A stretch of 52,402 nt of DNA from an uncultured Bacteroidales bacterium (GTDB taxonomy: Bacteria > Bacteroidota > Bacteroidia > Bacteroidales > Muribaculaceae), in NCBI GenBank assembly GCA_902792435.1, contig CADAZN010000016.1, positions 1-52,402 of the forward strand. Direction: 5' to 3'. The notes beneath the pieces are model-generated. The model was not told the DNA's origin and did not search any database. It worked only from the letters and a program-made list of their open reading frames with translations. How positions within the stretch are numbered: the stretch's first letter is position 1; each line of letters begins with the position of its first letter. Positions 1 to 52,402 of this stretch are shown here, in pieces. Both the position numbers and the translations under genes were made by a program.

Positions 1-1006
1 TCATGTGCACCTTCTCGATATCGAGGGCTCCATCCTTGTTGATTTTAACGCGCACGAGATAGTCGCCTGGTTCGGGACTGTTGCGCTCGCTCATTGAGTC
101 AAGAGTCAAGAAATAAACCGCGTTGAAGACTTGCTCATCCCACTTGTGCACATGTCCGCAGAACACAATCGACGCATTCCACTTGTCGAACTGCTTGAGC
201 AGGAAGTAAGCTTCCTCGCGTGGGAAGGTTGAAGCGAACTGCATGGTCTGTGGAAGGAAGATGTTGGTGTGGCTGAAGACGAAGGTGTAGCGATAATTGA
301 AATAGTCTTTACCATCAAGCACTCCTTGCTCAATGAGGTCAACCTGCAATTTTCCAAGCGTGCCGCTTGCTGTGTCGAGGAAAATGAAGTGGTCATATAT
401 TGATTTACCATTACCATCATCTCCAACATATACGTCAAACGTGTAGAACGAAGAGCCAAAGATGTTGCTCCACAGAGCCCAGCCGTTATGAGTGAGATCG
501 TGGTTGCCTACCACTGGGAAGAATGGGAATTGGATGTCACGGTACTCAGTGGCTATAGGGAATTTGGCACCCTTGCGATAGTACTCATGAGTCTCCTCGT
601 CAAAAGTGTAATACTTCTCTACATATTTTGCTTTGTTATCAGAAATGCAGTTTTGAAGATTAATGTAATATTGGGGCTTAGTGTCGGCGATGTCGCCCAG
701 ATGGCAGAAGAAGAGGTCGTCGTTGTCAAGACCTATCTGGAACATCTCGTTCATGCGTCCCAAGTCGGTGGTGACGTGACTGTCGGCTCCAACGATGAAC
801 GAATATCCGTCCTCGGTAAAATCGACCAAATCGTAGTCGAACTTCTGCTCCAAATTATTCTCCTGAAAATATCTGTAGGACATCTCCACACGGTCCTCAA
901 CAGCGGTGTTGCCCATGAGCACTCCCTGTGGGCTCACTTTCTCGCACGAGGTGTTGCTCAAAGCAACAGCAGCCAATGCTGCGATAAAAATATATTTTGC
1001 TTTCAT
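1..1006 (-). CDS. Calcineurin-like metallophosphoesterase, putative lipoprotein (3' end beyond window)
   Basis: Read from the minus strand starting MKAKYIFIAALAAV; the frame stays open to the first base of the window, so the C-terminus is missing (335 codons present). A signal peptide ends near Cys21 (SNTSC), a relaxed Bacteroidetes lipobox, so surface or periplasmic anchoring is likely. The ordered metal motifs of calcineurin-like phosphoesterases are all present: ADSH (about residues 74-77), GDIAD, GNHD, FSHTN and CGHVH. The family hydrolyses phosphomono- or diesters with a dinuclear metal centre; the substrate cannot be told. It sits 5 bp after the barrel protein gene and is the last visible member of a minus-strand envelope cluster. 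Confidence 0.85.
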   Translation of the reverse strand, partial: MKAKYIFIAALAAVALSNTSCEKVSPQGVLMGNTAVEDRVEMSYRYFQENNLEQKFDYDLVDFTEDGYSFIVGADSHVTTDLGRMNEMFQIGLDNDDLFFCHLGDIADTKPQYYINLQNCISDNKAKYVEKYYTFDEETHEYYRKGAKFPIATEYRDIQFPFFPVVGNHDLTHNGWALWSNIFGSSFYTFDVYVGDDGNGKSIYDHFIFLDTASGTLGKLQVDLIEQGVLDGKDYFNYRYTFVFSHTNIFLPQTMQFASTFPREEAYFLLKQFDKWNASIVFCGHVHKWDEQVFNAVYFLTLDSMSERNSPEPGDYLVRVKINKDGALDIEKVHM

Positions 1007-1011
1007 TGTCG

Positions 1012-1740
1012 TTACCATTTATATTTTAAACCAACCTTTACCGAACCCTCATATTTACTAGCCAGCTGGCTCATTGAACCTGCCGGACGAATGTTGAACT
1101 CTCCAAAGAGATTCCAACGCTCCTTAATCTTAGCATACCAACGGATACCCCAGTTGATGTTCCAGTTCTCATAGTAGAAATCGTCGTAGTTGCGGAAGAA
1201 GAGTCCCAAGTTCCAGGGATTGTCGCGGTGACGGATGTTGGCACCAAATCCAAAGGTGAGCAGTGGTGTCTCGGTATATCCCCACCCGAAGCCCCACACG
1301 TGACTGTGGTAGTGAACCAATGTCTCGCCAAGACGAATATCAACATAAGCGCTCTCCCAAGTTGCCGAGATGTTATAGGCCATCTCATGGAAACCAAACT
1401 TGTGGTAGCAGTTGTACATAATCTTTCCATCGAAAGATATGTTACCATATTTCAATGGTAAGCGATAACCGCCCTGCACGTCAACTGAAAACAATTCCTT
1501 ACCAAACTGCATTTGGGCATCGCCGCCCACATGCCAACGTGGAGTGAGGTGACGCGTGTAAGAAACCGCAAGTCCTCCAAACTTGTCGGTAACAACATTG
1601 TTACCACCCATCACATAGCCCGAAATTTCGTTCTTGTGCTCACCGTCAAATGTCTTGTAAGGGATGTAGCTGTTGGTTTGCTGAGCCCATCCCGAGACAA
1701 ATGCTATGGCTAAGAATACTAATGTAACAACTTTTTTCAT
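1012..1740 (-). CDS. Small outer-membrane beta-barrel protein of unknown function
   Basis: 242 residues with a clean signal peptide (MKKVVTLVFLAIAFVSGWAQ) followed by alternating hydrophobic and aromatic strands. It ends in a terminal aromatic residue (LKYKW), as barrel proteins recognised by BamA usually do. There are many Trp, Tyr and His residues (for example HYHSHVWGFGWGY) but no catalytic motif I recognise. It lies 22 bp after the PAP2-barrel gene and 5 bp before the phosphoesterase, so co-transcription is likely. I infer an outer-membrane barrel of about 8-10 strands; no function is claimed. Confidence 0.75.
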   Translation of the reverse strand: MKKVVTLVFLAIAFVSGWAQQTNSYIPYKTFDGEHKNEISGYVMGGNNVVTDKFGGLAVSYTRHLTPRWHVGGDAQMQFGKELFSVDVQGGYRLPLKYGNISFDGKIMYNCYHKFGFHEMAYNISATWESAYVDIRLGETLVHYHSHVWGFGWGYTETPLLTFGFGANIRHRDNPWNLGLFFRNYDDFYYENWNINWGIRWYAKIKERWNLFGEFNIRPAGSMSQLASKYEGSVKVGLKYKW

Positions 1741-1762
1741 ATATCGTTGATTTATAATTTAT

Positions 1763-3535
1763 TTAAAACGAAACACATAGTGCACCACCCAGCACCCACT
1801 GATGCAGCGACTTCTTGACACTTGAAAGCGCTGGCTTGGTCATGTCCCAGCCAATCAAACTCATGAAAGCGACCATGTCGGGCGAAACTCCTTCAATCAA
1901 TCCCAAGGGATGATAGGTGGCTTTGAAGGTCTTGCGAGAGTAATCATAGTCGCAGAATACGCGCCATGAGAAGTTGTTCTTGTGAGCGTAGGTGAGCGAG
2001 ACACCTGTGCCAAATTTAAACGAGTTGGATGCCGACACATCGATATAATCCCATGTGTAGTTAACCTCCTTTCCCGAAGGCTTGAACATGGGTGCATCGT
2101 CATCAAATATGCTCTCCTCGTTAAACTCGAGTTGCTCGCCAGTGTAACTTGCGTTGATGTCAATATCGTCCATCACGCTGCGACCTACCAACGCCTTTGC
2201 TCCCAAGGCAAAGCGAGATGAGAACGGATAGCTGAAATAGACTCCTGCATCGGCGGCAAACTCGGTGATGTGGTCGCTCTCGATAGTAAGAGCAATATTT
2301 TGAGAAGAATTTACAAACAACGGATCATTAAAAAACTCCTGCATGTCGGCTTCCTCGCTCAAGGCAAACTTGCTCCAACCATTGATAGGTGTGGCTTTGA
2401 CTCTTAATCTACCTCCAACACCAATATAGGGGTTGAAGAAATAAGCGCCTTCGACACCTACAACTGTGGCCGAACGGAACTTGAGATGCAATGGCTCTTC
2501 ATCACCGTTCAGATCCACATCTCCAAATAATTCACTTGGCAAGTCAAATTCGAATGGAGGCAAATACAGGTTCTTATTTCCCAATCCAATACCCATCGAG
2601 ATGGCAAAGAACGAGGGATTGCTGCGCAAGTCGGGATAAACACTCAAATCGCCACGCTGCAAGCCGCGATTCTTGAACAGCAAGTCCATCAATCCATAGC
2701 CGAGTTCCACCGAAAGGATACCGATTCCCGCTCCCGAGAGCACGTCGCTAATCCAGTGGCGGTTGTTCAAGACGCGCATCACGCCAGTGGCTGTGGCAAG
2801 AGTGTAGGCACCCACCGAGTACCATGGCGAGCGCGTAAGGCCATACTCCTTGTGCAGAATGGTAGCTGCGAGGAATGCCGTTGCAGTGTGCCCGCTAGGC
2901 CATGAGTTGCGTGTAGAACCGTCGGGGCGCATCTCGCTGGCGGTGTACTTAATACCGTTGACCAGTCCAGCCATGATGGCTGCCGAAGCTGCCGACGACG
3001 CCCAGAATCTGGGCCAGTCGCTGCGGCTCTCCACGCCACCAAGCTTCAGGCCAATAGTCAGAGCCAGCGGCACATACTGAGTGTAGTTGTCAATCTCGTT
3101 GTGGAAATTGGTCTTGATTAGACGAATCTTTGTGTTAGGGTTGTTGTAGTTCTGCCTGAAGGCGGCTTTCTCGCTCTTGGCAATAAGTCCAGCCGCAAAT
3201 AACGGGATACCTACCCACGTTTGGTCATCAAGGAACCGGTAGGGCTTGACTACAGGATTGGTGCGGCTCTTGATAAAGTTGAAGTCAGGAGCTTTGGGAG
3301 GCTCGTAGAGTTTCAAGTTTTTTTGAACTTTATCATCATCGGGAGAAAGAGCCACACTAGGCTCAACCACCACGCTCGTGGTGATTGGCTCCGCACTCAT
3401 CTCGTTATCAACTACACCCTCAACCAACTGTTGCTCGGCAATAGCCGATGAATCGGTCACTTCAGTCTCTTGGGCTATTGCCACATGGCATCCCATCAGT
3501 CCTAAGGTGGCTATCGCCAACAACATTCGTCTCAT
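1763..3535 (-). CDS. PAP2-family phosphatase fused to a C-terminal outer-membrane barrel domain
   Basis: 590 residues. The signal peptide MRRMLLAIATLGLMGC could also be a lipobox. The PAP2 signature lies in the middle: K-x6-RP (KYTASEMRP, about 196-204), PSGHT (about 212-216) and an R-x5-H-x3-D motif (RVLNNRHWISD, about 256-266). The remaining roughly 290 residues read as beta-strands (EGAYFFNPYIGVGGRLRV, FKFGTGVSLTYAH) and end in CVSF, a barrel-like aromatic terminus. PAP2 enzymes remove phosphate from lipids such as undecaprenyl pyrophosphate or lipid A. The barrel suggests action in or at the outer membrane (inference). Only 1 bp separates it from the upstream PepSY-like gene. Confidence 0.85.
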   Translation of the reverse strand: MRRMLLAIATLGLMGCHVAIAQETEVTDSSAIAEQQLVEGVVDNEMSAEPITTSVVVEPSVALSPDDDKVQKNLKLYEPPKAPDFNFIKSRTNPVVKPYRFLDDQTWVGIPLFAAGLIAKSEKAAFRQNYNNPNTKIRLIKTNFHNEIDNYTQYVPLALTIGLKLGGVESRSDWPRFWASSAASAAIMAGLVNGIKYTASEMRPDGSTRNSWPSGHTATAFLAATILHKEYGLTRSPWYSVGAYTLATATGVMRVLNNRHWISDVLSGAGIGILSVELGYGLMDLLFKNRGLQRGDLSVYPDLRSNPSFFAISMGIGLGNKNLYLPPFEFDLPSELFGDVDLNGDEEPLHLKFRSATVVGVEGAYFFNPYIGVGGRLRVKATPINGWSKFALSEEADMQEFFNDPLFVNSSQNIALTIESDHITEFAADAGVYFSYPFSSRFALGAKALVGRSVMDDIDINASYTGEQLEFNEESIFDDDAPMFKPSGKEVNYTWDYIDVSASNSFKFGTGVSLTYAHKNNFSWRVFCDYDYSRKTFKATYHPLGLIEGVSPDMVAFMSLIGWDMTKPALSSVKKSLHQWVLGGALCVSF

Positions 3536-3536
3536 A

Positions 3537-3977
3537 TCAAGGAATTAAAGTGTGTTCGTTAGTAAAATGCAGTTCTGTACCGTTATCAAGGAGCAATGTT
3601 ATGTCGCCATTCTTAATCTCACGTCCCATATACACTACGTCGGCACCTGGGTGACTACGACTGAGGTACATCTGGATTTTACCAGGCACCATGCGCATGG
3701 GCACACTAGAGTTGCGGCAGTCAACAATCATCCAGTTACCATCCTTGTCAAAATCGATAGTTGAACCATTGTCAAGCATGACGCAAGTGCGGTTCTTCAT
3801 GTCTTTGCTCTTATTCTTCACGGCTTTCACCACGTTGTTGCTAGGGAAATAAGACTTCACCATTCTCAAACCCAGGTCAGGTACCTTTTTCAAGGGTATT
3901 TCCTCGATGTTATCATCGGCAAAAGCGGTGCCTGCAAGCAACGCAATTGCAATAATTGCAAAAAAGAATTTCTTCAT
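3537..3977 (-). CDS. PepSY-like (DUF2874-type) periplasmic protein
   Basis: 146 residues: signal peptide MKKFFFAIIAIALLAGTAFA, then two repeats of the PepSY-like fold. Visible features are a helix with VKSYFP, a strand CVMLDNGSTIDFDKDGNW, a second helix IQMYLSRSHPGADV and a strand ITLLLDNGTELHFTNE. The pattern matches the small secreted proteins with a beta-lactamase-inhibitor-like PepSY fold that are frequent in Bacteroidales; their role is not established. It sits between the Skp-like gene (34 bp) and the PAP2-barrel gene (1 bp), which suggests one envelope operon. Confidence 0.75.
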   Translation of the reverse strand: MKKFFFAIIAIALLAGTAFADDNIEEIPLKKVPDLGLRMVKSYFPSNNVVKAVKNKSKDMKNRTCVMLDNGSTIDFDKDGNWMIVDCRNSSVPMRMVPGKIQMYLSRSHPGADVVYMGREIKNGDITLLLDNGTELHFTNEHTLIP

Positions 3978-4011
3978 CGGTAGTGTGTTTGGTGTTATAA
4001 TTAGTTATTTA

Positions 4012-4665
4012 TCAATTGGTCTGAGTATCCTTTTGCTCGGTGGCAGGCGCTACGTTGCCATCCACCTCGGGCTTGCCTGGTGCAACAGGAGCATGGTCGG
4101 CATTATATCGTGCATTGAGACCCTCGGCCACCTGGTCGGTAATATTCCACTTGGGATTGATGAACATAGCAGCCTCCTTGCGCAAGATGGCATCGTAGTC
4201 ATTCTTTACAGCAAAGTCGGCAAGGAAGAAGTCAATCTCAGTAGCGAGCTTCATCTGCTCGCTGTTGAGCTGCTGGTCCATCTTACTCTTCATTGCTTCC
4301 ATATCCTTCTGTGCGTTCTCCTGCATCTGCTCAAGCTTCTTTTGATCGGCAGCAAGTTTCTTTTGGTCGGTCTCAAAAGCCTTTTGAGTTTTATACTGTC
4401 CGTTCTTGTACTTAGTCTCGACTTGCTTATAGAACGTCTCTATCTGCTTTCCGAACGTCTCAATTTGGTTGCGTTTTTTCTGAAACGCCTCTTGATACTC
4501 GTTTTGTAGTTTGTTCTGAAGCTGCACATATTGTTGAGCTACAATATACTGCTTGTACAACTCGTTTTCATCCACATACCTAACGTTAAAAGCCTTGTTG
4601 CTCACATCTTGCGCCGACACGCTCATAGCCAGTAGAGCAAAAGCCACAAAAAATAATTTTTTCAT
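4012..4665 (-). CDS. OmpH/Skp-family periplasmic chaperone-like protein
   Basis: 217 residues with signal peptide MKKLFFVAFALLAMSVSA. A long charged coiled-coil of Lys, Gln and Glu (about 45-140) is followed by a conserved tail (DAILRKEAAMFINPKWNITDQV). This is the layout of Skp, which holds unfolded outer-membrane proteins in the periplasm. The C-terminal tail (PVAPGKPEVDGNVAPATEQ) is low-complexity and longer than in classical Skp. As the first gene of a minus-strand cluster rich in barrel proteins, a chaperone role fits, though sequence alone cannot show that it serves these particular barrels. Confidence 0.85.
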   Translation of the reverse strand: MKKLFFVAFALLAMSVSAQDVSNKAFNVRYVDENELYKQYIVAQQYVQLQNKLQNEYQEAFQKKRNQIETFGKQIETFYKQVETKYKNGQYKTQKAFETDQKKLAADQKKLEQMQENAQKDMEAMKSKMDQQLNSEQMKLATEIDFFLADFAVKNDYDAILRKEAAMFINPKWNITDQVAEGLNARYNADHAPVAPGKPEVDGNVAPATEQKDTQTN

Positions 4666-4821
4666 TTCCTATCAATTATAATTATTATACTAATATTCCA
4701 TTTTAAATAAAAAAAGCGCACAAATATCGTCAAAATTAATGATTTATGCAATATTTTTCCCTGATTTTCTCGTTTTCATACCCATCAACCGCATTCACAC
4801 GCCTTAAAAAAACGCCACGCA

Positions 4822-6204
4822 TTATTCCACGGGTTTCCACAAAAAGAGCTTGTCGCTGGGGCGAATTTTCTCATCGGTCTTGATAGAGAATCGCTCACCT
4901 TTAACGGTTTTCTCAACAGGCTTGAGGTCGACACGAATCTCCTCTATTGTCATTGGCAATGCACCAGTGGTGGGGCCAGTGATTATTATCTCGTCGCCCA
5001 CATGAAGTTCGCCTGCCTCCATCAAGAACTCGGCGACACCAATCTTGGAGAAATAGCGTATGCCCTTGGCAGCATAGACTTTGACATGCGTTGCGCTAGA
5101 GCCATATTTTGAAGTCCATTCACCAAGCCTCTGCCCTAGATAGTAGCCATCCCAGAACCCACGGTTGAAAACGCGCGCCAAACGCTCATTCCACTGCTCA
5201 ATGCGCTCGTCGCAATAGGTGCCATCGACTATGGCGTTGAGAGCCTCGTTATAGCAGCTGGCAACGGTGCGCACATATTCAGGGCCTCTCGCCCTACCTT
5301 CAATCTTGAACACCCTCACGCCAGCATCCACCATTTTGTTAAGGAAATGGATGGTTTTGAGGTCTTTGGGTGACATGATGTACTTGTTGTCGATTGTGAG
5401 TTCGTCGCCAGTGTCACGGTCGGTGACCACATAGCTGCGGCGGCAAATTTGACGGCACGCACCGCGGTTGGCGCTCGAATTGGCCTCGTGGAGACTCATA
5501 TAGCACTTGCCGCTCACCGCCATGCACAATGCTCCGTGACAAAACATCTCGAGGCGCACTGGCTCGCCATGAGGGCCTGTGATGCCCCTCTCGGTAATTG
5601 TTTCATGAATCTTTGCCACCTGATCAAGGTTGAGCTCACGCGCGAGCACCATCACGTCGGCATATTGTGCATAGTACTGCACAGCCTCGCTGTTGCTCAC
5701 GTTAACTTGTGTGGAAATGTGCACCTCCACTCCAATGCTGCGAGCATAGAGAATTGTTGCCATGTCGCTGGCAATAATGGCGCTTATGTGCGCTTCGCGT
5801 GCAGCGTCGACGATGCGGTGCATATAGTCGATGTCCTCATCATAGATGATAGTGTTGACAGTGAGGTAGGTCTTTATGCCACGTTCAGAGCACCACTGCG
5901 CTATGGAATGAAGATCGTCAATCGAGAAGTTAACACTCGACTTACTGCGCATGTTCAAGTTCTCGATACCAAAATAAATGGCATCGGCGCCACCCTGCTG
6001 CGCTGCTACCAGCGACTCCCACGATCCCACAGGGGCCATGAGCTCAAAATCGCTTCTTTCGTTTATCGTTGGTCGTTTATCGTTTATAGAAGTATGTTGT
6101 GAAATCATAATTTCGTTTATCGTTGGTCGTTTATCGTTTATAGAAGTATGTTGTGAGATTATTGGCCCTGCAATCAATTTCATTAATGTAAATTTTGAGG
6201 GCAC
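4822..6204 (-). CDS. U32 peptidase family protein (RlhA/TrhP-like RNA hydroxylation type) with a repeat-derived N-terminus
   Basis: The U32 signature is clear: EMFCHGALCMAVSGKCYMS followed by RGACRQICRR, giving the conserved cysteines thought to bind an iron-sulphur cluster. Family members RlhA and TrhP hydroxylate a pyrimidine in 23S rRNA or tRNA; some relatives were called collagenases. The family core begins at FELMAPVGSWESL. Upstream the frame reads through a 54-bp tandem repeat giving SQHTSINDKRPTINE twice (about residues 17-31 and 35-49). Candidate starts are 6204, 6183, 6108 and 6039. I give the longest frame, but 6108 or 6039 is at least as likely. The gene lies 3 bp after the four-helix-bundle gene. 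Function is confident; the N-terminus is not. Confidence 0.85.
   Translation of the reverse strand: MPSKFTLMKLIAGPIISQHTSINDKRPTINEIMISQHTSINDKRPTINERSDFELMAPVGSWESLVAAQQGGADAIYFGIENLNMRSKSSVNFSIDDLHSIAQWCSERGIKTYLTVNTIIYDEDIDYMHRIVDAAREAHISAIIASDMATILYARSIGVEVHISTQVNVSNSEAVQYYAQYADVMVLARELNLDQVAKIHETITERGITGPHGEPVRLEMFCHGALCMAVSGKCYMSLHEANSSANRGACRQICRRSYVVTDRDTGDELTIDNKYIMSPKDLKTIHFLNKMVDAGVRVFKIEGRARGPEYVRTVASCYNEALNAIVDGTYCDERIEQWNERLARVFNRGFWDGYYLGQRLGEWTSKYGSSATHVKVYAAKGIRYFSKIGVAEFLMEAGELHVGDEIIITGPTTGALPMTIEEIRVDLKPVEKTVKGERFSIKTDEKIRPSDKLFLWKPVE
6057..6158 (-). repeat. 54-bp tandem duplication built from TTTATCGT-type words
   Basis: Two copies start at 6057 and 6111; the first 47 nt are identical (TTTCGTTTATCGTTGG at each start). 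Each copy itself contains repeats of the word cgtttatcgtt. Because the period is 54 bp the U32 reading frame is kept through both copies. The same words, in the opposite orientation, lie at 6740-6770 on the other side of the four-helix-bundle gene. Confidence 0.95.
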
Positions 6205-6207
6205 ACT

Positions 6208-6597
6208 TTATTCTTTATCATTATTAATCTTTCTGTTCAGCATTGTCCGACGATAGCCGCTTAACATCATTCCGATACGCAAAGCCTGAGATTTAAAATC
6301 CGACAATGTATTGTCATCAACATAACCAGCTCTATTTGCAATTATCAACTGGCAAACAACCTCAGTTAGAGAGCCCATTGCTATTTCATTGAAATGCAAT
6401 TTCTCTTTTATTGAAAAGCGGCTTGTACCTTCTGCTATATTAGAAGGTACAGAAATGGCGGCTCGTCTAATTTGTGATGTCAATGCATATCTTTCGCCGT
6501 CGGGGAACTCTTTAAGCAATTCATAGATTTCGGAAACAAAATCCATTGACAATTTCCACATGTCTAACTGCTCAAATGAAAAGAGTGCAAAATCCAT
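6208..6597 (-). CDS. Four-helix-bundle protein, 23S rRNA intervening-sequence protein (IVP/S23) family
   Basis: 129 residues with the hallmark of the family: TSQIRRAAISVPSNIAEG (about 42-59) inside an all-helical protein, followed by EKLHFNEIAMGSLTEV and a C-terminal basic helix. Relatives are encoded within 23S rRNA intervening sequences of spirochaetes and as free-standing genes in Bacteroidetes; the fold also resembles Avd of diversity-generating retroelements. The biochemical role is unknown, with RNA or DNA binding suspected. The gene is visibly AT-richer than its neighbours and lies between inverted clusters of one short repeat, which suggests it arrived as a cassette. No reverse transcriptase is present in the window. 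Confidence 0.85.
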   Translation of the reverse strand: MDFALFSFEQLDMWKLSMDFVSEIYELLKEFPDGERYALTSQIRRAAISVPSNIAEGTSRFSIKEKLHFNEIAMGSLTEVVCQLIIANRAGYVDDNTLSDFKSQALRIGMMLSGYRRTMLNRKINNDKE

Positions 6598-6666
6598 TTA
6601 TTTAATGCCTAATTAATTAAAGCGTCTTTACGAATTTGAATCTAAACACCCAAACGCATTGCGTAT

Positions 6667-6701
6667 TATGGTTTGCTGTTGACGTATAACAACAAACCAT
6701 A
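6667..6701. repeat. 14-bp inverted repeat (hairpin) upstream of the four-helix-bundle gene
   Basis: tatggtttgctgtt (6667-6680) is complementary to aacaacaaaccata (6688-6701) except at one position that would be a G-U pair in the minus-strand transcript; the loop is gacgtat. No clear T-run follows on either strand, so it may be a 5' leader hairpin, an operator or an element end rather than a terminator. Confidence 0.75.
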
Positions 6702-6739
6702 AACAAAACTTTTCAACATTTTGGTTTACCACTTCCTTC

Positions 6740-6770
6740 CATAAACGATAAACCATAAACGATAAACGGT
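6740..6770 (+). repeat. Short repeat cluster (AAACGATAAACC words), inverted mate of the 6057-6158 repeat
   Basis: Reads cataaacgataaacc followed by another cataaacgataaac. Its reverse complement aligns with the repeat at 6111-6143 apart from a few mismatches in the middle. Together they form imperfect inverted repeats around the four-helix-bundle gene. It ends 1 bp before the stop codon of the downstream nuclease gene. Confidence 0.85.
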
Positions 6771-6771
6771 A

Positions 6772-7899
6772 TTATTCGACTTCTTTTACAAGGAAAATTT
6801 CGGTTGGGAAGTGGTCACTGTAACCGTTGAGGAAGACGCCAGAGCTGTAGGTACGCAGTGGATAACCCTTGCGGTCGCCCTCCTGTGTCTTCAGGAAGTC
6901 GCGGTTTAGTGCCTCGGCCCTCACAAAAGTGAGTTGCGGCTTGTCTTTTCCCTCACGATACTTAGTGAAGAAACTGCTACACATGATTTGGTCGAAGAGA
7001 TTCCATTGTCCCTTATAGGCCAGTGTGCCAACGCCACTAGCAAGGATTTTCCAGAATGGATTGTACATTTCACCAGGAGTTACAACGTCCTCAATGTTGC
7101 GCTTTCCACCTACCGACTCAGCACAGGCCTTGTCCATTGGGTCGTCGTTAAGGTCGCCCATGAAGATGATGCCAATGTGGTCGCCGTGAACGTTGACAAG
7201 AGAGTCGATGGTGCGACGGCACATGTAGCCAGCAGCCTCACGCTTGGGGCTCGAAGCCTCTTGACCTCCCAAACGAGATGGCCAGTGGTTAACAATCACT
7301 GCCACGGTGTCGCCTGCAAGCAGACCAACAACGCAAATCTGGTCACGGGTTTTGAAGTTCTCGTTCCACTCATACTCGGCCTTGCGACCTGGGTCGGCTG
7401 CAGCAGCAGCTCTTTCAAAATCAATTTCACTCAAACGCTGGTTAGTAACGTTGAGAACACGGAAGAAACGTGGGTTATATAGCACTCCAACATCAACACC
7501 ACGACGGTCGGGGCTGTCGTGATAAGGAGCAATCTGCAAACGCCAGTCACGAATTTGAGGGTCACGAACTAGGTCTTTCAGCACGGTCTCGTTCTCAATC
7601 TCACTCACACCAATAATAGCTGGTCCATAAGGAGTGTTATCGGTCTTCATCTGAGCAAAGGCATAAGCCATTCTATCGATTTTAGACCAATATTTGCGGC
7701 CGTCCCACTGACGAGCGCCATTGGGCGAGAACTCCAAGTCGTAGGTGCCATTGGAGTTGATGGTGTCGAACAAGTTCTCAAGGTTGTAGAACATCACGCC
7801 ATACATCTTATAACGCTTGCTTTGCTGCACGTCGTTCTGTGCATTAATCGCTGGTACCAAAACCATTGCCATCAGAGCGGCTAACAATAATTTCTTCAT
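6772..7899 (-). CDS. Secreted endonuclease/exonuclease/phosphatase (EEP) family protein
   Basis: 375 residues from the internal Met at 7899, chosen because it begins a proper signal peptide (MKKLLLAALMAMVLVPAINA); the frame extends 11 codons further upstream without one. EEP active-site motifs are ordered as expected: MFYNLENLFDT near the N-terminus (metal Asn), GVSEIEN (metal Glu), VNHWPSR, MGDLNDDP (Asp/Asn) and YSDHFP (catalytic Asp-His). The family cleaves DNA, RNA or phospho-ester headgroups using Mg2+. Export and proximity to two NUC1 nucleases favour a periplasmic or extracellular nuclease, but a phosphatase activity cannot be excluded. Confidence 0.85.
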   Translation of the reverse strand: MKKLLLAALMAMVLVPAINAQNDVQQSKRYKMYGVMFYNLENLFDTINSNGTYDLEFSPNGARQWDGRKYWSKIDRMAYAFAQMKTDNTPYGPAIIGVSEIENETVLKDLVRDPQIRDWRLQIAPYHDSPDRRGVDVGVLYNPRFFRVLNVTNQRLSEIDFERAAAAADPGRKAEYEWNENFKTRDQICVVGLLAGDTVAVIVNHWPSRLGGQEASSPKREAAGYMCRRTIDSLVNVHGDHIGIIFMGDLNDDPMDKACAESVGGKRNIEDVVTPGEMYNPFWKILASGVGTLAYKGQWNLFDQIMCSSFFTKYREGKDKPQLTFVRAEALNRDFLKTQEGDRKGYPLRTYSSGVFLNGYSDHFPTEIFLVKEVE

Positions 7900-8010
7900 A
7901 GATTTATTTGTTTTATGTTTATATTCCGGCAAAAAACTAATTAATTTCCAAAAATACTACTTTTTCTTGAAACGACACACATTTTGCGCCAAAAATATTG
8001 AAAAAAAAAT

Positions 8011-8047
8011 CAAGGGCGACTCACTAACAATGTGTGAATCGCCCTTG
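8011..8047 (-). terminator. Rho-independent terminator after the NUC1 gene
   Basis: caagggcga (8011-8019) pairs with tcgcccttg (8039-8047). On the minus strand the stem is followed by a run of nine T, giving a strong terminator 27 bp after the stop codon at 8074. Confidence 0.85.
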
Positions 8048-8073
8048 TATATAACTCATTAGAATTAGTAAAA

Positions 8074-9948
8074 CTAATTGCTGCTGAAGTCCCAATAGGT
8101 TGCCGTGGCTTCGACTGTAGCCTCGATGTCATCGGGGAGGTTGCAGAAGAAGTCGATGCCCGTCCTCCGCTCCAGCTCGTCGATTGAAATCTTGTTGCTG
8201 ATTACTGTGGCTGCACTAGGATTGTTGCCGTTCAGATGCTCGGTCCACAGGGCAAACGCCTTGTAGGAATTGGCCGATTTGTCGTAATACAAGAACGCCA
8301 TGTAGAAGTACTTGGGCACTACCAGAGTGTGTCCTGCACCATCGGTTGTGGTGGTGATAATACCAGTGCTCGACGTGTTGTTGAGAGTGACATTTTCGAT
8401 TGTCGCGGCTTTCACCACATAGAGGGTGTCGGTGTTGTTGGTAGGTTGCCATTTAGTCCTTACATAGCCTTCAAGCGTAGCCCACACGCCACCATTATGA
8501 TTTTGGTATTGTGGTTGCATGTTGGTCATGAAGAACGTCTGCTTGTTTTGATCTATTGAAGCTAGACGGTCGGCACTTGGGCACAGGTGACCACGGGAAT
8601 ATGTGCTGCTTTGAGTATAAGAGCTGGAAGCTGAGACTGTCACAACTGGGTCTGCCTTGAAGTCATCGTGTCGTGTTGTATTCGTTGCATTGTTCTTTGC
8701 GCACATGGTGTAGCAGGTCCAGCGGTTGGCAATCTTGTTGTTGTCCCATTCAACTGAGTAGGTTATGCCGTAGGTGCTCACAGCTTTCACCACACGCTGG
8801 TTGCCGCTGGCGGTGTTGATGTGCGGGTACTCGAGGCGCCATGCGTAGTCATCAGTACTCTGGTTGGTGAATGTCGGGTCGCCCTTCGACAGTGGAATTC
8901 CACTGCCCTCGATGTTCCAGTTAGCGTTCACGTTGTTGTTTGCATCAGAGCTGATGTTATAGGTCGCTGTAACCACTGCACTCGAAACACCATCCTTGAC
9001 TGCGATGGCCTTGATGGTCATATTCCTGCTCACTGGTATAGGAGTAGAGTAAGCTGTGGAGTGACCAGTTGGGATGCTACCATCGGTGGTGTAATATATT
9101 GTAGCTCCGCTCGTTGTTGTGCTGATAGTCACATTCTGCGCCGAGGTGTAAGTGCCACCAGCAGGCGAGAACGTGGGCGCCGCAACAACGCTTGCCGCAC
9201 TGCCATCGTCCTCGACATAGAGGAAGATTGGCTGCATCGTATTTTTATAGCAAGCAAAACGTTCTTGACCAGAATTCTTATTGTATCGAATATAATACTC
9301 ATCATCAGTAACATTTTGAATAACAGCATTATAACCATCTTCATTTATCGTTATTTTCCAAGTATTGTGTTCTGCACCTGCTGACAGTGTATTAGCAGAA
9401 CCTGAATGACCTAACAAGGCACCATCTAATGATAGTGTCCATGCGTCAGTACTGCCACCTAGGGTCAAAATCTTAACAGCTGTACCTTCAGTCAATTGTA
9501 TAACTCCATTATCATAAGCGAAATTGTCGATTCCTGTTATAGAGAGTCCATATTTATTACCTCCATCAATTGCTCCCATCACTGCTGGAGTTCCTTCATA
9601 AATAAGGATATATCTCTTGCCTGCAACAAGCTGAGAGGCACTTGTCACGCGTGTGAAGATGTTGCTGGAAACTACTGGCTGGGCGTCCTCTATCACGTCG
9701 GTGATTTGAGAGTAAAGGTAATCGACGCTGGAGGTTTGGCCCTTGAGGTAGATTTTCATACCAATGGCTCCTGAGTCGCCAAATTTTCCACCCACGAAGC
9801 GCACGCTGTCCATATTGGAAGCAGCATATGTCACGGTATTTCCGTTTTTCAAAGTTATTGTCATCGACACTGGAGTGTTGTCGATAGCAGCCATTGCGTT
9901 GGCTATTGTCATCAAGCCCAAGAGGGCAACAAATAATATCTTCTTCAT
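8074..9948 (-). CDS. Secreted DNA/RNA non-specific endonuclease (NUC1) with chitobiase-type C-terminal domain
   Basis: 624 residues with signal peptide MKKILFVALLGLMTIANAMA. After an N-terminal strand-rich region, a chitobiase/hexosaminidase C-terminal type module lies near 255-330 (PTFSPAGGTYTS, TIYYTTDGSIPT, MTIKAIAVKDG). The NUC1 nuclease domain follows, with the catalytic motif YSRGHLCPSADR (about 447-458; RGH replaces the common DRGH) and the metal-site region NMQPQYQNHNGGVWATLE (about 474-491). The last 50 residues (DELERRTGIDFFCNLPDD) are nearly the same in the 12293 gene, so the two are paralogues. Such enzymes degrade extracellular DNA and RNA. The gene shares the strand of the 9968 gene with a 19-bp gap. 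Confidence 0.88.
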   Translation of the reverse strand: MKKILFVALLGLMTIANAMAAIDNTPVSMTITLKNGNTVTYAASNMDSVRFVGGKFGDSGAIGMKIYLKGQTSSVDYLYSQITDVIEDAQPVVSSNIFTRVTSASQLVAGKRYILIYEGTPAVMGAIDGGNKYGLSITGIDNFAYDNGVIQLTEGTAVKILTLGGSTDAWTLSLDGALLGHSGSANTLSAGAEHNTWKITINEDGYNAVIQNVTDDEYYIRYNKNSGQERFACYKNTMQPIFLYVEDDGSAASVVAAPTFSPAGGTYTSAQNVTISTTTSGATIYYTTDGSIPTGHSTAYSTPIPVSRNMTIKAIAVKDGVSSAVVTATYNISSDANNNVNANWNIEGSGIPLSKGDPTFTNQSTDDYAWRLEYPHINTASGNQRVVKAVSTYGITYSVEWDNNKIANRWTCYTMCAKNNATNTTRHDDFKADPVVTVSASSSYTQSSTYSRGHLCPSADRLASIDQNKQTFFMTNMQPQYQNHNGGVWATLEGYVRTKWQPTNNTDTLYVVKAATIENVTLNNTSSTGIITTTTDGAGHTLVVPKYFYMAFLYYDKSANSYKAFALWTEHLNGNNPSAATVISNKISIDELERRTGIDFFCNLPDDIEATVEATATYWDFSSN

Positions 9949-9967
9949 TGTCGTGTCCTCCTAAAGC

Positions 9968-12067
9968 TTAACGTTTAACAATCTTTTTACCGTTCACAAT
10001 ATACACACCTGGCGGCAGCTCACCGAGCGGTCGATCGAGCCTAATTCCCAGGATGTTGTAAATCACTGTCTCTTGTGGAGAGTTGCCATCGAGGCGAATG
10101 TTGTTGATTGCCGTAACAACCTCGTTGCCTCCCAGATCAAGTTTCACGCCAGCACCTTCGGGAATAGTGATATAGGCCTCGGTGCCGTTAACTTCGGTGT
10201 TGTCGAGGAGCGATGTCCAGCTCAAGGTGTTGTCATCGATGAGCTTCACTGTTGACTCATCCTTTGGCAAGGTTTTGGGTGAATAGGTTCCCACAAGTGT
10301 ATAGTCGCCCACATAGGCAGGTGTCTCATTAGCCATCAAGTTGATGCCAGGGGCATTTTGTGGAGCGGCAAGAGAAAATGTTACCGAGCCAACAGGGTCA
10401 CTTTTCAGCTCAACACCACTCAGAGTCATCTCCTGCTGCGAGGTGTAGGGTCTTACAAGATAGGGAGTGCCTGGATGCAGATTGCCATAATAGTCCTCGA
10501 AGTGCATCACGCCACCCTGAATGGGATAGGTAACACCGTTCATCTCGTAGGCTCCCACCTGACCGAGTGTCACACCTGTATATTCCAGCACATCGCCCTC
10601 AAAACCTTCAATCTCAAATGGCACAGTGAGAAGGCTCCAGTCTTGTGACGGCAGATTGCGCTTGAGCCTTACCTGAGCATTAGAAATCGAAGCCGAAGGG
10701 CTAACAAAACCACGTTGGGCATCTACCACATAAACGAGTGGATAGAAATCGTTCTGATTGATGGGGAAAAGCTCCTGACTATTATTGTAAGGAGCCGCAA
10801 TGCCAGTGACATCAACTATAGCACCCACGTATGGTTGCTGATAACCTTCGGGGGTGTATTTGTTATAAATTGAGAACTCGTTACCGTTAATGTCGGTTGC
10901 TGTTGCAGTATTATTGCTTGTCGCTGTGACTTCCAAATCACTGAATGTCACCCAGTCGGCATAATGGCTATCGTAGCTGTCGGCATCAATATCCACTGGC
11001 TCGACATCGTGTTCCATCACGGGTTTTGCGATAACAAGATAGCAACTGTTGGTCGCCGATGAGGCGGTAAACTCTGGCATGCCGTTAAAAGTGGTGTAAG
11101 TTCCGATAATCCAACCCGCTATGTGCTGGTTGTACTCGAGCGGCGGATTGGTCGTCACATTATAGATGCATATTGCGCCCGTATTGTCACGGATGAAAGC
11201 ATCATTGCCATTCACATAAAGGGTGCGAGCGTTGTTGGCATCAGGCAGATACAGTCTCGCTGTAGTGCCACTTGCTAAGTTCTTAAAGGCACTGATGCCT
11301 GTAACCGTTTGACCGAGAGTATAGGTCTTGCTCACTACCGAGCTCGTTTGGTTGCCAACATAAGAGATTGCTTTAACAGTGGTTGTTCCACTGATAGTAA
11401 TAGTGGTAGCAGCTGTAATCTCAGTGCCGTTAGTGCGCGAGGGGGTGCTGCCATTGGTAGTGTAGCGCACCGTGTTGCCTGCAGCAGGAGTGATAGTAAC
11501 CTCAGCACTCGCTGGGTCGTTCATCACCGGCCAGAACGTAAACTCATCAGTGAGTGTGGGAGCTTCGACGGTGACGGAAGAGGCTGAGGAATAGGTGACA
11601 GAAATTGCTGTAATTCGTACCTGGCCATTAGTTGCCGTTCCTGTGTTTCCAACAGTAAAAGTAACAGAATTCCCAGTTATGGAGACTGACTCATTTGAAG
11701 TCAAAGCGCCTCCATTATTGTTTAACAGAGTTCCATTATTTGACACGCTAAATGTGAACGTCACCGATTTAAGAATATAATCTGTGGGTGCAGAAACTAT
11801 CACATTTCCATTTTTGTTTTGATATAATCTCCAATCTTTAGTTGTAGTTCCCCAGAATGAACCACAATTTGGTCCTCCAGTGGTTGAGATTGTTATATTC
11901 TCATCTAATGAGAATGATGTGTAACATGTAACATCGCTACCAGATGAAACAGTATAACCATTTGCACTTACAATCTCGTTTATAGTTTTTGAGACTGTAA
12001 TGTCTGCTGCCCAGCCGACGCTTGCGGCCAGGGTGGCGAATAAAAATAGTGTTATTAGTTTTTTCAT
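9968..12067 (-). CDS. Secreted protein with chitobiase-type domain and type IX-like C-terminal sorting tail
   Basis: 699 residues from the Met at 12067, chosen for its signal peptide (MKKLITLFLFATLAASVGWA). The early part is strand-rich; a chitobiase C-terminal type module follows (VRYTTNGSTPSRTNGTEI, TTVKAISYVG). Next is a region resembling the OB-fold domains common in Bacteroidetes secreted nucleases (LYVNGNDAFIRDNTGAIC, GWIIGTYTTFNGMPEF). The last 45 residues (VIYNILGIRLDRPLG, LPPGVYIVNGKKIVKR) match the type A sorting signal of type IX secretion, which fits with porX in this window. No catalytic residues are recognised. Expression may be linked to the NUC1 gene downstream. Confidence 0.7.
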   Translation of the reverse strand: MKKLITLFLFATLAASVGWAADITVSKTINEIVSANGYTVSSGSDVTCYTSFSLDENITISTTGGPNCGSFWGTTTKDWRLYQNKNGNVIVSAPTDYILKSVTFTFSVSNNGTLLNNNGGALTSNESVSITGNSVTFTVGNTGTATNGQVRITAISVTYSSASSVTVEAPTLTDEFTFWPVMNDPASAEVTITPAAGNTVRYTTNGSTPSRTNGTEITAATTITISGTTTVKAISYVGNQTSSVVSKTYTLGQTVTGISAFKNLASGTTARLYLPDANNARTLYVNGNDAFIRDNTGAICIYNVTTNPPLEYNQHIAGWIIGTYTTFNGMPEFTASSATNSCYLVIAKPVMEHDVEPVDIDADSYDSHYADWVTFSDLEVTATSNNTATATDINGNEFSIYNKYTPEGYQQPYVGAIVDVTGIAAPYNNSQELFPINQNDFYPLVYVVDAQRGFVSPSASISNAQVRLKRNLPSQDWSLLTVPFEIEGFEGDVLEYTGVTLGQVGAYEMNGVTYPIQGGVMHFEDYYGNLHPGTPYLVRPYTSQQEMTLSGVELKSDPVGSVTFSLAAPQNAPGINLMANETPAYVGDYTLVGTYSPKTLPKDESTVKLIDDNTLSWTSLLDNTEVNGTEAYITIPEGAGVKLDLGGNEVVTAINNIRLDGNSPQETVIYNILGIRLDRPLGELPPGVYIVNGKKIVKR

Positions 12068-12106
12068 TATTTTGTAGAAATTATTAGATTCAATTGAAAA
12101 ATCATG

Positions 12107-12114
12107 CAAAGATA
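12107..12114 (-). promoter_or_regulatory. Candidate Bacteroidetes -7 box for the 9968-12067 gene
   Basis: The minus strand reads TATCTTTG, matching TAnnTTTG, about 40 bp upstream of the chosen start. A TTTG lies 16 nt further upstream, shorter than the preferred spacing, so only the -7 half is convincing. Confidence 0.4.
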
Positions 12115-12215
12115 ATTAAAATCTGTTAAACAAAAGCCATATTAAGTAGTTTTTCAATAAAAAGGCAATTATCATAATGCGAAAAGTGCAATTAGTTGAA
12201 GTTTGTGATGCCAAA

Positions 12216-12246
12216 TTTGGTCATTATGGGAAAAAATAGTAAATTG
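12216..12246 (+). promoter_or_regulatory. Candidate promoter for the second NUC1 gene
   Basis: TTTG at 12216-12219 and TAAATTG at 12240-12246 are 20 nt apart. The -7 box is one base off the TAnnTTTG consensus. It lies about 45 bp before the start at 12293. Confidence 0.4.
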
Positions 12247-12292
12247 CAAAACTTTTTAAACTTGACATAAATAATCCCAAAAACATAAAGCT

Positions 12293-14377
12293 ATGAATAA
12301 ACGAATTTACTTACTATCAATGTTGGCGTGCCTTTCGCTGGCGGCATCGGCAGTCACCAAGACAGCCGTCTTCGACTTCAGCTCGCCCGAGGCACTCGCA
12401 CAACTGGGTCTGCCCACGCCCACAAGCAGCACCCCAACCTATCTGCAGAACAACATCACCGTGGGTGATATCACATTCATCCCTGGCAGCAGCTCTCCCC
12501 GCTCCACCTACTATCAAAATCAATACACATTTTACACTACTAGCGGCAACACATTCTCGTTTCAAGCTGCCAGTGGAGCAACCATCAAGCGTGTTGACTT
12601 CGACGGTTTCTACGCTCAGCAGCGCTTCACAGCATCTCCCGCTGGCTTCGATTCGGGCAACACTTACTGGAGTGGCTCCACCAGCAAGGTCACCTTCACC
12701 GGCACTGGCGGCAACTCCTTGTTCTCGATGACAGTTACCTATGAGATGGAAGAATCCAACTACGACCCATGCGACGTGAACCGTGACGGAGCAGTTACAG
12801 CAGCCGATATCACTGCATTATACAATTACCTGCTCAACAACGAAATGACCTACTACAACAGCTGTGACGTTAATGGCGACGGCAACATCACCAGCTCAGA
12901 CGTCACTGCGGTTTACAACTACCTCCTCAATGGTGGTAGCACTGTGCCAATGCCAACCTTCAGTCATCTCTCAGGAACGGTGTTTAACACTCCAACTGAA
13001 GTTACTGTAACAGGTCCTGCCAATAGCCGCGTATATATCACTACCGATGGCAGCACACCAAGCACTACAAACTACCAGGACAACGCTTACGGCTCAATCA
13101 ATGTGATGGTAGGCTTCAATATGACCCTCAAGGCCATTGCCGTAGTCGACGGTCAGTCAAGTGCTGTGGCAACAGCGGTGTATTCACTCGTTGAAGTGCC
13201 AGGCCCCACCTTCAACCCACCTTCGGGCACAGTGTTCCAAGGCAATGGTTCGGTGACAATCACTGGCCCTTACGGAAGTATGATTTACTTCACACTCGAC
13301 GGCACAACGCCAACCACAAGCCACTACTACACTCACGGCAACTCGCCCTTCACCATCGAGGAACTCGAAGTTGGCACTACAACCATTAAGGCTATCGCTG
13401 TCCTTAACGGAGTGGCAAGTCCTGTAATGACTGCCGTTTACACCGTGGAAGAAGTTACCGACAACAATGTCAATGCCAACTGGAAAGAGACGGCCTTCAA
13501 TATTCCGGAATCAGGTCCCAAACCCACAACTTCGAGTGCCACCTACAATCAGGCTTGGCGCATTGAATATCCCCACATCGCTACAAGCTCCAACTACATG
13601 GTTGTGGTTAAGGCAACGTCCCAATATGGCGTATCGCTCTCGCTTGAGCTTGACAAGAGTCAGCGAGCCAATCACTGGACCTGCTTCACAATGCACGCAG
13701 GCACGCCAAACAATAATGTGGGACGAACACCCTCATTCTCGGTTGACAGTAATGTGCCATCCGCTTATCAGGTTAACACGAGCGAGTACACCACCGGAAA
13801 GTACACCACCTCAGTCGTCAATCTTGACGGCAACAACATGACGATGTTTGCCCGCGGTCACATCTGCGCCAGCGAGGACCGTCAGTCGAGTAGTGAACAG
13901 AACAGCCACACTTTTGTCACCAGCAACATCCATCCACAGTATCAGGCTCACAACGCCGGCCTGTGGCAACGCATGGAGACAAAGGTGCAGAACTGGGGTT
14001 ACAGTAACAGCTTCCGCGACACCCTCTATGTGTGCAAGGGTGCAACAATTGGCGACGTTACGCTCAACGGTTCCACAACATCTGGACTCATTCCTAAATC
14101 AGAAGTGCAAAGCCTATATGGAGTCAACATCACTGGAACTCTCCCTATTCCACGCTACTGGTATATGGCAGTATTGCGACTGAAAAACGGTCAATACCAA
14201 GCTATGGCCTACTGGACTGAGCAAATCAATAGTTCGTGCAGTTCAACCACCTTGCCAAGCTGCATGATAACCATCGACGAGCTGGAGAGGAGGACAGGCA
14301 TCGACTTCTTCTGCAACCTCCCCGACGACATCGAGGAAGCGGTGGAATCTACGCTAAACACCAGCATCTGGCAGTAG
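12293..14377 (+). CDS. Secreted NUC1 endonuclease with dockerin and two chitobiase-type domains
   Basis: 694 residues with signal peptide MNKRIYLLSMLACLSLAASA. The order of parts is: an N-terminal strand-rich domain, then a dockerin type I pair of calcium loops (CDVNRDGAVTAADITALYNY and CDVNGDGNITSSDVTAVYNY, about 159-216). Two chitobiase C-terminal type modules follow (about 220-385; VYITTDGSTPS and IYFTLDGTTPT). The NUC1 domain comes last, with FARGHICASEDRQ (about 518-530) and NIHPQYQAHNAGLWQRME. The C-terminus mirrors that of the 8074 paralogue. A dockerin on a nuclease hints at docking to a cohesin-bearing partner, though dockerins in Bacteroidetes may have other uses. Confidence 0.88.
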   Translation: MNKRIYLLSMLACLSLAASAVTKTAVFDFSSPEALAQLGLPTPTSSTPTYLQNNITVGDITFIPGSSSPRSTYYQNQYTFYTTSGNTFSFQAASGATIKRVDFDGFYAQQRFTASPAGFDSGNTYWSGSTSKVTFTGTGGNSLFSMTVTYEMEESNYDPCDVNRDGAVTAADITALYNYLLNNEMTYYNSCDVNGDGNITSSDVTAVYNYLLNGGSTVPMPTFSHLSGTVFNTPTEVTVTGPANSRVYITTDGSTPSTTNYQDNAYGSINVMVGFNMTLKAIAVVDGQSSAVATAVYSLVEVPGPTFNPPSGTVFQGNGSVTITGPYGSMIYFTLDGTTPTTSHYYTHGNSPFTIEELEVGTTTIKAIAVLNGVASPVMTAVYTVEEVTDNNVNANWKETAFNIPESGPKPTTSSATYNQAWRIEYPHIATSSNYMVVVKATSQYGVSLSLELDKSQRANHWTCFTMHAGTPNNNVGRTPSFSVDSNVPSAYQVNTSEYTTGKYTTSVVNLDGNNMTMFARGHICASEDRQSSSEQNSHTFVTSNIHPQYQAHNAGLWQRMETKVQNWGYSNSFRDTLYVCKGATIGDVTLNGSTTSGLIPKSEVQSLYGVNITGTLPIPRYWYMAVLRLKNGQYQAMAYWTEQINSSCSSTTLPSCMITIDELERRTGIDFFCNLPDDIEEAVESTLNTSIWQ

Positions 14378-14399
14378 CGTCACAAATCAATAAGATTTC

Positions 14400-14429
14400 A
14401 AGTGCGAAGTGCTCAGGCGCTTCGCACTT
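14400..14429 (+). terminator. Rho-independent terminator after the NUC1-dockerin gene
   Basis: aagtgcgaag pairs perfectly with cttcgcactt over 10 bp (loop tgctcaggcg), followed by a T-run. It stands 22 bp after the stop codon. Confidence 0.9.
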
Positions 14430-14493
14430 TTTTGTTACAAGAAAGCGACAAGTATTGTAAAAATCAAAATTTCTAACAAGGAATATTTATTAC

Positions 14494-14571
14494 AAAGTTT
14501 TCCAAAAATATTTTTAATTTATTGATTTTTAGAATTTTAAAAATTTACAATTACCAAAAAGTTTTCCAAAA
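14494..14571 (+). promoter_or_regulatory. Two direct repeats AAAGTTTTCCAAAA upstream of nrdD
   Basis: The 14-mer aaagttttccaaaa occurs at 14494-14507 and 14558-14571. The copies are 64 bp apart, close to six helical turns, inside the very AT-rich stretch just upstream of the nrdD promoter. This spacing is typical of regulator sites on one face of DNA, but no known NrdR or FNR box is recognised. Confidence 0.5.
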
Positions 14572-14604
14572 TGAAAATTTGTTGATAATTTTTCTAAAAA
14601 ATAT

Positions 14605-14635
14605 TTTGCCATTTCTACAACCTTTTGTAGTTTTG
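14605..14635 (+). promoter_or_regulatory. Bacteroidetes-type promoter for nrdDG
   Basis: TTTG (14605-14608) and TAGTTTTG (14628-14635) are separated by 19 nt, matching the -33 and -7 consensus exactly. Transcription would begin near 14641, giving a leader of roughly 100 nt before the nrdD start. Confidence 0.75.
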
Positions 14636-14660
14636 CACTGCAAATAAAAGGAGAAAGAAT

Positions 14661-14684
14661 AAAGCCCGAGAAATTGGGCTTTTT
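14661..14684 (+). terminator. Leader hairpin with T-run before nrdD (possible attenuator)
   Basis: aaagccc (14661-14667) pairs with gggcttt (14676-14682) and runs into a T-run, so it looks like a short intrinsic terminator. It lies between the nrdD promoter and start codon, about 20 nt into the transcript. Either it attenuates nrdDG or it ends a tiny RNA. Downstream, tatatacct is repeated at 14710 and 14724. Confidence 0.55.
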
Positions 14685-14744
14685 ATTGCACCAAACTTTT
14701 GCCAACTAATATATACCTATTATTATATACCTCCTAGTAGAATT

Positions 14745-16952
14745 ATGATACAAACAGTAGTAAAACGTGATGGACGAGTTGTTGGATACAACGAAGAAAA
14801 AATTAAAGCGGCAATCCGCAAAGCCATGCTCGCAACCGAAGCCGGAGACGACGAGGCACTCATTCAACGCATAGCCGACCACATTGGAGCTCGTGGCAAG
14901 AGCCAGATGAGCGTGGAAGGCATTCAGGATATGGTGGAGCTCGAACTCATGAAGAGCCCCCGCAAGGAAGTTGCAAAGTGCTACATCAACTATCGCCACA
15001 AACGCAGCATCGCCCGCAAGGCAAAAACCCGCGACCTGTTCCTGGAGATCATCAACACCAAGAACAACGATATCACCCGCGAGAACGCCAACATGAACGC
15101 TGACTCTCCAGCCGGCATGATGATGAAGTTTGCCAGCGAGACCACCAAGCCTTTCGTTGACGACTACCTGCTCAGCGAGGAGGCACGCGAGGCCGTGCGT
15201 GCCAACTACCTGCACATCCACGACAAGGACTACTACCCCACCAAGAGTCTCACTTGCGTTCAGCACCCACTGGACAAGATATTGAACAACGGTTTTTGGG
15301 CAGGCCATGGCGAGTCGCGTCCAGCCAAGCGCATCGAGACTGCCAGCGTGATTGCATGTATCTCAATGGAGACTGCACAAAACGAGATGCACGGCGGTCA
15401 GGCTATTCCAGCCTTCGACTTCTATCTGGCACCTTTCGTGCGCCGCACATTCATCGAGGAGGTTAAGATTCTTGAGGACATCAACGGCGAGGACTACAAG
15501 GACTTATACGACGCCAAGGTTGACGACTACATCATCCGTCCACTTGACGAGCTCAAGGGTCGTGAGCGCGTGCTCCAACATGCCATCAATCGCACTGCAA
15601 GCCGTGTTCACCAGGCTATGGAGGCATTCATCCACAACATGAACACCATTCACAGCCGCGGTGGCAACCAGGTAGTGTTCAGCTCCATCAATTACGGTAC
15701 TGATTTCAGCGCCGAGGGCCGCTGCATCATCCGCGAGCTGCTGCATTCAACATGGGAGGGTGTTGGAAACGGTTCGACTGCTATTTTCCCGATCCAAATT
15801 TGGAAGAAGAAAAAAGGCGTGAGCTATCTGCCCGAGGATCCAAACTACGACCTCTATAAGCTAGCTTGCAAGGTTACTGCACGTCGATTCTTCCCCAACT
15901 TCGTGAATCTCGATGCCACCTACAATTTCCACGAGAAATGGGACATCAACGACCCTGAGCGTTACCACTATGAGGTAGCGACAATGGGTTGCCGCACGCG
16001 TGTGTTTGAGAACCGCTTCGGCCCCAAAACGAGTATTGGCCGCGGTAATATCTCATTCTCTACTATTAACATCGTGCGTCTGGCCATTGAGTGCATGAAA
16101 ATCGAGGACCAGCAGGAGCGCATCGACGAGTTCTTCAAGAAACTTGACCGAGTGCTCGACATCACAGCACGCCAGCTCGACGACCGCTTCCAGTTCCAAC
16201 GCACAGCCCTTGCCAAGCAGTTCCCACTGCTAATGTCGCAGTTGTGGAATGGATGCGAGAATCTCAAGCCCACCGACACCATCGAGAGCGTCATTAACCA
16301 GGGCACCCTTGGTATTGGCTTCATTGGCCTTGCCGAGTGCCTTATCGCCCTCACCGGCAAGCACCACGGCGAGAGCCAGGAGAGCCAGGAACTGGGCTTG
16401 AAGATTGTCTCGCACATGCGTGAGCGTGTTAACGAGTTCTGTGAAAAGTACAAACACAACTACAGCGTGCTGGCAACACCTGCCGAGGGTCTCAGCGGCA
16501 AGTTCACACGTCGCGACCGCAAGGACTTTGGAGAGATTCCTGGAATCACCGACAAGATTTACTACACCAACAGCAACCATGTGCCTGTGTACTACAAGTG
16601 CAGCCCCAAGCATAAAGCTGAGGTAGAAGCACCCTACCACGAGATTACTCGAGGTGGCCACATCTTCTATGTAGAGATTGACGGCGATGCCACCCACAAT
16701 CCACAAGCCATTATGGACATCGTGGACTTGATGGACAAGTACAACATTGGCTACGGCTCGGTGAACCACAACCGTAACCGTTGCTTGGACTGCGGATATG
16801 AGGACGCTACCGAGGATTTGCATGAGTGTCCCGAGTGCCACGGACATAACATCGACAAGCTGCAGCGCATCACTGGTTACCTAGTTGGAACCACCGACCG
16901 ATGGAACAGCGGCAAGCTTGCCGAGCTCCACGACCGTGTAGTGCACAAGTAG
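14745..16952 (+). CDS. nrdD: Anaerobic ribonucleoside-triphosphate reductase
   Basis: 735 residues. This glycyl-radical enzyme makes dNTPs from NTPs without oxygen. The N-terminal ATP-cone (VVKRDGRVVGYNEEKIKAAI, residues 5-24) mediates allosteric control. The C-terminus carries the zinc-binding CLDC and CPEC pairs and the glycyl radical loop RITGYLVG (about 708-715, Gly at 711), with the usual tail RWNSGKLAEL. Length and motifs are complete. nrdG, its activase, follows after 70 bp. The gene has its own promoter, direct repeats and leader hairpin, so regulation by oxygen or dNTP level is plausible. Confidence 0.97.
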   Translation: MIQTVVKRDGRVVGYNEEKIKAAIRKAMLATEAGDDEALIQRIADHIGARGKSQMSVEGIQDMVELELMKSPRKEVAKCYINYRHKRSIARKAKTRDLFLEIINTKNNDITRENANMNADSPAGMMMKFASETTKPFVDDYLLSEEAREAVRANYLHIHDKDYYPTKSLTCVQHPLDKILNNGFWAGHGESRPAKRIETASVIACISMETAQNEMHGGQAIPAFDFYLAPFVRRTFIEEVKILEDINGEDYKDLYDAKVDDYIIRPLDELKGRERVLQHAINRTASRVHQAMEAFIHNMNTIHSRGGNQVVFSSINYGTDFSAEGRCIIRELLHSTWEGVGNGSTAIFPIQIWKKKKGVSYLPEDPNYDLYKLACKVTARRFFPNFVNLDATYNFHEKWDINDPERYHYEVATMGCRTRVFENRFGPKTSIGRGNISFSTINIVRLAIECMKIEDQQERIDEFFKKLDRVLDITARQLDDRFQFQRTALAKQFPLLMSQLWNGCENLKPTDTIESVINQGTLGIGFIGLAECLIALTGKHHGESQESQELGLKIVSHMRERVNEFCEKYKHNYSVLATPAEGLSGKFTRRDRKDFGEIPGITDKIYYTNSNHVPVYYKCSPKHKAEVEAPYHEITRGGHIFYVEIDGDATHNPQAIMDIVDLMDKYNIGYGSVNHNRNRCLDCGYEDATEDLHECPECHGHNIDKLQRITGYLVGTTDRWNSGKLAELHDRVVHK

Positions 16953-16990
16953 TTGAGAGTTCACAGTTCACAGTTCATAGTTCATAGTTG
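16951..16990 (+). repeat. Heptamer tandem repeat (AGTTCAC/AGTTCAT) starting at the nrdD stop codon
   Basis: agttgag is followed by agttcac twice, agttcat twice and then agttg, all 7 nt in step. The first unit begins inside the TAG stop codon of nrdD (16950-16952). It lies between nrdD and nrdG and has no coding potential. Confidence 0.85.
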
Positions 16991-17022
16991 CTTTTAGCTA
17001 TTGCTAGTCACGCCCATCAATC

Positions 17023-17514
17023 ATGGAGAAGTTGAGAGTATTGCATGTAGTTGAGGGAACCAGCGTAGATGGTCCAGGCTTGCGCACGTCAATTTATTTG
17101 GCGGGCTGCAACCACCACTGCCCTGGATGCCACAACCCCGAGTCGTGGAACATGGGCGGAGGTGAGGAACGTTCGCTCGATGAACTCATGCAGGTGATTG
17201 CCTATAACGAAGCTCCTGTCACTTTCTCGGGAGGCGATCCGCTAGCACAACCCAAACCACTGGCGCACCTCATCAAGCGCATAAAGCAGGAGACAGGGCT
17301 AAATGTGTGGTGCTACACTGGCTACACCTGGGAACAGGTGAGAAAAGAGCCACAACTAATGGAGGTAGTGAGCCAGCTTGACGTTTTGGTCGACAGTCCG
17401 TTCAAAATAGATGAGCGCGACACAAAACTACGCTTCCGCGGTAGCCACAACCAACGCCTCATCGACGTTCAGGCCACCCTCAAGAGCGACAAACTCACCC
17501 TGTGGCACGACTAG
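17023..17514 (+). CDS. nrdG: Anaerobic ribonucleotide reductase activating protein
   Basis: 163 residues; a radical SAM enzyme that installs the glycyl radical on NrdD. The iron-sulphur cluster motif CNHHCPGC (residues 29-36) fits CxxxCxxC, preceded by the family stretch VDGPGLRTSIYLAGC. The SAM-binding TFSGGDPLAQP lies near 67-77. Normal length for the family. It is co-oriented with nrdD 70 bp downstream; no promoter is evident in the gap, so co-transcription is expected. Confidence 0.96.
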   Translation: MEKLRVLHVVEGTSVDGPGLRTSIYLAGCNHHCPGCHNPESWNMGGGEERSLDELMQVIAYNEAPVTFSGGDPLAQPKPLAHLIKRIKQETGLNVWCYTGYTWEQVRKEPQLMEVVSQLDVLVDSPFKIDERDTKLRFRGSHNQRLIDVQATLKSDKLTLWHD

Positions 17515-17529
17515 TCAACGCTAATTAGA

Positions 17530-17564
17530 AATAATGCACAATTCGCTAAGGATTGTGCATTATT
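17530..17564. terminator. Bidirectional terminator between nrdG and the GNAT gene
   Basis: aataatgcacaat and attgtgcattatt form a stem of at least 13 bp followed by T on the plus strand and preceded by A-rich sequence. It serves the convergent nrdG and acetyltransferase genes; the GNAT stop codon (17546-17548) lies in its loop. Confidence 0.85.
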
Positions 17565-18046
17565 TTTTGATAGGCGAGTCGCTCATCGCCATTCAAGAGG
17601 TAAATTATGCCGCAGTACTTGAAACCGTGCTTGGAGAACAGGTGCTGCATTATTTTGTTGTCGCGATGTGTGTCGACACGGATATTCGGGTCATGGGCAA
17701 AACAATAGTCCATAGCGCTGGCAAAAATTCCACGGGCAGTGGGAACAGCCCCCATGCGATGCACCACATGATAGGGCTGCGTGTCGTCGAGCCATGAGCC
17801 CTCGTAGATGCTGGCATAGGTGGGTTCAGGCGACGGCAGGAATGCAAAATAGGCAACCACCACCCCATCATCCTCAACAACCATAGCGCCATCATGCTCA
17901 ATGTCGGCCAAAATGGCTTCGGGATTGGGATAACCATTTATCCACTGGTTCTCGTTTCCAGCGCTGCGCATCACCTGCTTGGCGGCATCAAGCACGTGCA
18001 TGATGCGGTCAACATCGGTGGTCGTCGCGTGACGTATTATTCTCAT
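17546..18046 (-). CDS. GNAT-family N-acetyltransferase
   Basis: 166 residues from the Met at 18046 (MRIIRHATTTDVDRIMHVLD, a typical GNAT N-terminus); a longer frame adds 15 unrelated residues. The core strands (GAMVVEDDGVVVAYFAFLP, VVHRMGAVPTARG) and the acetyl-CoA region with a terminal HGFKYCGIIYL fit the GCN5 fold. The acceptor substrate is unknown. It is probably transcribed alone: hairpin terminators lie on both sides. Confidence 0.85.
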   Translation of the reverse strand: MRIIRHATTTDVDRIMHVLDAAKQVMRSAGNENQWINGYPNPEAILADIEHDGAMVVEDDGVVVAYFAFLPSPEPTYASIYEGSWLDDTQPYHVVHRMGAVPTARGIFASAMDYCFAHDPNIRVDTHRDNKIMQHLFSKHGFKYCGIIYLLNGDERLAYQKIMHNP

Positions 18047-18058
18047 GGTTGGGTTAAA

Positions 18059-18095
18059 AATAATGGCTGTGACATTTTCTCTCACAGCCATTATT
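18059..18095 (-). terminator. Terminator after the 18110 barrel gene
   Basis: aataatggctgtga pairs with tcacagccattatt over 14 bp; on the minus strand it is followed by TTTTTAAC. It lies 15 bp past the stop codon of the barrel gene. Confidence 0.85.
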
Positions 18096-18109
18096 GCTTT
18101 ATGGAAAAT

Positions 18110-19984
18110 TTAGAAATTCAGTGAAATACCGCCCACAATTCCAATCTTTTGAGCACCCTGACCTGGCATGATGTCCCATTGCTTGCAAAGCAAATTGTTG
18201 GCCTGAGCCCATACCGAGAAGATGTGGCTGAAGCTATAACGAGCGCCTACGTGCAAGTCGATAATGTCGTTCATTTCGATTGCGCCAATGCGATAATAGC
18301 CGTCATGCAAGTTGCCAAACTCATCTACTCCAGGATATACCCACTCGCGAGTGAAAGTCGAACGGTTGATGCGGCAATTAAGTCCTGCAGAGACCATAAG
18401 GGGCTTGATGGGCCACACATTCACATCAAAGTGAACAATGCTGGTTGGTCCATCATCACCAAGAGGATAACCCATGTAACGCGTGCCGATAACATAGTCC
18501 TCATCACTGGAGAATGTGTGGACAAACTGGAGCTTGGCCTCAGCAAGCGAACGATATTTGTAGCTAGCATCAAGACCAATATAAGCACCTTTACACTTTG
18601 TCATCATGTTAATGACCGCTGCATATTGATTGGCGTCATAATAGGGCGAGCCAGGGCCGTCGGGGGTTGGGTTCTCAATATCGAGAACTTCTTTATAGAC
18701 TCCAGTATTGGCTGCAGGAACAACAGCATCAAGCATGCCGTTGATGAAACCATAACCAACATAAGCTTTTGCCATAAAACCTACAAATGGACCAACGTTC
18801 ACGGTAAGCCTTCCGTCAAATGGCACATATGTAGTGATGCCATAGTTGGCCAGCGGGTCGTTGTATCGATACTCATCATGCATAGCTCCCAGATGGTTTA
18901 TATCCTTGCCGCCAGTTGCACTAACACTGAGGCTCACGCCCTTTGTTATCTTGAAATTCAAATCAACATCGGGAGCAACGCGCACTGCAGTACCTTCGTT
19001 AAATGAGAAATTGATGATAGCACCTGCCTTTGCGCTGAAGATGTCGTTAGAATACTTGTAGTAGGGGTTAAAAGTGAGTATTCCGTAAGTCTTATCAATA
19101 GCAGAGTTGTTATAAATATCATGACGACGCAAATTAGCCAGGTCGACACCAAATAGCAAACCTACGTTGCCAACCTTCTCGATATTGTACTCACCTTCGA
19201 TAGAAGCATTAAGCCAGAATTCCTTGGCGCCACTAATGCCCTCGAGATGCGACTTGTCGTAACCGGCATAGTCGATTGTGGCATTTGCCTCATATTCTAT
19301 AGCATCCTCGTCGTTGATATTATATTTGCTCTCCCACTTACCATCGACACGAGCCTCGACAAAAGCGGTCTTATTATTTTTTAGATAATCGCTGAAGCCA
19401 CCATAAAAGTTAAAGCTGTCGAAGTGAAGGCGGCCGTCAATGCCGAGGGTGCCCTTGCTCAACTCCTTGCTCCATCCCACTCCCAGCAGGTTGTCGTTGA
19501 AACGCTGTTTTTGACGCTGCGAGGGTTGTTCGATAAGCTTCGATGTGTTCTTTCCTAACCAAGTGCTATTGTGCTGCAGCCAAAGGCCCAACTTCTCGGT
19601 ATCGGTCTCTTTAATGCGGTAACCGGCATTCACCATTGTGTTGAGGCAGGTACCCATTCCAATGTCGAGATATCCACGCTGATTAGAGAAGTTGTGCAAT
19701 GTGCGGTAGCCATAGGGCAACATCGTGGGAATATCAACAGGAACCAGGGCAGGTGCTGTCCAATCGCTGAATTGTGGTGCCACAGCCTCCTTGGTGCTTT
19801 GTTTTATCTCCTTGGGAAGCACAGTTTTCTTCACCACTTCCTTCTTTACCGGGTCAAATTCCCTCTCAAGAGTAATTACCTTGTTGAGGTCTTTTTTGTC
19901 TTTTTCAGTCTGCGCTCCAGCAGTTGCCGACACCAGCACCGCCACAGCCATCAATGCATATTTTATATTGTTAGTCATAGTCAC
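18110..19984 (-). CDS. TonB-receptor-like outer-membrane barrel protein without plug domain
   Basis: 624 residues with a signal peptide ending in VSATAGAQ; the start may be this Met or the one two codons later. A short linker (KVITLEREFDPVKKEVV) leads straight into amphipathic strands typical of large barrels (LWLQHNSTWLG, GTLGIDGRLHFDSFNFYGGF) ending in IGIVGGISLNF. There is no plug domain and no carboxypeptidase-like N-domain, so active TonB transport is doubtful. It lies directly after the 1006-residue TPR gene (48-bp gap), a pairing I believe recurs in Bacteroidales. Cargo unknown. Confidence 0.75.
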   Translation of the reverse strand: MTMTNNIKYALMAVAVLVSATAGAQTEKDKKDLNKVITLEREFDPVKKEVVKKTVLPKEIKQSTKEAVAPQFSDWTAPALVPVDIPTMLPYGYRTLHNFSNQRGYLDIGMGTCLNTMVNAGYRIKETDTEKLGLWLQHNSTWLGKNTSKLIEQPSQRQKQRFNDNLLGVGWSKELSKGTLGIDGRLHFDSFNFYGGFSDYLKNNKTAFVEARVDGKWESKYNINDEDAIEYEANATIDYAGYDKSHLEGISGAKEFWLNASIEGEYNIEKVGNVGLLFGVDLANLRRHDIYNNSAIDKTYGILTFNPYYKYSNDIFSAKAGAIINFSFNEGTAVRVAPDVDLNFKITKGVSLSVSATGGKDINHLGAMHDEYRYNDPLANYGITTYVPFDGRLTVNVGPFVGFMAKAYVGYGFINGMLDAVVPAANTGVYKEVLDIENPTPDGPGSPYYDANQYAAVINMMTKCKGAYIGLDASYKYRSLAEAKLQFVHTFSSDEDYVIGTRYMGYPLGDDGPTSIVHFDVNVWPIKPLMVSAGLNCRINRSTFTREWVYPGVDEFGNLHDGYYRIGAIEMNDIIDLHVGARYSFSHIFSVWAQANNLLCKQWDIMPGQGAQKIGIVGGISLNF

Positions 19985-20032
19985 GAGAAGTAAATTATAA
20001 TATTTATAGTGTGATTAAAACTTCATGTATCT

Positions 20033-23000
20033 TTATTTCGACTTCTTTTGCCACTGGCTCAATCGTGTCTCTATCTCATTGAAAATCTCTCCCTCATTGC
20101 CAGGATAATTCTCCTTGAGGCTCAACAAGTACTCAACAGCTTGCTTTTGGTTGCCACGCTCATAGTAGATATCGCACAGCATGATGAATCCCTTGGCCAC
20201 CCAGTAGCTATGGTCGGTAGCGTTAGAGATCAACACGTCAAGGCTCTTCTCGGCATTGTCGAAGTCTTCGTTATCAAACTGCAGTCGTGCAATTTCATAG
20301 GCAGCCTGGGCTCCAGCCTCGCTCTGGGGATTCTGAGCAAGGATATGGAGGTCGTTTTGTGCCTCATAGGTGTTGCCCATGTTCATGTTGGCGATAGCTC
20401 TTGCCAGCATCATCTCCTGCTCCACATCGCTGGTGAGTGTGTATCCACCCTCGAGCAGAATGTTGGCGCTTTCCACCACTTCGTCCCAATCTTGAGCCTC
20501 ACGCGCCGAGCGCACAATGCCCATTTGAGCCATAGCATAATTGTCGTTATTGGTGGCCTTGGTTGCCCAAGTTTTATAAACATCGAGGGCCTCCTCACCA
20601 TTGCCCTGCTCGAGCAGCAAAGCACCCTTAAGCGCCATTGCGCGCTGAGCAAACGCAGCATCCTCGTTGCCATCAAGAGCATCATCGAGAGCTTGCAAAG
20701 CACTGTTGTAGTCGTGCTTTGAATAATAATAGTAACCTATATAATACATGGCCTCGCTCACATAGGCTCCATCGGGATAGTCGCGCAAGTAATTCTCGAG
20801 TTTTGTTATATTCTCGTTGTCGATGTAGTAAGTCTCGGCAGCCTCAAACGCAGCTTTCTCAACTTCTCTGACATCGATTTTTGGCCCTCCCTCAATGTTG
20901 TTGAGGCGATAGCTGAACTCGGCGAGCTCTCCGCGGTCGGCATAGATACCCTTAAGGTCTTGTGCCGCGGTCTTGGCCTCGTTACTGGCAGGGAATTTTT
21001 CTATAACGTTCCAGTAGGAATTAATGGCCTCGTTAACCTTATTGCTCTCCTTGAGAGCGAGAGCCATCTTGAGCATAGCTTCCCTAGTCTCGGGATGGGT
21101 TGGATAATTGCGGATGAGTGTAGAGTAGGTGTTGACAGCATCACCAAGCAAGCCGGCATTGACCTGGGCATTGCCCTTCTCGAGCATAGCCTCAGGCACC
21201 TTAGCCGAATTAGGATAATTTCTTATCAACTCGTTGAGCTGTGTAATCTTGGAGCCATACTCGCTCTTGTCGCCGGCTATGATGGCCTTGCGCATGATGG
21301 CATACTCGGCCGATGCGTCAACGTTGGTGCTAGCTGCCTTATTGTAGCTCTCGACAGCACCGTCAAAGTCCTTGGCATAGTATTTGGCATCGCCAATGCG
21401 GTTATAGGCCTCGGCTGCCATGTCGCGGCTGAGCGAATTAGTTTGCAATGCCTTAGTAAAGGCCTCGATTGCCTTAGGATAATCTTGCTGATTGAAAAGC
21501 GACGAACCAAGGTTGTACTGCGCCAAGCCATAATTCACGTCGCCCACCGACACGGCCTGCACATACTCCTGCTGATTCTTAGCGGCATTCTTGTAGTCGC
21601 CTAGCTGATATTGTGCCTCGGCAAGCCACAACTTGCTGTCGTTGAACACCTGGTCATCTTTCTTACCCTCGTCAATGGCCTGCTGCAGCACTCGTGCCGC
21701 CTCGGCAGGCTTGTTGTTCTTGAGCTGCTGCACACCCTTGTGATAAAGTACAGTTTGCTTGGCCTTGAGCACCTTTTCGCTAGGATTCTTGATGTTAGCG
21801 ATGCTCTTGAGGGCGCGGTCATAGTCGGTTGTAGTGGTGTAAGCGTCAATCAAGTAATTCTCCACATTGTTATAGTAGGCCGAGTGTGGATACTCGTTCA
21901 GGAACTGCTCAAACATGTCGATCGACTTGTTGAAAGGAGTGCGTCCACCCTTGCTCTGGCTGATGGCATAATTGTAGAAAGCCGTCTCGCGCACATTGTT
22001 GTCCCAACGCATTCCTGCAGCACGCTCAAACGCCATTGCGGCACCGTTATAGTCGCCACTCTTGAGCCTGCTCTGACCTATGTAAAGCAGAGAGCTCTGA
22101 GTTAGAGCATCGTCGGCATTAGCAACGTTGAGCATGTTGTCAATAACCTTTTTATAGTTTCGAGCGTCGAAGTTTATCACGCCAAGCATATAGTTTGAGT
22201 TGCGTTTCTCATCAACATCCTCATCGGTAAGGTCGATAAATCTCTCCAAGAAAGGCGCTGCTTTGGAGTATTTACCCAAGCGATAATAGCTCTCTCCCAC
22301 GATGCGGTTCATCTCGGCGGTGAAATAATCGTTTTGATTATCCTCAATCAACGACTCGCCAAGTTTTGCCGCATTTGAGTAGTCACCCTGTTTGTAGAGG
22401 ATTTGGCACATATAGTATTGCGACTGATAACCCAGCTCTCCTGTGCGGTTCACACTCTTAAACAAGTTATAGGCCTCGCCATAGTTGGCTTTGGCATATT
22501 CTATATAACCCCTGAAGAAAGTGGATGCGTCACCATACTGCTTGGTGGTTGAAAGTTTGTCATATAGTGCACGTGCCTCATCATAGTCCTCGAGCATAAG
22601 ATAGCAGTAGGCGCGACGGTAGGTAATATCCTCGTCGCTGTCATCATCAAGCGCTCTTTCTCTCACCTGCTGATAATTAGAGAGGGCCTGTGCAAACTCG
22701 CCATGATAAAAGTAGTAGTCACCCACCTTGGCCCTTGCCAGCTCGGCAAGAGGTTCCTCGGAATGGTTCTCGATAAATTTCTCCAGCATGGTCAAGCTAG
22801 AAGGATTATCAAGCTCAAACTCATTGATTGCCATCATGTACTCGGCTTCTACTTCCTGGTTTGCACTATAGCTCAAATATTTGTTGAGGTGATAGAGCTG
22901 ATGTGAAGAACCCACATAGTTTCGCACGTCGTTATACATCACTCCGCGATAGTGGTAGCCATCAGCGCCAGTGTTAACAACCACTGGCTGCGCTTGCAAG

Positions 23001-23053
23001 GTAATCACAGCTACTACCGCGCATCCCGATAACAATGCTTTCTTCAAGTCCAT
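20033..23053 (-). CDS. Large periplasmic tetratricopeptide-repeat protein
   Basis: 1006 residues with signal peptide MDLKKALLSGCAVVAVITLQA. The rest is almost entirely TPR helices (ALSNYQQVRERALDD, YSKAAPFLERFIDLTDED, YPKAIEAFTKALQTN, YNSALQALDDALDGN and others), at least 15 repeats, resembling YbgF/BamD-like scaffolds. It probably works as a protein-binding platform at the inner face of the outer membrane together with the barrel encoded next to it (inference from the 48-bp spacing and shared strand). No enzymatic motif is seen. Confidence 0.85.
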   Translation of the reverse strand: MDLKKALLSGCAVVAVITLQAQPVVVNTGADGYHYRGVMYNDVRNYVGSSHQLYHLNKYLSYSANQEVEAEYMMAINEFELDNPSSLTMLEKFIENHSEEPLAELARAKVGDYYFYHGEFAQALSNYQQVRERALDDDSDEDITYRRAYCYLMLEDYDEARALYDKLSTTKQYGDASTFFRGYIEYAKANYGEAYNLFKSVNRTGELGYQSQYYMCQILYKQGDYSNAAKLGESLIEDNQNDYFTAEMNRIVGESYYRLGKYSKAAPFLERFIDLTDEDVDEKRNSNYMLGVINFDARNYKKVIDNMLNVANADDALTQSSLLYIGQSRLKSGDYNGAAMAFERAAGMRWDNNVRETAFYNYAISQSKGGRTPFNKSIDMFEQFLNEYPHSAYYNNVENYLIDAYTTTTDYDRALKSIANIKNPSEKVLKAKQTVLYHKGVQQLKNNKPAEAARVLQQAIDEGKKDDQVFNDSKLWLAEAQYQLGDYKNAAKNQQEYVQAVSVGDVNYGLAQYNLGSSLFNQQDYPKAIEAFTKALQTNSLSRDMAAEAYNRIGDAKYYAKDFDGAVESYNKAASTNVDASAEYAIMRKAIIAGDKSEYGSKITQLNELIRNYPNSAKVPEAMLEKGNAQVNAGLLGDAVNTYSTLIRNYPTHPETREAMLKMALALKESNKVNEAINSYWNVIEKFPASNEAKTAAQDLKGIYADRGELAEFSYRLNNIEGGPKIDVREVEKAAFEAAETYYIDNENITKLENYLRDYPDGAYVSEAMYYIGYYYYSKHDYNSALQALDDALDGNEDAAFAQRAMALKGALLLEQGNGEEALDVYKTWATKATNNDNYAMAQMGIVRSAREAQDWDEVVESANILLEGGYTLTSDVEQEMMLARAIANMNMGNTYEAQNDLHILAQNPQSEAGAQAAYEIARLQFDNEDFDNAEKSLDVLISNATDHSYWVAKGFIMLCDIYYERGNQKQAVEYLLSLKENYPGNEGEIFNEIETRLSQWQKKSK

Positions 23054-23097
23054 AAATTATATTTTATAGTGTTATTAGTTCAAATATTTTAAATATG

Positions 23098-23105
23098 CAA
23101 ATATA
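23098..23105 (-). promoter_or_regulatory. Candidate -7 box for the TPR/barrel operon
   Basis: The minus strand reads TATATTTG (TAnnTTTG), 45 bp before the TPR start. No well-spaced TTTG is seen at -33. Confidence 0.45.
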
Positions 23106-23275
23106 ATGATTATTTGACAAACCATTACATCTTTGACCGATAAAAAGAAAAAAAAATAACTAATTGAAGATTTCTTTCACATTTCTTGGTAATTTGGTTT
23201 TTTTTTATCAAATTTGCATATTCACTGTAAAACCTTTTTTATCACGATGTGAATTAATCTAATAACTATCATTAT

Positions 23276-24532
23276 ATGGAACCTATCAAATGCCCTAATT
23301 GTGGAAACATCGTGCCCGAAGGCGCACGATTCTGTATGAATTGCGGCCAAGCCATTGAAGTAGCTCCCGCAAATGTAACCCCACCATCAGTGCCCAACGT
23401 GCCACCAGTACCAGGGATGCCACCAGTGCCTGGAATGCCTCCCGTACCGGGTGAAGCTCCTGCTGCGCCCGAGCCCAAGGCCGTGACACCACCTGTGCCA
23501 CCAGTCCCCGAGCCAGAGCCAATTCCAGAACCCGAACCTGAACCAATTCCAGAGCCCGAACCCGAACCAATTCCAGAGCCCGAGCCTGAACCAGTTCCAG
23601 AGCCCGAACCAGTTCCAGAGCCTGAACCCGAACCAGTTCCAGAGCCCGAACCAGAACCAGAACCAGTGGTTGCGCCCGTGCCTCCAGTGCCTGTGCCTCC
23701 TGCACCAGCTGTGCCTGAGGTTCCTGCTCCTGCGCCAGCTCCCGCTCCTGCGCCAGCACCAGCTGTGCCCGAAGTTCCCAAGCCTGCTGTGCCTGAAGTT
23801 CCAACTCCTGCTGTGCCTAAGACACCTGCAGTTCCCGAGGCACCCAAGCCTCAACCCGTGCCAGCTCCAGCACCAGCACAACCAAAGCCAACATATCAAG
23901 CAGCTCCTGCTCCTGCACAACCCATGCAGTATCAAGTTGAGGAGGAACCTAAGAAAAAATCACCATTAGGACTCATCCTTGGCATCATTCTTGGTGCTTT
24001 GTTCCTGGGTGGACTGGGATATGCTGCTTACTGGTTCTTAAATAAAGATAAGGACAAAAACGTTCAAACCGAGAATGTTAGCAATGCCGACGACAACAAC
24101 GATGCCGACGACAACAACAGCTTCAGCTCGGAGCCCGATGATAATGCTGAGCCCGCAAACGTTGATCAGCAAGACAATAACGGCATGGACCCCGGTGAAG
24201 ATCCCAACAATCAAATCACAGAACCTGTGACACCCAATCCTGATGACGCCAATGTCCAGCCTGAGCCCGAGCCCGAGCCTGCTCCAGCGCCCACTCCAGC
24301 TCCAGCTCCTAAGCCCGACAAGCCAAAGGTGACTCCAAAGCCACAGCCCAAGCCACAACCTAAGCCTCAGGTTCAACCCAAGCCACAACCTAAGCCTCAG
24401 GCTCAGCCCAAGCCACAGCCCAGGCCACAACCACAAGTTCAGCCACGGCCTCAACAGGAGCCACCACGCCGCAACTCTAACTATGAGAATCTGCGCCGAA
24501 ACAGTAACCGCAACGACAATTATCGCTATTAA
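23276..24532 (+). CDS. Zinc-ribbon, PEP-repeat, single-pass membrane protein
   Basis: 418 residues. The N-terminus is a zinc ribbon ([19 protein letters not shown], residues 6-24). Next comes about 190 residues of Pro-Glu and Pro-Val-Ala repeats ([26 protein letters not shown]), then one transmembrane helix ([20 protein letters not shown], about 232-251) bounded by KKK. An acidic Asn/Asp-rich linker and a basic Pro-Lys-Gln tail ([12 protein letters not shown]) follow, ending in RRNSN-type repeats. The design, with a cytoplasmic zinc ribbon, stiff spacers and a possible periplasmic Lys-Pro tail, recalls envelope-spanning or peptidoglycan-reaching proteins. Function unknown. Repeat coding makes several antisense frames open. 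Confidence 0.85.
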
Positions 24533-24624
24533 TTGACAGCATGCCGCTCGGCTGTGGACAGATGTGAATCACTATTGGACGCAAGCTGTGGTTTGCAATG
24601 CTGAAGACTTAATATAAAAAACAA

Positions 24625-24657
24625 GGCGGGATTAGTGCTACACACACTAATCCCGCC
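24625..24657. terminator. Bidirectional terminator between the zinc-ribbon gene and pyrH
   Basis: ggcgggattagtg pairs with cactaatcccgcc over 13 bp (loop ctacaca), flanked by A-rich sequence on one side and T-containing sequence on the other. It separates two convergent genes. Confidence 0.85.
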
Positions 24658-24678
24658 TGTTATTTAGCTTTTATTATA

Positions 24679-25392
24679 TCAAGGAGTGACGACGGTGCCT
24701 ATGTTTTCACCTGTAATCACTTTCTTGAGATTGCCCTTAACATCCATATTGAAAACATGAATGGGAAGGTTGTTCTCCTTGGCCATCACGGTTGCGGTCA
24801 TGTCCATGACTTTGAGACCGCGCTTAATGATCTCGTCATAGGTGATGGTGTCGAACTTAGTTGCCGCAGGATCCTTCTCGGGATCGGCGGTGTAGATGCC
24901 GTCGACGCGGGTGCCTTTGAGCATCACGTCGGCCTCCACCTCGATTCCGCGCAGCGTGCTGCCTGTGTCGGTAGTGAAGAAGGGGTTACCAGTGCCGCAC
25001 GACATGATGGCCACCTTACCCTGATTCATAGCATCAATGGCACGCCACTTGGTGTAGTGCTCGCCCACTGGAGTCATAGCGATGGCGGTGAACACCTGTG
25101 CAGGCTGGCCCTTGGCCTCGAGAGCCGAAGACAATGCCAGTGAGTTAATCACTGTAGCCAACATGCCCATTTGGTCGCCCTTCACGCGGTCAAATCCACT
25201 TGCTGCTCCTGCCAGGCCACGAAAGATGTTACCTCCACCTATCACGATAGCAACCTGCACTCCAGCATCCACGAGTTCCTTAATTTGAGTGGCGTAGTCG
25301 TCAACACGCTGTGGGTCGATTCCGTAGCCCTGTGATCCCATGAGCGATTCACCGCTGAGCTTGAGAAGTATGCGCTTGTATTTCGTTTCCAT
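24679..25392 (-). CDS. pyrH: UMP kinase
   Basis: 237 residues from the Met at 25392 (METKYKRILLKLSGESLMG); the longer frame contains 19 unrelated residues that overlap an upstream terminator. It carries the amino-acid kinase motifs KLSGESL, VIGGGNIFRG and the GTGNPFFTTDT region, and ends GENIGTVVTP as family members do. It phosphorylates UMP to UDP in pyrimidine synthesis; bacterial PyrH is hexameric and controlled by UTP and GTP. Terminators flank it on both sides, so it is likely monocistronic. Confidence 0.96.
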   Translation of the reverse strand: METKYKRILLKLSGESLMGSQGYGIDPQRVDDYATQIKELVDAGVQVAIVIGGGNIFRGLAGAASGFDRVKGDQMGMLATVINSLALSSALEAKGQPAQVFTAIAMTPVGEHYTKWRAIDAMNQGKVAIMSCGTGNPFFTTDTGSTLRGIEVEADVMLKGTRVDGIYTADPEKDPAATKFDTITYDEIIKRGLKVMDMTATVMAKENNLPIHVFNMDVKGNLKKVITGENIGTVVTP

Positions 25393-25415
25393 TTTGTTTA
25401 TAGAGTTTAAGAAAA

Positions 25416-25453
25416 AAGGTTGGACCAAGCGACGAGTCGCAGAATCCAACCTT
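25416..25453 (-). terminator. Terminator downstream of the TPR membrane protein gene
   Basis: aaggttgga pairs with tccaacctt; on the minus strand the stem runs into TTTTTTC. It lies between the stop at 25496 and the pyrH start. Confidence 0.85.
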
Positions 25454-25495
25454 CAATATTTTTAATTGGTAATTATCACAATAATTTGCTAGCGA

Positions 25496-26164
25496 TTATT
25501 TTGCGCCGAGAGCCTTAGCTTGCTCAATTTTAGCATCAAGAGCACCAGGACCATAGTAATTGTTCTCCAACTCCTTATAGATAGCGAGCTCGTCGTTATA
25601 TTTCTTTTGGAAATGCAGCACATTGGCTTTCTTGAGCATCAACATGGGAACGAGAGTGCGATTGTCCTCAGCGAGCTTAATACCGTTATCATAAGCTGCA
25701 ATAGCCTTGTCATACTGCTTAGCATTGACATAGCAGTCACCGAGCAGTGATTGTGAACCGGGAGCCACAACCTTACCCTTGGGGCTATAGTCCTCAAGGT
25801 AGGCAAGTGCCTTCTTATTCTCACCCTGAGCATAAAGAATGGTAGCAGCCTTGAGTTTTGCCACGTTGGCAGCATCGTTGCTATAATTCTTAGCTATCTT
25901 CTCATAGGCCTTGAGAGCGGCAACCGAGTCCTGCTTCATGATAAGCTCAGTGTCGGCCTTTGCAAGCTCATTGTTAGCTTTCTCTAGGTTAGGCTTAGCG
26001 ACAAACTGCATGTAAGCCCAAATAAGGAGCGCGATAATAAGAACAGCAGCTACTGCCCAGAAAATCACATTCTTGTGTTGCTCCAGTTTCTGTTCGAATC
26101 CCGACAGTGAGTCATTGATTTCTTCTAGTTTTGTGCGGGTTTCTTGGTTTTTCTTTTTTGCCAT
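25496..26164 (-). CDS. Membrane-anchored tetratricopeptide-repeat protein (YfgM-like)
   Basis: 222 residues: a charged cytoplasmic N-terminus (MAKKKNQETRTKLEEIND), one transmembrane helix (VIFWAVAAVLIIALLIWAYM, about 34-53), then periplasmic TPR helices (ALKAYEKIAKNYSND, YDKAIAAYDNGIKLAED, YNDELAIYKELENNYYG). This matches YfgM-type proteins, which associate with SecYEG and periplasmic chaperones in other bacteria. The role here is inferred from layout only. A terminator separates it from pyrH. Confidence 0.85.
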   Translation of the reverse strand: MAKKKNQETRTKLEEINDSLSGFEQKLEQHKNVIFWAVAAVLIIALLIWAYMQFVAKPNLEKANNELAKADTELIMKQDSVAALKAYEKIAKNYSNDAANVAKLKAATILYAQGENKKALAYLEDYSPKGKVVAPGSQSLLGDCYVNAKQYDKAIAAYDNGIKLAEDNRTLVPMLMLKKANVLHFQKKYNDELAIYKELENNYYGPGALDAKIEQAKALGAK

Positions 26165-26213
26165 AGTATATGTAAAATCTGTGTTTTAAAAATCATTTTT
26201 TAATTTTGCGGTG

Positions 26214-26221
26214 CAAAAGTA
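26214..26221 (-). promoter_or_regulatory. Candidate -7 box for the TPR membrane protein gene
   Basis: The minus strand reads TACTTTTG (TAnnTTTG), 50 bp upstream of the start at 26164; the -33 position reads TTTT rather than TTTG. Confidence 0.45.
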
Positions 26222-26401
26222 ATAGATATTTGTCTAATATAAAAGCAATTTTGGAAATTAATTTAAAAAACTTTCAAAAAAGGTGCTTTTTTTGTTTTTC
26301 GGTTGCAATGAAAAACCGCATCAATTTCCACCAAATAATCGCTGTTGATATTGGTGAATGGGTAATTTTATTGATGTTTTTGTATTATCCACTGAAATTG
26401 A

Positions 26402-26432
26402 TTTGTTTTTATGCTTATAAATACTACTTTTG
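26402..26432 (+). promoter_or_regulatory. Bacteroidetes-type promoter for the LytS/LytTR pair
   Basis: TTTG (26402-26405), 19-nt spacer, TACTTTTG (26425-26432): a full consensus match. Transcription would begin near 26439, about 50 bp before the kinase start. Confidence 0.75.
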
Positions 26433-26487
26433 TAATTCATAAAAAACATGAAGAATACCAACCACTAATCCTTGTATTTTTTAAAAT

Positions 26488-27732
26488 ATGAGATCACAAT
26501 CGCAGTTGAAGAGGATTGAATACTTGGTGTATGGGATATTGATGCTGCTAATCCTATTGGGACCTACCGTGAGCACACTATTCCACGGCCATGATATTGG
26601 AGACACCAAGTTCCTGGCAAACGACTTCCTGCACTCTTTCAAGGTGATAGTGGTGTATATCATCGCATTTATCATTCACGATTTGTTTATCGCGCCATTG
26701 CTGGTGCACAAGCACAAGCCATGGCACTACATCCTGGGAGTGGTGATACTTGGCGTTGTGTTTATGGTTTATCAATTAAACTTTCGCCCCGAGGAACCTG
26801 GCCCTCCCAGCATAGAGCAGATGCCGCCAGCCGACGCTGGCCCCAATGCGTCACCTGAAGAGGTGAATGATTTAGACCCATTTAATGATGCTGAATATGC
26901 CCCACAAAGAGCTCAAGAGCAAATCACGCCCTCTATAGGACCGCCACCGTTTCGCCGGCATGATATCTTGTCGGTAATATTCTTCCTCTTCAGCATCGGC
27001 ACCAACATAGGTGTGAAATTCTACTTCCGCTCGCTCGTTGCCCGCCGTGAGATAGAGGTGCTGGAGAAAGAACACCTCAAGCAGCAGCTTGAGAACTTGA
27101 AGTATCAGATTCATCCACATTTCTTCATGAACACTCTCAACAACATTCATGCTCTGGTAGATATCGACCCCGAAAAAGCCCAAGAGAGCATTATCGACCT
27201 GTCGAAGTTGATGCGATACATCCTGTATGAGAGCAACCATGAATATGTTCAAGCGTCGCGAGAGGTGGAATTCATGGCCAACTATGTAAGGCTAATGAGC
27301 CTGCGCTATAACGACAAACTGAAATTTTCAGCTAAAAATTCAGATGATGGTCAAGGCATATGGATACCCCCATTGATATTCATCTCATTTGTGGAAAATG
27401 CTTTCAAGCATGGTGTGAGCTATAACAAGGAGTCATTTATCGAAGTGGGAGCTAAACGCTACATTAACGATAGTGGTGAGCAACGCCTCGGCTACACCTG
27501 CCGCAACAGCAAGCAACCCAAGAAAAATGGCAATGGCAAAAAAGTGAGCGAGGCAAGCGGAGTGGGTCTTACCAACATCAAGAGCCGCCTTGACCTGATG
27601 TTTGGCGACAACTACACCCTCGACATCACCGATGGCGAAGACGAATTCATTGTGAAAATGGACATACCCGTTTATACCAAGGACCCAAACGCACAAAGTG
27701 AAGAAAAACCAGATAAAAAAGACAACAAATAA
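26488..27732 (+). CDS. LytS/YehU-type sensor histidine kinase
   Basis: 414 residues. About four transmembrane helices (YLVYGILMLLILLGP, VIVVYIIAFIIHDLF, YILGVVILGVVFMVY, ILSVIFFLFSIGTNIG) form the sensor part, with an acidic Pro-rich loop between the third and fourth. The phospho-acceptor region is IHPHFFMNTLNNIHALV (about 210-226). The ATPase domain shows SFVENAFKHG (N box) and GVGLTNIKSRL (G box). The tail after the G2 region is long and charged. It is followed 17 bp later by its LytTR response regulator, so they form one two-component system. The signal sensed is unknown. Confidence 0.92.
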   Translation: MRSQSQLKRIEYLVYGILMLLILLGPTVSTLFHGHDIGDTKFLANDFLHSFKVIVVYIIAFIIHDLFIAPLLVHKHKPWHYILGVVILGVVFMVYQLNFRPEEPGPPSIEQMPPADAGPNASPEEVNDLDPFNDAEYAPQRAQEQITPSIGPPPFRRHDILSVIFFLFSIGTNIGVKFYFRSLVARREIEVLEKEHLKQQLENLKYQIHPHFFMNTLNNIHALVDIDPEKAQESIIDLSKLMRYILYESNHEYVQASREVEFMANYVRLMSLRYNDKLKFSAKNSDDGQGIWIPPLIFISFVENAFKHGVSYNKESFIEVGAKRYINDSGEQRLGYTCRNSKQPKKNGNGKKVSEASGVGLTNIKSRLDLMFGDNYTLDITDGEDEFIVKMDIPVYTKDPNAQSEEKPDKKDNK

Positions 27733-27749
27733 CACATCAAAAAATCAGC

Positions 27750-28481
27750 ATGATACGTTGCATAATTATTGACGATGAGCCCCTTGCTTTGCAGCAAATG
27801 GAGGGCTACATCAAGAAAATTCCTTATCTGGAGCTTGTGGCAGCATGCCAAAGCGCAATTGACGCCAAGGAAATTCTTGAGAAAGAAAAGATTGACGCTA
27901 TTTTCTGCGACATCAACCTGCCCGAACTCAACGGCTTGGACTTTATCAAGTCGCTGGAGAACCCACCCATGGTAGTGTTCACCACTGCCTACAGCGAGTA
28001 TGCCGTCGAAGGCTTCCAACTCAACGCTGTTGACTACTTGCTCAAGCCTTTTGGCTGTGAAGACATGAAGCGTGCCGCCGAGAAAATAAAAAAATGCTAC
28101 GACACGCTGCGCACACTACAAGATGTGAGCCAAATCGATGAAGATGATGCCATATTCCTTAAGACAGAATACAAGATTGTGCGCATCAACATCAGCCACA
28201 TACGTTATGTAGAGGCTATGAGCGAGTATTTGCGCATCTACTTGAAGGACTACCCACGCCCTATCATCGTGCTACTGAGCATGAAGAAGATGGAAGATCG
28301 CTTGCCTAGCCACACATTCATGCGTGTGCATCGCTCTTATATCATCAACTTGAAGATGATACAGGAAATCAGCAAGAACCGAATCACACTGGGTGATGGT
28401 GATGACATTGAAATACCCATTGGCGACAGTTATCGCGACCAATTCAATGCCTATATCAACAAAAAGTTCTTGGGCAAATAA
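27750..28481 (+). CDS. LytTR-family response regulator
   Basis: 243 residues. The receiver domain starts IIDDEPLALQQ, with the phosphorylation Asp in IFCDINLPELNG (about residue 54) and the conserved TTAYSEYAVEGF and LLKPF. The C-terminal LytTR DNA-binding domain shows HIRYVEAMSEYLRIYL and FMRVHRSYIINL. Its partner kinase is encoded immediately upstream. LytTR regulators bind direct repeats spaced about one helical turn apart; no target site is obvious in this window. A strong terminator follows. Confidence 0.93.
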   Translation: MIRCIIIDDEPLALQQMEGYIKKIPYLELVAACQSAIDAKEILEKEKIDAIFCDINLPELNGLDFIKSLENPPMVVFTTAYSEYAVEGFQLNAVDYLLKPFGCEDMKRAAEKIKKCYDTLRTLQDVSQIDEDDAIFLKTEYKIVRINISHIRYVEAMSEYLRIYLKDYPRPIIVLLSMKKMEDRLPSHTFMRVHRSYIINLKMIQEISKNRITLGDGDDIEIPIGDSYRDQFNAYINKKFLGK

Positions 28482-28506
28482 CCCCAAGAGTTGAGAAAGA
28501 AGAATT

Positions 28507-28543
28507 AAGAGGGAAGAGCTTTGTGCATTGGCTCTTCCCTCTT
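28507..28543 (+). terminator. Terminator after the LytTR regulator gene
   Basis: aagagggaagagc pairs with gctcttccctctt over 13 bp, followed by cttttattgttttt. It sits between convergent genes and may also slow minus-strand transcription of tonB. Confidence 0.85.
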
Positions 28544-28577
28544 CTTTTATTGTTTTTACTTTTTTACCACCTATCTG

Positions 28578-29468
28578 CTAGCGGATAGTGTAGGTGAGTG
28601 TACCAGTTTTTTCAACCGCTTGACCTTTAGGCACGCTAAACCTCGACTGGCGAGCCAGCGAGAGACAAATGTTGCGCGCCCTCTCATTGCCAGCAAGAGA
28701 GCCACTAACAACTCTAGCACTAGTGACAGCGCCATTAGTGCCCACAGTAACTCTTACAACTACTGTTCCTGGTCCGGGACACTTAGCTGTGGGAAAATAT
28801 GAGATGGTGTAACCATCAAGACCTCCCACACCAGGTTTGCCAACCGACTTGTCGGCCCCTGCAGTACCATCAGGGTTACCCTGCTTGCCTGAGCCACTGT
28901 TGTTCTTGGCAAAGGCATTCTTTACCCTGTCGTTGGCCTCACTAGAAGAATTGGCTGGAGCCGGTGGAGTGGTGGGCTGCTGAGTGGTCTTATTTGCTGG
29001 CTGGTTGTTAGGGTTACCCTGTTTTTTAGGTGGTTGATTGGGCTGAGGTTGCTGAGTCTTCTTCTCGGCTGGCTGTTTCTTGGGCTGCTGTTGCTGCACC
29101 TTCATGGGCGACTCTTGAGCATTGTTGGTAACATGCTGTTGTGGCGACTCATCGAATTGCCCGTTGTCGCTCAAATCGTTCTGCCCCACCTGTGGCTCGT
29201 TATTTGGACTTTCAGACTCTTGTGGCTGTGTGGGTTGCGCAGCTGCCAGTTGGTCATCGACTTGCTCCTCGAGGAAGTCGCCAAAATCCACATACTCTCC
29301 GCCAAACATTATGGTGTCCTGAAGCAGCTGTGTGAGCTGCTCGCCATCCTTGGGAGGATAGTTATAATGCAGGCTCGTGAAGATGAGCAAGGCAACAATA
29401 CCAGCTCCCAGCAACAATGTTATCAATGCCGAGAGAAGTTTATTTCTGTTGTCGTTATTATTTGCCAT
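28578..29468 (-). CDS. TonB-type energy transducer
   Basis: 296 residues. One N-terminal transmembrane helix (LLSALITLLLGAGIVALLIF, about 10-29) is followed by a long Gln/Pro/Asn-rich periplasmic spacer (QQQQPKKQPAEKKTQQPQ) and a C-terminal TonB/TolA-like domain (VVVRVTVGTNGAVTSARVV, NICLSLARQSRFSVPKG). It carries proton-motive energy from an ExbBD motor to outer-membrane receptors. The spacer has lost the usual Lys-Pro/Glu-Pro pattern in favour of Gln, Pro and Asn. It lies 33 bp after exbD in the pdxJ-exbB-exbD-tonB run. Confidence 0.88.
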   Translation of the reverse strand: MANNNDNRNKLLSALITLLLGAGIVALLIFTSLHYNYPPKDGEQLTQLLQDTIMFGGEYVDFGDFLEEQVDDQLAAAQPTQPQESESPNNEPQVGQNDLSDNGQFDESPQQHVTNNAQESPMKVQQQQPKKQPAEKKTQQPQPNQPPKKQGNPNNQPANKTTQQPTTPPAPANSSSEANDRVKNAFAKNNSGSGKQGNPDGTAGADKSVGKPGVGGLDGYTISYFPTAKCPGPGTVVVRVTVGTNGAVTSARVVSGSLAGNERARNICLSLARQSRFSVPKGQAVEKTGTLTYTIR

Positions 29469-29501
29469 TTAAAGAAATCAAAAAGGAGAGAAAAGTGAGT
29501 T

Positions 29502-30101
29502 TTAATGCTCTGTCACAGTTGTGGTTGGAGCAGGTTGTGATGCAGCACCTTGCGCCTGCTGCACAGTGGCAGCATCGGCAGGAATCTCAGTTACTGTAGT
29601 AGAACCTTGCGTTGCATCTTGTACTGCTGCTGCATCGCCCTCTTGAGCTGGTTGTTCAGGCTCAGGAGAAGCATACCCCTCGCTTGCAGGCTTGGTAGCG
29701 AGCACCACCTTGATGCCCACCTTCGACCCCTTGTCGAGAATGTCAACAATCTTTCCATAGGGTACTGCTTGATCGGCATGCAGAGCGATAAACTGAGTTG
29801 GGTCGCTCTGTTTTACTGCTTGCAAGAATCCATAGAGCTGGTCGTCGGGCAACGGCATCAATTCGCCTTGCTTTACCGAGTCGGCTTGGGTAGCAAACAT
29901 ATTCATGTCCTTGTCGATGTAGATGCGGGTGGTGGGCTTGATAGCCGTCTGCTGGCTGCTTTGTGGCAAGTTCACCTCCATCGCCGATGGGAAGACGAAA
30001 GTAGAAGTCACCATAAAGAAGATGAGTAGCAGGAAGATGACATCGGTCATCGAAGCCATGCTGAACATCGACAGAGATTTGTGTTGTCTCTTTAGTGCCA
30101 T
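29502..30101 (-). CDS. exbD: ExbD/TolR-family biopolymer transport protein
   Basis: 199 residues. The single transmembrane helix carries the proton-conducting Asp (SMTDVIFLLLIFFMVTSTF, Asp about 20), as in ExbD and TolR. The periplasmic domain (YIDKDMNMFATQADSV, YGKIVDILDKGSKVGIKVVLAT) has the normal fold. It continues into an unusual Ala/Pro/Gln/Thr-rich tail of about 60 residues. It is co-transcribed with exbB (12 bp upstream) and tonB. Confidence 0.9.
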   Translation of the reverse strand: MALKRQHKSLSMFSMASMTDVIFLLLIFFMVTSTFVFPSAMEVNLPQSSQQTAIKPTTRIYIDKDMNMFATQADSVKQGELMPLPDDQLYGFLQAVKQSDPTQFIALHADQAVPYGKIVDILDKGSKVGIKVVLATKPASEGYASPEPEQPAQEGDAAAVQDATQGSTTVTEIPADAATVQQAQGAASQPAPTTTVTEH

Positions 30102-30113
30102 AATAGAATAGGG

Positions 30114-30866
30114 TTAACGATTGCCAAACTGAGGTGGTTGCTGAGTTGATTTAACAGTCTGCTCGGCGGGTTTAGCAGGCTCGTTGAGCAGATCCATGAA
30201 CTCCATGGTGTTACCCTCGAGGCGGTTCATAATCTTGTTGACGCGTGAGGTGAGATAGTTGTAAGCAAAGAGCGCGAGAATGCCCACCACAAGACCAGCA
30301 ACGGTTGTCACAAGGGCTTCGTAAATGCCGCTGGCGAGAATGCTAACATTACTGTTCTGCCCTGCACTTGCAAGAGCATAAAACGCCTGAACCATACCAG
30401 TCACAGTGCCAAGGAAGCCAATCATTGGAGCTCCTGCCGCTGTTGTAGCAAGCCAGTTGAAACCCTTTTCCATCTTGGCGATTTCCATGTTGCCAACGTT
30501 CTCAATAGCTACGAGCACGTCGTTCATGGGGCGCCCAATGCGCGAAACGCCCTTCTCTATCATGCGGGAATAGGGAGTGTCGGTAGCGTCACACAACTGC
30601 TTTGCCTCTTCAATCTTGCCAGCCTGGATTAGGTTCTTGATATTCTGCAAGAACTTATTATCGGCCTTAGTAACGCGACTAGTGGCGAACAGTCTCTCAA
30701 AGAAGATGTAGATGCTCACCAGCAACAGCAGTGCCAGTGGAATCATGAGCCATCCACCCTTGAGGGTAAGGTCCCACACCGATAATGCAGTAGATACAGT
30801 AGCGTCTTGTGCGCCTTGAGCAGCCACTTGGGCCACTATCATGTTAATTAAATTCATGTGATTCAA
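30114..30866 (-). CDS. exbB: ExbB/TolQ/MotA-family proton channel protein
   Basis: 250 residues with three transmembrane helices: GWLMIPLALLLLVSIYIFFE (first), LATTAAGAPMIGFLGTVTGM and ALVTTVAGLVVGILALFAYN (the paired helices holding the conserved Thr and Gly positions of ExbB). With ExbD it forms the proton-driven motor that powers TonB. The tail is Gln/Pro-rich. It lies 31 bp after pdxJ. Confidence 0.92.
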   Translation of the reverse strand: MNHMNLINMIVAQVAAQGAQDATVSTALSVWDLTLKGGWLMIPLALLLLVSIYIFFERLFATSRVTKADNKFLQNIKNLIQAGKIEEAKQLCDATDTPYSRMIEKGVSRIGRPMNDVLVAIENVGNMEIAKMEKGFNWLATTAAGAPMIGFLGTVTGMVQAFYALASAGQNSNVSILASGIYEALVTTVAGLVVGILALFAYNYLTSRVNKIMNRLEGNTMEFMDLLNEPAKPAEQTVKSTQQPPQFGNR

Positions 30867-30897
30867 AAATTATTTGTGGTTATTAAATTCGTGATTA

Positions 30898-31614
30898 TTA
30901 GTCCTGCAAGCATTTTTTATAGGCAGCGATGGTGTTTTCAAGACCCAGATAAAGGGCATCGCTGATGAGAGCGTGGCCTATTGACACCTCGTCGAGATAA
31001 GGCACATTGTCCTTGAAAAACTTGAGGTTGAGCAAGTTCAGGTCATGGCCTGCATTCAGCCCAAGCCCCACTTCGTGGGCCACGAGAGCCGCCTTGTGGT
31101 AGGGTTCCACAGCTTGCTCGGGAGCTGCCGAGAAACGCTGTGCAAAGGGGCCTGTGTAGAGCTCTACTCTGTCAGCACCTGTGAGAGCGGCCTGACGCAC
31201 ACGCTCCTCGGTAGCATCAACAAAGATGCTCACCCTGATGCCAGCGTCTTTGAGCCTAGCAACTACTTTTTTCAAGAAATCCATGTTCTCGCTCACGGGC
31301 CAACCCTGTGAAGAGGTGAGCACGCTGGGAGCGTCGGGAACCAAGGTTGCCTGATGGGGTCTCACATCCAGGACAATATCCATGAACCTGTCGTCGGGGA
31401 AACCCTCGATGTTAAACTCAGTGTGAATAGCTGGGCGCAGCTCATAGACATCGGCACGACGAATGTGTCGCTCATCGGGTCTAGGGTGTACTGTTATTCC
31501 GTCGGCTCCAAACTTCTCACAGTCGAGCGCCACTTGCAACACATTAGGCATGTTGCCTCCTCGTGCATTGCGAAGCGTGGCCACTTTATTTATATTTACG
31601 CTAAGATTTACCAT
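30898..31614 (-). CDS. pdxJ: Pyridoxine 5'-phosphate synthase
   Basis: 238 residues. PdxJ joins 1-deoxyxylulose 5-phosphate and aminoacetone phosphate to form pyridoxine 5'-phosphate, the last step of the DXP-dependent vitamin B6 route. Family blocks are present: [58 protein letters not shown] and ISIGHALI-like [11 protein letters not shown]. Length is normal. It leads the exbB-exbD-tonB run and is divergent from nadK; this order is common in Bacteroidales, with no metabolic reason evident. Confidence 0.96.
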
Positions 31615-31685
31615 AGTAAGTTATATATCCAAAAATATAACGTGTAGTTTTCTAAAAATAGTGCATTAATATTGGCAAAAATTAC

Positions 31686-31693
31686 TATATTTG
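31686..31693 (+). promoter_or_regulatory. Candidate -7 box in the pdxJ-nadK divergent region
   Basis: TATATTTG (TAnnTTTG) on the plus strand, 136 bp before nadK, within a 215-bp AT-rich gap. No matching TTTG at -33 is seen. Confidence 0.4.
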
Positions 31694-31829
31694 CCGTGCA
31701 AAAATTATTTTAACTCACAAAAGTAGGCGAAAAGCGCGAGAAATAAAAACAAAATAGCACTTTAAAAAGTTTTTTCAACGTTTTTCACACATTTTCTTCC
31801 CAAGGCAATAGCCTGCAACCCTTGACACA

Positions 31830-32696
31830 ATGAGAATAGCATTATTTGGCAACCCTTATCAGGAGAAATACAAGCAAGAGCTCAATGATTTCGTCGGCTA
31901 TCTTCAAGACAGCGACCAGCTGATGATAGAGAAGGATTTCAAGGCTTACCTTATTAGCATTGGCATCAACACCGAGATGTCTCAGAGTTTTGATGTCGAG
32001 AAGTTTGACGGTGCAGATCTAGCTGTGAGCATTGGTGGAGATGGCACACTGCTCAGCAAAGCCGCGTTACTGGCTCGACACTCGACTCCCGTGGTAGGAA
32101 TCAACACCGGCCATCTGGGCTATCTTGCTGCTTGCCGCCTCAATGAGTCGCGTGCAATGATTGAGAGCATCAAGCGTGGAGAATGCCGCCATGAGGAGCG
32201 CACCATGCTTGAGCTAGTGAGCATCAACGGCAAGCGTTGCGACAATATCATAGCACTGAACGAAATCGCCATCCTGCGTCAGGACACCACCTCGATGATT
32301 TCAATGCCAACCACCATCAACGGCACAATGCTCACCACCTACATGGGCGACGGTCTGGTAATTAGCACTCCCACAGGTTCCACGGCCTATAACATGAGTG
32401 CCGGTGGTCCCATCATGATGCCACTCACCAGTTGCCTTGCCCTCTCCCCTATCTCGCCTCACTCTCTCACTATGCGTCCCATCGTGGTGGGCGACGACTC
32501 GGAGATTGTGGTTACCATCAACACTCGTGCTCAATGGATTCAGGTGAGTGTCGACGGTATGGCCATGACGCTTCCCAGTGGCAGCACGGTGAAGATTGCC
32601 CAAGCACCCTACAGGCTCTCGGTCATCCAAAAACTTGACCACAACTTTGCCAACACTCTGCGCGAGAAACTCCTGTGGGGAGCCGACCAACGCTAA
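31830..32696 (+). CDS. nadK: NAD kinase
   Basis: 288 residues. It phosphorylates NAD to NADP. Diagnostic motifs: GGDGTLL (about 73-79) with the following NTGHLGYLA, and the second nucleotide-binding stretch STPTGSTAYNMSAGGPI (about 184-200). The catalytic Asp of GGDGT is present. Length is typical. It is transcribed divergently from pdxJ; an LD-carboxypeptidase follows after a repeat-filled gap of 104 bp. Confidence 0.96.
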   Translation: MRIALFGNPYQEKYKQELNDFVGYLQDSDQLMIEKDFKAYLISIGINTEMSQSFDVEKFDGADLAVSIGGDGTLLSKAALLARHSTPVVGINTGHLGYLAACRLNESRAMIESIKRGECRHEERTMLELVSINGKRCDNIIALNEIAILRQDTTSMISMPTTINGTMLTTYMGDGLVISTPTGSTAYNMSAGGPIMMPLTSCLALSPISPHSLTMRPIVVGDDSEIVVTINTRAQWIQVSVDGMAMTLPSGSTVKIAQAPYRLSVIQKLDHNFANTLREKLLWGADQR

Positions 32697-32726
32697 TGCA
32701 TAATTCATAATGCATAATGCACAATT
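32695..32726 (+). repeat. Short tandem repeat (CATAATGC words) starting at the nadK stop codon
   Basis: taatgcataattcataatgcataatg and following bases repeat an 8-9 nt word. The first unit overlaps the TAA stop of nadK (32694-32696). Confidence 0.75.
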
Positions 32727-32763
32727 TTTATTGCTTAAATGCTAGAAAAGCTGGAATCACTAG

Positions 32764-32794
32764 AAACTGACAACTGATAACTGATAACTGATAT
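32764..32794 (+). repeat. Octamer tandem repeat (AACTGATA)
   Basis: aactgaca, aactgata, aactgata, aactgata lie in exact 8-nt steps just before the LD-carboxypeptidase start (32801). It is of the same style as the clusters after nrdD, nadK and the CotH gene but with a different word. Confidence 0.85.
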
Positions 32795-32800
32795 AATCTC

Positions 32801-33712
32801 ATGCTCATTCCTCCACTATTAAAACCTGGCGATAAAATTGCCATTGTGTCGCCTTCGGGAACGGTGCTGTCCGAAAGGGTAGACGGTGCTGTCAATGCAT
32901 TCAAGCAATGGGGATTTGTGCCGGTTGAGGGCGAGCATTGCAGGCAGCAATACACGACCTATAGCGTAGTGAGCCACAGCGCTCCGCTGGAGTCACGTCT
33001 CGCCGATTTCCTGAAGGCGCTCCACGATCCTGAGGTGCGCGCTATCCTGTGCAGCCGTGGCGGCTATGGAGCAGTGCAGCTTCTCGAGCATCTCGACATT
33101 GACTACATCGCAGCTCACCCCAAGTGGATTGTGGGATTCAGCGACATATCGGCGCTTCACGCTGCATGGCATCGAGCAGGCGTGGTGAGCATCCACTCCC
33201 CCATGGCCAAGCATCTCACACTATTTGACACTGATGACGAAATAAACCAAATAAACTACAAAATCATGACGCGGGGTGAGTTCCCAAGCTATCATGTCCC
33301 CGCACATCACCACAACCGCATGGGCTGCGCCACCGCAACCATCACTGGCGGAAACCTGGCTGTGCTAATGTCGCTTCTAGCCTCTCCTTTCAATTTGCTG
33401 AAGCCAGGCAACATCCTTTTCATCGAAGATGTGTCGGAACAAATTTATCAAGTGCAACGGTTGCTCTACCATCTGCGACTTGCGGGAATCCTGCCTCGAC
33501 TGTCAGGCTTGATAGTGGGCCAGTTCACCAAGCACCGAGGCGATGAGACCAACTCGATGTATGACATGATAAGCGACATGGTTGCCGACTATGACTACCC
33601 AGTAGCCTTCAACTTCCCCATAGGCCACGTGCCCCGCAACCTACCCATAATAGAAGGCGCCACCGCCAACCTTGAGGTGGATGGCGACGGCGCACGTTTA
33701 ACTTTCAGCTGA
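32801..33712 (+). CDS. LD-carboxypeptidase (peptidase family S66, muramoyltetrapeptide carboxypeptidase)
   Basis: 303 residues. S66 enzymes cut the terminal D-Ala from the tetrapeptide of peptidoglycan during cell-wall recycling. Conserved blocks are visible: AIVSPSG near the N-terminus, CSRGGYGAVQLL, the nucleophile region VGFSDISALHAA, FIEDVSEQIYQVQRLL (catalytic Glu) and FPIGHVPRNLPIIEGA (catalytic His). No signal peptide is seen, so it is cytoplasmic like LdcA. The frame is complete. Confidence 0.92.
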   Translation: MLIPPLLKPGDKIAIVSPSGTVLSERVDGAVNAFKQWGFVPVEGEHCRQQYTTYSVVSHSAPLESRLADFLKALHDPEVRAILCSRGGYGAVQLLEHLDIDYIAAHPKWIVGFSDISALHAAWHRAGVVSIHSPMAKHLTLFDTDDEINQINYKIMTRGEFPSYHVPAHHHNRMGCATATITGGNLAVLMSLLASPFNLLKPGNILFIEDVSEQIYQVQRLLYHLRLAGILPRLSGLIVGQFTKHRGDETNSMYDMISDMVADYDYPVAFNFPIGHVPRNLPIIEGATANLEVDGDGARLTFS

Positions 33713-33770
33713 AAACGCACTGAATTAGTGCTTAAAAATCCCCATTTGAGGCAACTTTTCTATCAATAGA

Positions 33771-34649
33771 TTATTTGCCTCGAGCATCCATGAGGATTTC
33801 GGGTCGGTACTCAAAGTGCATGGTGTCGTAATGATACCAACGTCCGCCCCAAATGAAGCCGTATTTCTCAAAAATCTCAACAATCTCGTGTGGATACTTG
33901 TTACGGTAGGCCACAGTTGCATTCTCATCCTTGGCATGCGAACGCCAGTAGTCGCTGAATTTCACGCCAATGTCGATTGTCATGCCATAGGAATGGGCAC
34001 TCAATCGCTTTGCACCACGCACTGGACGCCAATAAAAGGCTCCCGACTGGGCGAGATACTTGTGAAGCTCAGGGTGTTTCTCAAGCTCGGCGACCACCTT
34101 CTCAAGTTGCTTGTTGGCACCATTGATTTTGGTAAATCTCACGGTCTTGATATTCTTGTTGACACCACCGCCACTAGTAGCTTGCCCGAATGGCCAGCGC
34201 ACAGGCACAAGATTCTTGCGCACAGCACCCTCGCTTGTGCCATACATCTTCTTAAACAAAGCCTCACAACGGCTTCGGCCTGCATCTTGCATCTTGCCTG
34301 GAGTCCATGAGTCGAGGTCATATTTGAAAGCAAACATATCCTCGGGATCGGCATCGTCAAGAAGCTCAACAAAAGATTTCTTTCGGCCATCGTCGTAGGT
34401 GATAGTAGAGCCGTCGCTCATCACCAGTTTGCCGTTTTTGTAATCCTTGACAAAATCGGGATATACGCTCATCAAAATTCTGGCCCCCTTGGGTATGGAG
34501 CTGTCGCCAGCACGAGCGGGCTGCTCCTGGCTGCTACTGTCGCTTGACGTTGCACAGGCTTGCTTGCATGAAGACCCCGCAGTGGCAAACATACAACACA
34601 TTGCCACAAGCACAACGCTTGCGGCAATGCTTAATCGATTAACCTTCAT
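33771..34649 (-). CDS. M15-family peptidoglycan peptidase, putative lipoprotein
   Basis: 292 residues. The signal peptide ends in a relaxed lipobox (TAGSSC, Cys about 28). The C-terminal half has the M15 zinc-site pattern: LSAHSYGMTIDIGVKF (His and Asp ligands) and YDTMHFEYRPEIL (His ligand), with W-containing GFIWGGRWYHYD. M15 enzymes cleave peptidoglycan stem peptides (D,D-carboxypeptidase or L-Ala-D-Glu endopeptidase). The 130-residue lead region is family-specific and unassigned. It starts 3 bp after the YARHG gene, so the two are co-transcribed. Confidence 0.88.
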   Translation of the reverse strand: MKVNRLSIAASVVLVAMCCMFATAGSSCKQACATSSDSSSQEQPARAGDSSIPKGARILMSVYPDFVKDYKNGKLVMSDGSTITYDDGRKKSFVELLDDADPEDMFAFKYDLDSWTPGKMQDAGRSRCEALFKKMYGTSEGAVRKNLVPVRWPFGQATSGGGVNKNIKTVRFTKINGANKQLEKVVAELEKHPELHKYLAQSGAFYWRPVRGAKRLSAHSYGMTIDIGVKFSDYWRSHAKDENATVAYRNKYPHEIVEIFEKYGFIWGGRWYHYDTMHFEYRPEILMDARGK

Positions 34650-34652
34650 AAA

Positions 34653-35045
34653 TTAATGGTCGTATTTTTTCAAGAAATTGATGTTGGCTTTCTCATAGGC
34701 GTTGAACTCGCTCGTGGGAACCGAGTTGCGATAGCCATAGTACCAACGCTGGCTGTTGAAATAGGCGCGCAAATTGGCATCCTTGAAGATATAGCCATGG
34801 CGGGCGTAGATTGAGTTCTTGAGCACACGGATTTGTCCTGCATCTTTGTAGCGGATGTCGTTCCAAGTGGCATAACGCTGACCCAGCCAGTCATACTGGG
34901 TACCCCAAGTACCACGGCGGGCATAGCTTGATGAAGTTCTTGAGCCGCTGCGGCGTGGAATAGAAGGTTGTGCCATCACCTGTGTAGCCATTACACCCAG
35001 GAAAAGCATCACAATAAAAGCACTGAGTTTTTTACTGATTCTCAT
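34653..35045 (-). CDS. YARHG-domain secreted protein
   Basis: 130 residues with a signal peptide (MRISKKLSAFIVMLFLGVMATQVMA). A basic Ser/Arg-rich linker leads to a YARHG domain (IYARHGYIFKDANLRAYFNS, about 83-102), which is named for this motif and is thought to act outside the cell, often near the cell wall. The gene abuts the M15 peptidase (3-bp gap) and an accessory role in cell-wall turnover is plausible (inference). The extreme C-terminus KKYDH is typical of the domain's end. Confidence 0.85.
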   Translation of the reverse strand: MRISKKLSAFIVMLFLGVMATQVMAQPSIPRRSGSRTSSSYARRGTWGTQYDWLGQRYATWNDIRYKDAGQIRVLKNSIYARHGYIFKDANLRAYFNSQRWYYGYRNSVPTSEFNAYEKANINFLKKYDH

Positions 35046-35164
35046 AAGAAAGATTGTTTTAATTTGTTATTTATTATTGCGGTTTATTGAATACTTTGCA
35101 AAAATAAGCAATTTTTCTTAACACTCCAAATTATTTGACGTCGCATTTTTAAAAAATGACGGCT

Positions 35165-35602
35165 TTACATCTCGCCATAAGGCAGCTTAGCAATGAGCTC
35201 TCCCATCTTTTGGGCACCCTCGCTCAGCTTGCCTCCAACCATAGCCTTGAGCATAAATGGCAACTCAATGTTGAGCTCGGTGACGGCCTGAGTTGTGTTT
35301 TCATCAACACTCTCAAGATTGATAGTCACGCCAAAAGGCACTGGCGACGATTGAGCAGTGTATTTCACCATTGTGGGCTCCTGGCTCTCGCTCACGCTGA
35401 GTTTGAGCGTTCCCATGGGCGATTCCACGCTGATACCGTCTTCTTCAAATTTCACACTTTTCAGGTGCTCTCGTGCCTCTTCGGGCAGGCGATCCATGTT
35501 GTTGTCGATTTGAGCTTTAAAGATGTTAGGGTCGCTCAGCTTGCTATAAATCAAATTTATATTGTGGTTGATTGTTACTTTGTCGCTTTTGTAAGTTTCC
35601 AT
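35165..35602 (-). CDS. SRPBCC-like (START/polyketide cyclase fold) small cytoplasmic protein
   Basis: 145 residues, no signal peptide. The order of strands and helices fits an SRPBCC fold: YKSDKVTINHNINLIYSKL (entry helix), VKFEEDGISVESPMGTLKL (strands), FGVTINLESV and a long C-terminal helix (KLSEGAQKMGELIAKLP). Similar Bacteroidales proteins are usually labelled SRPBCC family; a ligand is not known. It lies between the M15/YARHG pair and pyrE on the same strand, with a repeat cluster in the gap to pyrE. Confidence 0.65.
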   Translation of the reverse strand: METYKSDKVTINHNINLIYSKLSDPNIFKAQIDNNMDRLPEEAREHLKSVKFEEDGISVESPMGTLKLSVSESQEPTMVKYTAQSSPVPFGVTINLESVDENTTQAVTELNIELPFMLKAMVGGKLSEGAQKMGELIAKLPYGEM

Positions 35603-35620
35603 AATTTTTGGTGGTTTTTT

Positions 35621-35686
35621 TCTTGTTCTCTTGTCTCTTGTCCTCTTGTTTTCTTGTCCTCTTGTCCTCTTGTTTTCTTGTCCTCT
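35621..35686 (-). repeat. Octamer tandem repeat (AAGAGGAC/AAGAAAAC)
   Basis: On the minus strand units aagaggac and aagaaaac (ttcttgtcctcttg on the plus strand) alternate about eight times between pyrE and the SRPBCC-like gene. It begins about 30 bp after the pyrE stop codon. Confidence 0.85.
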
Positions 35687-35715
35687 AGAATCTCAAAAAC
35701 AATGAATTGTGCCTT

Positions 35716-36366
35716 TTAGTCGAGTTCTAGCGATGCTGGTGTCCAACTTGCAGGGTCGTCGTGCCAGATGTCAAACCGGCTCACATCCTCCTCCTTAATT
35801 CTGTCGCTGGCTAGAGCCGCCTCAATCATCGCATTATAGTTGGTCAAGGCAATAAGATCCAGGCCTTCGCGGTTGAATGTCGCAATAGCTTGATCAAACT
35901 CATAGGAGAACATAGTCACCATTCCCATCACATCGCCACCTGCCATTTGCATCTCGTGCAAGGCCTTGATAGCATTGTTTCCGGTTGACACCAGGTCCTC
36001 GATGAGAACCACACGCTGGCCCGGCTTAAAGTTGCCCTCTATCACGTTCTCGAGACCATGATCCTTGGCCTCGCCACGCACGTAGACAAATGGTAGTCCC
36101 AGAGTGTCGGCAACCAATGCTCCCATAGCGATAGACCCCATGGCCACACTCGCCACCACCTCGGCGCCCTCAAAGTTCTCGAGGATGAGTCTAGAGAGCT
36201 CCACCTTCAGGAAGCGTCGCACCTCGGGATAAGACAGTGTGATTTTGTTATCGTTATAGATGGGTGCTGTCCAGCCGTTACCCCACACGAAGGGGCGCTC
36301 GGGCTGAAGCATGATAGCATTAATTTTGAGCAATTTCTTTGCCAGTGTCAATTCTAAGGGTTCCAT
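35716..36366 (-). CDS. pyrE: Orotate phosphoribosyltransferase
   Basis: 216 residues from the Met at 36366 (MEPLELTLAKKLLKINAI), the normal family start; the frame extends 19 codons upstream with no family match. The PRPP-binding motif VVLIEDLVSTGNN is present, as is the substrate loop VRGEAKDHG. It converts orotate and PRPP to OMP in pyrimidine synthesis, the step before PyrF. With pyrH it is one of two pyrimidine genes in the window, but they are 11 kb apart and not in one operon. Confidence 0.95.
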   Translation of the reverse strand: MEPLELTLAKKLLKINAIMLQPERPFVWGNGWTAPIYNDNKITLSYPEVRRFLKVELSRLILENFEGAEVVASVAMGSIAMGALVADTLGLPFVYVRGEAKDHGLENVIEGNFKPGQRVVLIEDLVSTGNNAIKALHEMQMAGGDVMGMVTMFSYEFDQAIATFNREGLDLIALTNYNAMIEAALASDRIKEEDVSRFDIWHDDPASWTPASLELD

Positions 36367-36483
36367 TTTCAAGATTTTTCTTCGTTGACAATTATGATGC
36401 AAAATTAGTAAAAAACACTCCAAAAGCTAAAATAATTGATAATAAATTATAGGTTTTTAGTCATTTTTTGTAATTTTGCAATC

Positions 36484-37188
36484 ATGAAACCAACGAAATC
36501 AAGCAATAAGAAAAAACGGTCGGTTGCAATAATCGCACTGTTGAGCGTGGCTCTGATGGGACTTTTGGTCTATGCTTTGCCCGAACTCCAAGACCAATCA
36601 AAGCCCACGAGGGTGGTTGGCGGCAAGGCCAATGTTAAGCAAATCTACTTTTTTGACGACGTTAACGACACTCAGCTTGTGGCAGCTCAAGCCTACGGCA
36701 TACCCCCTTTGAAAACACGTGATGAGATCGACAGCCTCTTAATCGAGAAACTTTACAAAGTGGAGTCATCTAACTTGATGTATCTGGAGAAACTCACACA
36801 CTCGGTGCCCTATCTAACACCAAATGCCGGCCATCTGCTCGAGAACATAGCAATGAATTTCCAAGACAAGCTGCAAGACCGAGGGCTTGCTCAATATCAA
36901 ATCGTGGTGACATCGCTGCTGCGCACCGAAGACGACGTGCGACAGCTGCAACGGGTTAACAGCAATGCTGTGCGCAAGAGCTGCCACATGTATGGCACCA
37001 CTTTCGACATCGCCTACAACTGCTTCCAGCAGGTTGACTCGCAGCCCGACTTTGAGGGCGATGAAGCCTCGCACAAGGTGCTTGTCAACTTGCTTGGCGA
37101 GACTCTCAAGGAACTCCGGGACGACCACCGTTGCTACGTAAAATATGAGCGTCGTCAGCCTTGTTTCCACATCACTGCAAGATATTAA
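36484..37188 (+). CDS. DUF5715-family membrane-anchored protein with M15/DD-peptidase-like pattern
   Basis: 234 residues from the Met at 36484 (MKPTKSSNKKKRSVAIIALL); the longer frame to 36436 adds 16 residues that overlap the promoter. One N-terminal transmembrane helix (SVAIIALLSVALMGLLVYA) precedes a periplasmic domain. The pattern VTSLLRTEDDVRQLQ, CHMYGTTFDIAYN (His-x6-Asp) and QPCFHITARY resembles the zinc ligands of M15/Hedgehog-type peptidases, so a cell-wall peptidase role is possible. The -7 box TAATTTTG ends 6 nt before the start codon, so the mRNA may be leaderless. It is divergent from pyrE. Confidence 0.8.
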   Translation: MKPTKSSNKKKRSVAIIALLSVALMGLLVYALPELQDQSKPTRVVGGKANVKQIYFFDDVNDTQLVAAQAYGIPPLKTRDEIDSLLIEKLYKVESSNLMYLEKLTHSVPYLTPNAGHLLENIAMNFQDKLQDRGLAQYQIVVTSLLRTEDDVRQLQRVNSNAVRKSCHMYGTTFDIAYNCFQQVDSQPDFEGDEASHKVLVNLLGETLKELRDDHRCYVKYERRQPCFHITARY

Positions 37189-37252
37189 TTGGTTGCCCTT
37201 TCTTGAAACAATTATTATCCAATATATTAACCGTTTAAAAATAACACAAACT

Positions 37253-37936
37253 ATGAAAAAGTATTTAGCCGAAATGGTGGGCACTATGGTGCTCGTGCTA
37301 ATGGGCTGCGGAACAGCAGTCAGTCTTAACTGTGGTGCCGATACTGCATCGGTGGTTGGTACTGCTATGGCTTTTGGCCTTGCAGTTGTTGCTATGGCTT
37401 ACACCATTGGTGGCATTAGTGGTTGCCACATCAATCCTGCTATCACTCTGGGATGCTTCCTTACAAAGCGCATCAGTGCCAAAGACTGCGCAATGTACAT
37501 GGTTTTCCAGGTGATTGGCGCGTTTATTGGTTCGGCTTTGTTGTTTGCTTTTGTTAGCACCACAACAACCGACTTTGGCGGCACTACAACTGGAGCCAAC
37601 ACCGTGGCTGGCGCAGGCACTCAAATTGCCGGCCTGATTGTTGAGATTGTTCTCACTTGCGTGTTTGTCCTGGTGGTGCTTGGCGCTACTCACAAGACTA
37701 ACGGCGCAACTGGCAACTTTGCTGGCCTTGCCATTGGTTTGAGCTTGATTCTCATCCACTTGGTTGGCATTCACTACACTGGCACGAGTGTAAACCCAGC
37801 TCGCTCAATTGCTCCCGCAGTATTTGAAGGCGGGCAAGCTCTCACCGACCTTTGGGTATTTATCGTTGGTCCATTTGTTGGAGCAGCTCTTGCCGCTCTC
37901 ATCTGGAAGATTATTGAGCCCAAAGAGGCTGCTTGA
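37253..37936 (+). CDS. aqpZ: Aquaporin (MIP family, AqpZ-like water channel)
   Basis: 227 residues from the Met at 37253 (MKKYLAEMVGTMVLVLMGCG); the longer frame overlaps the DUF5715 gene and lacks family similarity. Six membrane helices are visible with two NPA boxes: GCHINPAITLG and GTSVNPARSIAP. The Arg after the second NPA and the His of LILIHLVG, in the fifth helix, match the water-selective filter. AqpZ moves water across the inner membrane. A hairpin terminator follows. Confidence 0.93.
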   Translation: MKKYLAEMVGTMVLVLMGCGTAVSLNCGADTASVVGTAMAFGLAVVAMAYTIGGISGCHINPAITLGCFLTKRISAKDCAMYMVFQVIGAFIGSALLFAFVSTTTTDFGGTTTGANTVAGAGTQIAGLIVEIVLTCVFVLVVLGATHKTNGATGNFAGLAIGLSLILIHLVGIHYTGTSVNPARSIAPAVFEGGQALTDLWVFIVGPFVGAALAALIWKIIEPKEAA

Positions 37937-37963
37937 TTTTGAACTTTAAAGACGAGTTAGATA

Positions 37964-37993
37964 AAATCCTTCACTTAACAAAGTGAGGGATTT
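37964..37993 (+). terminator. Terminator after aquaporin
   Basis: aaatccttcactt pairs with aagtgagggattt (one T-G pair) followed by TT, giving a plus-strand terminator 28 bp past the stop codon. Confidence 0.8.
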
Positions 37994-37995
37994 TT

Positions 37996-38027
37996 CTTGC
38001 ATATTAGGAAATGAGTTAGTATTTTTG
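37996..38027 (+). promoter_or_regulatory. Candidate promoter for the 38054 lipoprotein gene
   Basis: CTTG (37996-37999), 20-nt spacer, TATTTTTG (38020-38027). The -7 box fits exactly and the -33 is one base off. It sits just after the aquaporin terminator. Confidence 0.55.
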
Positions 38028-38053
38028 CAAAATAATAAAAACTAATAACTTTA

Positions 38054-38449
38054 ATGAAACAAAAACACATTTTATTTGTCATTGTAGCCATTGCATTGTT
38101 ATCGCTGGGATGCGCACCCAAGAAACAGGAGAAGCCTTCGCCATTGCTGGGCAAGGCCGAAGTGACAGCCACCGAGGCTGCCAAGAAGCTTGTGGCTGTC
38201 GACCACAGCGACACGCTGGCTATGCAAAACTGCATCCTGGAGGCCAAAGCTCTTCAAACCGAATTTCAGGTTGCCAACGATACCGCCGCCATCAACACCT
38301 TTAACCGCACATTCAAAGCTTATCTCCAAGAGAATGACCCCGAGCTTGCACGGGAGATATTTGTTGAGCGGCCCAAAGACCTGCCCAAAGACGAGTTTTG
38401 GGACGAATTTGAGCAGCTTGTCGAGGACTCTGTAATAGCAGAGAAGTAA
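38054..38449 (+). CDS. Small lipoprotein of unknown function
   Basis: 131 residues with a clean lipobox (IVAIALLSLGC, Cys20). The mature part is helical and acidic (AEVTATEAAKKLVAV, NTFNRTFKAYLQENDPELARE) and ends in VEDSVIAEK. I do not recognise a family. It is followed 45 bp later by another lipoprotein, with a repeat cluster spanning its stop codon. Confidence 0.75.
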   Translation: MKQKHILFVIVAIALLSLGCAPKKQEKPSPLLGKAEVTATEAAKKLVAVDHSDTLAMQNCILEAKALQTEFQVANDTAAINTFNRTFKAYLQENDPELAREIFVERPKDLPKDEFWDEFEQLVEDSVIAEK

Positions 38450-38474
38450 CAAGTGAGAAGTAACAAGTAACCAC
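38446..38474 (+). repeat. Short repeat (AAGTAACAAGTG words) spanning the stop codon of the 38054 gene
   Basis: gaagtaacaagt is followed by gagaagtaacaagtaac; the stop codon TAA of the lipoprotein gene lies in the first copy. Only about two units are present. Confidence 0.7.
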
Positions 38475-38494
38475 TAATAAACAACGTGTTTTTT

Positions 38495-39139
38495 ATGAAA
38501 TTCAAAAAACTAACTCTCGTAGCTGTGATGCTCGGTGTGATTACCCTGCTATCGAGCTGCCAACAAGGCAAGGAAAAAGGCATTGCCATGGCAGCCGACT
38601 TTGTCAAGGCATGGAACAGTGAGGGCGACAGCCTAAAGAGTCAAATAGAAAAAATCAATCTTTCGCTCGACAGTCTCACATTCAAGAGCCCGTTTGTCGA
38701 CGCCTTTATCGAAGAAGCTGGAAAGAGCGACAGCACGATAGCCCTTGCCGCCAAGGTGCTGCTTCAAGATGGCAATGACATCTCAAGCGACTTGTGTGAC
38801 GAGATTATCGACGGTCTCGCCGATGGCAAGCTAACCTACACCCAAGCCAACGCCAAGGTGATGCAACTCGCCGAGGTGTGCACTAAACTCAACAAGGAAG
38901 ACCTGAACAAGGCCTTTGGTGATATGCTCGACAAGCAGGCCGCTGGCCTCTCGCTCGACAAGCAGATGAAAGTGTATGGCAGCGCCACCACACCCGAAAA
39001 GCTGGGCAAGGCCCTAAAAGCCGACGCTCAAGCCCCTAATGCCGACAAAGACTTGATAAACCGACAAGTCGAAGCTCTCAAGAGCATATATAATGCCGAA
39101 GATTACAAAAAATTTATTGATTCTTATAATAACGACTGA
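38495..39139 (+). CDS. Helical lipoprotein of unknown function
   Basis: 214 residues from the Met at 38495 (MKFKKLTLVAVMLGVITLLSSCQ, lipobox LLSSC, Cys22); three codons upstream are probably not used. The mature protein is all-helical and rich in Asp, Lys and Leu (FVDAFIEEAGKSDSTIALAAK, KEDLNKAFGDMLDKQAAGL). No known domain is recognised. It ends 2 bp before the polyprenyl synthetase start, so it is translationally close to it and likely co-transcribed. Confidence 0.8.
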   Translation: MKFKKLTLVAVMLGVITLLSSCQQGKEKGIAMAADFVKAWNSEGDSLKSQIEKINLSLDSLTFKSPFVDAFIEEAGKSDSTIALAAKVLLQDGNDISSDLCDEIIDGLADGKLTYTQANAKVMQLAEVCTKLNKEDLNKAFGDMLDKQAAGLSLDKQMKVYGSATTPEKLGKALKADAQAPNADKDLINRQVEALKSIYNAEDYKKFIDSYNND

Positions 39140-39141
39140 TT

Positions 39142-40116
39142 ATGCACGACTACAATTATTACCTGCGCCTCGTGGAAGGGGCCGTCAACAACATAAACTA
39201 TCCCGCTCAGCCCGCTAACCTGTATGCACCCATTGCCTACACAATGAGGCAAGGTGGCAAACGCGTAAGGCCTGTTCTCACCCTCATGACTTGCGAAGCA
39301 ATGGGTGGAGACCCTGTAAAAGCAGTGAACGTTGCTCTAGGAATTGAGCTGTTTCACAACTTCACGCTCCTTCACGACGACGTGATGGACCGTGCCGACC
39401 TGCGTCGAGGACAGCCCACAGTGCACCGCAAGTGGAACGACAACGTGGCAATACTTAGCGGCGACACTATGCTCAACATGGCAGCACGTGCCATTTCGCA
39501 AGTTGACGACGACATCGTGCGCCCAATGGTCGACCTGTTTAACGACACAGCCATCAAGGTGTATGAGGGTCAGCAATATGACATGGACTTTGAGAAGCGC
39601 AACGATGTTACAGTCGACGAGTATATGAAGATGATTCGTCTCAAGACATCGGTGCTGCTAGGTTGCGCGTGCAAGGCTGGTGCACTTGTGGCACACACCG
39701 ACACCGAGAACGCCGACTCAATCTACAACATGGCGGTGAATCTGGGACTAGCGTTCCAGCTCCAGGACGACTACCTCGACGTGTGGGGCGACCCAGTCAC
39801 CTTTGGCAAGGAGATAGGCGGTGACATCGTCAACAACAAGAAGACATTCCTGCTCATCAACGCTATCGACCACTCGGCAGGCAACGATGCCATCGAGCTC
39901 AACCGATGGCTCAACGACACTAGCTCGCCCAAGCAGGAGAAAATCGCAGCTGTGACAGCCCTCTACGAGAAACTCGGCCTCAAAGACCTTGCGCGCAATG
40001 CTATCGTCAACTATTCGCACAACGCGCTCGACCTATTGCACGAGACTAAAATGAGCTATGATGCCTACAAGGTGTTTGAAGGCATTATCAACCGTCTCGT
40101 CGATCGCGAAAGCTAG
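39142..40116 (+). CDS. Polyprenyl synthetase (long-chain prenyl diphosphate synthase)
   Basis: 324 residues with both Asp-rich motifs: LHDDVMDRADLRRG (first, about 78-91) and LQDDYLDVWGDPVTFGKEIG (second, about 206-225), plus GGKRVRP near residue 38. It extends allylic diphosphates with IPP, most likely to the octa- or nonaprenyl chain of menaquinone; chain length cannot be read with certainty. No signal peptide. tatD follows 18 bp later and a repeat-like TTCTCAGTTTTTAG lies at its stop codon. Confidence 0.93.
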   Translation: MHDYNYYLRLVEGAVNNINYPAQPANLYAPIAYTMRQGGKRVRPVLTLMTCEAMGGDPVKAVNVALGIELFHNFTLLHDDVMDRADLRRGQPTVHRKWNDNVAILSGDTMLNMAARAISQVDDDIVRPMVDLFNDTAIKVYEGQQYDMDFEKRNDVTVDEYMKMIRLKTSVLLGCACKAGALVAHTDTENADSIYNMAVNLGLAFQLQDDYLDVWGDPVTFGKEIGGDIVNNKKTFLLINAIDHSAGNDAIELNRWLNDTSSPKQEKIAAVTALYEKLGLKDLARNAIVNYSHNALDLLHETKMSYDAYKVFEGIINRLVDRES

Positions 40117-40134
40117 TTCTCAGTTTTTAGTTTT

Positions 40135-40905
40135 ATGCTTGACTCGCACAGCCACATATATTGCAGCGATTTCGACGAAGATCGCCGCCAGGTGATAGTG
40201 CGCGCCCAGGAAGCTGGCGTGCGGCACATTATCCTTCCCAACGAGAACTTGCCGAGCGTGGAGCAGCTAGTTGCTGTGCGAGACGCATGGCCAGGCTATA
40301 TTTCTATCGCCCTGGGGCTGCATCCCGAGGATGTTGATGGCGACTTCGAGAGTCAACTCACAGCAATGCGCCCACTGCTCAACGAGCATCATCCAGTAGC
40401 AGTGGGCGAGATTGGCATCGACCTATATTGGGATGCCACATGGCGTGAGCAGCAAATGCAGGCACTCGACATCCAGCTGCACTGGTGCAAGGAACTTGAC
40501 ATCCCGTTCATCATCCACTGCCGCAACGCGCTCAACGAGATTCTGAGCGTGATGGACAACTTTGGCGAGCCGCTGCCGCAAGGCGTGTTCCATAGTTTTA
40601 CAGGCACTCCTGAGGAAGTGGAGAAAGTGCGAGAGCGTGGCGACTTCTACTTTGGCGTTAATGGCATCGTCACTTTCAAGAAAAGCAACGTCAAGGACAT
40701 CCTGCCTGTGGTGGGGCTCGACCGACTTCTGCTCGAAACCGACTCGCCTTATCTGGCTCCTGTGCCCAACCGAGGCAAGCGCAACGAGAGTGCCAATATT
40801 CCCCACATTTGCAACTTCATAGCCAATTACTTGGATATTGCCCCCGAAGAGGTGTCGCAAGCTACCGACCGCAACGCCATCGCCCTCTTTAACCTGAATA
40901 TTTAA
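40135..40905 (+). CDS. TatD-family metal-dependent DNase
   Basis: 256 residues. The family metal sites are DSHSHIY (residues 3-9), AVGEIGIDLYW (about 90-100), FIIHCRNAL, FHSFTG and LLLETDSPYLAP. TatD enzymes are 3'-5' exonucleases on DNA or RNA in the cytoplasm. It is likely co-transcribed with the polyprenyl synthetase upstream and the CotH gene 14 bp downstream. Confidence 0.93.
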   Translation: MLDSHSHIYCSDFDEDRRQVIVRAQEAGVRHIILPNENLPSVEQLVAVRDAWPGYISIALGLHPEDVDGDFESQLTAMRPLLNEHHPVAVGEIGIDLYWDATWREQQMQALDIQLHWCKELDIPFIIHCRNALNEILSVMDNFGEPLPQGVFHSFTGTPEEVEKVRERGDFYFGVNGIVTFKKSNVKDILPVVGLDRLLLETDSPYLAPVPNRGKRNESANIPHICNFIANYLDIAPEEVSQATDRNAIALFNLNI

Positions 40906-40919
40906 AAACGCACGTCTTA

Positions 40920-43028
40920 ATGACCAAGAAGAACACATTATTGACACTAGTATTGCTGGCTCTTGCAACTTTCGGCGCCAATGCGCTCAATATTCCCAAG
41001 GGCACATTCTACTTCGACAACTCATTCACCAAATACTCGGTGGTGAAGTTTGTCTTCGGCAGCTATTCCAACCCCGAGAGTTATGTGATGACGATGACCA
41101 GCGAGGGCGACAACCTGTGGAGCATCACCATCCCCGAGACTGTGACAGGAATGTACCGATATTGCTTCGCCGAGACTTCAATTCCCGACGGACAGCTCAA
41201 TGAAACATTTCCCGACTTGAAAGACCGCATAACATCACGCAATGAGATGCGTACCTCAACCTGCGAACTCTCTATCCCCGTGGGATGGGTTTTCACGCCC
41301 ACAAGCTGCGACAATTGGGCTATGGGAAGTTGGCAGAAACCAGGTGAGACAACATCCTACTCGGGCACCCTGCCAGTGATGTTTATCAACACCGAGAATT
41401 CTCAGCCCATAACCTCCAAGGAGGAATACATTTTTGCCTACTATTACATCGATAACATGGGCAACGAGGAGTTTGAGGACGTGGGGTCGGAGGATGCGCC
41501 GCAACCCTTGGAAATACGCGGACGAGGCAACTACACCTGGAGCGACTTCGACAAGAAACCCTATCGTCTAAAACTCGATGCCAAGACCTCATTGCTAGGC
41601 ATGAAGCGCAACAAGCATTGGGCATTGATGGCTAATGCCGACGACTACCTAGGAGGGCTGCGCAACACAGTGGGATATGAACTAAGCCGACGATTGGGGC
41701 TCGCGTGGACTCCATCACAACAGCCAGTGGAAGTGGTACTTAATGGTGACTACATTGGGCTGTATATGCTCACCGAGACAATACGCGTGGAGCCCGATCG
41801 AGTGAACGTAACCCAGCAAGCCGACTATGAGACTAGTCCCTTTGTTGTGAGTGGCGGATGGCTCGTGGAAATCGATAATTATCAAGAAGAAGAGCAAGTG
41901 CGCACTGTCGAGGGTAACGGCCAGAACATATTCTCCACCTACAAGTCGCCTGAGCACCTGAGCGACGAGCAACGCACCTATCTCACGGGGCTTATCAACG
42001 CCACCAATGCCGCCATCTATGTCAGCGACAAGAGCAACAACTCATGGGAGAACTACATCGACCCCGACACGCTGGCGTGCTTCTACATTGTGCAGGAGTT
42101 ACTCGATGACACCGAGTCGTTCCACGGCAGTTGTTTTTGGCACAAGGAGAACGGCAACAACGCAAAAATCATGTTCGGGCCAGTTTGGGACTTTGGTAAC
42201 GCTTACCACCGCACCCCCAACCGCTTCATCTATGACCGACCTGCATTCACACAAACATGGATTGGCGAGATTGCCAAGTTTCCGCATTTTCAGGAGATAG
42301 TGCTCAAGCACTGGAACAGGTTTGTGCTCTTTCACTACGATGAGATTGACGGCTTTATCGACGACTTCATCGATCAAATCCAGCAGGCGGCAATGAGCGA
42401 CGCTGCAAGGTGGCCACAATACGGGAACTCCGATATTATCAATGACCGCGAAACGTTCAAGAGCTACTTTCACAACAAGTACCGATGGCTTGCCAGCCAG
42501 TGGGGAGAACCCGAGAAAGTGCTTGGCGACGTGAATCTCGACGGAGCAGTTACCGCTGCCGATATCACCGCGCTCTATGACATCTTGCTTGGAACCATTT
42601 CGCCTGATGACCAGCTAATAGCTCTCGCCGATGTCAACAACGACGGCACACTCACTGCCGCCGACATAACACTGCTCTATGACATTCTCCTAGGCACCTA
42701 CCAGCCCGAGACCGGCATTGTCATCAACGTGCAGTGCGACACTGCGCCTTACCTTTACTCTTGGACCTATGTCAACGGGCACAACTACGTACTTAACGGA
42801 AACTGGCCAGGGACCCTTATGACCGAGACGCGAACAACAAGCGACGGCACAGTGTGGTGGACAAAACGATTTGACACGGAGTTTGACACTATCAACATCA
42901 TCTTTAATGCTGGCAACAGCCAACATCAAACAACCAACATCGAGGGCCTTACAACAGGTAATCACTATTTCATCTACGACGGCAACAAAACCTACCAAGA
43001 CGTCACCAATCAATACCACGATAAGTGA
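40920..43028 (+). CDS. Secreted CotH-kinase domain protein with dockerin and starch-binding-like module
   Basis: 702 residues with a signal peptide (MTKKNTLLTLVLLALATFGANA). An N-terminal carbohydrate-binding-like region is followed by a CotH kinase domain (IRGRGNYTWSDFDKKPYRLK near 197-216, GMKRNKHWALMANADD, MFGPVWDFGNAY near 418-429). A dockerin lies at about 535-597 (DVNLDGAVTAADITALYDIL and DVNNDGTLTAADITLLYDIL). The last 100 residues (SWTYVNGHNYVLNGNWPG, GNHYFIYDGN) resemble starch-binding module 26. CotH proteins in spore formers are protein kinases; in Bacteroidetes the role is unknown. The mix suggests a surface protein acting on glycan-bound substrates. Confidence 0.85.
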   Translation: MTKKNTLLTLVLLALATFGANALNIPKGTFYFDNSFTKYSVVKFVFGSYSNPESYVMTMTSEGDNLWSITIPETVTGMYRYCFAETSIPDGQLNETFPDLKDRITSRNEMRTSTCELSIPVGWVFTPTSCDNWAMGSWQKPGETTSYSGTLPVMFINTENSQPITSKEEYIFAYYYIDNMGNEEFEDVGSEDAPQPLEIRGRGNYTWSDFDKKPYRLKLDAKTSLLGMKRNKHWALMANADDYLGGLRNTVGYELSRRLGLAWTPSQQPVEVVLNGDYIGLYMLTETIRVEPDRVNVTQQADYETSPFVVSGGWLVEIDNYQEEEQVRTVEGNGQNIFSTYKSPEHLSDEQRTYLTGLINATNAAIYVSDKSNNSWENYIDPDTLACFYIVQELLDDTESFHGSCFWHKENGNNAKIMFGPVWDFGNAYHRTPNRFIYDRPAFTQTWIGEIAKFPHFQEIVLKHWNRFVLFHYDEIDGFIDDFIDQIQQAAMSDAARWPQYGNSDIINDRETFKSYFHNKYRWLASQWGEPEKVLGDVNLDGAVTAADITALYDILLGTISPDDQLIALADVNNDGTLTAADITLLYDILLGTYQPETGIVINVQCDTAPYLYSWTYVNGHNYVLNGNWPGTLMTETRTTSDGTVWWTKRFDTEFDTINIIFNAGNSQHQTTNIEGLTTGNHYFIYDGNKTYQDVTNQYHDK

Positions 43029-43081
43029 TGAGAGATGAGAGATGAGAGATGAGGGATGAGGGATGAGTGAGGAGGGATGAG
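43022..43081 (+). repeat. Heptamer tandem repeat (GAGATGA) starting at the CotH gene stop codon
   Basis: aagtgatgagagatgagag continues as four to six 7-nt units (gatgaga, gatgagg). The TGA stop of the CotH gene (43026-43028) is part of the first unit. Confidence 0.85.
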
Positions 43082-43112
43082 CATAAAGTGTGAAGTAGCC
43101 AGTCTCTGAAAA

Positions 43113-43446
43113 CTGACTACTGAAAACTATAAATTATATGATAATTTGCGGTCAATTCACGGTAATTTGTGTGAAAATACCAGGTCAATTGTCTATAATA
43201 CTCAAAAGCCGAATGGCTAAGAGAACAACACTTAATGAAAAAATATCTTGTCCTTAATTGTCGTAAAAAACTGACTACTAAAAACTATACATTATATGAT
43301 AATTTGCGGCCAATTCACGGCAATTTGTGTGAAAATACCGGGTCAATTGTCTATAATACTCAAAAGCCGAATGGCTAAGAAAACAACACTTAATGAAAAA
43401 ATATCTTGTCCTTAATTGTCGTAAAAAACTGACTACTGAAAACTAC
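43113..43446. repeat. 158-bp tandem duplication plus partial third unit in a convergent gap
   Basis: Unit 1 is 43113-43270, unit 2 is 43271-43428, and 43429-43446 repeats the first 18 bases, running into the porX stop codon. The units differ at about six positions, five of them transitions. Each holds a small hairpin (agccgaatggct). There is no long reading frame. The border word ctgactactgaaaact belongs to the same style of short repeats seen after other genes. The 43029-43442 gap contains nothing else that I recognise. Confidence 0.95.
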
Positions 43447-44987
43447 TTGCTCGACAGAGTGACAATGGGGATGAGCATTTCTTCCATCGAGATGCCGCCA
43501 TGCTGGAAGGTGTCGCGGAAGTATTGCACATAGTAGTTATAGTTGTTAGGATAAGCAAAGAAATCGCGGTTGTGCGCAAAAATGTAGGTCGATGCCACAT
43601 TAGGACTAGGCAGTCCCACCTTGCGTGGGTTCTTGATTTCAAACACTTGTTTGGGATTGTAGCTCAAGTTTTTGCTAACCTTGTAGCGCAAGTTGGTGTT
43701 AGTGTTGCGGTCGCCAATCACCTTCACAGCATTGTCAACCTTGATGGTTCCATGGTCGGTTGTAATGACCACCTTGGCACCACGTTGTGCAATCTGTTTG
43801 AAAATCTCGAATGCATAAGAGTTCTTGAACCACGACACAGTGAGCGAGCGGTAGGCCTCGTCGGTATTGGCGAGCTCACGAATCATCTTCGACTCGGTGC
43901 GAGAGTGTGACATCATGTCAACAAAGTTAAACACCATAACGTTCAAATCGTTCTTCTCGAGAGCCGAGAAGTTCTGCAATATTCTCTCGCCGGCTGCCGA
44001 ATCGTTGAGCTTGTTGTAAGAAAACTTATAGGGCTTGCGATATCGCTCGAGAATGGTCCTCACCAGCGGCTCCTCGTTCACATTCTTGCCTTCCTCCTCG
44101 TCCTCGTCGACCCACAAGTCGGGGAACATCTTCTCAATGTCGACTGGCAGCAGTCCCGAGAATATGGAGTTGCGGGCATATTGTGTTGCCGTGGGCAAAA
44201 TAGAAGTGTAAAGGCCGTCCTCATCGATGTTGAAATAGTCGCTAAGCAAGGGGCTGATGGTCTTCCACTGGTCGAGCCTGAAGTTATCGATAACGATGAA
44301 GAACACTTTCTCCCCCTTGTCGAGAAGCGGGAACACGCGGGTCTTGAAGAGTTCATCGCTTCGAAGTGGATGCTTGTCGTTGGTAAACCAATTCTCGTAA
44401 TGACGCCTAACAAACTTGGCAAACATGCCATTGGCCTCGGTCTTCTGCATCTTGAGCATCTCGACCATGCTGGTATCGGCAGTGGTAAGAGTCAGCTCCC
44501 AGCGCACGAGTGTGGCATACAGCTCATACCAGTCGTCAATGGTGCTGGCCTGAGATATCATCTGGCTTATCTTCATGAACTCCTGCTGATAGTCGCTGGT
44601 GGCCTTTTGTGCCACAAGAGCCTCGCTATGAAGATTCTTCTTGATGGAGAGCAAAATCTGCATGGGGTTGACGGGCTTGATAAGGTAGTCGGCAATTTGG
44701 CTACCAATGGCCTGGTTCATGATGTTCTCCTCCTCGCTCTTGGTAATCATGATGACAGGAACATTGGGCTGCGAGATTTTAATGTGCTGCAGCGCCTCGA
44801 GCCCGCTAATGCCCGGCATGTTCTCATCAAGGATGATGAGGTTGTAGTTCTGCGTGCTTATGGCGTCGAGCGCATCGCGCCCATTGGTAACAGTGTCGAC
44901 CTCATATCCCTTGTTCTTGAGGAAAAGTATGTGTGGCTTGAGGAGATCTATCTCATCGTCGGCCCATAAAATCAGTTCTTTGCTCAT
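43443..44987 (-). CDS. porX: PorX: response regulator with PglZ-type effector, type IX secretion regulator
   Basis: 514 residues. The N-terminal receiver domain has the phospho-Asp in IILDENMPGISG (about residue 54), VIMITKSEEE and DYLIKPVNP. After a helical linker, a C-terminal alkaline-phosphatase-fold PglZ domain is seen (VFFIVIDNFRLDQW, NSIFSGLLP, VVITTDHGTIKV). This exact architecture defines PorX, partner of the kinase PorY and of sigma factor SigP in controlling type IX secretion; its PglZ domain is a zinc phosphodiesterase acting on oligonucleotides. PorY is not in the window. It is divergent from the beta-lactamase-fold gene. Confidence 0.93.
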   Translation of the reverse strand: MSKELILWADDEIDLLKPHILFLKNKGYEVDTVTNGRDALDAISTQNYNLIILDENMPGISGLEALQHIKISQPNVPVIMITKSEEENIMNQAIGSQIADYLIKPVNPMQILLSIKKNLHSEALVAQKATSDYQQEFMKISQMISQASTIDDWYELYATLVRWELTLTTADTSMVEMLKMQKTEANGMFAKFVRRHYENWFTNDKHPLRSDELFKTRVFPLLDKGEKVFFIVIDNFRLDQWKTISPLLSDYFNIDEDGLYTSILPTATQYARNSIFSGLLPVDIEKMFPDLWVDEDEEEGKNVNEEPLVRTILERYRKPYKFSYNKLNDSAAGERILQNFSALEKNDLNVMVFNFVDMMSHSRTESKMIRELANTDEAYRSLTVSWFKNSYAFEIFKQIAQRGAKVVITTDHGTIKVDNAVKVIGDRNTNTNLRYKVSKNLSYNPKQVFEIKNPRKVGLPSPNVASTYIFAHNRDFFAYPNNYNYYVQYFRDTFQHGGISMEEMLIPIVTLSSK

Positions 44988-45007
44988 AAGTTTATTGTTT
45001 TATGTCA

Positions 45008-45015
45008 CAAAGATA
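45008..45015 (-). promoter_or_regulatory. Candidate -7 box for porX
   Basis: The minus strand reads TATCTTTG (TAnnTTTG), about 20 bp before the porX start; the -33 position lacks TTTG. Confidence 0.45.
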
Positions 45016-45069
45016 ATGATTTATTGTGAACTAAAAAAGTTAGAAAGTGTGAACATCAAAAATTTTAAG

Positions 45070-45077
45070 TATATTTG
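45070..45077 (+). promoter_or_regulatory. Candidate -7 box for the beta-lactamase-fold hydrolase
   Basis: TATATTTG (TAnnTTTG), 22 bp before the start codon at 45100. No clear TTTG at -33. Confidence 0.45.
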
Positions 45078-45099
45078 CAACATAAAATACCAATTAATA

Positions 45100-46344
45100 A
45101 TGAAAGCAAAAATAAAGATTACACTGATAATTGCAATAGCGTTAGGATGCGTTATGGGCGCAAGTGCTAAAAGAGTTAAGAGAAACATCAACAAGCAGGT
45201 AAACCTCAAGCAAGTGGAGGCGCGCCTAGACTCGGTGATGCAGTCGCATTACGACCCACAGTCGCCAGGCGCTGCGTTGCTCATAGCCAAGAACGGCAAG
45301 GCTATCTATGACAAGGGCATCGGCATAGCCGACATGGCTACTGGCGAGAAAATCGACGGCAACACCGCATTCAACATCGCCAGCATCAGCAAGCAATTCA
45401 CCGCCATTGGAGCCCTGAAGATGCAAGAAATGGGACTGATTAACCTCAACAATAGCGTAGCAAGCTATTTCCCCGAACTCAAGCACGACATCTGGAAGAA
45501 GATAAAACTGAGCCATCTGCTCAGCCACAGTTCGGGAGTGCCCGACGCCCGTCCTCGCGGCGACCGCAACTTCATGCTCACTGCCACCGACGAGCAGAGC
45601 GTCCAGTACATGAAAGACCTCACTGAGCTGCACTTCGAGCCAGGCACCAATTACGAGTACATCAACCCTACTTTCGACCTGTTCTATTTCCTCGTAGAGA
45701 ATAAAACTGGAATGAAATTCGTTGATTTCCAAAAGAAATACCTCTTTGACCGCGCTGGGATGAAAAATGTGCAGTATTTCACTCCTGAAGCAAAGATAGC
45801 GCACATGGCTCACGGCTACATCGTTAACGAGGATGCCGAGGTGAGTGGCAGCGACAGCGACTATGCCAAGAAGCGCGAGAAGGTAGCCAACGACTATGTC
45901 GACGGCAAGGGGGTGCACTGGGCCGAGTGCGACTACGGCGAGGAGACATTCTTTGCCACCAAGGCCGACGGCGGCATCTACACCACCGCCCACGATTTCC
46001 TAAAGTGGGAGAACGCACTGAGCCGCAATATCCTCGTGAAGAAATCGTCAAAGCGCCAAGCCTACACTCCACACACCATGGTCACCGGCAGCAAGTGGAG
46101 CGGCTACCAAAACCGCGACAACACATGGTATGGCTATGGCTGGTTTATCGACAAGACTCCCGGCCGTGAAGTAAAAATCTACCACACTGGCGACAACGGC
46201 GGATTCCAAGCCTATGCCGCAAAATACGAGCGCAGCCGTGTCAACGTCATCATGCTCGAAAACCAAAACACCGTCGACCGCTGGAAACTCCAACTCGAAA
46301 TCGAGAAAATCCTGCGTGAAGAAGGCGTTCTTTCAGACAAGTAA
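45100..46344 (+). CDS. Secreted serine hydrolase of the beta-lactamase (class C/penicillin-binding) family
   Basis: 414 residues from the Met at 45100 (MKAKIKITLIIAIALGCVMGASA, a signal peptide); the open frame extends 82 codons upstream into the antisense of porX and is not used. Active-site motifs: SISK (S-x-x-K, about 98-101), YIN (Y-x-N) in EYINPTF, and HTGDNGGF (HxG). The N-terminal region after the signal is basic. Family members include peptidases, esterases and true beta-lactamases, so resistance should not be assumed. It is probably transcribed alone. Confidence 0.9.
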   Translation: MKAKIKITLIIAIALGCVMGASAKRVKRNINKQVNLKQVEARLDSVMQSHYDPQSPGAALLIAKNGKAIYDKGIGIADMATGEKIDGNTAFNIASISKQFTAIGALKMQEMGLINLNNSVASYFPELKHDIWKKIKLSHLLSHSSGVPDARPRGDRNFMLTATDEQSVQYMKDLTELHFEPGTNYEYINPTFDLFYFLVENKTGMKFVDFQKKYLFDRAGMKNVQYFTPEAKIAHMAHGYIVNEDAEVSGSDSDYAKKREKVANDYVDGKGVHWAECDYGEETFFATKADGGIYTTAHDFLKWENALSRNILVKKSSKRQAYTPHTMVTGSKWSGYQNRDNTWYGYGWFIDKTPGREVKIYHTGDNGGFQAYAAKYERSRVNVIMLENQNTVDRWKLQLEIEKILREEGVLSDK

Positions 46345-46445
46345 GGATTTTTTGTACTTTTTCAGACCTCAAACATTATCATTTTTTTCGCTAGTAAAAG
46401 GAGACAAATAGAAGCTTGCCTCCTTTTTTCTGTTGCTTTTTTCGT

Positions 46446-46484
46446 TTTTTGTGCAACATTTTATACCTCTGGTTGCGTCTAAAG
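46446..46484 (+). promoter_or_regulatory. ECF-sigma-like promoter, copy 1
   Basis: GTTTTTTGTGCAACATTTT (starting 46444) and TTGCGTCTAA (46473-46482) lie 36-50 bp before the start at 46518. A very similar pair precedes the next gene at 47033-47068. The layout, a TGCAAC -35 and GCGTCTAA -10, is like that of ECF sigma promoters. Confidence 0.65.
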
Positions 46485-46517
46485 CAAAACAATAGGTATA
46501 ACATTAAATTTAAAGTC

Positions 46518-46856
46518 ATGAAGAAAATTTCAATTTCAGCAATTTGCTTAGTACTTTTCCTCGCTTTTTGTTACGCAACAAGTGGTCATTTACATTTGCC
46601 TGGTCATGGCAATGTGGAAAAACAGAACCTTAGAGAAGCAGTAATAAACCATGTTTCTTCAACACTCTCTAATGACGAAAAGGTTGAGTTTGTCGGAAAC
46701 TCAGGCAATGACTATTTCAAAGAAGATGGTGAAGCTCGCTTCTCTACCAATGTCTCATATTACGTTGTTTCGCCTAATGGCTCAAAAGTGAAGCACACAT
46801 CCCATATCATCACTAACGATGACCGAGACAAAATAATAGAATGGAAAGACCTATAA
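46518..46856 (+). CDS. Small secreted protein of unknown function
   Basis: 112 residues from the Met at 46518 (MKKISISAICLVLFLAFCYA, a signal peptide, possibly a lipobox with Cys18). The mature part is mixed alpha-beta: LREAVINHVSSTLSNDEKVEF, then FSTNVSYYVVSPNGSKVKHT and IITNDDRDKIIEWKDL. No family is recognised. The upstream in-frame extension of 34 codons overlaps the ECF-like promoter and is not used. It shares this promoter type with the head-GIN gene 241 bp downstream. Confidence 0.7.
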   Translation: MKKISISAICLVLFLAFCYATSGHLHLPGHGNVEKQNLREAVINHVSSTLSNDEKVEFVGNSGNDYFKEDGEARFSTNVSYYVVSPNGSKVKHTSHIITNDDRDKIIEWKDL

Positions 46857-47032
46857 ATTTTGTCTTCTAAGATTACAACACTACTCCATTATTTTGCGGT
46901 AAGAAAAACGCAGAATTATGGAGTTAAATTTTAATAGTGTAGAGACTATCGCCAACCATCGTTTTTGCAAAAAATCGGACAAAAAGGACCTAACATTTTG
47001 TTCGAGATTGGCTTTTTCTTGCTGTTTTTTGT

Positions 47033-47068
47033 TTTTTGTGCAACATTTTGGCATGTTTTTGCGTCTAA
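47033..47068 (+). promoter_or_regulatory. ECF-sigma-like promoter, copy 2
   Basis: tttttgtgcaacatttt followed by ttgcgtctaa (47059-47068), 30 bp before the head-GIN start at 47098. The -35-like part is identical to copy 1 over 19 bases; the spacer is one base shorter. Confidence 0.65.
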
Positions 47069-47097
47069 CGACAAAACGAACAAAAACAACAACAGCT

Positions 47098-47820
47098 ATG
47101 AAAAATTTCAAGACTATTGCAATCGCTTTATTCGCGTCAATTTTATTAAGCTCATGCGTGGTAATTCCAGGCAAAATTTCACAACACAAAACCGAAGTGA
47201 GCGAGTTGAACACCGAGGCATCGGTGAAAGACTTTAGCGGCATCAGCGTCGCAGGGGCAATGAATGTTGTCTTAAATCAAGGTGAAAAAAACTGTGTTCT
47301 TATTAAAGGCAATGACAAGGATATACTTGACAAGATTGTCATCTATGTCAAAGACAACACTTTGAACATTGAAAGCAAGAAGAAATTTTTGGGATTTTAC
47401 GATTCCATTAATTGGGAAGATATCACGATTTATGTAACAACGCCCAACATCGAATCGATCGAGCTGGCCGGCTCAGGAAATATTACTTCAGAAAAATCCA
47501 TTACTGCCGACAATGTCAATGTTGAAATAGCTGGTTCTGGTGACATCAATATATCAAATGCCTTCACTTGCAACTCGCTCGTCGTTGAAGTGGCAGGGTC
47601 GGGAAACGTAAGTTTTGACCAGCTCAAAGCCAATCGCCTGAGAACGTCGATTGCCGGTTCGGGCGACGTGTCCTATAATAATATGGAGGTCACAAACGCA
47701 TCTAGCGAGATTGCCGGTTCGGGCAACATAATCATGAAAGGCAAAGCTTCACACCACTCCGAGAACGTTCTCGGCACTGGAAACGTCGACACCTCAGGGC
47801 TAACCTCGATGGTTCTTTAA
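47098..47820 (+). CDS. Head-GIN domain (DUF2807) lipoprotein
   Basis: 240 residues from the Met at 47098 (MKNFKTIAIALFASILLSSC, lipobox Cys20). The body is a right-handed beta-helix-like repeat rich in AGSGNI and AGSGDI words (IELAGSGNIT, VEIAGSGDINI, VEVAGSGNVSF, IAGSGDVSY), typical of the head-GIN/autotransporter-adhesin-like family. Function unknown, often envelope associated. An upstream frame of 60 codons overlaps the ECF-like promoter and is not used. Its promoter copy and the sigma gene downstream suggest stress or surface control. Confidence 0.85.
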   Translation: MKNFKTIAIALFASILLSSCVVIPGKISQHKTEVSELNTEASVKDFSGISVAGAMNVVLNQGEKNCVLIKGNDKDILDKIVIYVKDNTLNIESKKKFLGFYDSINWEDITIYVTTPNIESIELAGSGNITSEKSITADNVNVEIAGSGDINISNAFTCNSLVVEVAGSGNVSFDQLKANRLRTSIAGSGDVSYNNMEVTNASSEIAGSGNIIMKGKASHHSENVLGTGNVDTSGLTSMVL

Positions 47821-47885
47821 GCGGGATAAAATGAAATTCATTACACTCTTGAAAAGTAGAAAAAATCCTCAATAAAGCTTTAATT

Positions 47886-47909
47886 ACCACGGCTAGCCGT
47901 GGTTTTTTT
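47886..47909 (+). terminator. Perfect-palindrome terminator after the head-GIN gene
   Basis: accacggctagccgtggt is a perfect 18-base palindrome followed by seven T. It stands 65 bp past the head-GIN stop. Confidence 0.9.
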
Positions 47910-47936
47910 GTTTATCAAAATCTTGATTAAAATTAG

Positions 47937-47944
47937 TATCTTTG
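47937..47944 (+). promoter_or_regulatory. Candidate -7 box for the sigma/anti-sigma/receptor operon
   Basis: TATCTTTG (TAnnTTTG), 57 bp before the ECF sigma start at 48001. The nearest TTTG is 26 nt upstream, slightly too far. The sigma gene thus seems to use the housekeeping form rather than the ECF-like one. Confidence 0.45.
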
Positions 47945-48000
47945 AAAAAAAGTGTACTTTTGTGGTTTAGTAAATCGGTTTCTATGTGTATATATAGTGT

Positions 48001-48513
48001 ATGACACAACGAGAACGACAAGTTGAGCAGCTCTTTAAGCAGCTCTTTAAGCTGCATTATCGTGCGATGTATAGGCTGGCCAGCATACTGCTGCACGATG
48101 ATGACGAGAGCAAAGACATTGTGCACGATGTCTTTGCCAGGCTACTTGTGGAGCAAGTGGAGCTAAATGAAGACACCGCTCAATCCTATCTATTATTAAG
48201 CGTGCGCAATAGGTGCCTTAATGCGATTCGCAATCGAAAAATCCATGAGCAAGTACACCAATATTTGCTACCTGTCGATGAGGTGGAACAGACTTCACCC
48301 GAAGATCTTGAGAGCAAAATTGACATGCTCAAAGTGGGCATCAACGAGTTATTCCCTCCCATATGCCAGGAGATAATACGTCTCCATTTCACCGATGGTT
48401 TGTCTTTCCGTGTAATAGCAAAGCGAATGGGTGTGAGCGAAACCACCATCTACAAGCACTTGCGCAACGCACTTGACCAATTACGTCAAACACTTAAAAA
48501 AGCAGAGCAATGA
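48001..48513 (+). CDS. ECF-family RNA polymerase sigma factor (FecI-like)
   Basis: 170 residues. Region 2 is visible (LFKLHYRAMYRLASILLHDDDESKDIVHDVFARLL, split here as LHYRAMYRLASILLHDD and DIVHDVFARLL, about 17-57). Region 4 has a helix-turn-helix (SFRVIAKRMGVSETTIYKHL, about 137-156). The missing region 3 and small size define the ECF group. It overlaps the FecR-type gene by 4 bp (stop at 48513, next start at 48510), so expression is coupled. In FecI/FecR systems it is held by the anti-sigma and released by a signal from a TonB receptor. Confidence 0.93.
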   Translation: MTQRERQVEQLFKQLFKLHYRAMYRLASILLHDDDESKDIVHDVFARLLVEQVELNEDTAQSYLLLSVRNRCLNAIRNRKIHEQVHQYLLPVDEVEQTSPEDLESKIDMLKVGINELFPPICQEIIRLHFTDGLSFRVIAKRMGVSETTIYKHLRNALDQLRQTLKKAEQ

Positions 48514-49289
48514 ACAAGACCGATTTACTGTTCCAGATGCTGGAAAATCCAGATCAATACAGCGAGGCACAGTGGCAAGACATTCTTGCCGATGACGAAT
48601 GCCATGAGCTCTATGCGCTGATGGCAAAGACAAAAAGTGCCACCCAATCGTCGCAAATAACTGACGATGAAATTGATGCTGAGTGGCAACGCTTGATTCA
48701 GTCTAAGCAAAACCATGCAGCAGTGATTCCATTATGGCGCAAGATTGCCGCTGCTGCGGCTATCATGATTGCATTGTTTGGGTTCACCTATGCAGCCATT
48801 CGCACTGGATTCTTTGGAGTTGAAAAGATAATAACTTCAAAAGAGACTCCCCATAAGGTGGAGAATGTAGACTCTGTTGCCACTAAAGACAATGAAGCAA
48901 TAACTCAAGAAATCTCACAAGATTCTGAAGAAAACGTCAAAGAAAGCACTGAAGAAGTACCTGTCAAAGCTGAACCTCGTCTCTATGACAATGTACCACT
49001 GGAACAGATATTAACCGACCTCTCGGCATACTACCATGTGGATGTTGAGTATAGTTCTGAAGATGTGCGATCTTTGCGTTTATATTACCAATGGGAACCC
49101 GAATACTCGCTGGATAAAGTCATTGATATGTTGTCAAATTTCGAGGCGTTCAGCATCCACCTAGAGGGAAACAAACTGATTGTTGAATCATCGTGCAAGG
49201 TGAGCGCAGTGCCGAGCTTGCTTGAGCAATGCCGAACCGCCGCCGATGTTGCGCGGAGCGAATCATCATCACAGGAGGGCAAGCAATGA
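48510..49289 (+). CDS. FecR-type anti-sigma factor with DUF4974 domain
   Basis: 259 residues. The N-terminal cytoplasmic part binds sigma; the transmembrane helix is KIAAAAAIMIALFGFTYAAI (about 77-96). An acidic Glu/Ser/Thr linker leads to a C-terminal DUF4974 (STN-like) domain (YDNVPLEQILTDLSAYYHVDV, about 157-177, and EAFSIHLEGNKLIVESS). The layout is of the SusCD/FecR family. It overlaps sigma by 4 bp and the receptor by ATGA (49286-49289), so the three are translated as a unit. Confidence 0.9.
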   Translation: MNKTDLLFQMLENPDQYSEAQWQDILADDECHELYALMAKTKSATQSSQITDDEIDAEWQRLIQSKQNHAAVIPLWRKIAAAAAIMIALFGFTYAAIRTGFFGVEKIITSKETPHKVENVDSVATKDNEAITQEISQDSEENVKESTEEVPVKAEPRLYDNVPLEQILTDLSAYYHVDVEYSSEDVRSLRLYYQWEPEYSLDKVIDMLSNFEAFSIHLEGNKLIVESSCKVSAVPSLLEQCRTAADVARSESSSQEGKQ

Positions 49290-51697
49290 AAAGATTATTG
49301 ATTAAGCAAACCACCAAACACAAGATTGTGTTCATCTATAATGAGCTTGAGGACTTCAAGGTAACAACTTCGGTTCACAACAAGTCAGTGCCCGAGGCAA
49401 TCAAGCAACTCATTGGATTCTATCCCATTCGCATGACCCAGAGCAGCGATGAAATTTATGTAGAGTGCACGCACAAGAGCAACCGCCATCTCACGGGCAA
49501 AGTTGTTGACGAGAAAGGCTTGCCCCTGGAGTTTGCCGACGTGCGACTGCTTAACCCTTCAGACTCCTCTTACATCACTGGTGGCGTGACCAATGCCAGC
49601 GGCATATTCGTAATCCCACTCGACAAATCACAGGTAATAGCCAAGTTCAGTTACATAGGTTACAAACCAGTCTATAAGCTCTGCTCACGTGAAAATGTGG
49701 GCACCATCCAACTGCAAATCGAAGCAACCCAACTAGGCGAAGTGACCGTGAAAGGAGAGCGAATCTTCTCAAGAACTGAGAATGGGCATCTCATATATAA
49801 CATGCCTATGTTACTGCAAGTTATGCCAGCCGATAATGCCTACGACGCAATCACCCGCATTCCAGGTGTAGCAGATTATAATGGCAGCATTACATTCTCA
49901 GGGCAAACGGTTACCCTCATTATCAACGGCAAAGCAACCACTCTCACTGCTGAGCAAGTGATAGAACGATTGAAACAGATGCCTGCTGAAATGCTGGCAA
50001 AAGCCGAGTTAATGCCCTCGGCACCACCAAAATACCATGTTCGAGGTATGGCGATTAACATCATCACCAAGGACTTTGCCGGCACAAATCAGTTCTCAGG
50101 GCAATTAAATGCTGGCATAAAACAACACAAATACACAAGCGGAAGTGCTGGTGGCAGCTTTATCTATAATCATGGCAAATTAAGTTTAGATGCATCTTAC
50201 ACTTTTACAGGTGGCACGGGCTATGGCCAAGCCGAGCACAAAGCAAACCACCCGTTAGGTGACACGCGTGTGCCATATAGTGACAGAATCACACAACGAA
50301 GCGATGGCACTAATCATCAATACCACATAGGTATGGATTATGCTTTTGCCGAAAATCACCGCTTAGGTACGACCTATACTGGCGAATGGAACGGTACCAA
50401 GTCAACTAACACTACTACAGGCACAGCCAACTCCACCCAACACTCCACTGAGCACGACTATATGCACAACGTGGATATCAATTATAACCTCCCGTTTGGT
50501 TTGCAATTGAGCGCGTCTTATACTAACTATCAGAACCCGCGCACCCAGAACCTAGAAGGTGTGATGTATGACACCAACCGAAACCTCTATGTTGACAGCC
50601 GTCAGAAAGTTGGCAAATGGCTCTTTACTGCCGACCAGACCCATGTATTGAAAAACGGTTGGGAACTCAACTATGGCGGCAAGGCGCAGTTCACCAATAA
50701 CAATAGCTATCAAACTACACTTGATGAAAACCATCAGCCCATTGCCGATGCCACCTCTCACGTTGATTACAACGAGCGCATTCTCAATGCCTATGCTGGT
50801 TTCAGCAAGCAGATTGGCGAATCGCTGAGCCTTGATGCATCACTAACCGCCGAGCAATACCACGCCACCAAGTGGAACGAGTGGCGCGTTTATCCTCAGT
50901 TTAATGCCATGTGGAACATCAACTCTAAGAACTTACTTAATCTCTCTTTCAGTAGCGAAGCAGTATATCCCTCCTACTGGAGCACCATGAGCAGCATTTA
51001 TTATTCATCGGTATATACTGAGATTTGGGGCAATCCCGACCTGAAACCAATGTCGAGCTATAACCTGAACCTCATGTGGCAATTTAACCGTAAATACTCT
51101 CTCTCGGCTTTTGCAATGTTTGAACCCGACTATTTTGTCCAACTGCCTTATCAACCTAACGACCGCATGGCAGTCATAATGAAGGAAACAAACTTTGACT
51201 ACTCCAACAACTATGGAGTGACGGCTACGGCGCAATTCGCCGTTGGCAATTGGCTTAATGGCAATGTGAGCGCGACAGGCCTTTATCGTCATGACAAGAG
51301 CAACAACTTCTTTGACTTGCCTTTTGATCGCACATTTCTCTCGGCCATCATCAGAGGAACTGCTGTAGTCAAGCTATCACAGCGACACAACATTCAGTTC
51401 GTTTTCAACCCATTCTTTCAGTCGAAAGCTATTCAGGGCGTGTATGACATTGACCCACTACTCAGCTTAAATGCTTCACTGCGCTGGACTTCCAATAACG
51501 GAAAATGGAGTGTGATTGCAAAGGGCAACAACATTCTCAACAACCACATCACCACACGTTCAAAACAGGGAAACCAAGACTATGATTTGAAACTCTGGAT
51601 GAACTACGCCAATGCCTCACTCACTGTTATCTATCGCATTGGCAGCTACAAAGAGAAAAAGCGAAAAGAGGTAGACACATCTCGCATGGGTTACTAA
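49286..51697 (+). CDS. TonB-dependent receptor with STN and carboxypeptidase-like domains, no visible signal peptide
   Basis: 803 residues from the Met at 49286, which overlaps the FecR stop (ATGA). It begins MKRLLIKQTTKHKIVFIYNE, going straight into an STN domain (VTTSVHNKSVPEAIKQLIGFYPI). A carboxypeptidase-regulatory-like domain (LTGKVVDEKGLPLEFADVRL), a plug (NAYDAITRIPGVADYNGS, VTLIINGKATTLTAEQV) and a barrel (INYNLPFGLQLSASYTNYQN; YASLTVIYRIGSY near the end) follow. No signal peptide is seen in this or the longer frame from 49229. Either a deletion removed it or a start is missed. STN presence with FecI/FecR indicates a signalling receptor; the ligand is unknown. Confidence 0.85.
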   Translation: MKRLLIKQTTKHKIVFIYNELEDFKVTTSVHNKSVPEAIKQLIGFYPIRMTQSSDEIYVECTHKSNRHLTGKVVDEKGLPLEFADVRLLNPSDSSYITGGVTNASGIFVIPLDKSQVIAKFSYIGYKPVYKLCSRENVGTIQLQIEATQLGEVTVKGERIFSRTENGHLIYNMPMLLQVMPADNAYDAITRIPGVADYNGSITFSGQTVTLIINGKATTLTAEQVIERLKQMPAEMLAKAELMPSAPPKYHVRGMAINIITKDFAGTNQFSGQLNAGIKQHKYTSGSAGGSFIYNHGKLSLDASYTFTGGTGYGQAEHKANHPLGDTRVPYSDRITQRSDGTNHQYHIGMDYAFAENHRLGTTYTGEWNGTKSTNTTTGTANSTQHSTEHDYMHNVDINYNLPFGLQLSASYTNYQNPRTQNLEGVMYDTNRNLYVDSRQKVGKWLFTADQTHVLKNGWELNYGGKAQFTNNNSYQTTLDENHQPIADATSHVDYNERILNAYAGFSKQIGESLSLDASLTAEQYHATKWNEWRVYPQFNAMWNINSKNLLNLSFSSEAVYPSYWSTMSSIYYSSVYTEIWGNPDLKPMSSYNLNLMWQFNRKYSLSAFAMFEPDYFVQLPYQPNDRMAVIMKETNFDYSNNYGVTATAQFAVGNWLNGNVSATGLYRHDKSNNFFDLPFDRTFLSAIIRGTAVVKLSQRHNIQFVFNPFFQSKAIQGVYDIDPLLSLNASLRWTSNNGKWSVIAKGNNILNNHITTRSKQGNQDYDLKLWMNYANASLTVIYRIGSYKEKKRKEVDTSRMGY

Positions 51698-51770
51698 ATT
51701 CTCCCTTTTGAAATATATTGTTTTTCTCAAGAACCTTGACTTAAATCAAGTTTTTTGAAAAAAGACGTGT

Positions 51771-51803
51771 TTTGTTGCCGCATTTAGAGGAAGATTGCGT
51801 CTT
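51771..51803 (+). promoter_or_regulatory. ECF-sigma-like promoter, weaker copy 3
   Basis: tttgttgccgcattt is followed by ttgcgtctt (51795-51803), 20 bp before the second receptor start. It shares TTGCGTCT and CATTT with copies 1 and 2 but its -35 is degenerate and its spacer is one or two bases shorter. Confidence 0.45.
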
Positions 51804-51823
51804 CCAATTATAATGTGTATAAT

Positions 51824-52402
51824 ATGAGACAGCTTTTTATCTTATTGTTTGTGATAGTTTTTTCAATGGGTCATGCTCAAACGCCGAGTGACACGACATC
51901 TACCGCACCTGCCGACACCACCGCCTGGGACAACCTGCTCGAGGGAGTGACAGTGACCGCTCAACGCCAACTCATCAAGCAGGAAGTGGACCGAACCACC
52001 TATGATGTGCAGGCCGATAATGACTCAAAGACGCAAACAGCAATGGACATGCTGCGCAAGGTGCCAATGGTCACAGTCGATGGCGAGGAGAACATCCTCG
52101 TGCGAGGCAATACCAATTTCAAGATTTACAAGAATGGTCATCTTGATCCTAGCCTAACCAAGAATGCGAAAGACGTGCTCAAAGCGATACCCGCATCGTC
52201 AATCAAGCGCATCGAGGTAATCACCGATCCTGGCGCGCGCGAGGATGCCGAGGGCGTGAATGCCATCCTTAACATTGTGATGATGGACAACAACCGCATG
52301 GAAGGCATCAGCGGTTCGCTCTATGGCAGCTACGACAATCTCAAGATGCCTTCACTCAGCGCCTATCTTGCAGCGCAGATGGGCAAGGCTATCGTGAGCG
52401 TG
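51824..52402 (+). CDS. TonB-dependent receptor / outer-membrane beta-barrel family (3' end beyond window)
   Basis: 193 codons are present, open to the window end. The signal peptide is MRQLFILLFVIVFSMGHAQ. After a Thr/Ala linker comes a TonB-box-like stretch (LEGVTVTAQRQLIKQEVD) and a plug domain (AMDMLRKVPMVTVDGEENIL, VRGNTNFKIYKNGHL, AIPASSIKRIEVITDPGARE). The pattern matches the outer-membrane barrel family receptors of Bacteroidetes. It is downstream of the FecI/FecR/receptor cassette with an ECF-like promoter, so the cassette may control it. Ligand unknown. Confidence 0.85.
   Translation, partial: MRQLFILLFVIVFSMGHAQTPSDTTSTAPADTTAWDNLLEGVTVTAQRQLIKQEVDRTTYDVQADNDSKTQTAMDMLRKVPMVTVDGEENILVRGNTNFKIYKNGHLDPSLTKNAKDVLKAIPASSIKRIEVITDPGAREDAEGVNAILNIVMMDNNRMEGISGSLYGSYDNLKMPSLSAYLAAQMGKAIVSV

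What the first reader, a model, noticed from the sequence alone, without database searches (positions are those of the whole stretch)
6057..6770. Four-helix-bundle gene bracketed by inverted clusters of one short repeat: possible undescribed mobile cassette
The IVP/S23-type gene (6208-6597) lies between TTTATCGT-word repeats at 6057-6158 and their reverse complement at 6740-6770. Alignment of the two clusters by eye gives roughly 25 of 29 matching bases. The gene is visibly AT-richer than its neighbours and a further 14-bp hairpin sits at 6667-6701. No transposase is present. Relatives of this protein sit inside rRNA intervening sequences, so a unit moved in trans, with a helical nucleic-acid-binding protein and inverted repeat ends, is possible. 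This is inference; no mobility is shown.
Basis: partly seen in the sequence, partly recalled or inferred. Interest (0 to 1): 0.72.

Follow-up and report, generated by a model that had tools for sequence, protein, structure and literature searches.

The report
Mobile ring-protein gene between heptamer arrays
A small gene for a ring-forming helical protein sits between two mirror-image rows of a repeated seven-letter DNA word, and related units in many bacterial phyla, some present or absent between closely related plasmids, point to a widespread kind of jumping DNA with no known jumping enzyme.

Summary
The IVP/S23 gene (6208-6597, -) lies between inverted arrays of about four 7-nt words; the word gives 27 exact matches in the genome against 0 for a backward control. 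The anatomy is general: 62 of 71 IVP loci of the same bacterial family and 52 of 77 over many phyla have flanks that match each other inverted, against 12 of 1174 ordinary genes. Words differ between loci and follow the IVP protein at unrelated sites (weak in the multi-phylum subset alone). Cyanobacterial plasmids give five filled/empty site pairs (flanks 86-99%); two show a clean 5-bp duplication overlapping the upstream stop codon. IVP shows dN/dS 0.10-0.14 in five divergent pairs and runs with co-directional neighbours in 108 of 117 cases. Reverse transcriptases do not track it, Y1 transposases only weakly. Best reading: a mobile element class without a recognised recombinase, IVP being its word-specific end-binding ring (inferred), the cutting enzyme unknown. 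At the window site the insertion is old; relatives carry other words on both arms. Anatomy resembles 23S rRNA intervening sequences.

The parts
6741..6768 (-). outer array upstream of the IVP gene: CGTTTATCGTTTATGGTTTATCGTTTAT, four 7-nt units
6728..6740 (-). sub-terminal stretch GGAAGGAAGTGGT; the N-GAAG part is shared with array ends elsewhere in the genome
   Evidence: G 17, A 15, A 14, G 15 of 18 ends at the four GAAG positions
6666..6702 (.). hairpin, 15-nt arms, 7-nt loop
   Evidence: I10
6208..6597 (-). IVP/S23 four-helix-bundle gene, 129 aa
6142..6162 (+). sub-terminal stretch AGAAGTATGTTGTGAGATTAT of the inner copy
6111..6141 (+). array downstream of the IVP gene, copy 2 of the 54-bp duplication
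   Evidence: D1, I1
6057..6108 (+). array plus sub-terminal stretch, copy 1 of the 54-bp duplication, in frame with the U32 ORF
4822..6051 (-). downstream neighbour: U32 family gene (host), part used as query
6772..7932 (-). upstream neighbour: Exo_endo_phos_3 gene (host)

Best explanation
The stretch of about 6057-6771 is one copy of a widespread class of small mobile elements (insertions of 0.4-0.5 kb in the plasmid cases), here called IVP elements. Shown: one gene (IVP) between two inverted arrays, mostly of 4-5 copies of a 7-nt (sometimes 8-nt) word; words differ between lineages, match between the two arms and follow the protein; units are present or absent at otherwise closely similar sites, inserted at or near the stop/start junction of neighbouring genes, mostly in the sense direction, with a clean 5-bp target duplication in the two best-resolved cases; in the window's genome, arrays without the gene carry the same end motif. 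Inferred: IVP, whose solved relative is reported as a pentameric ring, binds the heptamer arrays of its own and of gene-less copies (about one ring per arm), brings the two ends together, and recruits an unidentified enzyme in trans that cuts and joins DNA. Also inferred: the two arms are kept alike by copying one onto the other, so the word can change while the arms still match.
For: Inverted match within loci: 62 of 71 family loci against 31 of 852 between-locus pairs; 52 of 77 multi-phylum loci against 17 of 924, 21 of 27 of those outside Bacteroidota; 9 of 10 plasmid loci against 10 of 90 between-locus pairs, some of which share an element. Ordinary genes: 2 of 285 and 10 of 889. Period 7 or 14 in 163 of the 201 flanks with a tandem run, of 296. 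Word sharing at non-syntenic sites: 25 of 133 pairs at 60-65% IVP identity, 14 of 36 at 65-75%, 3 of 3 above, against 56 of 3532 at 40-50%; permutation: 42 observed, mean 4.2, maximum 20 in 2000. Five filled/empty cases: case B (Trichormus plasmid C and Scytonema filled; Nostoc linckia, N. carneum, Microchaete empty; flanks 96-99%) duplicates GTAAT; case C (flanks 90-93%) duplicates TTCTA; the empty sites printed for B, C and E show no array. The unit of B, C and D is 78-82% identical over about 420 bp at three sites. dN/dS 0.10-0.14 in five divergent pairs. Sense orientation in 108 of 117 loci between co-directional ORFs. Shared end motif. Density of 7/8-mer arrays higher in 9 IVP+ than 8 IVP- genomes, p 0.011. 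Median 4.7 units in 164 7-mer arrays. Fold: 2gsc and 2rld, then Avd.
Against: No catalytic domain is known in IVP and no helper was found, so the chemistry is unexplained. Binding of IVP to the words is not tested. Only 2 of 5 cases give a clean 5-bp duplication, one gives 4 of 5, two are unclear, and a sixth pair (L296 against L321) gives none clear. In the multi-phylum subset the word/protein link is weak: 9 of 75 against mean 2.1, maximum 10. Two of nine IVP+ genomes show no 7/8-mer array in 80 kb each and one IVP- genome shows one in 20 kb; 6 of 74 genomes without a strong IVP hit have 10 or more ATAATGC-type matches. No recent movement is seen at the window site. The near-identical pair L300/L308 gives dN/dS 0.86 from very few changes. 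9 of 71 and 25 of 77 loci do not reach the inverted score.
Confidence: 0.72

Rival explanations
1. RNA-level element: the two arms pair in the transcript, the insert is cut out by RNase III like a 23S rRNA intervening sequence, and selection keeps the RNA stem; IVP protects or handles that RNA.
For: Terminal arms close the folded window RNA in both the minimum-energy and the centroid structure, z -5.4 from 20 shuffles. Sense orientation in 108 of 117. The Coxiella 23S insert has a 28-bp terminal stem and tandem heptamers upstream of its S23 ORF (PMC4990558, passages). At the U32 site relatives have other words, matching on both arms.
Against: If the sense RNA stem were selected, G.U pairs should exceed A.C mismatches between arms; the reverse is seen, 164 against 234 over 126 loci (p 0.0005), though the per-locus sign test is not significant (p 0.22). 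The 5-bp duplications point to a DNA step. Both readings can hold together.
Confidence: 0.35
2. Mobilised by a Y1 (HUH) transposase in trans, a REP/REPIN-RAYT type system with IVP as passenger or helper.
For: The only two control genes of the own-genome sample with inverted flanks look by eye like Y1/REP-type transposases. Y1_Tnp is somewhat commoner in IVP+ genomes, 32 of 45 against 37 of 74, p 0.035.
Against: 13 of 45 IVP+ genomes have no Y1 match. Y1 elements do not make target duplications (recalled). No Y1 gene is annotated within the ten plasmid units, and none lies in the window unit.
Confidence: 0.1
3. Retroelement accessory: IVP is an Avd-like partner of a reverse transcriptase acting in trans that copies heptamer arrays.
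For: Fold kinship to Avd, weak sequence kinship.
Against: The window genome (93% complete draft) has no RVT_1 match and no first-look candidate; RT presence is alike, 18 of 45 IVP+ against 31 of 74 IVP-.
Confidence: 0.05
4. IVP genes recombine into heptamer arrays that arise on their own by replication slippage; no element exists.
For: Arrays without a PF05635 hit are commoner than IVP genes, and arrays vary in copy number.
Against: The empty sites of cases B, C and E show no array, so arrays come or go with the gene. Words follow the protein. Arms are inverted, not direct (62 against 8 of 71).
Confidence: 0.05

Closest known systems
Intervening sequences (IVS) of 23S rRNA genes with an S23/IVP ORF (Coxiella, Leptospira)
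   Same: IVP-family ORF inside terminal inverted repeats; in Coxiella also tandem heptamers GACAGAT upstream of the ORF with varying copy number (PMC4990558, passages)
   Different: Those lie in rRNA; the units studied here lie between protein genes, have words matching on both arms, and have empty sites, two with target duplications. That paper takes the Coxiella ORF to be expendable; here dN/dS is 0.10-0.14 in five divergent pairs. I did not analyse an rRNA insert myself
Dispersed heptamer repeats (GGGAATC in Xanthomonas, GGGGATT in Nostoc, TAACTGA in Beggiatoaceae, cyanobacteria, Bacteroidetes)
   Same: Xanthomonas arrays: most with four units, mainly intergenic, 70 and 75 inverted pairs in two genomes (PMC4692102, section 10 read); most TAACTGA arrays of one genome sit just upstream of start codons (PMC4679880, abstract and passages)
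   Different: In what I saw, neither paper names IVP/S23; the first reports that the repeats were generally not found with mobile elements (passage). Here IVPs of Rhodanobacter and Luteimonas have GGGATTC/GGGAATC words (L152, L168) and one of genome G040 has CAACTGA/TAACTGA words (L062)
REP/REPIN with RAYT transposases; MITEs
   Same: Gene-bearing and gene-less copies with the same inverted ends, intergenic (comparison recalled)
   Different: No Y1 or other transposase in the unit; tandem 7-nt arrays as ends; word differs between lineages
Avd of diversity-generating retroelements
   Same: Four-helix bundle of the same fold: 8ub7 and 4dwl at TM about 0.8, but Foldseek E 0.18-0.25
   Different: No RT found; Avd-specific models score below their cut-offs

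Membership tests
23S_rRNA_IVP / S23 protein family (PF05635, TIGR02436) | score above the curated cut-off over the full domain | tested here: met
   121.2 bits against 33.8; 116.9 against 24
23S rRNA intervening sequence | lies inside a 23S rRNA gene | tested here: not met
   no Rfam match in 4500-8100 at E<=1; neighbours are protein genes
23S rRNA intervening sequence | terminal inverted repeats closing the insert | tested here: met
23S rRNA intervening sequence | excised by RNase III | not testable with these tools
   needs RNA work
IS / autonomous transposon | encodes a transposase or recombinase | tested here: not met
   only gene in the unit is IVP
IS / transposon | target site duplication at filled against empty sites | tested here: inconclusive
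   5 bp in cases B and C, 4 of 5 in E, unclear in A and D and in the RNR pair; not testable at the window site
REPIN-RAYT | Y1 (HUH) transposase | tested here: not met
   none in the window unit; 13 of 45 IVP+ genomes lack a Y1 match
Diversity-generating retroelement | reverse transcriptase | tested here: not met
   own genome 0 RVT_1 matches
Avd / bAvd | score above the Avd cut-off | tested here: not met
   bAvd 21.3 bits against 40; NF033474 20.9 against 80

The most novel reading that the evidence does not exclude
A bacterial mobile element class with no recombinase of its own: a ring protein without known catalytic domain reads a lineage-specific 7-nt code written as arrays at the element ends and borrows a host DNA enzyme. 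It would account for much of the noted excess of heptamer repeats in bacterial genomes, and 23S rRNA intervening sequences would be copies that landed in rRNA genes.
Probability: 0.5. Interest if true: 0.95.

Novelty: categorically new. Interest (0 to 1): 0.88.

Why it matters
An excess of heptamer repeats in bacterial genomes has been noted; in the passages I read no gene is given as its cause (PMC4692102, PMC4679880), and S23/IVP proteins are said there to have no known function (PMC4990558, passage). Tying the two would give both an explanation, a natural set of protein/word pairs for studying nucleic-acid recognition, and a mobile element whose chemistry is open. It also suggests that IVP genes inside CRISPR or other operons may be inserts and not parts of those systems.

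Tried and rejected
RNA families: no Rfam match in 4500-8100 at E<=1. Phages: no match to the window IVP at E<=1e-5 in 50,697 records. RT helper: no link. Y1 helper: weak link only. One common word for all IVPs: rejected, words differ. Repeated insertion of unrelated IVP elements at the U32 site: not favoured, the five IVPs form one clade; but synonymous divergence of IVP was measurable in only one of four pairs (L207, 1.62 against 1.52 and 1.76 in the neighbours) and saturated in three (pS 0.76-0.78 against 0.62-0.68), so replacement by a related copy is not excluded. Sense-RNA stem selection by wobble excess: not supported, reverse trend. Matching of sampled arrays to the words of a genome's own IVPs: matches for 5 of 6 IVPs in G000, 2 of 3 in G096, 2 of 4 in G017, 2 of 4 in G080, while some foreign IVPs matched more arrays, so I do not use it.

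Choices and rows dropped. The 75 family loci are higher-scoring places for which DNA was fetched, not all matches; the weak long-ORF hits L007 and L008 were left out, L006 was kept. One search used 71 of 75, 77 of 80, 141 of 148 loci with an array, 139 of 148; the tree kept 106 of 123 columns and its bootstrap had not settled. The 45 strong-IVP genomes are my cut at E<=1e-12 (48 of 119 pass the curated cut-off), and the 8 genomes with ATAATGC-word IVPs were picked by eye. Thresholds (15 for inverted flanks; 14 or 16 for tandem runs) are mine; other cut-offs are printed. Own-genome neighbour ORF pairs share strand in 204 of 287, so only the 108-against-9 comparison is used. In L302 the direct match (66) exceeds the inverted one (25) because of long arrays.

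Full report
Check of the finding. The inverted clusters, the hairpin, the gene and its low GC are present as described. The word gives 27 exact matches in the own genome, at 13-14 spots, against 0 for the backward control. Most spots have no PF05635 hit: read by eye, the arrays stand in gaps between ORFs, many directly upstream of a start codon, and at three spots as inverted pairs with no large ORF between. Aligning 18 array ends shows an inner side with N-GAAG (17, 15, 14, 15 of 18) and a weaker GTGAGA further in, and by eye no conservation on the outer side; the window unit has GAAG at both ends. So arrays without the gene and the IVP unit share ends in this genome.

A general anatomy. The own genome has 8 PF05635 matches; the flanks printed show short tandem words at each, with the word differing between loci except L004 and L005, which are alike. 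In 119 genomes of the same family 48 are over the cut-off, a patchy spread. Of 71 loci with both flanks, 62 align left flank to the reverse complement of the right flank with score 15 or more; direct alignment reaches that in 8, and flanks taken from different loci in 31 of 852. Over 77 of 80 loci from many phyla it is 52, against 17 of 924, direct 9; outside Bacteroidota 21 of 27. Ordinary genes: 2 of 285 in 400 kb of the own genome, both looking by eye like Y1 transposases, and 10 of 889 in five other genomes. Of 296 flanks, 201 carry a tandem run: 125 with period 7, 38 with period 14, 30 with period 8; shuffled flanks give 1. In 164 7-mer arrays the median is 4.7 units.

Word and protein travel together. 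Between loci that share no flanking protein (E<=1e-8), word sharing rises with IVP identity: 56 of 3532 pairs at 40-50%, 24 of 402 at 55-60%, 25 of 133 at 60-65%, 14 of 36 at 65-75%, 3 of 3 above. Permuting loci gives mean 4.2 and maximum 20 against 42 observed; in the own family 32 against mean 3.3, maximum 12; in the multi-phylum set alone 9 against mean 2.1, maximum 10, which is weak. Genomes whose IVP bears an ATAATGC word (8, picked by eye) have 10 or more pattern matches in 7 of 8, the other genomes in 11 of 111; of 74 genomes without a strong IVP, 6 do too. Density of 7/8-mer arrays is higher in nine IVP+ than in eight IVP- genomes, p 0.011; two IVP+ genomes have none in 80 kb and one IVP- genome has one in 20 kb.

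Mobility. 27 plasmid records match the window IVP, most of them cyanobacterial, many annotated four helix bundle or S23 ribosomal protein. I fetched ten of those loci; 9 reach the inverted score and the tenth has 14.5. Gene neighbourhoods include cas6-IVP-cas4, cas10-IVP-cmr3, the two ribonucleotide reductase genes with IVP on the opposite strand, and a TrbI/VirB10 cluster. Related plasmids lack the insert. Case B (L300 and L308 filled; L305, L306, L307 empty; flanks 96-99%): the empty site reads AAAAAGTAATTAACAAATAAATATG; the filled one has AAAAAGTAAT before the unit and GTAATTAACAAATAAATATG after it, a 5-bp duplication GTAAT that contains the upstream stop codon. Case C (L303 and L319 against L313 and L314, flanks 90-93%): TTCTA is duplicated and overlaps a TAG stop. 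Case E (L297 against L317 and L318, flanks 92-99%): the insert lies in an overlapping stop/start TAATG and 4 of 5 bases match. Cases A and D (flanks 86-95%) are not clean, nor is the ribonucleotide reductase pair L296/L321. The units of B, C and D are 78-82% identical to one another over about 420 bp at three different sites. A shortened copy lies at site B in Nostoc C052 (L309).

The window site. The exo-U32 neighbourhood is kept in the own and in 7 of 29 other fetched loci; IVP is present in five species and absent in three, with gaps of 153, 100 and 69 bp. The five IVPs are one clade (100/91), so I take this as one old insertion. U32 is 94-97% identical to the window's, exo 85-88%, IVP 52-75%. 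The word is GTTTAT-like in three (decayed on one side in L208), TGGAAGG in L206 and GATCGGG in L209, in these two with matching reverse complement on the other arm. The arms therefore seem to change together.

The protein. dN/dS is 0.10-0.14 in five divergent pairs; three further pairs were saturated, two near-identical pairs had no amino-acid change, and L300/L308 gave 0.86 from very few changes. The model (pLDDT 95.6) is a four-helix bundle; best Foldseek matches are 2gsc (Xcc0516, five chains) and 2rld (BT_0352), then DGR Avd structures at TM about 0.8 but E 0.18 and above. PMC4990558 (passage) says that the X. campestris S23 protein is a homopentamer forming a toroid. A five-subunit ring and arrays of four to five words make a suggestive, untested match. 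The gene runs with its neighbours in 108 of 117 gaps between co-directional ORFs, so it may depend on read-through.

Mechanism. DNA-level insertion is supported by the duplications and empty sites. The enzyme is unknown: no RVT_1 match in the own genome, no RT link and a weak Y1 link over 119 genomes. An RNA stage is possible: the folded transcript is closed by the arms, but arm mismatches do not favour G.U in the sense strand, 164 against 234.

Known work. PMC4990558 (passages): Coxiella 23S insert with a 28-bp terminal stem, tandem heptamers and an S23 ORF, and the older suggestion that such inserts are or were mobile. PMC4692102 (section 10 and passages): GGGAATC arrays in Xanthomonas, most with four units, many inverted pairs, generally not found with mobile elements. 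PMC4679880 (abstract and passages): TAACTGA arrays, patchy, no transfer mechanism evident. PMC10053308 (passages): PF05635 resembles Avd. PMC11270868 (passage): IVP in rRNA inserts of CPR bacteria. PMC10910872 (passage): IVP named in a figure legend on CRISPR systems. PMC8700078 (passages): two strain-specific four helix bundle genes. In the listings of searches I saw no paper linking IVP genes to heptamer arrays outside rRNA; several searches had over 100 hits of which 10-20 were listed, only open-licence PMC papers are held, and the link may be in print elsewhere.

Noticed in passing
window 6057-6204: The 54-bp array duplication is in frame with the U32 ORF as listed, which reads through it as an N-terminal extension; the true start codon is unclear.
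   Followed up: partly
L008 (G000:C15:18731-18952), L006, L007; L210: Weaker PF05635 hits in open frames of about 205-242 aa. L008 has TCTAGA words on both sides; TCTAGA runs of period 9 occur in the own-genome sample and in the IVP-less exo-U32 gap of L210. Possibly a second, 9-nt branch of the same element type.
   Followed up: partly
L042 6450-6900, L043 11723-12539 (own genome): The only two of 285 control genes with inverted flanks; they look by eye like Y1/REP-type transposases.
   Followed up: no
L295, L302, L301 (cyanobacterial plasmids): IVP units sit inside CRISPR-Cas gene clusters (cas6-cas4, cas10-cmr3) and may be mistaken for CRISPR accessory genes.
   Followed up: partly
L208 intergenic: A second set of short words (CTGAAAA type) inside the IVP unit, as if another element had entered it.
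   Followed up: no
window 8074-9948 (-) and 12293-14377 (+): Two ORFs with a similar C-terminal part that reads by eye like a non-specific DNA/RNA endonuclease domain; not searched.
   Followed up: no
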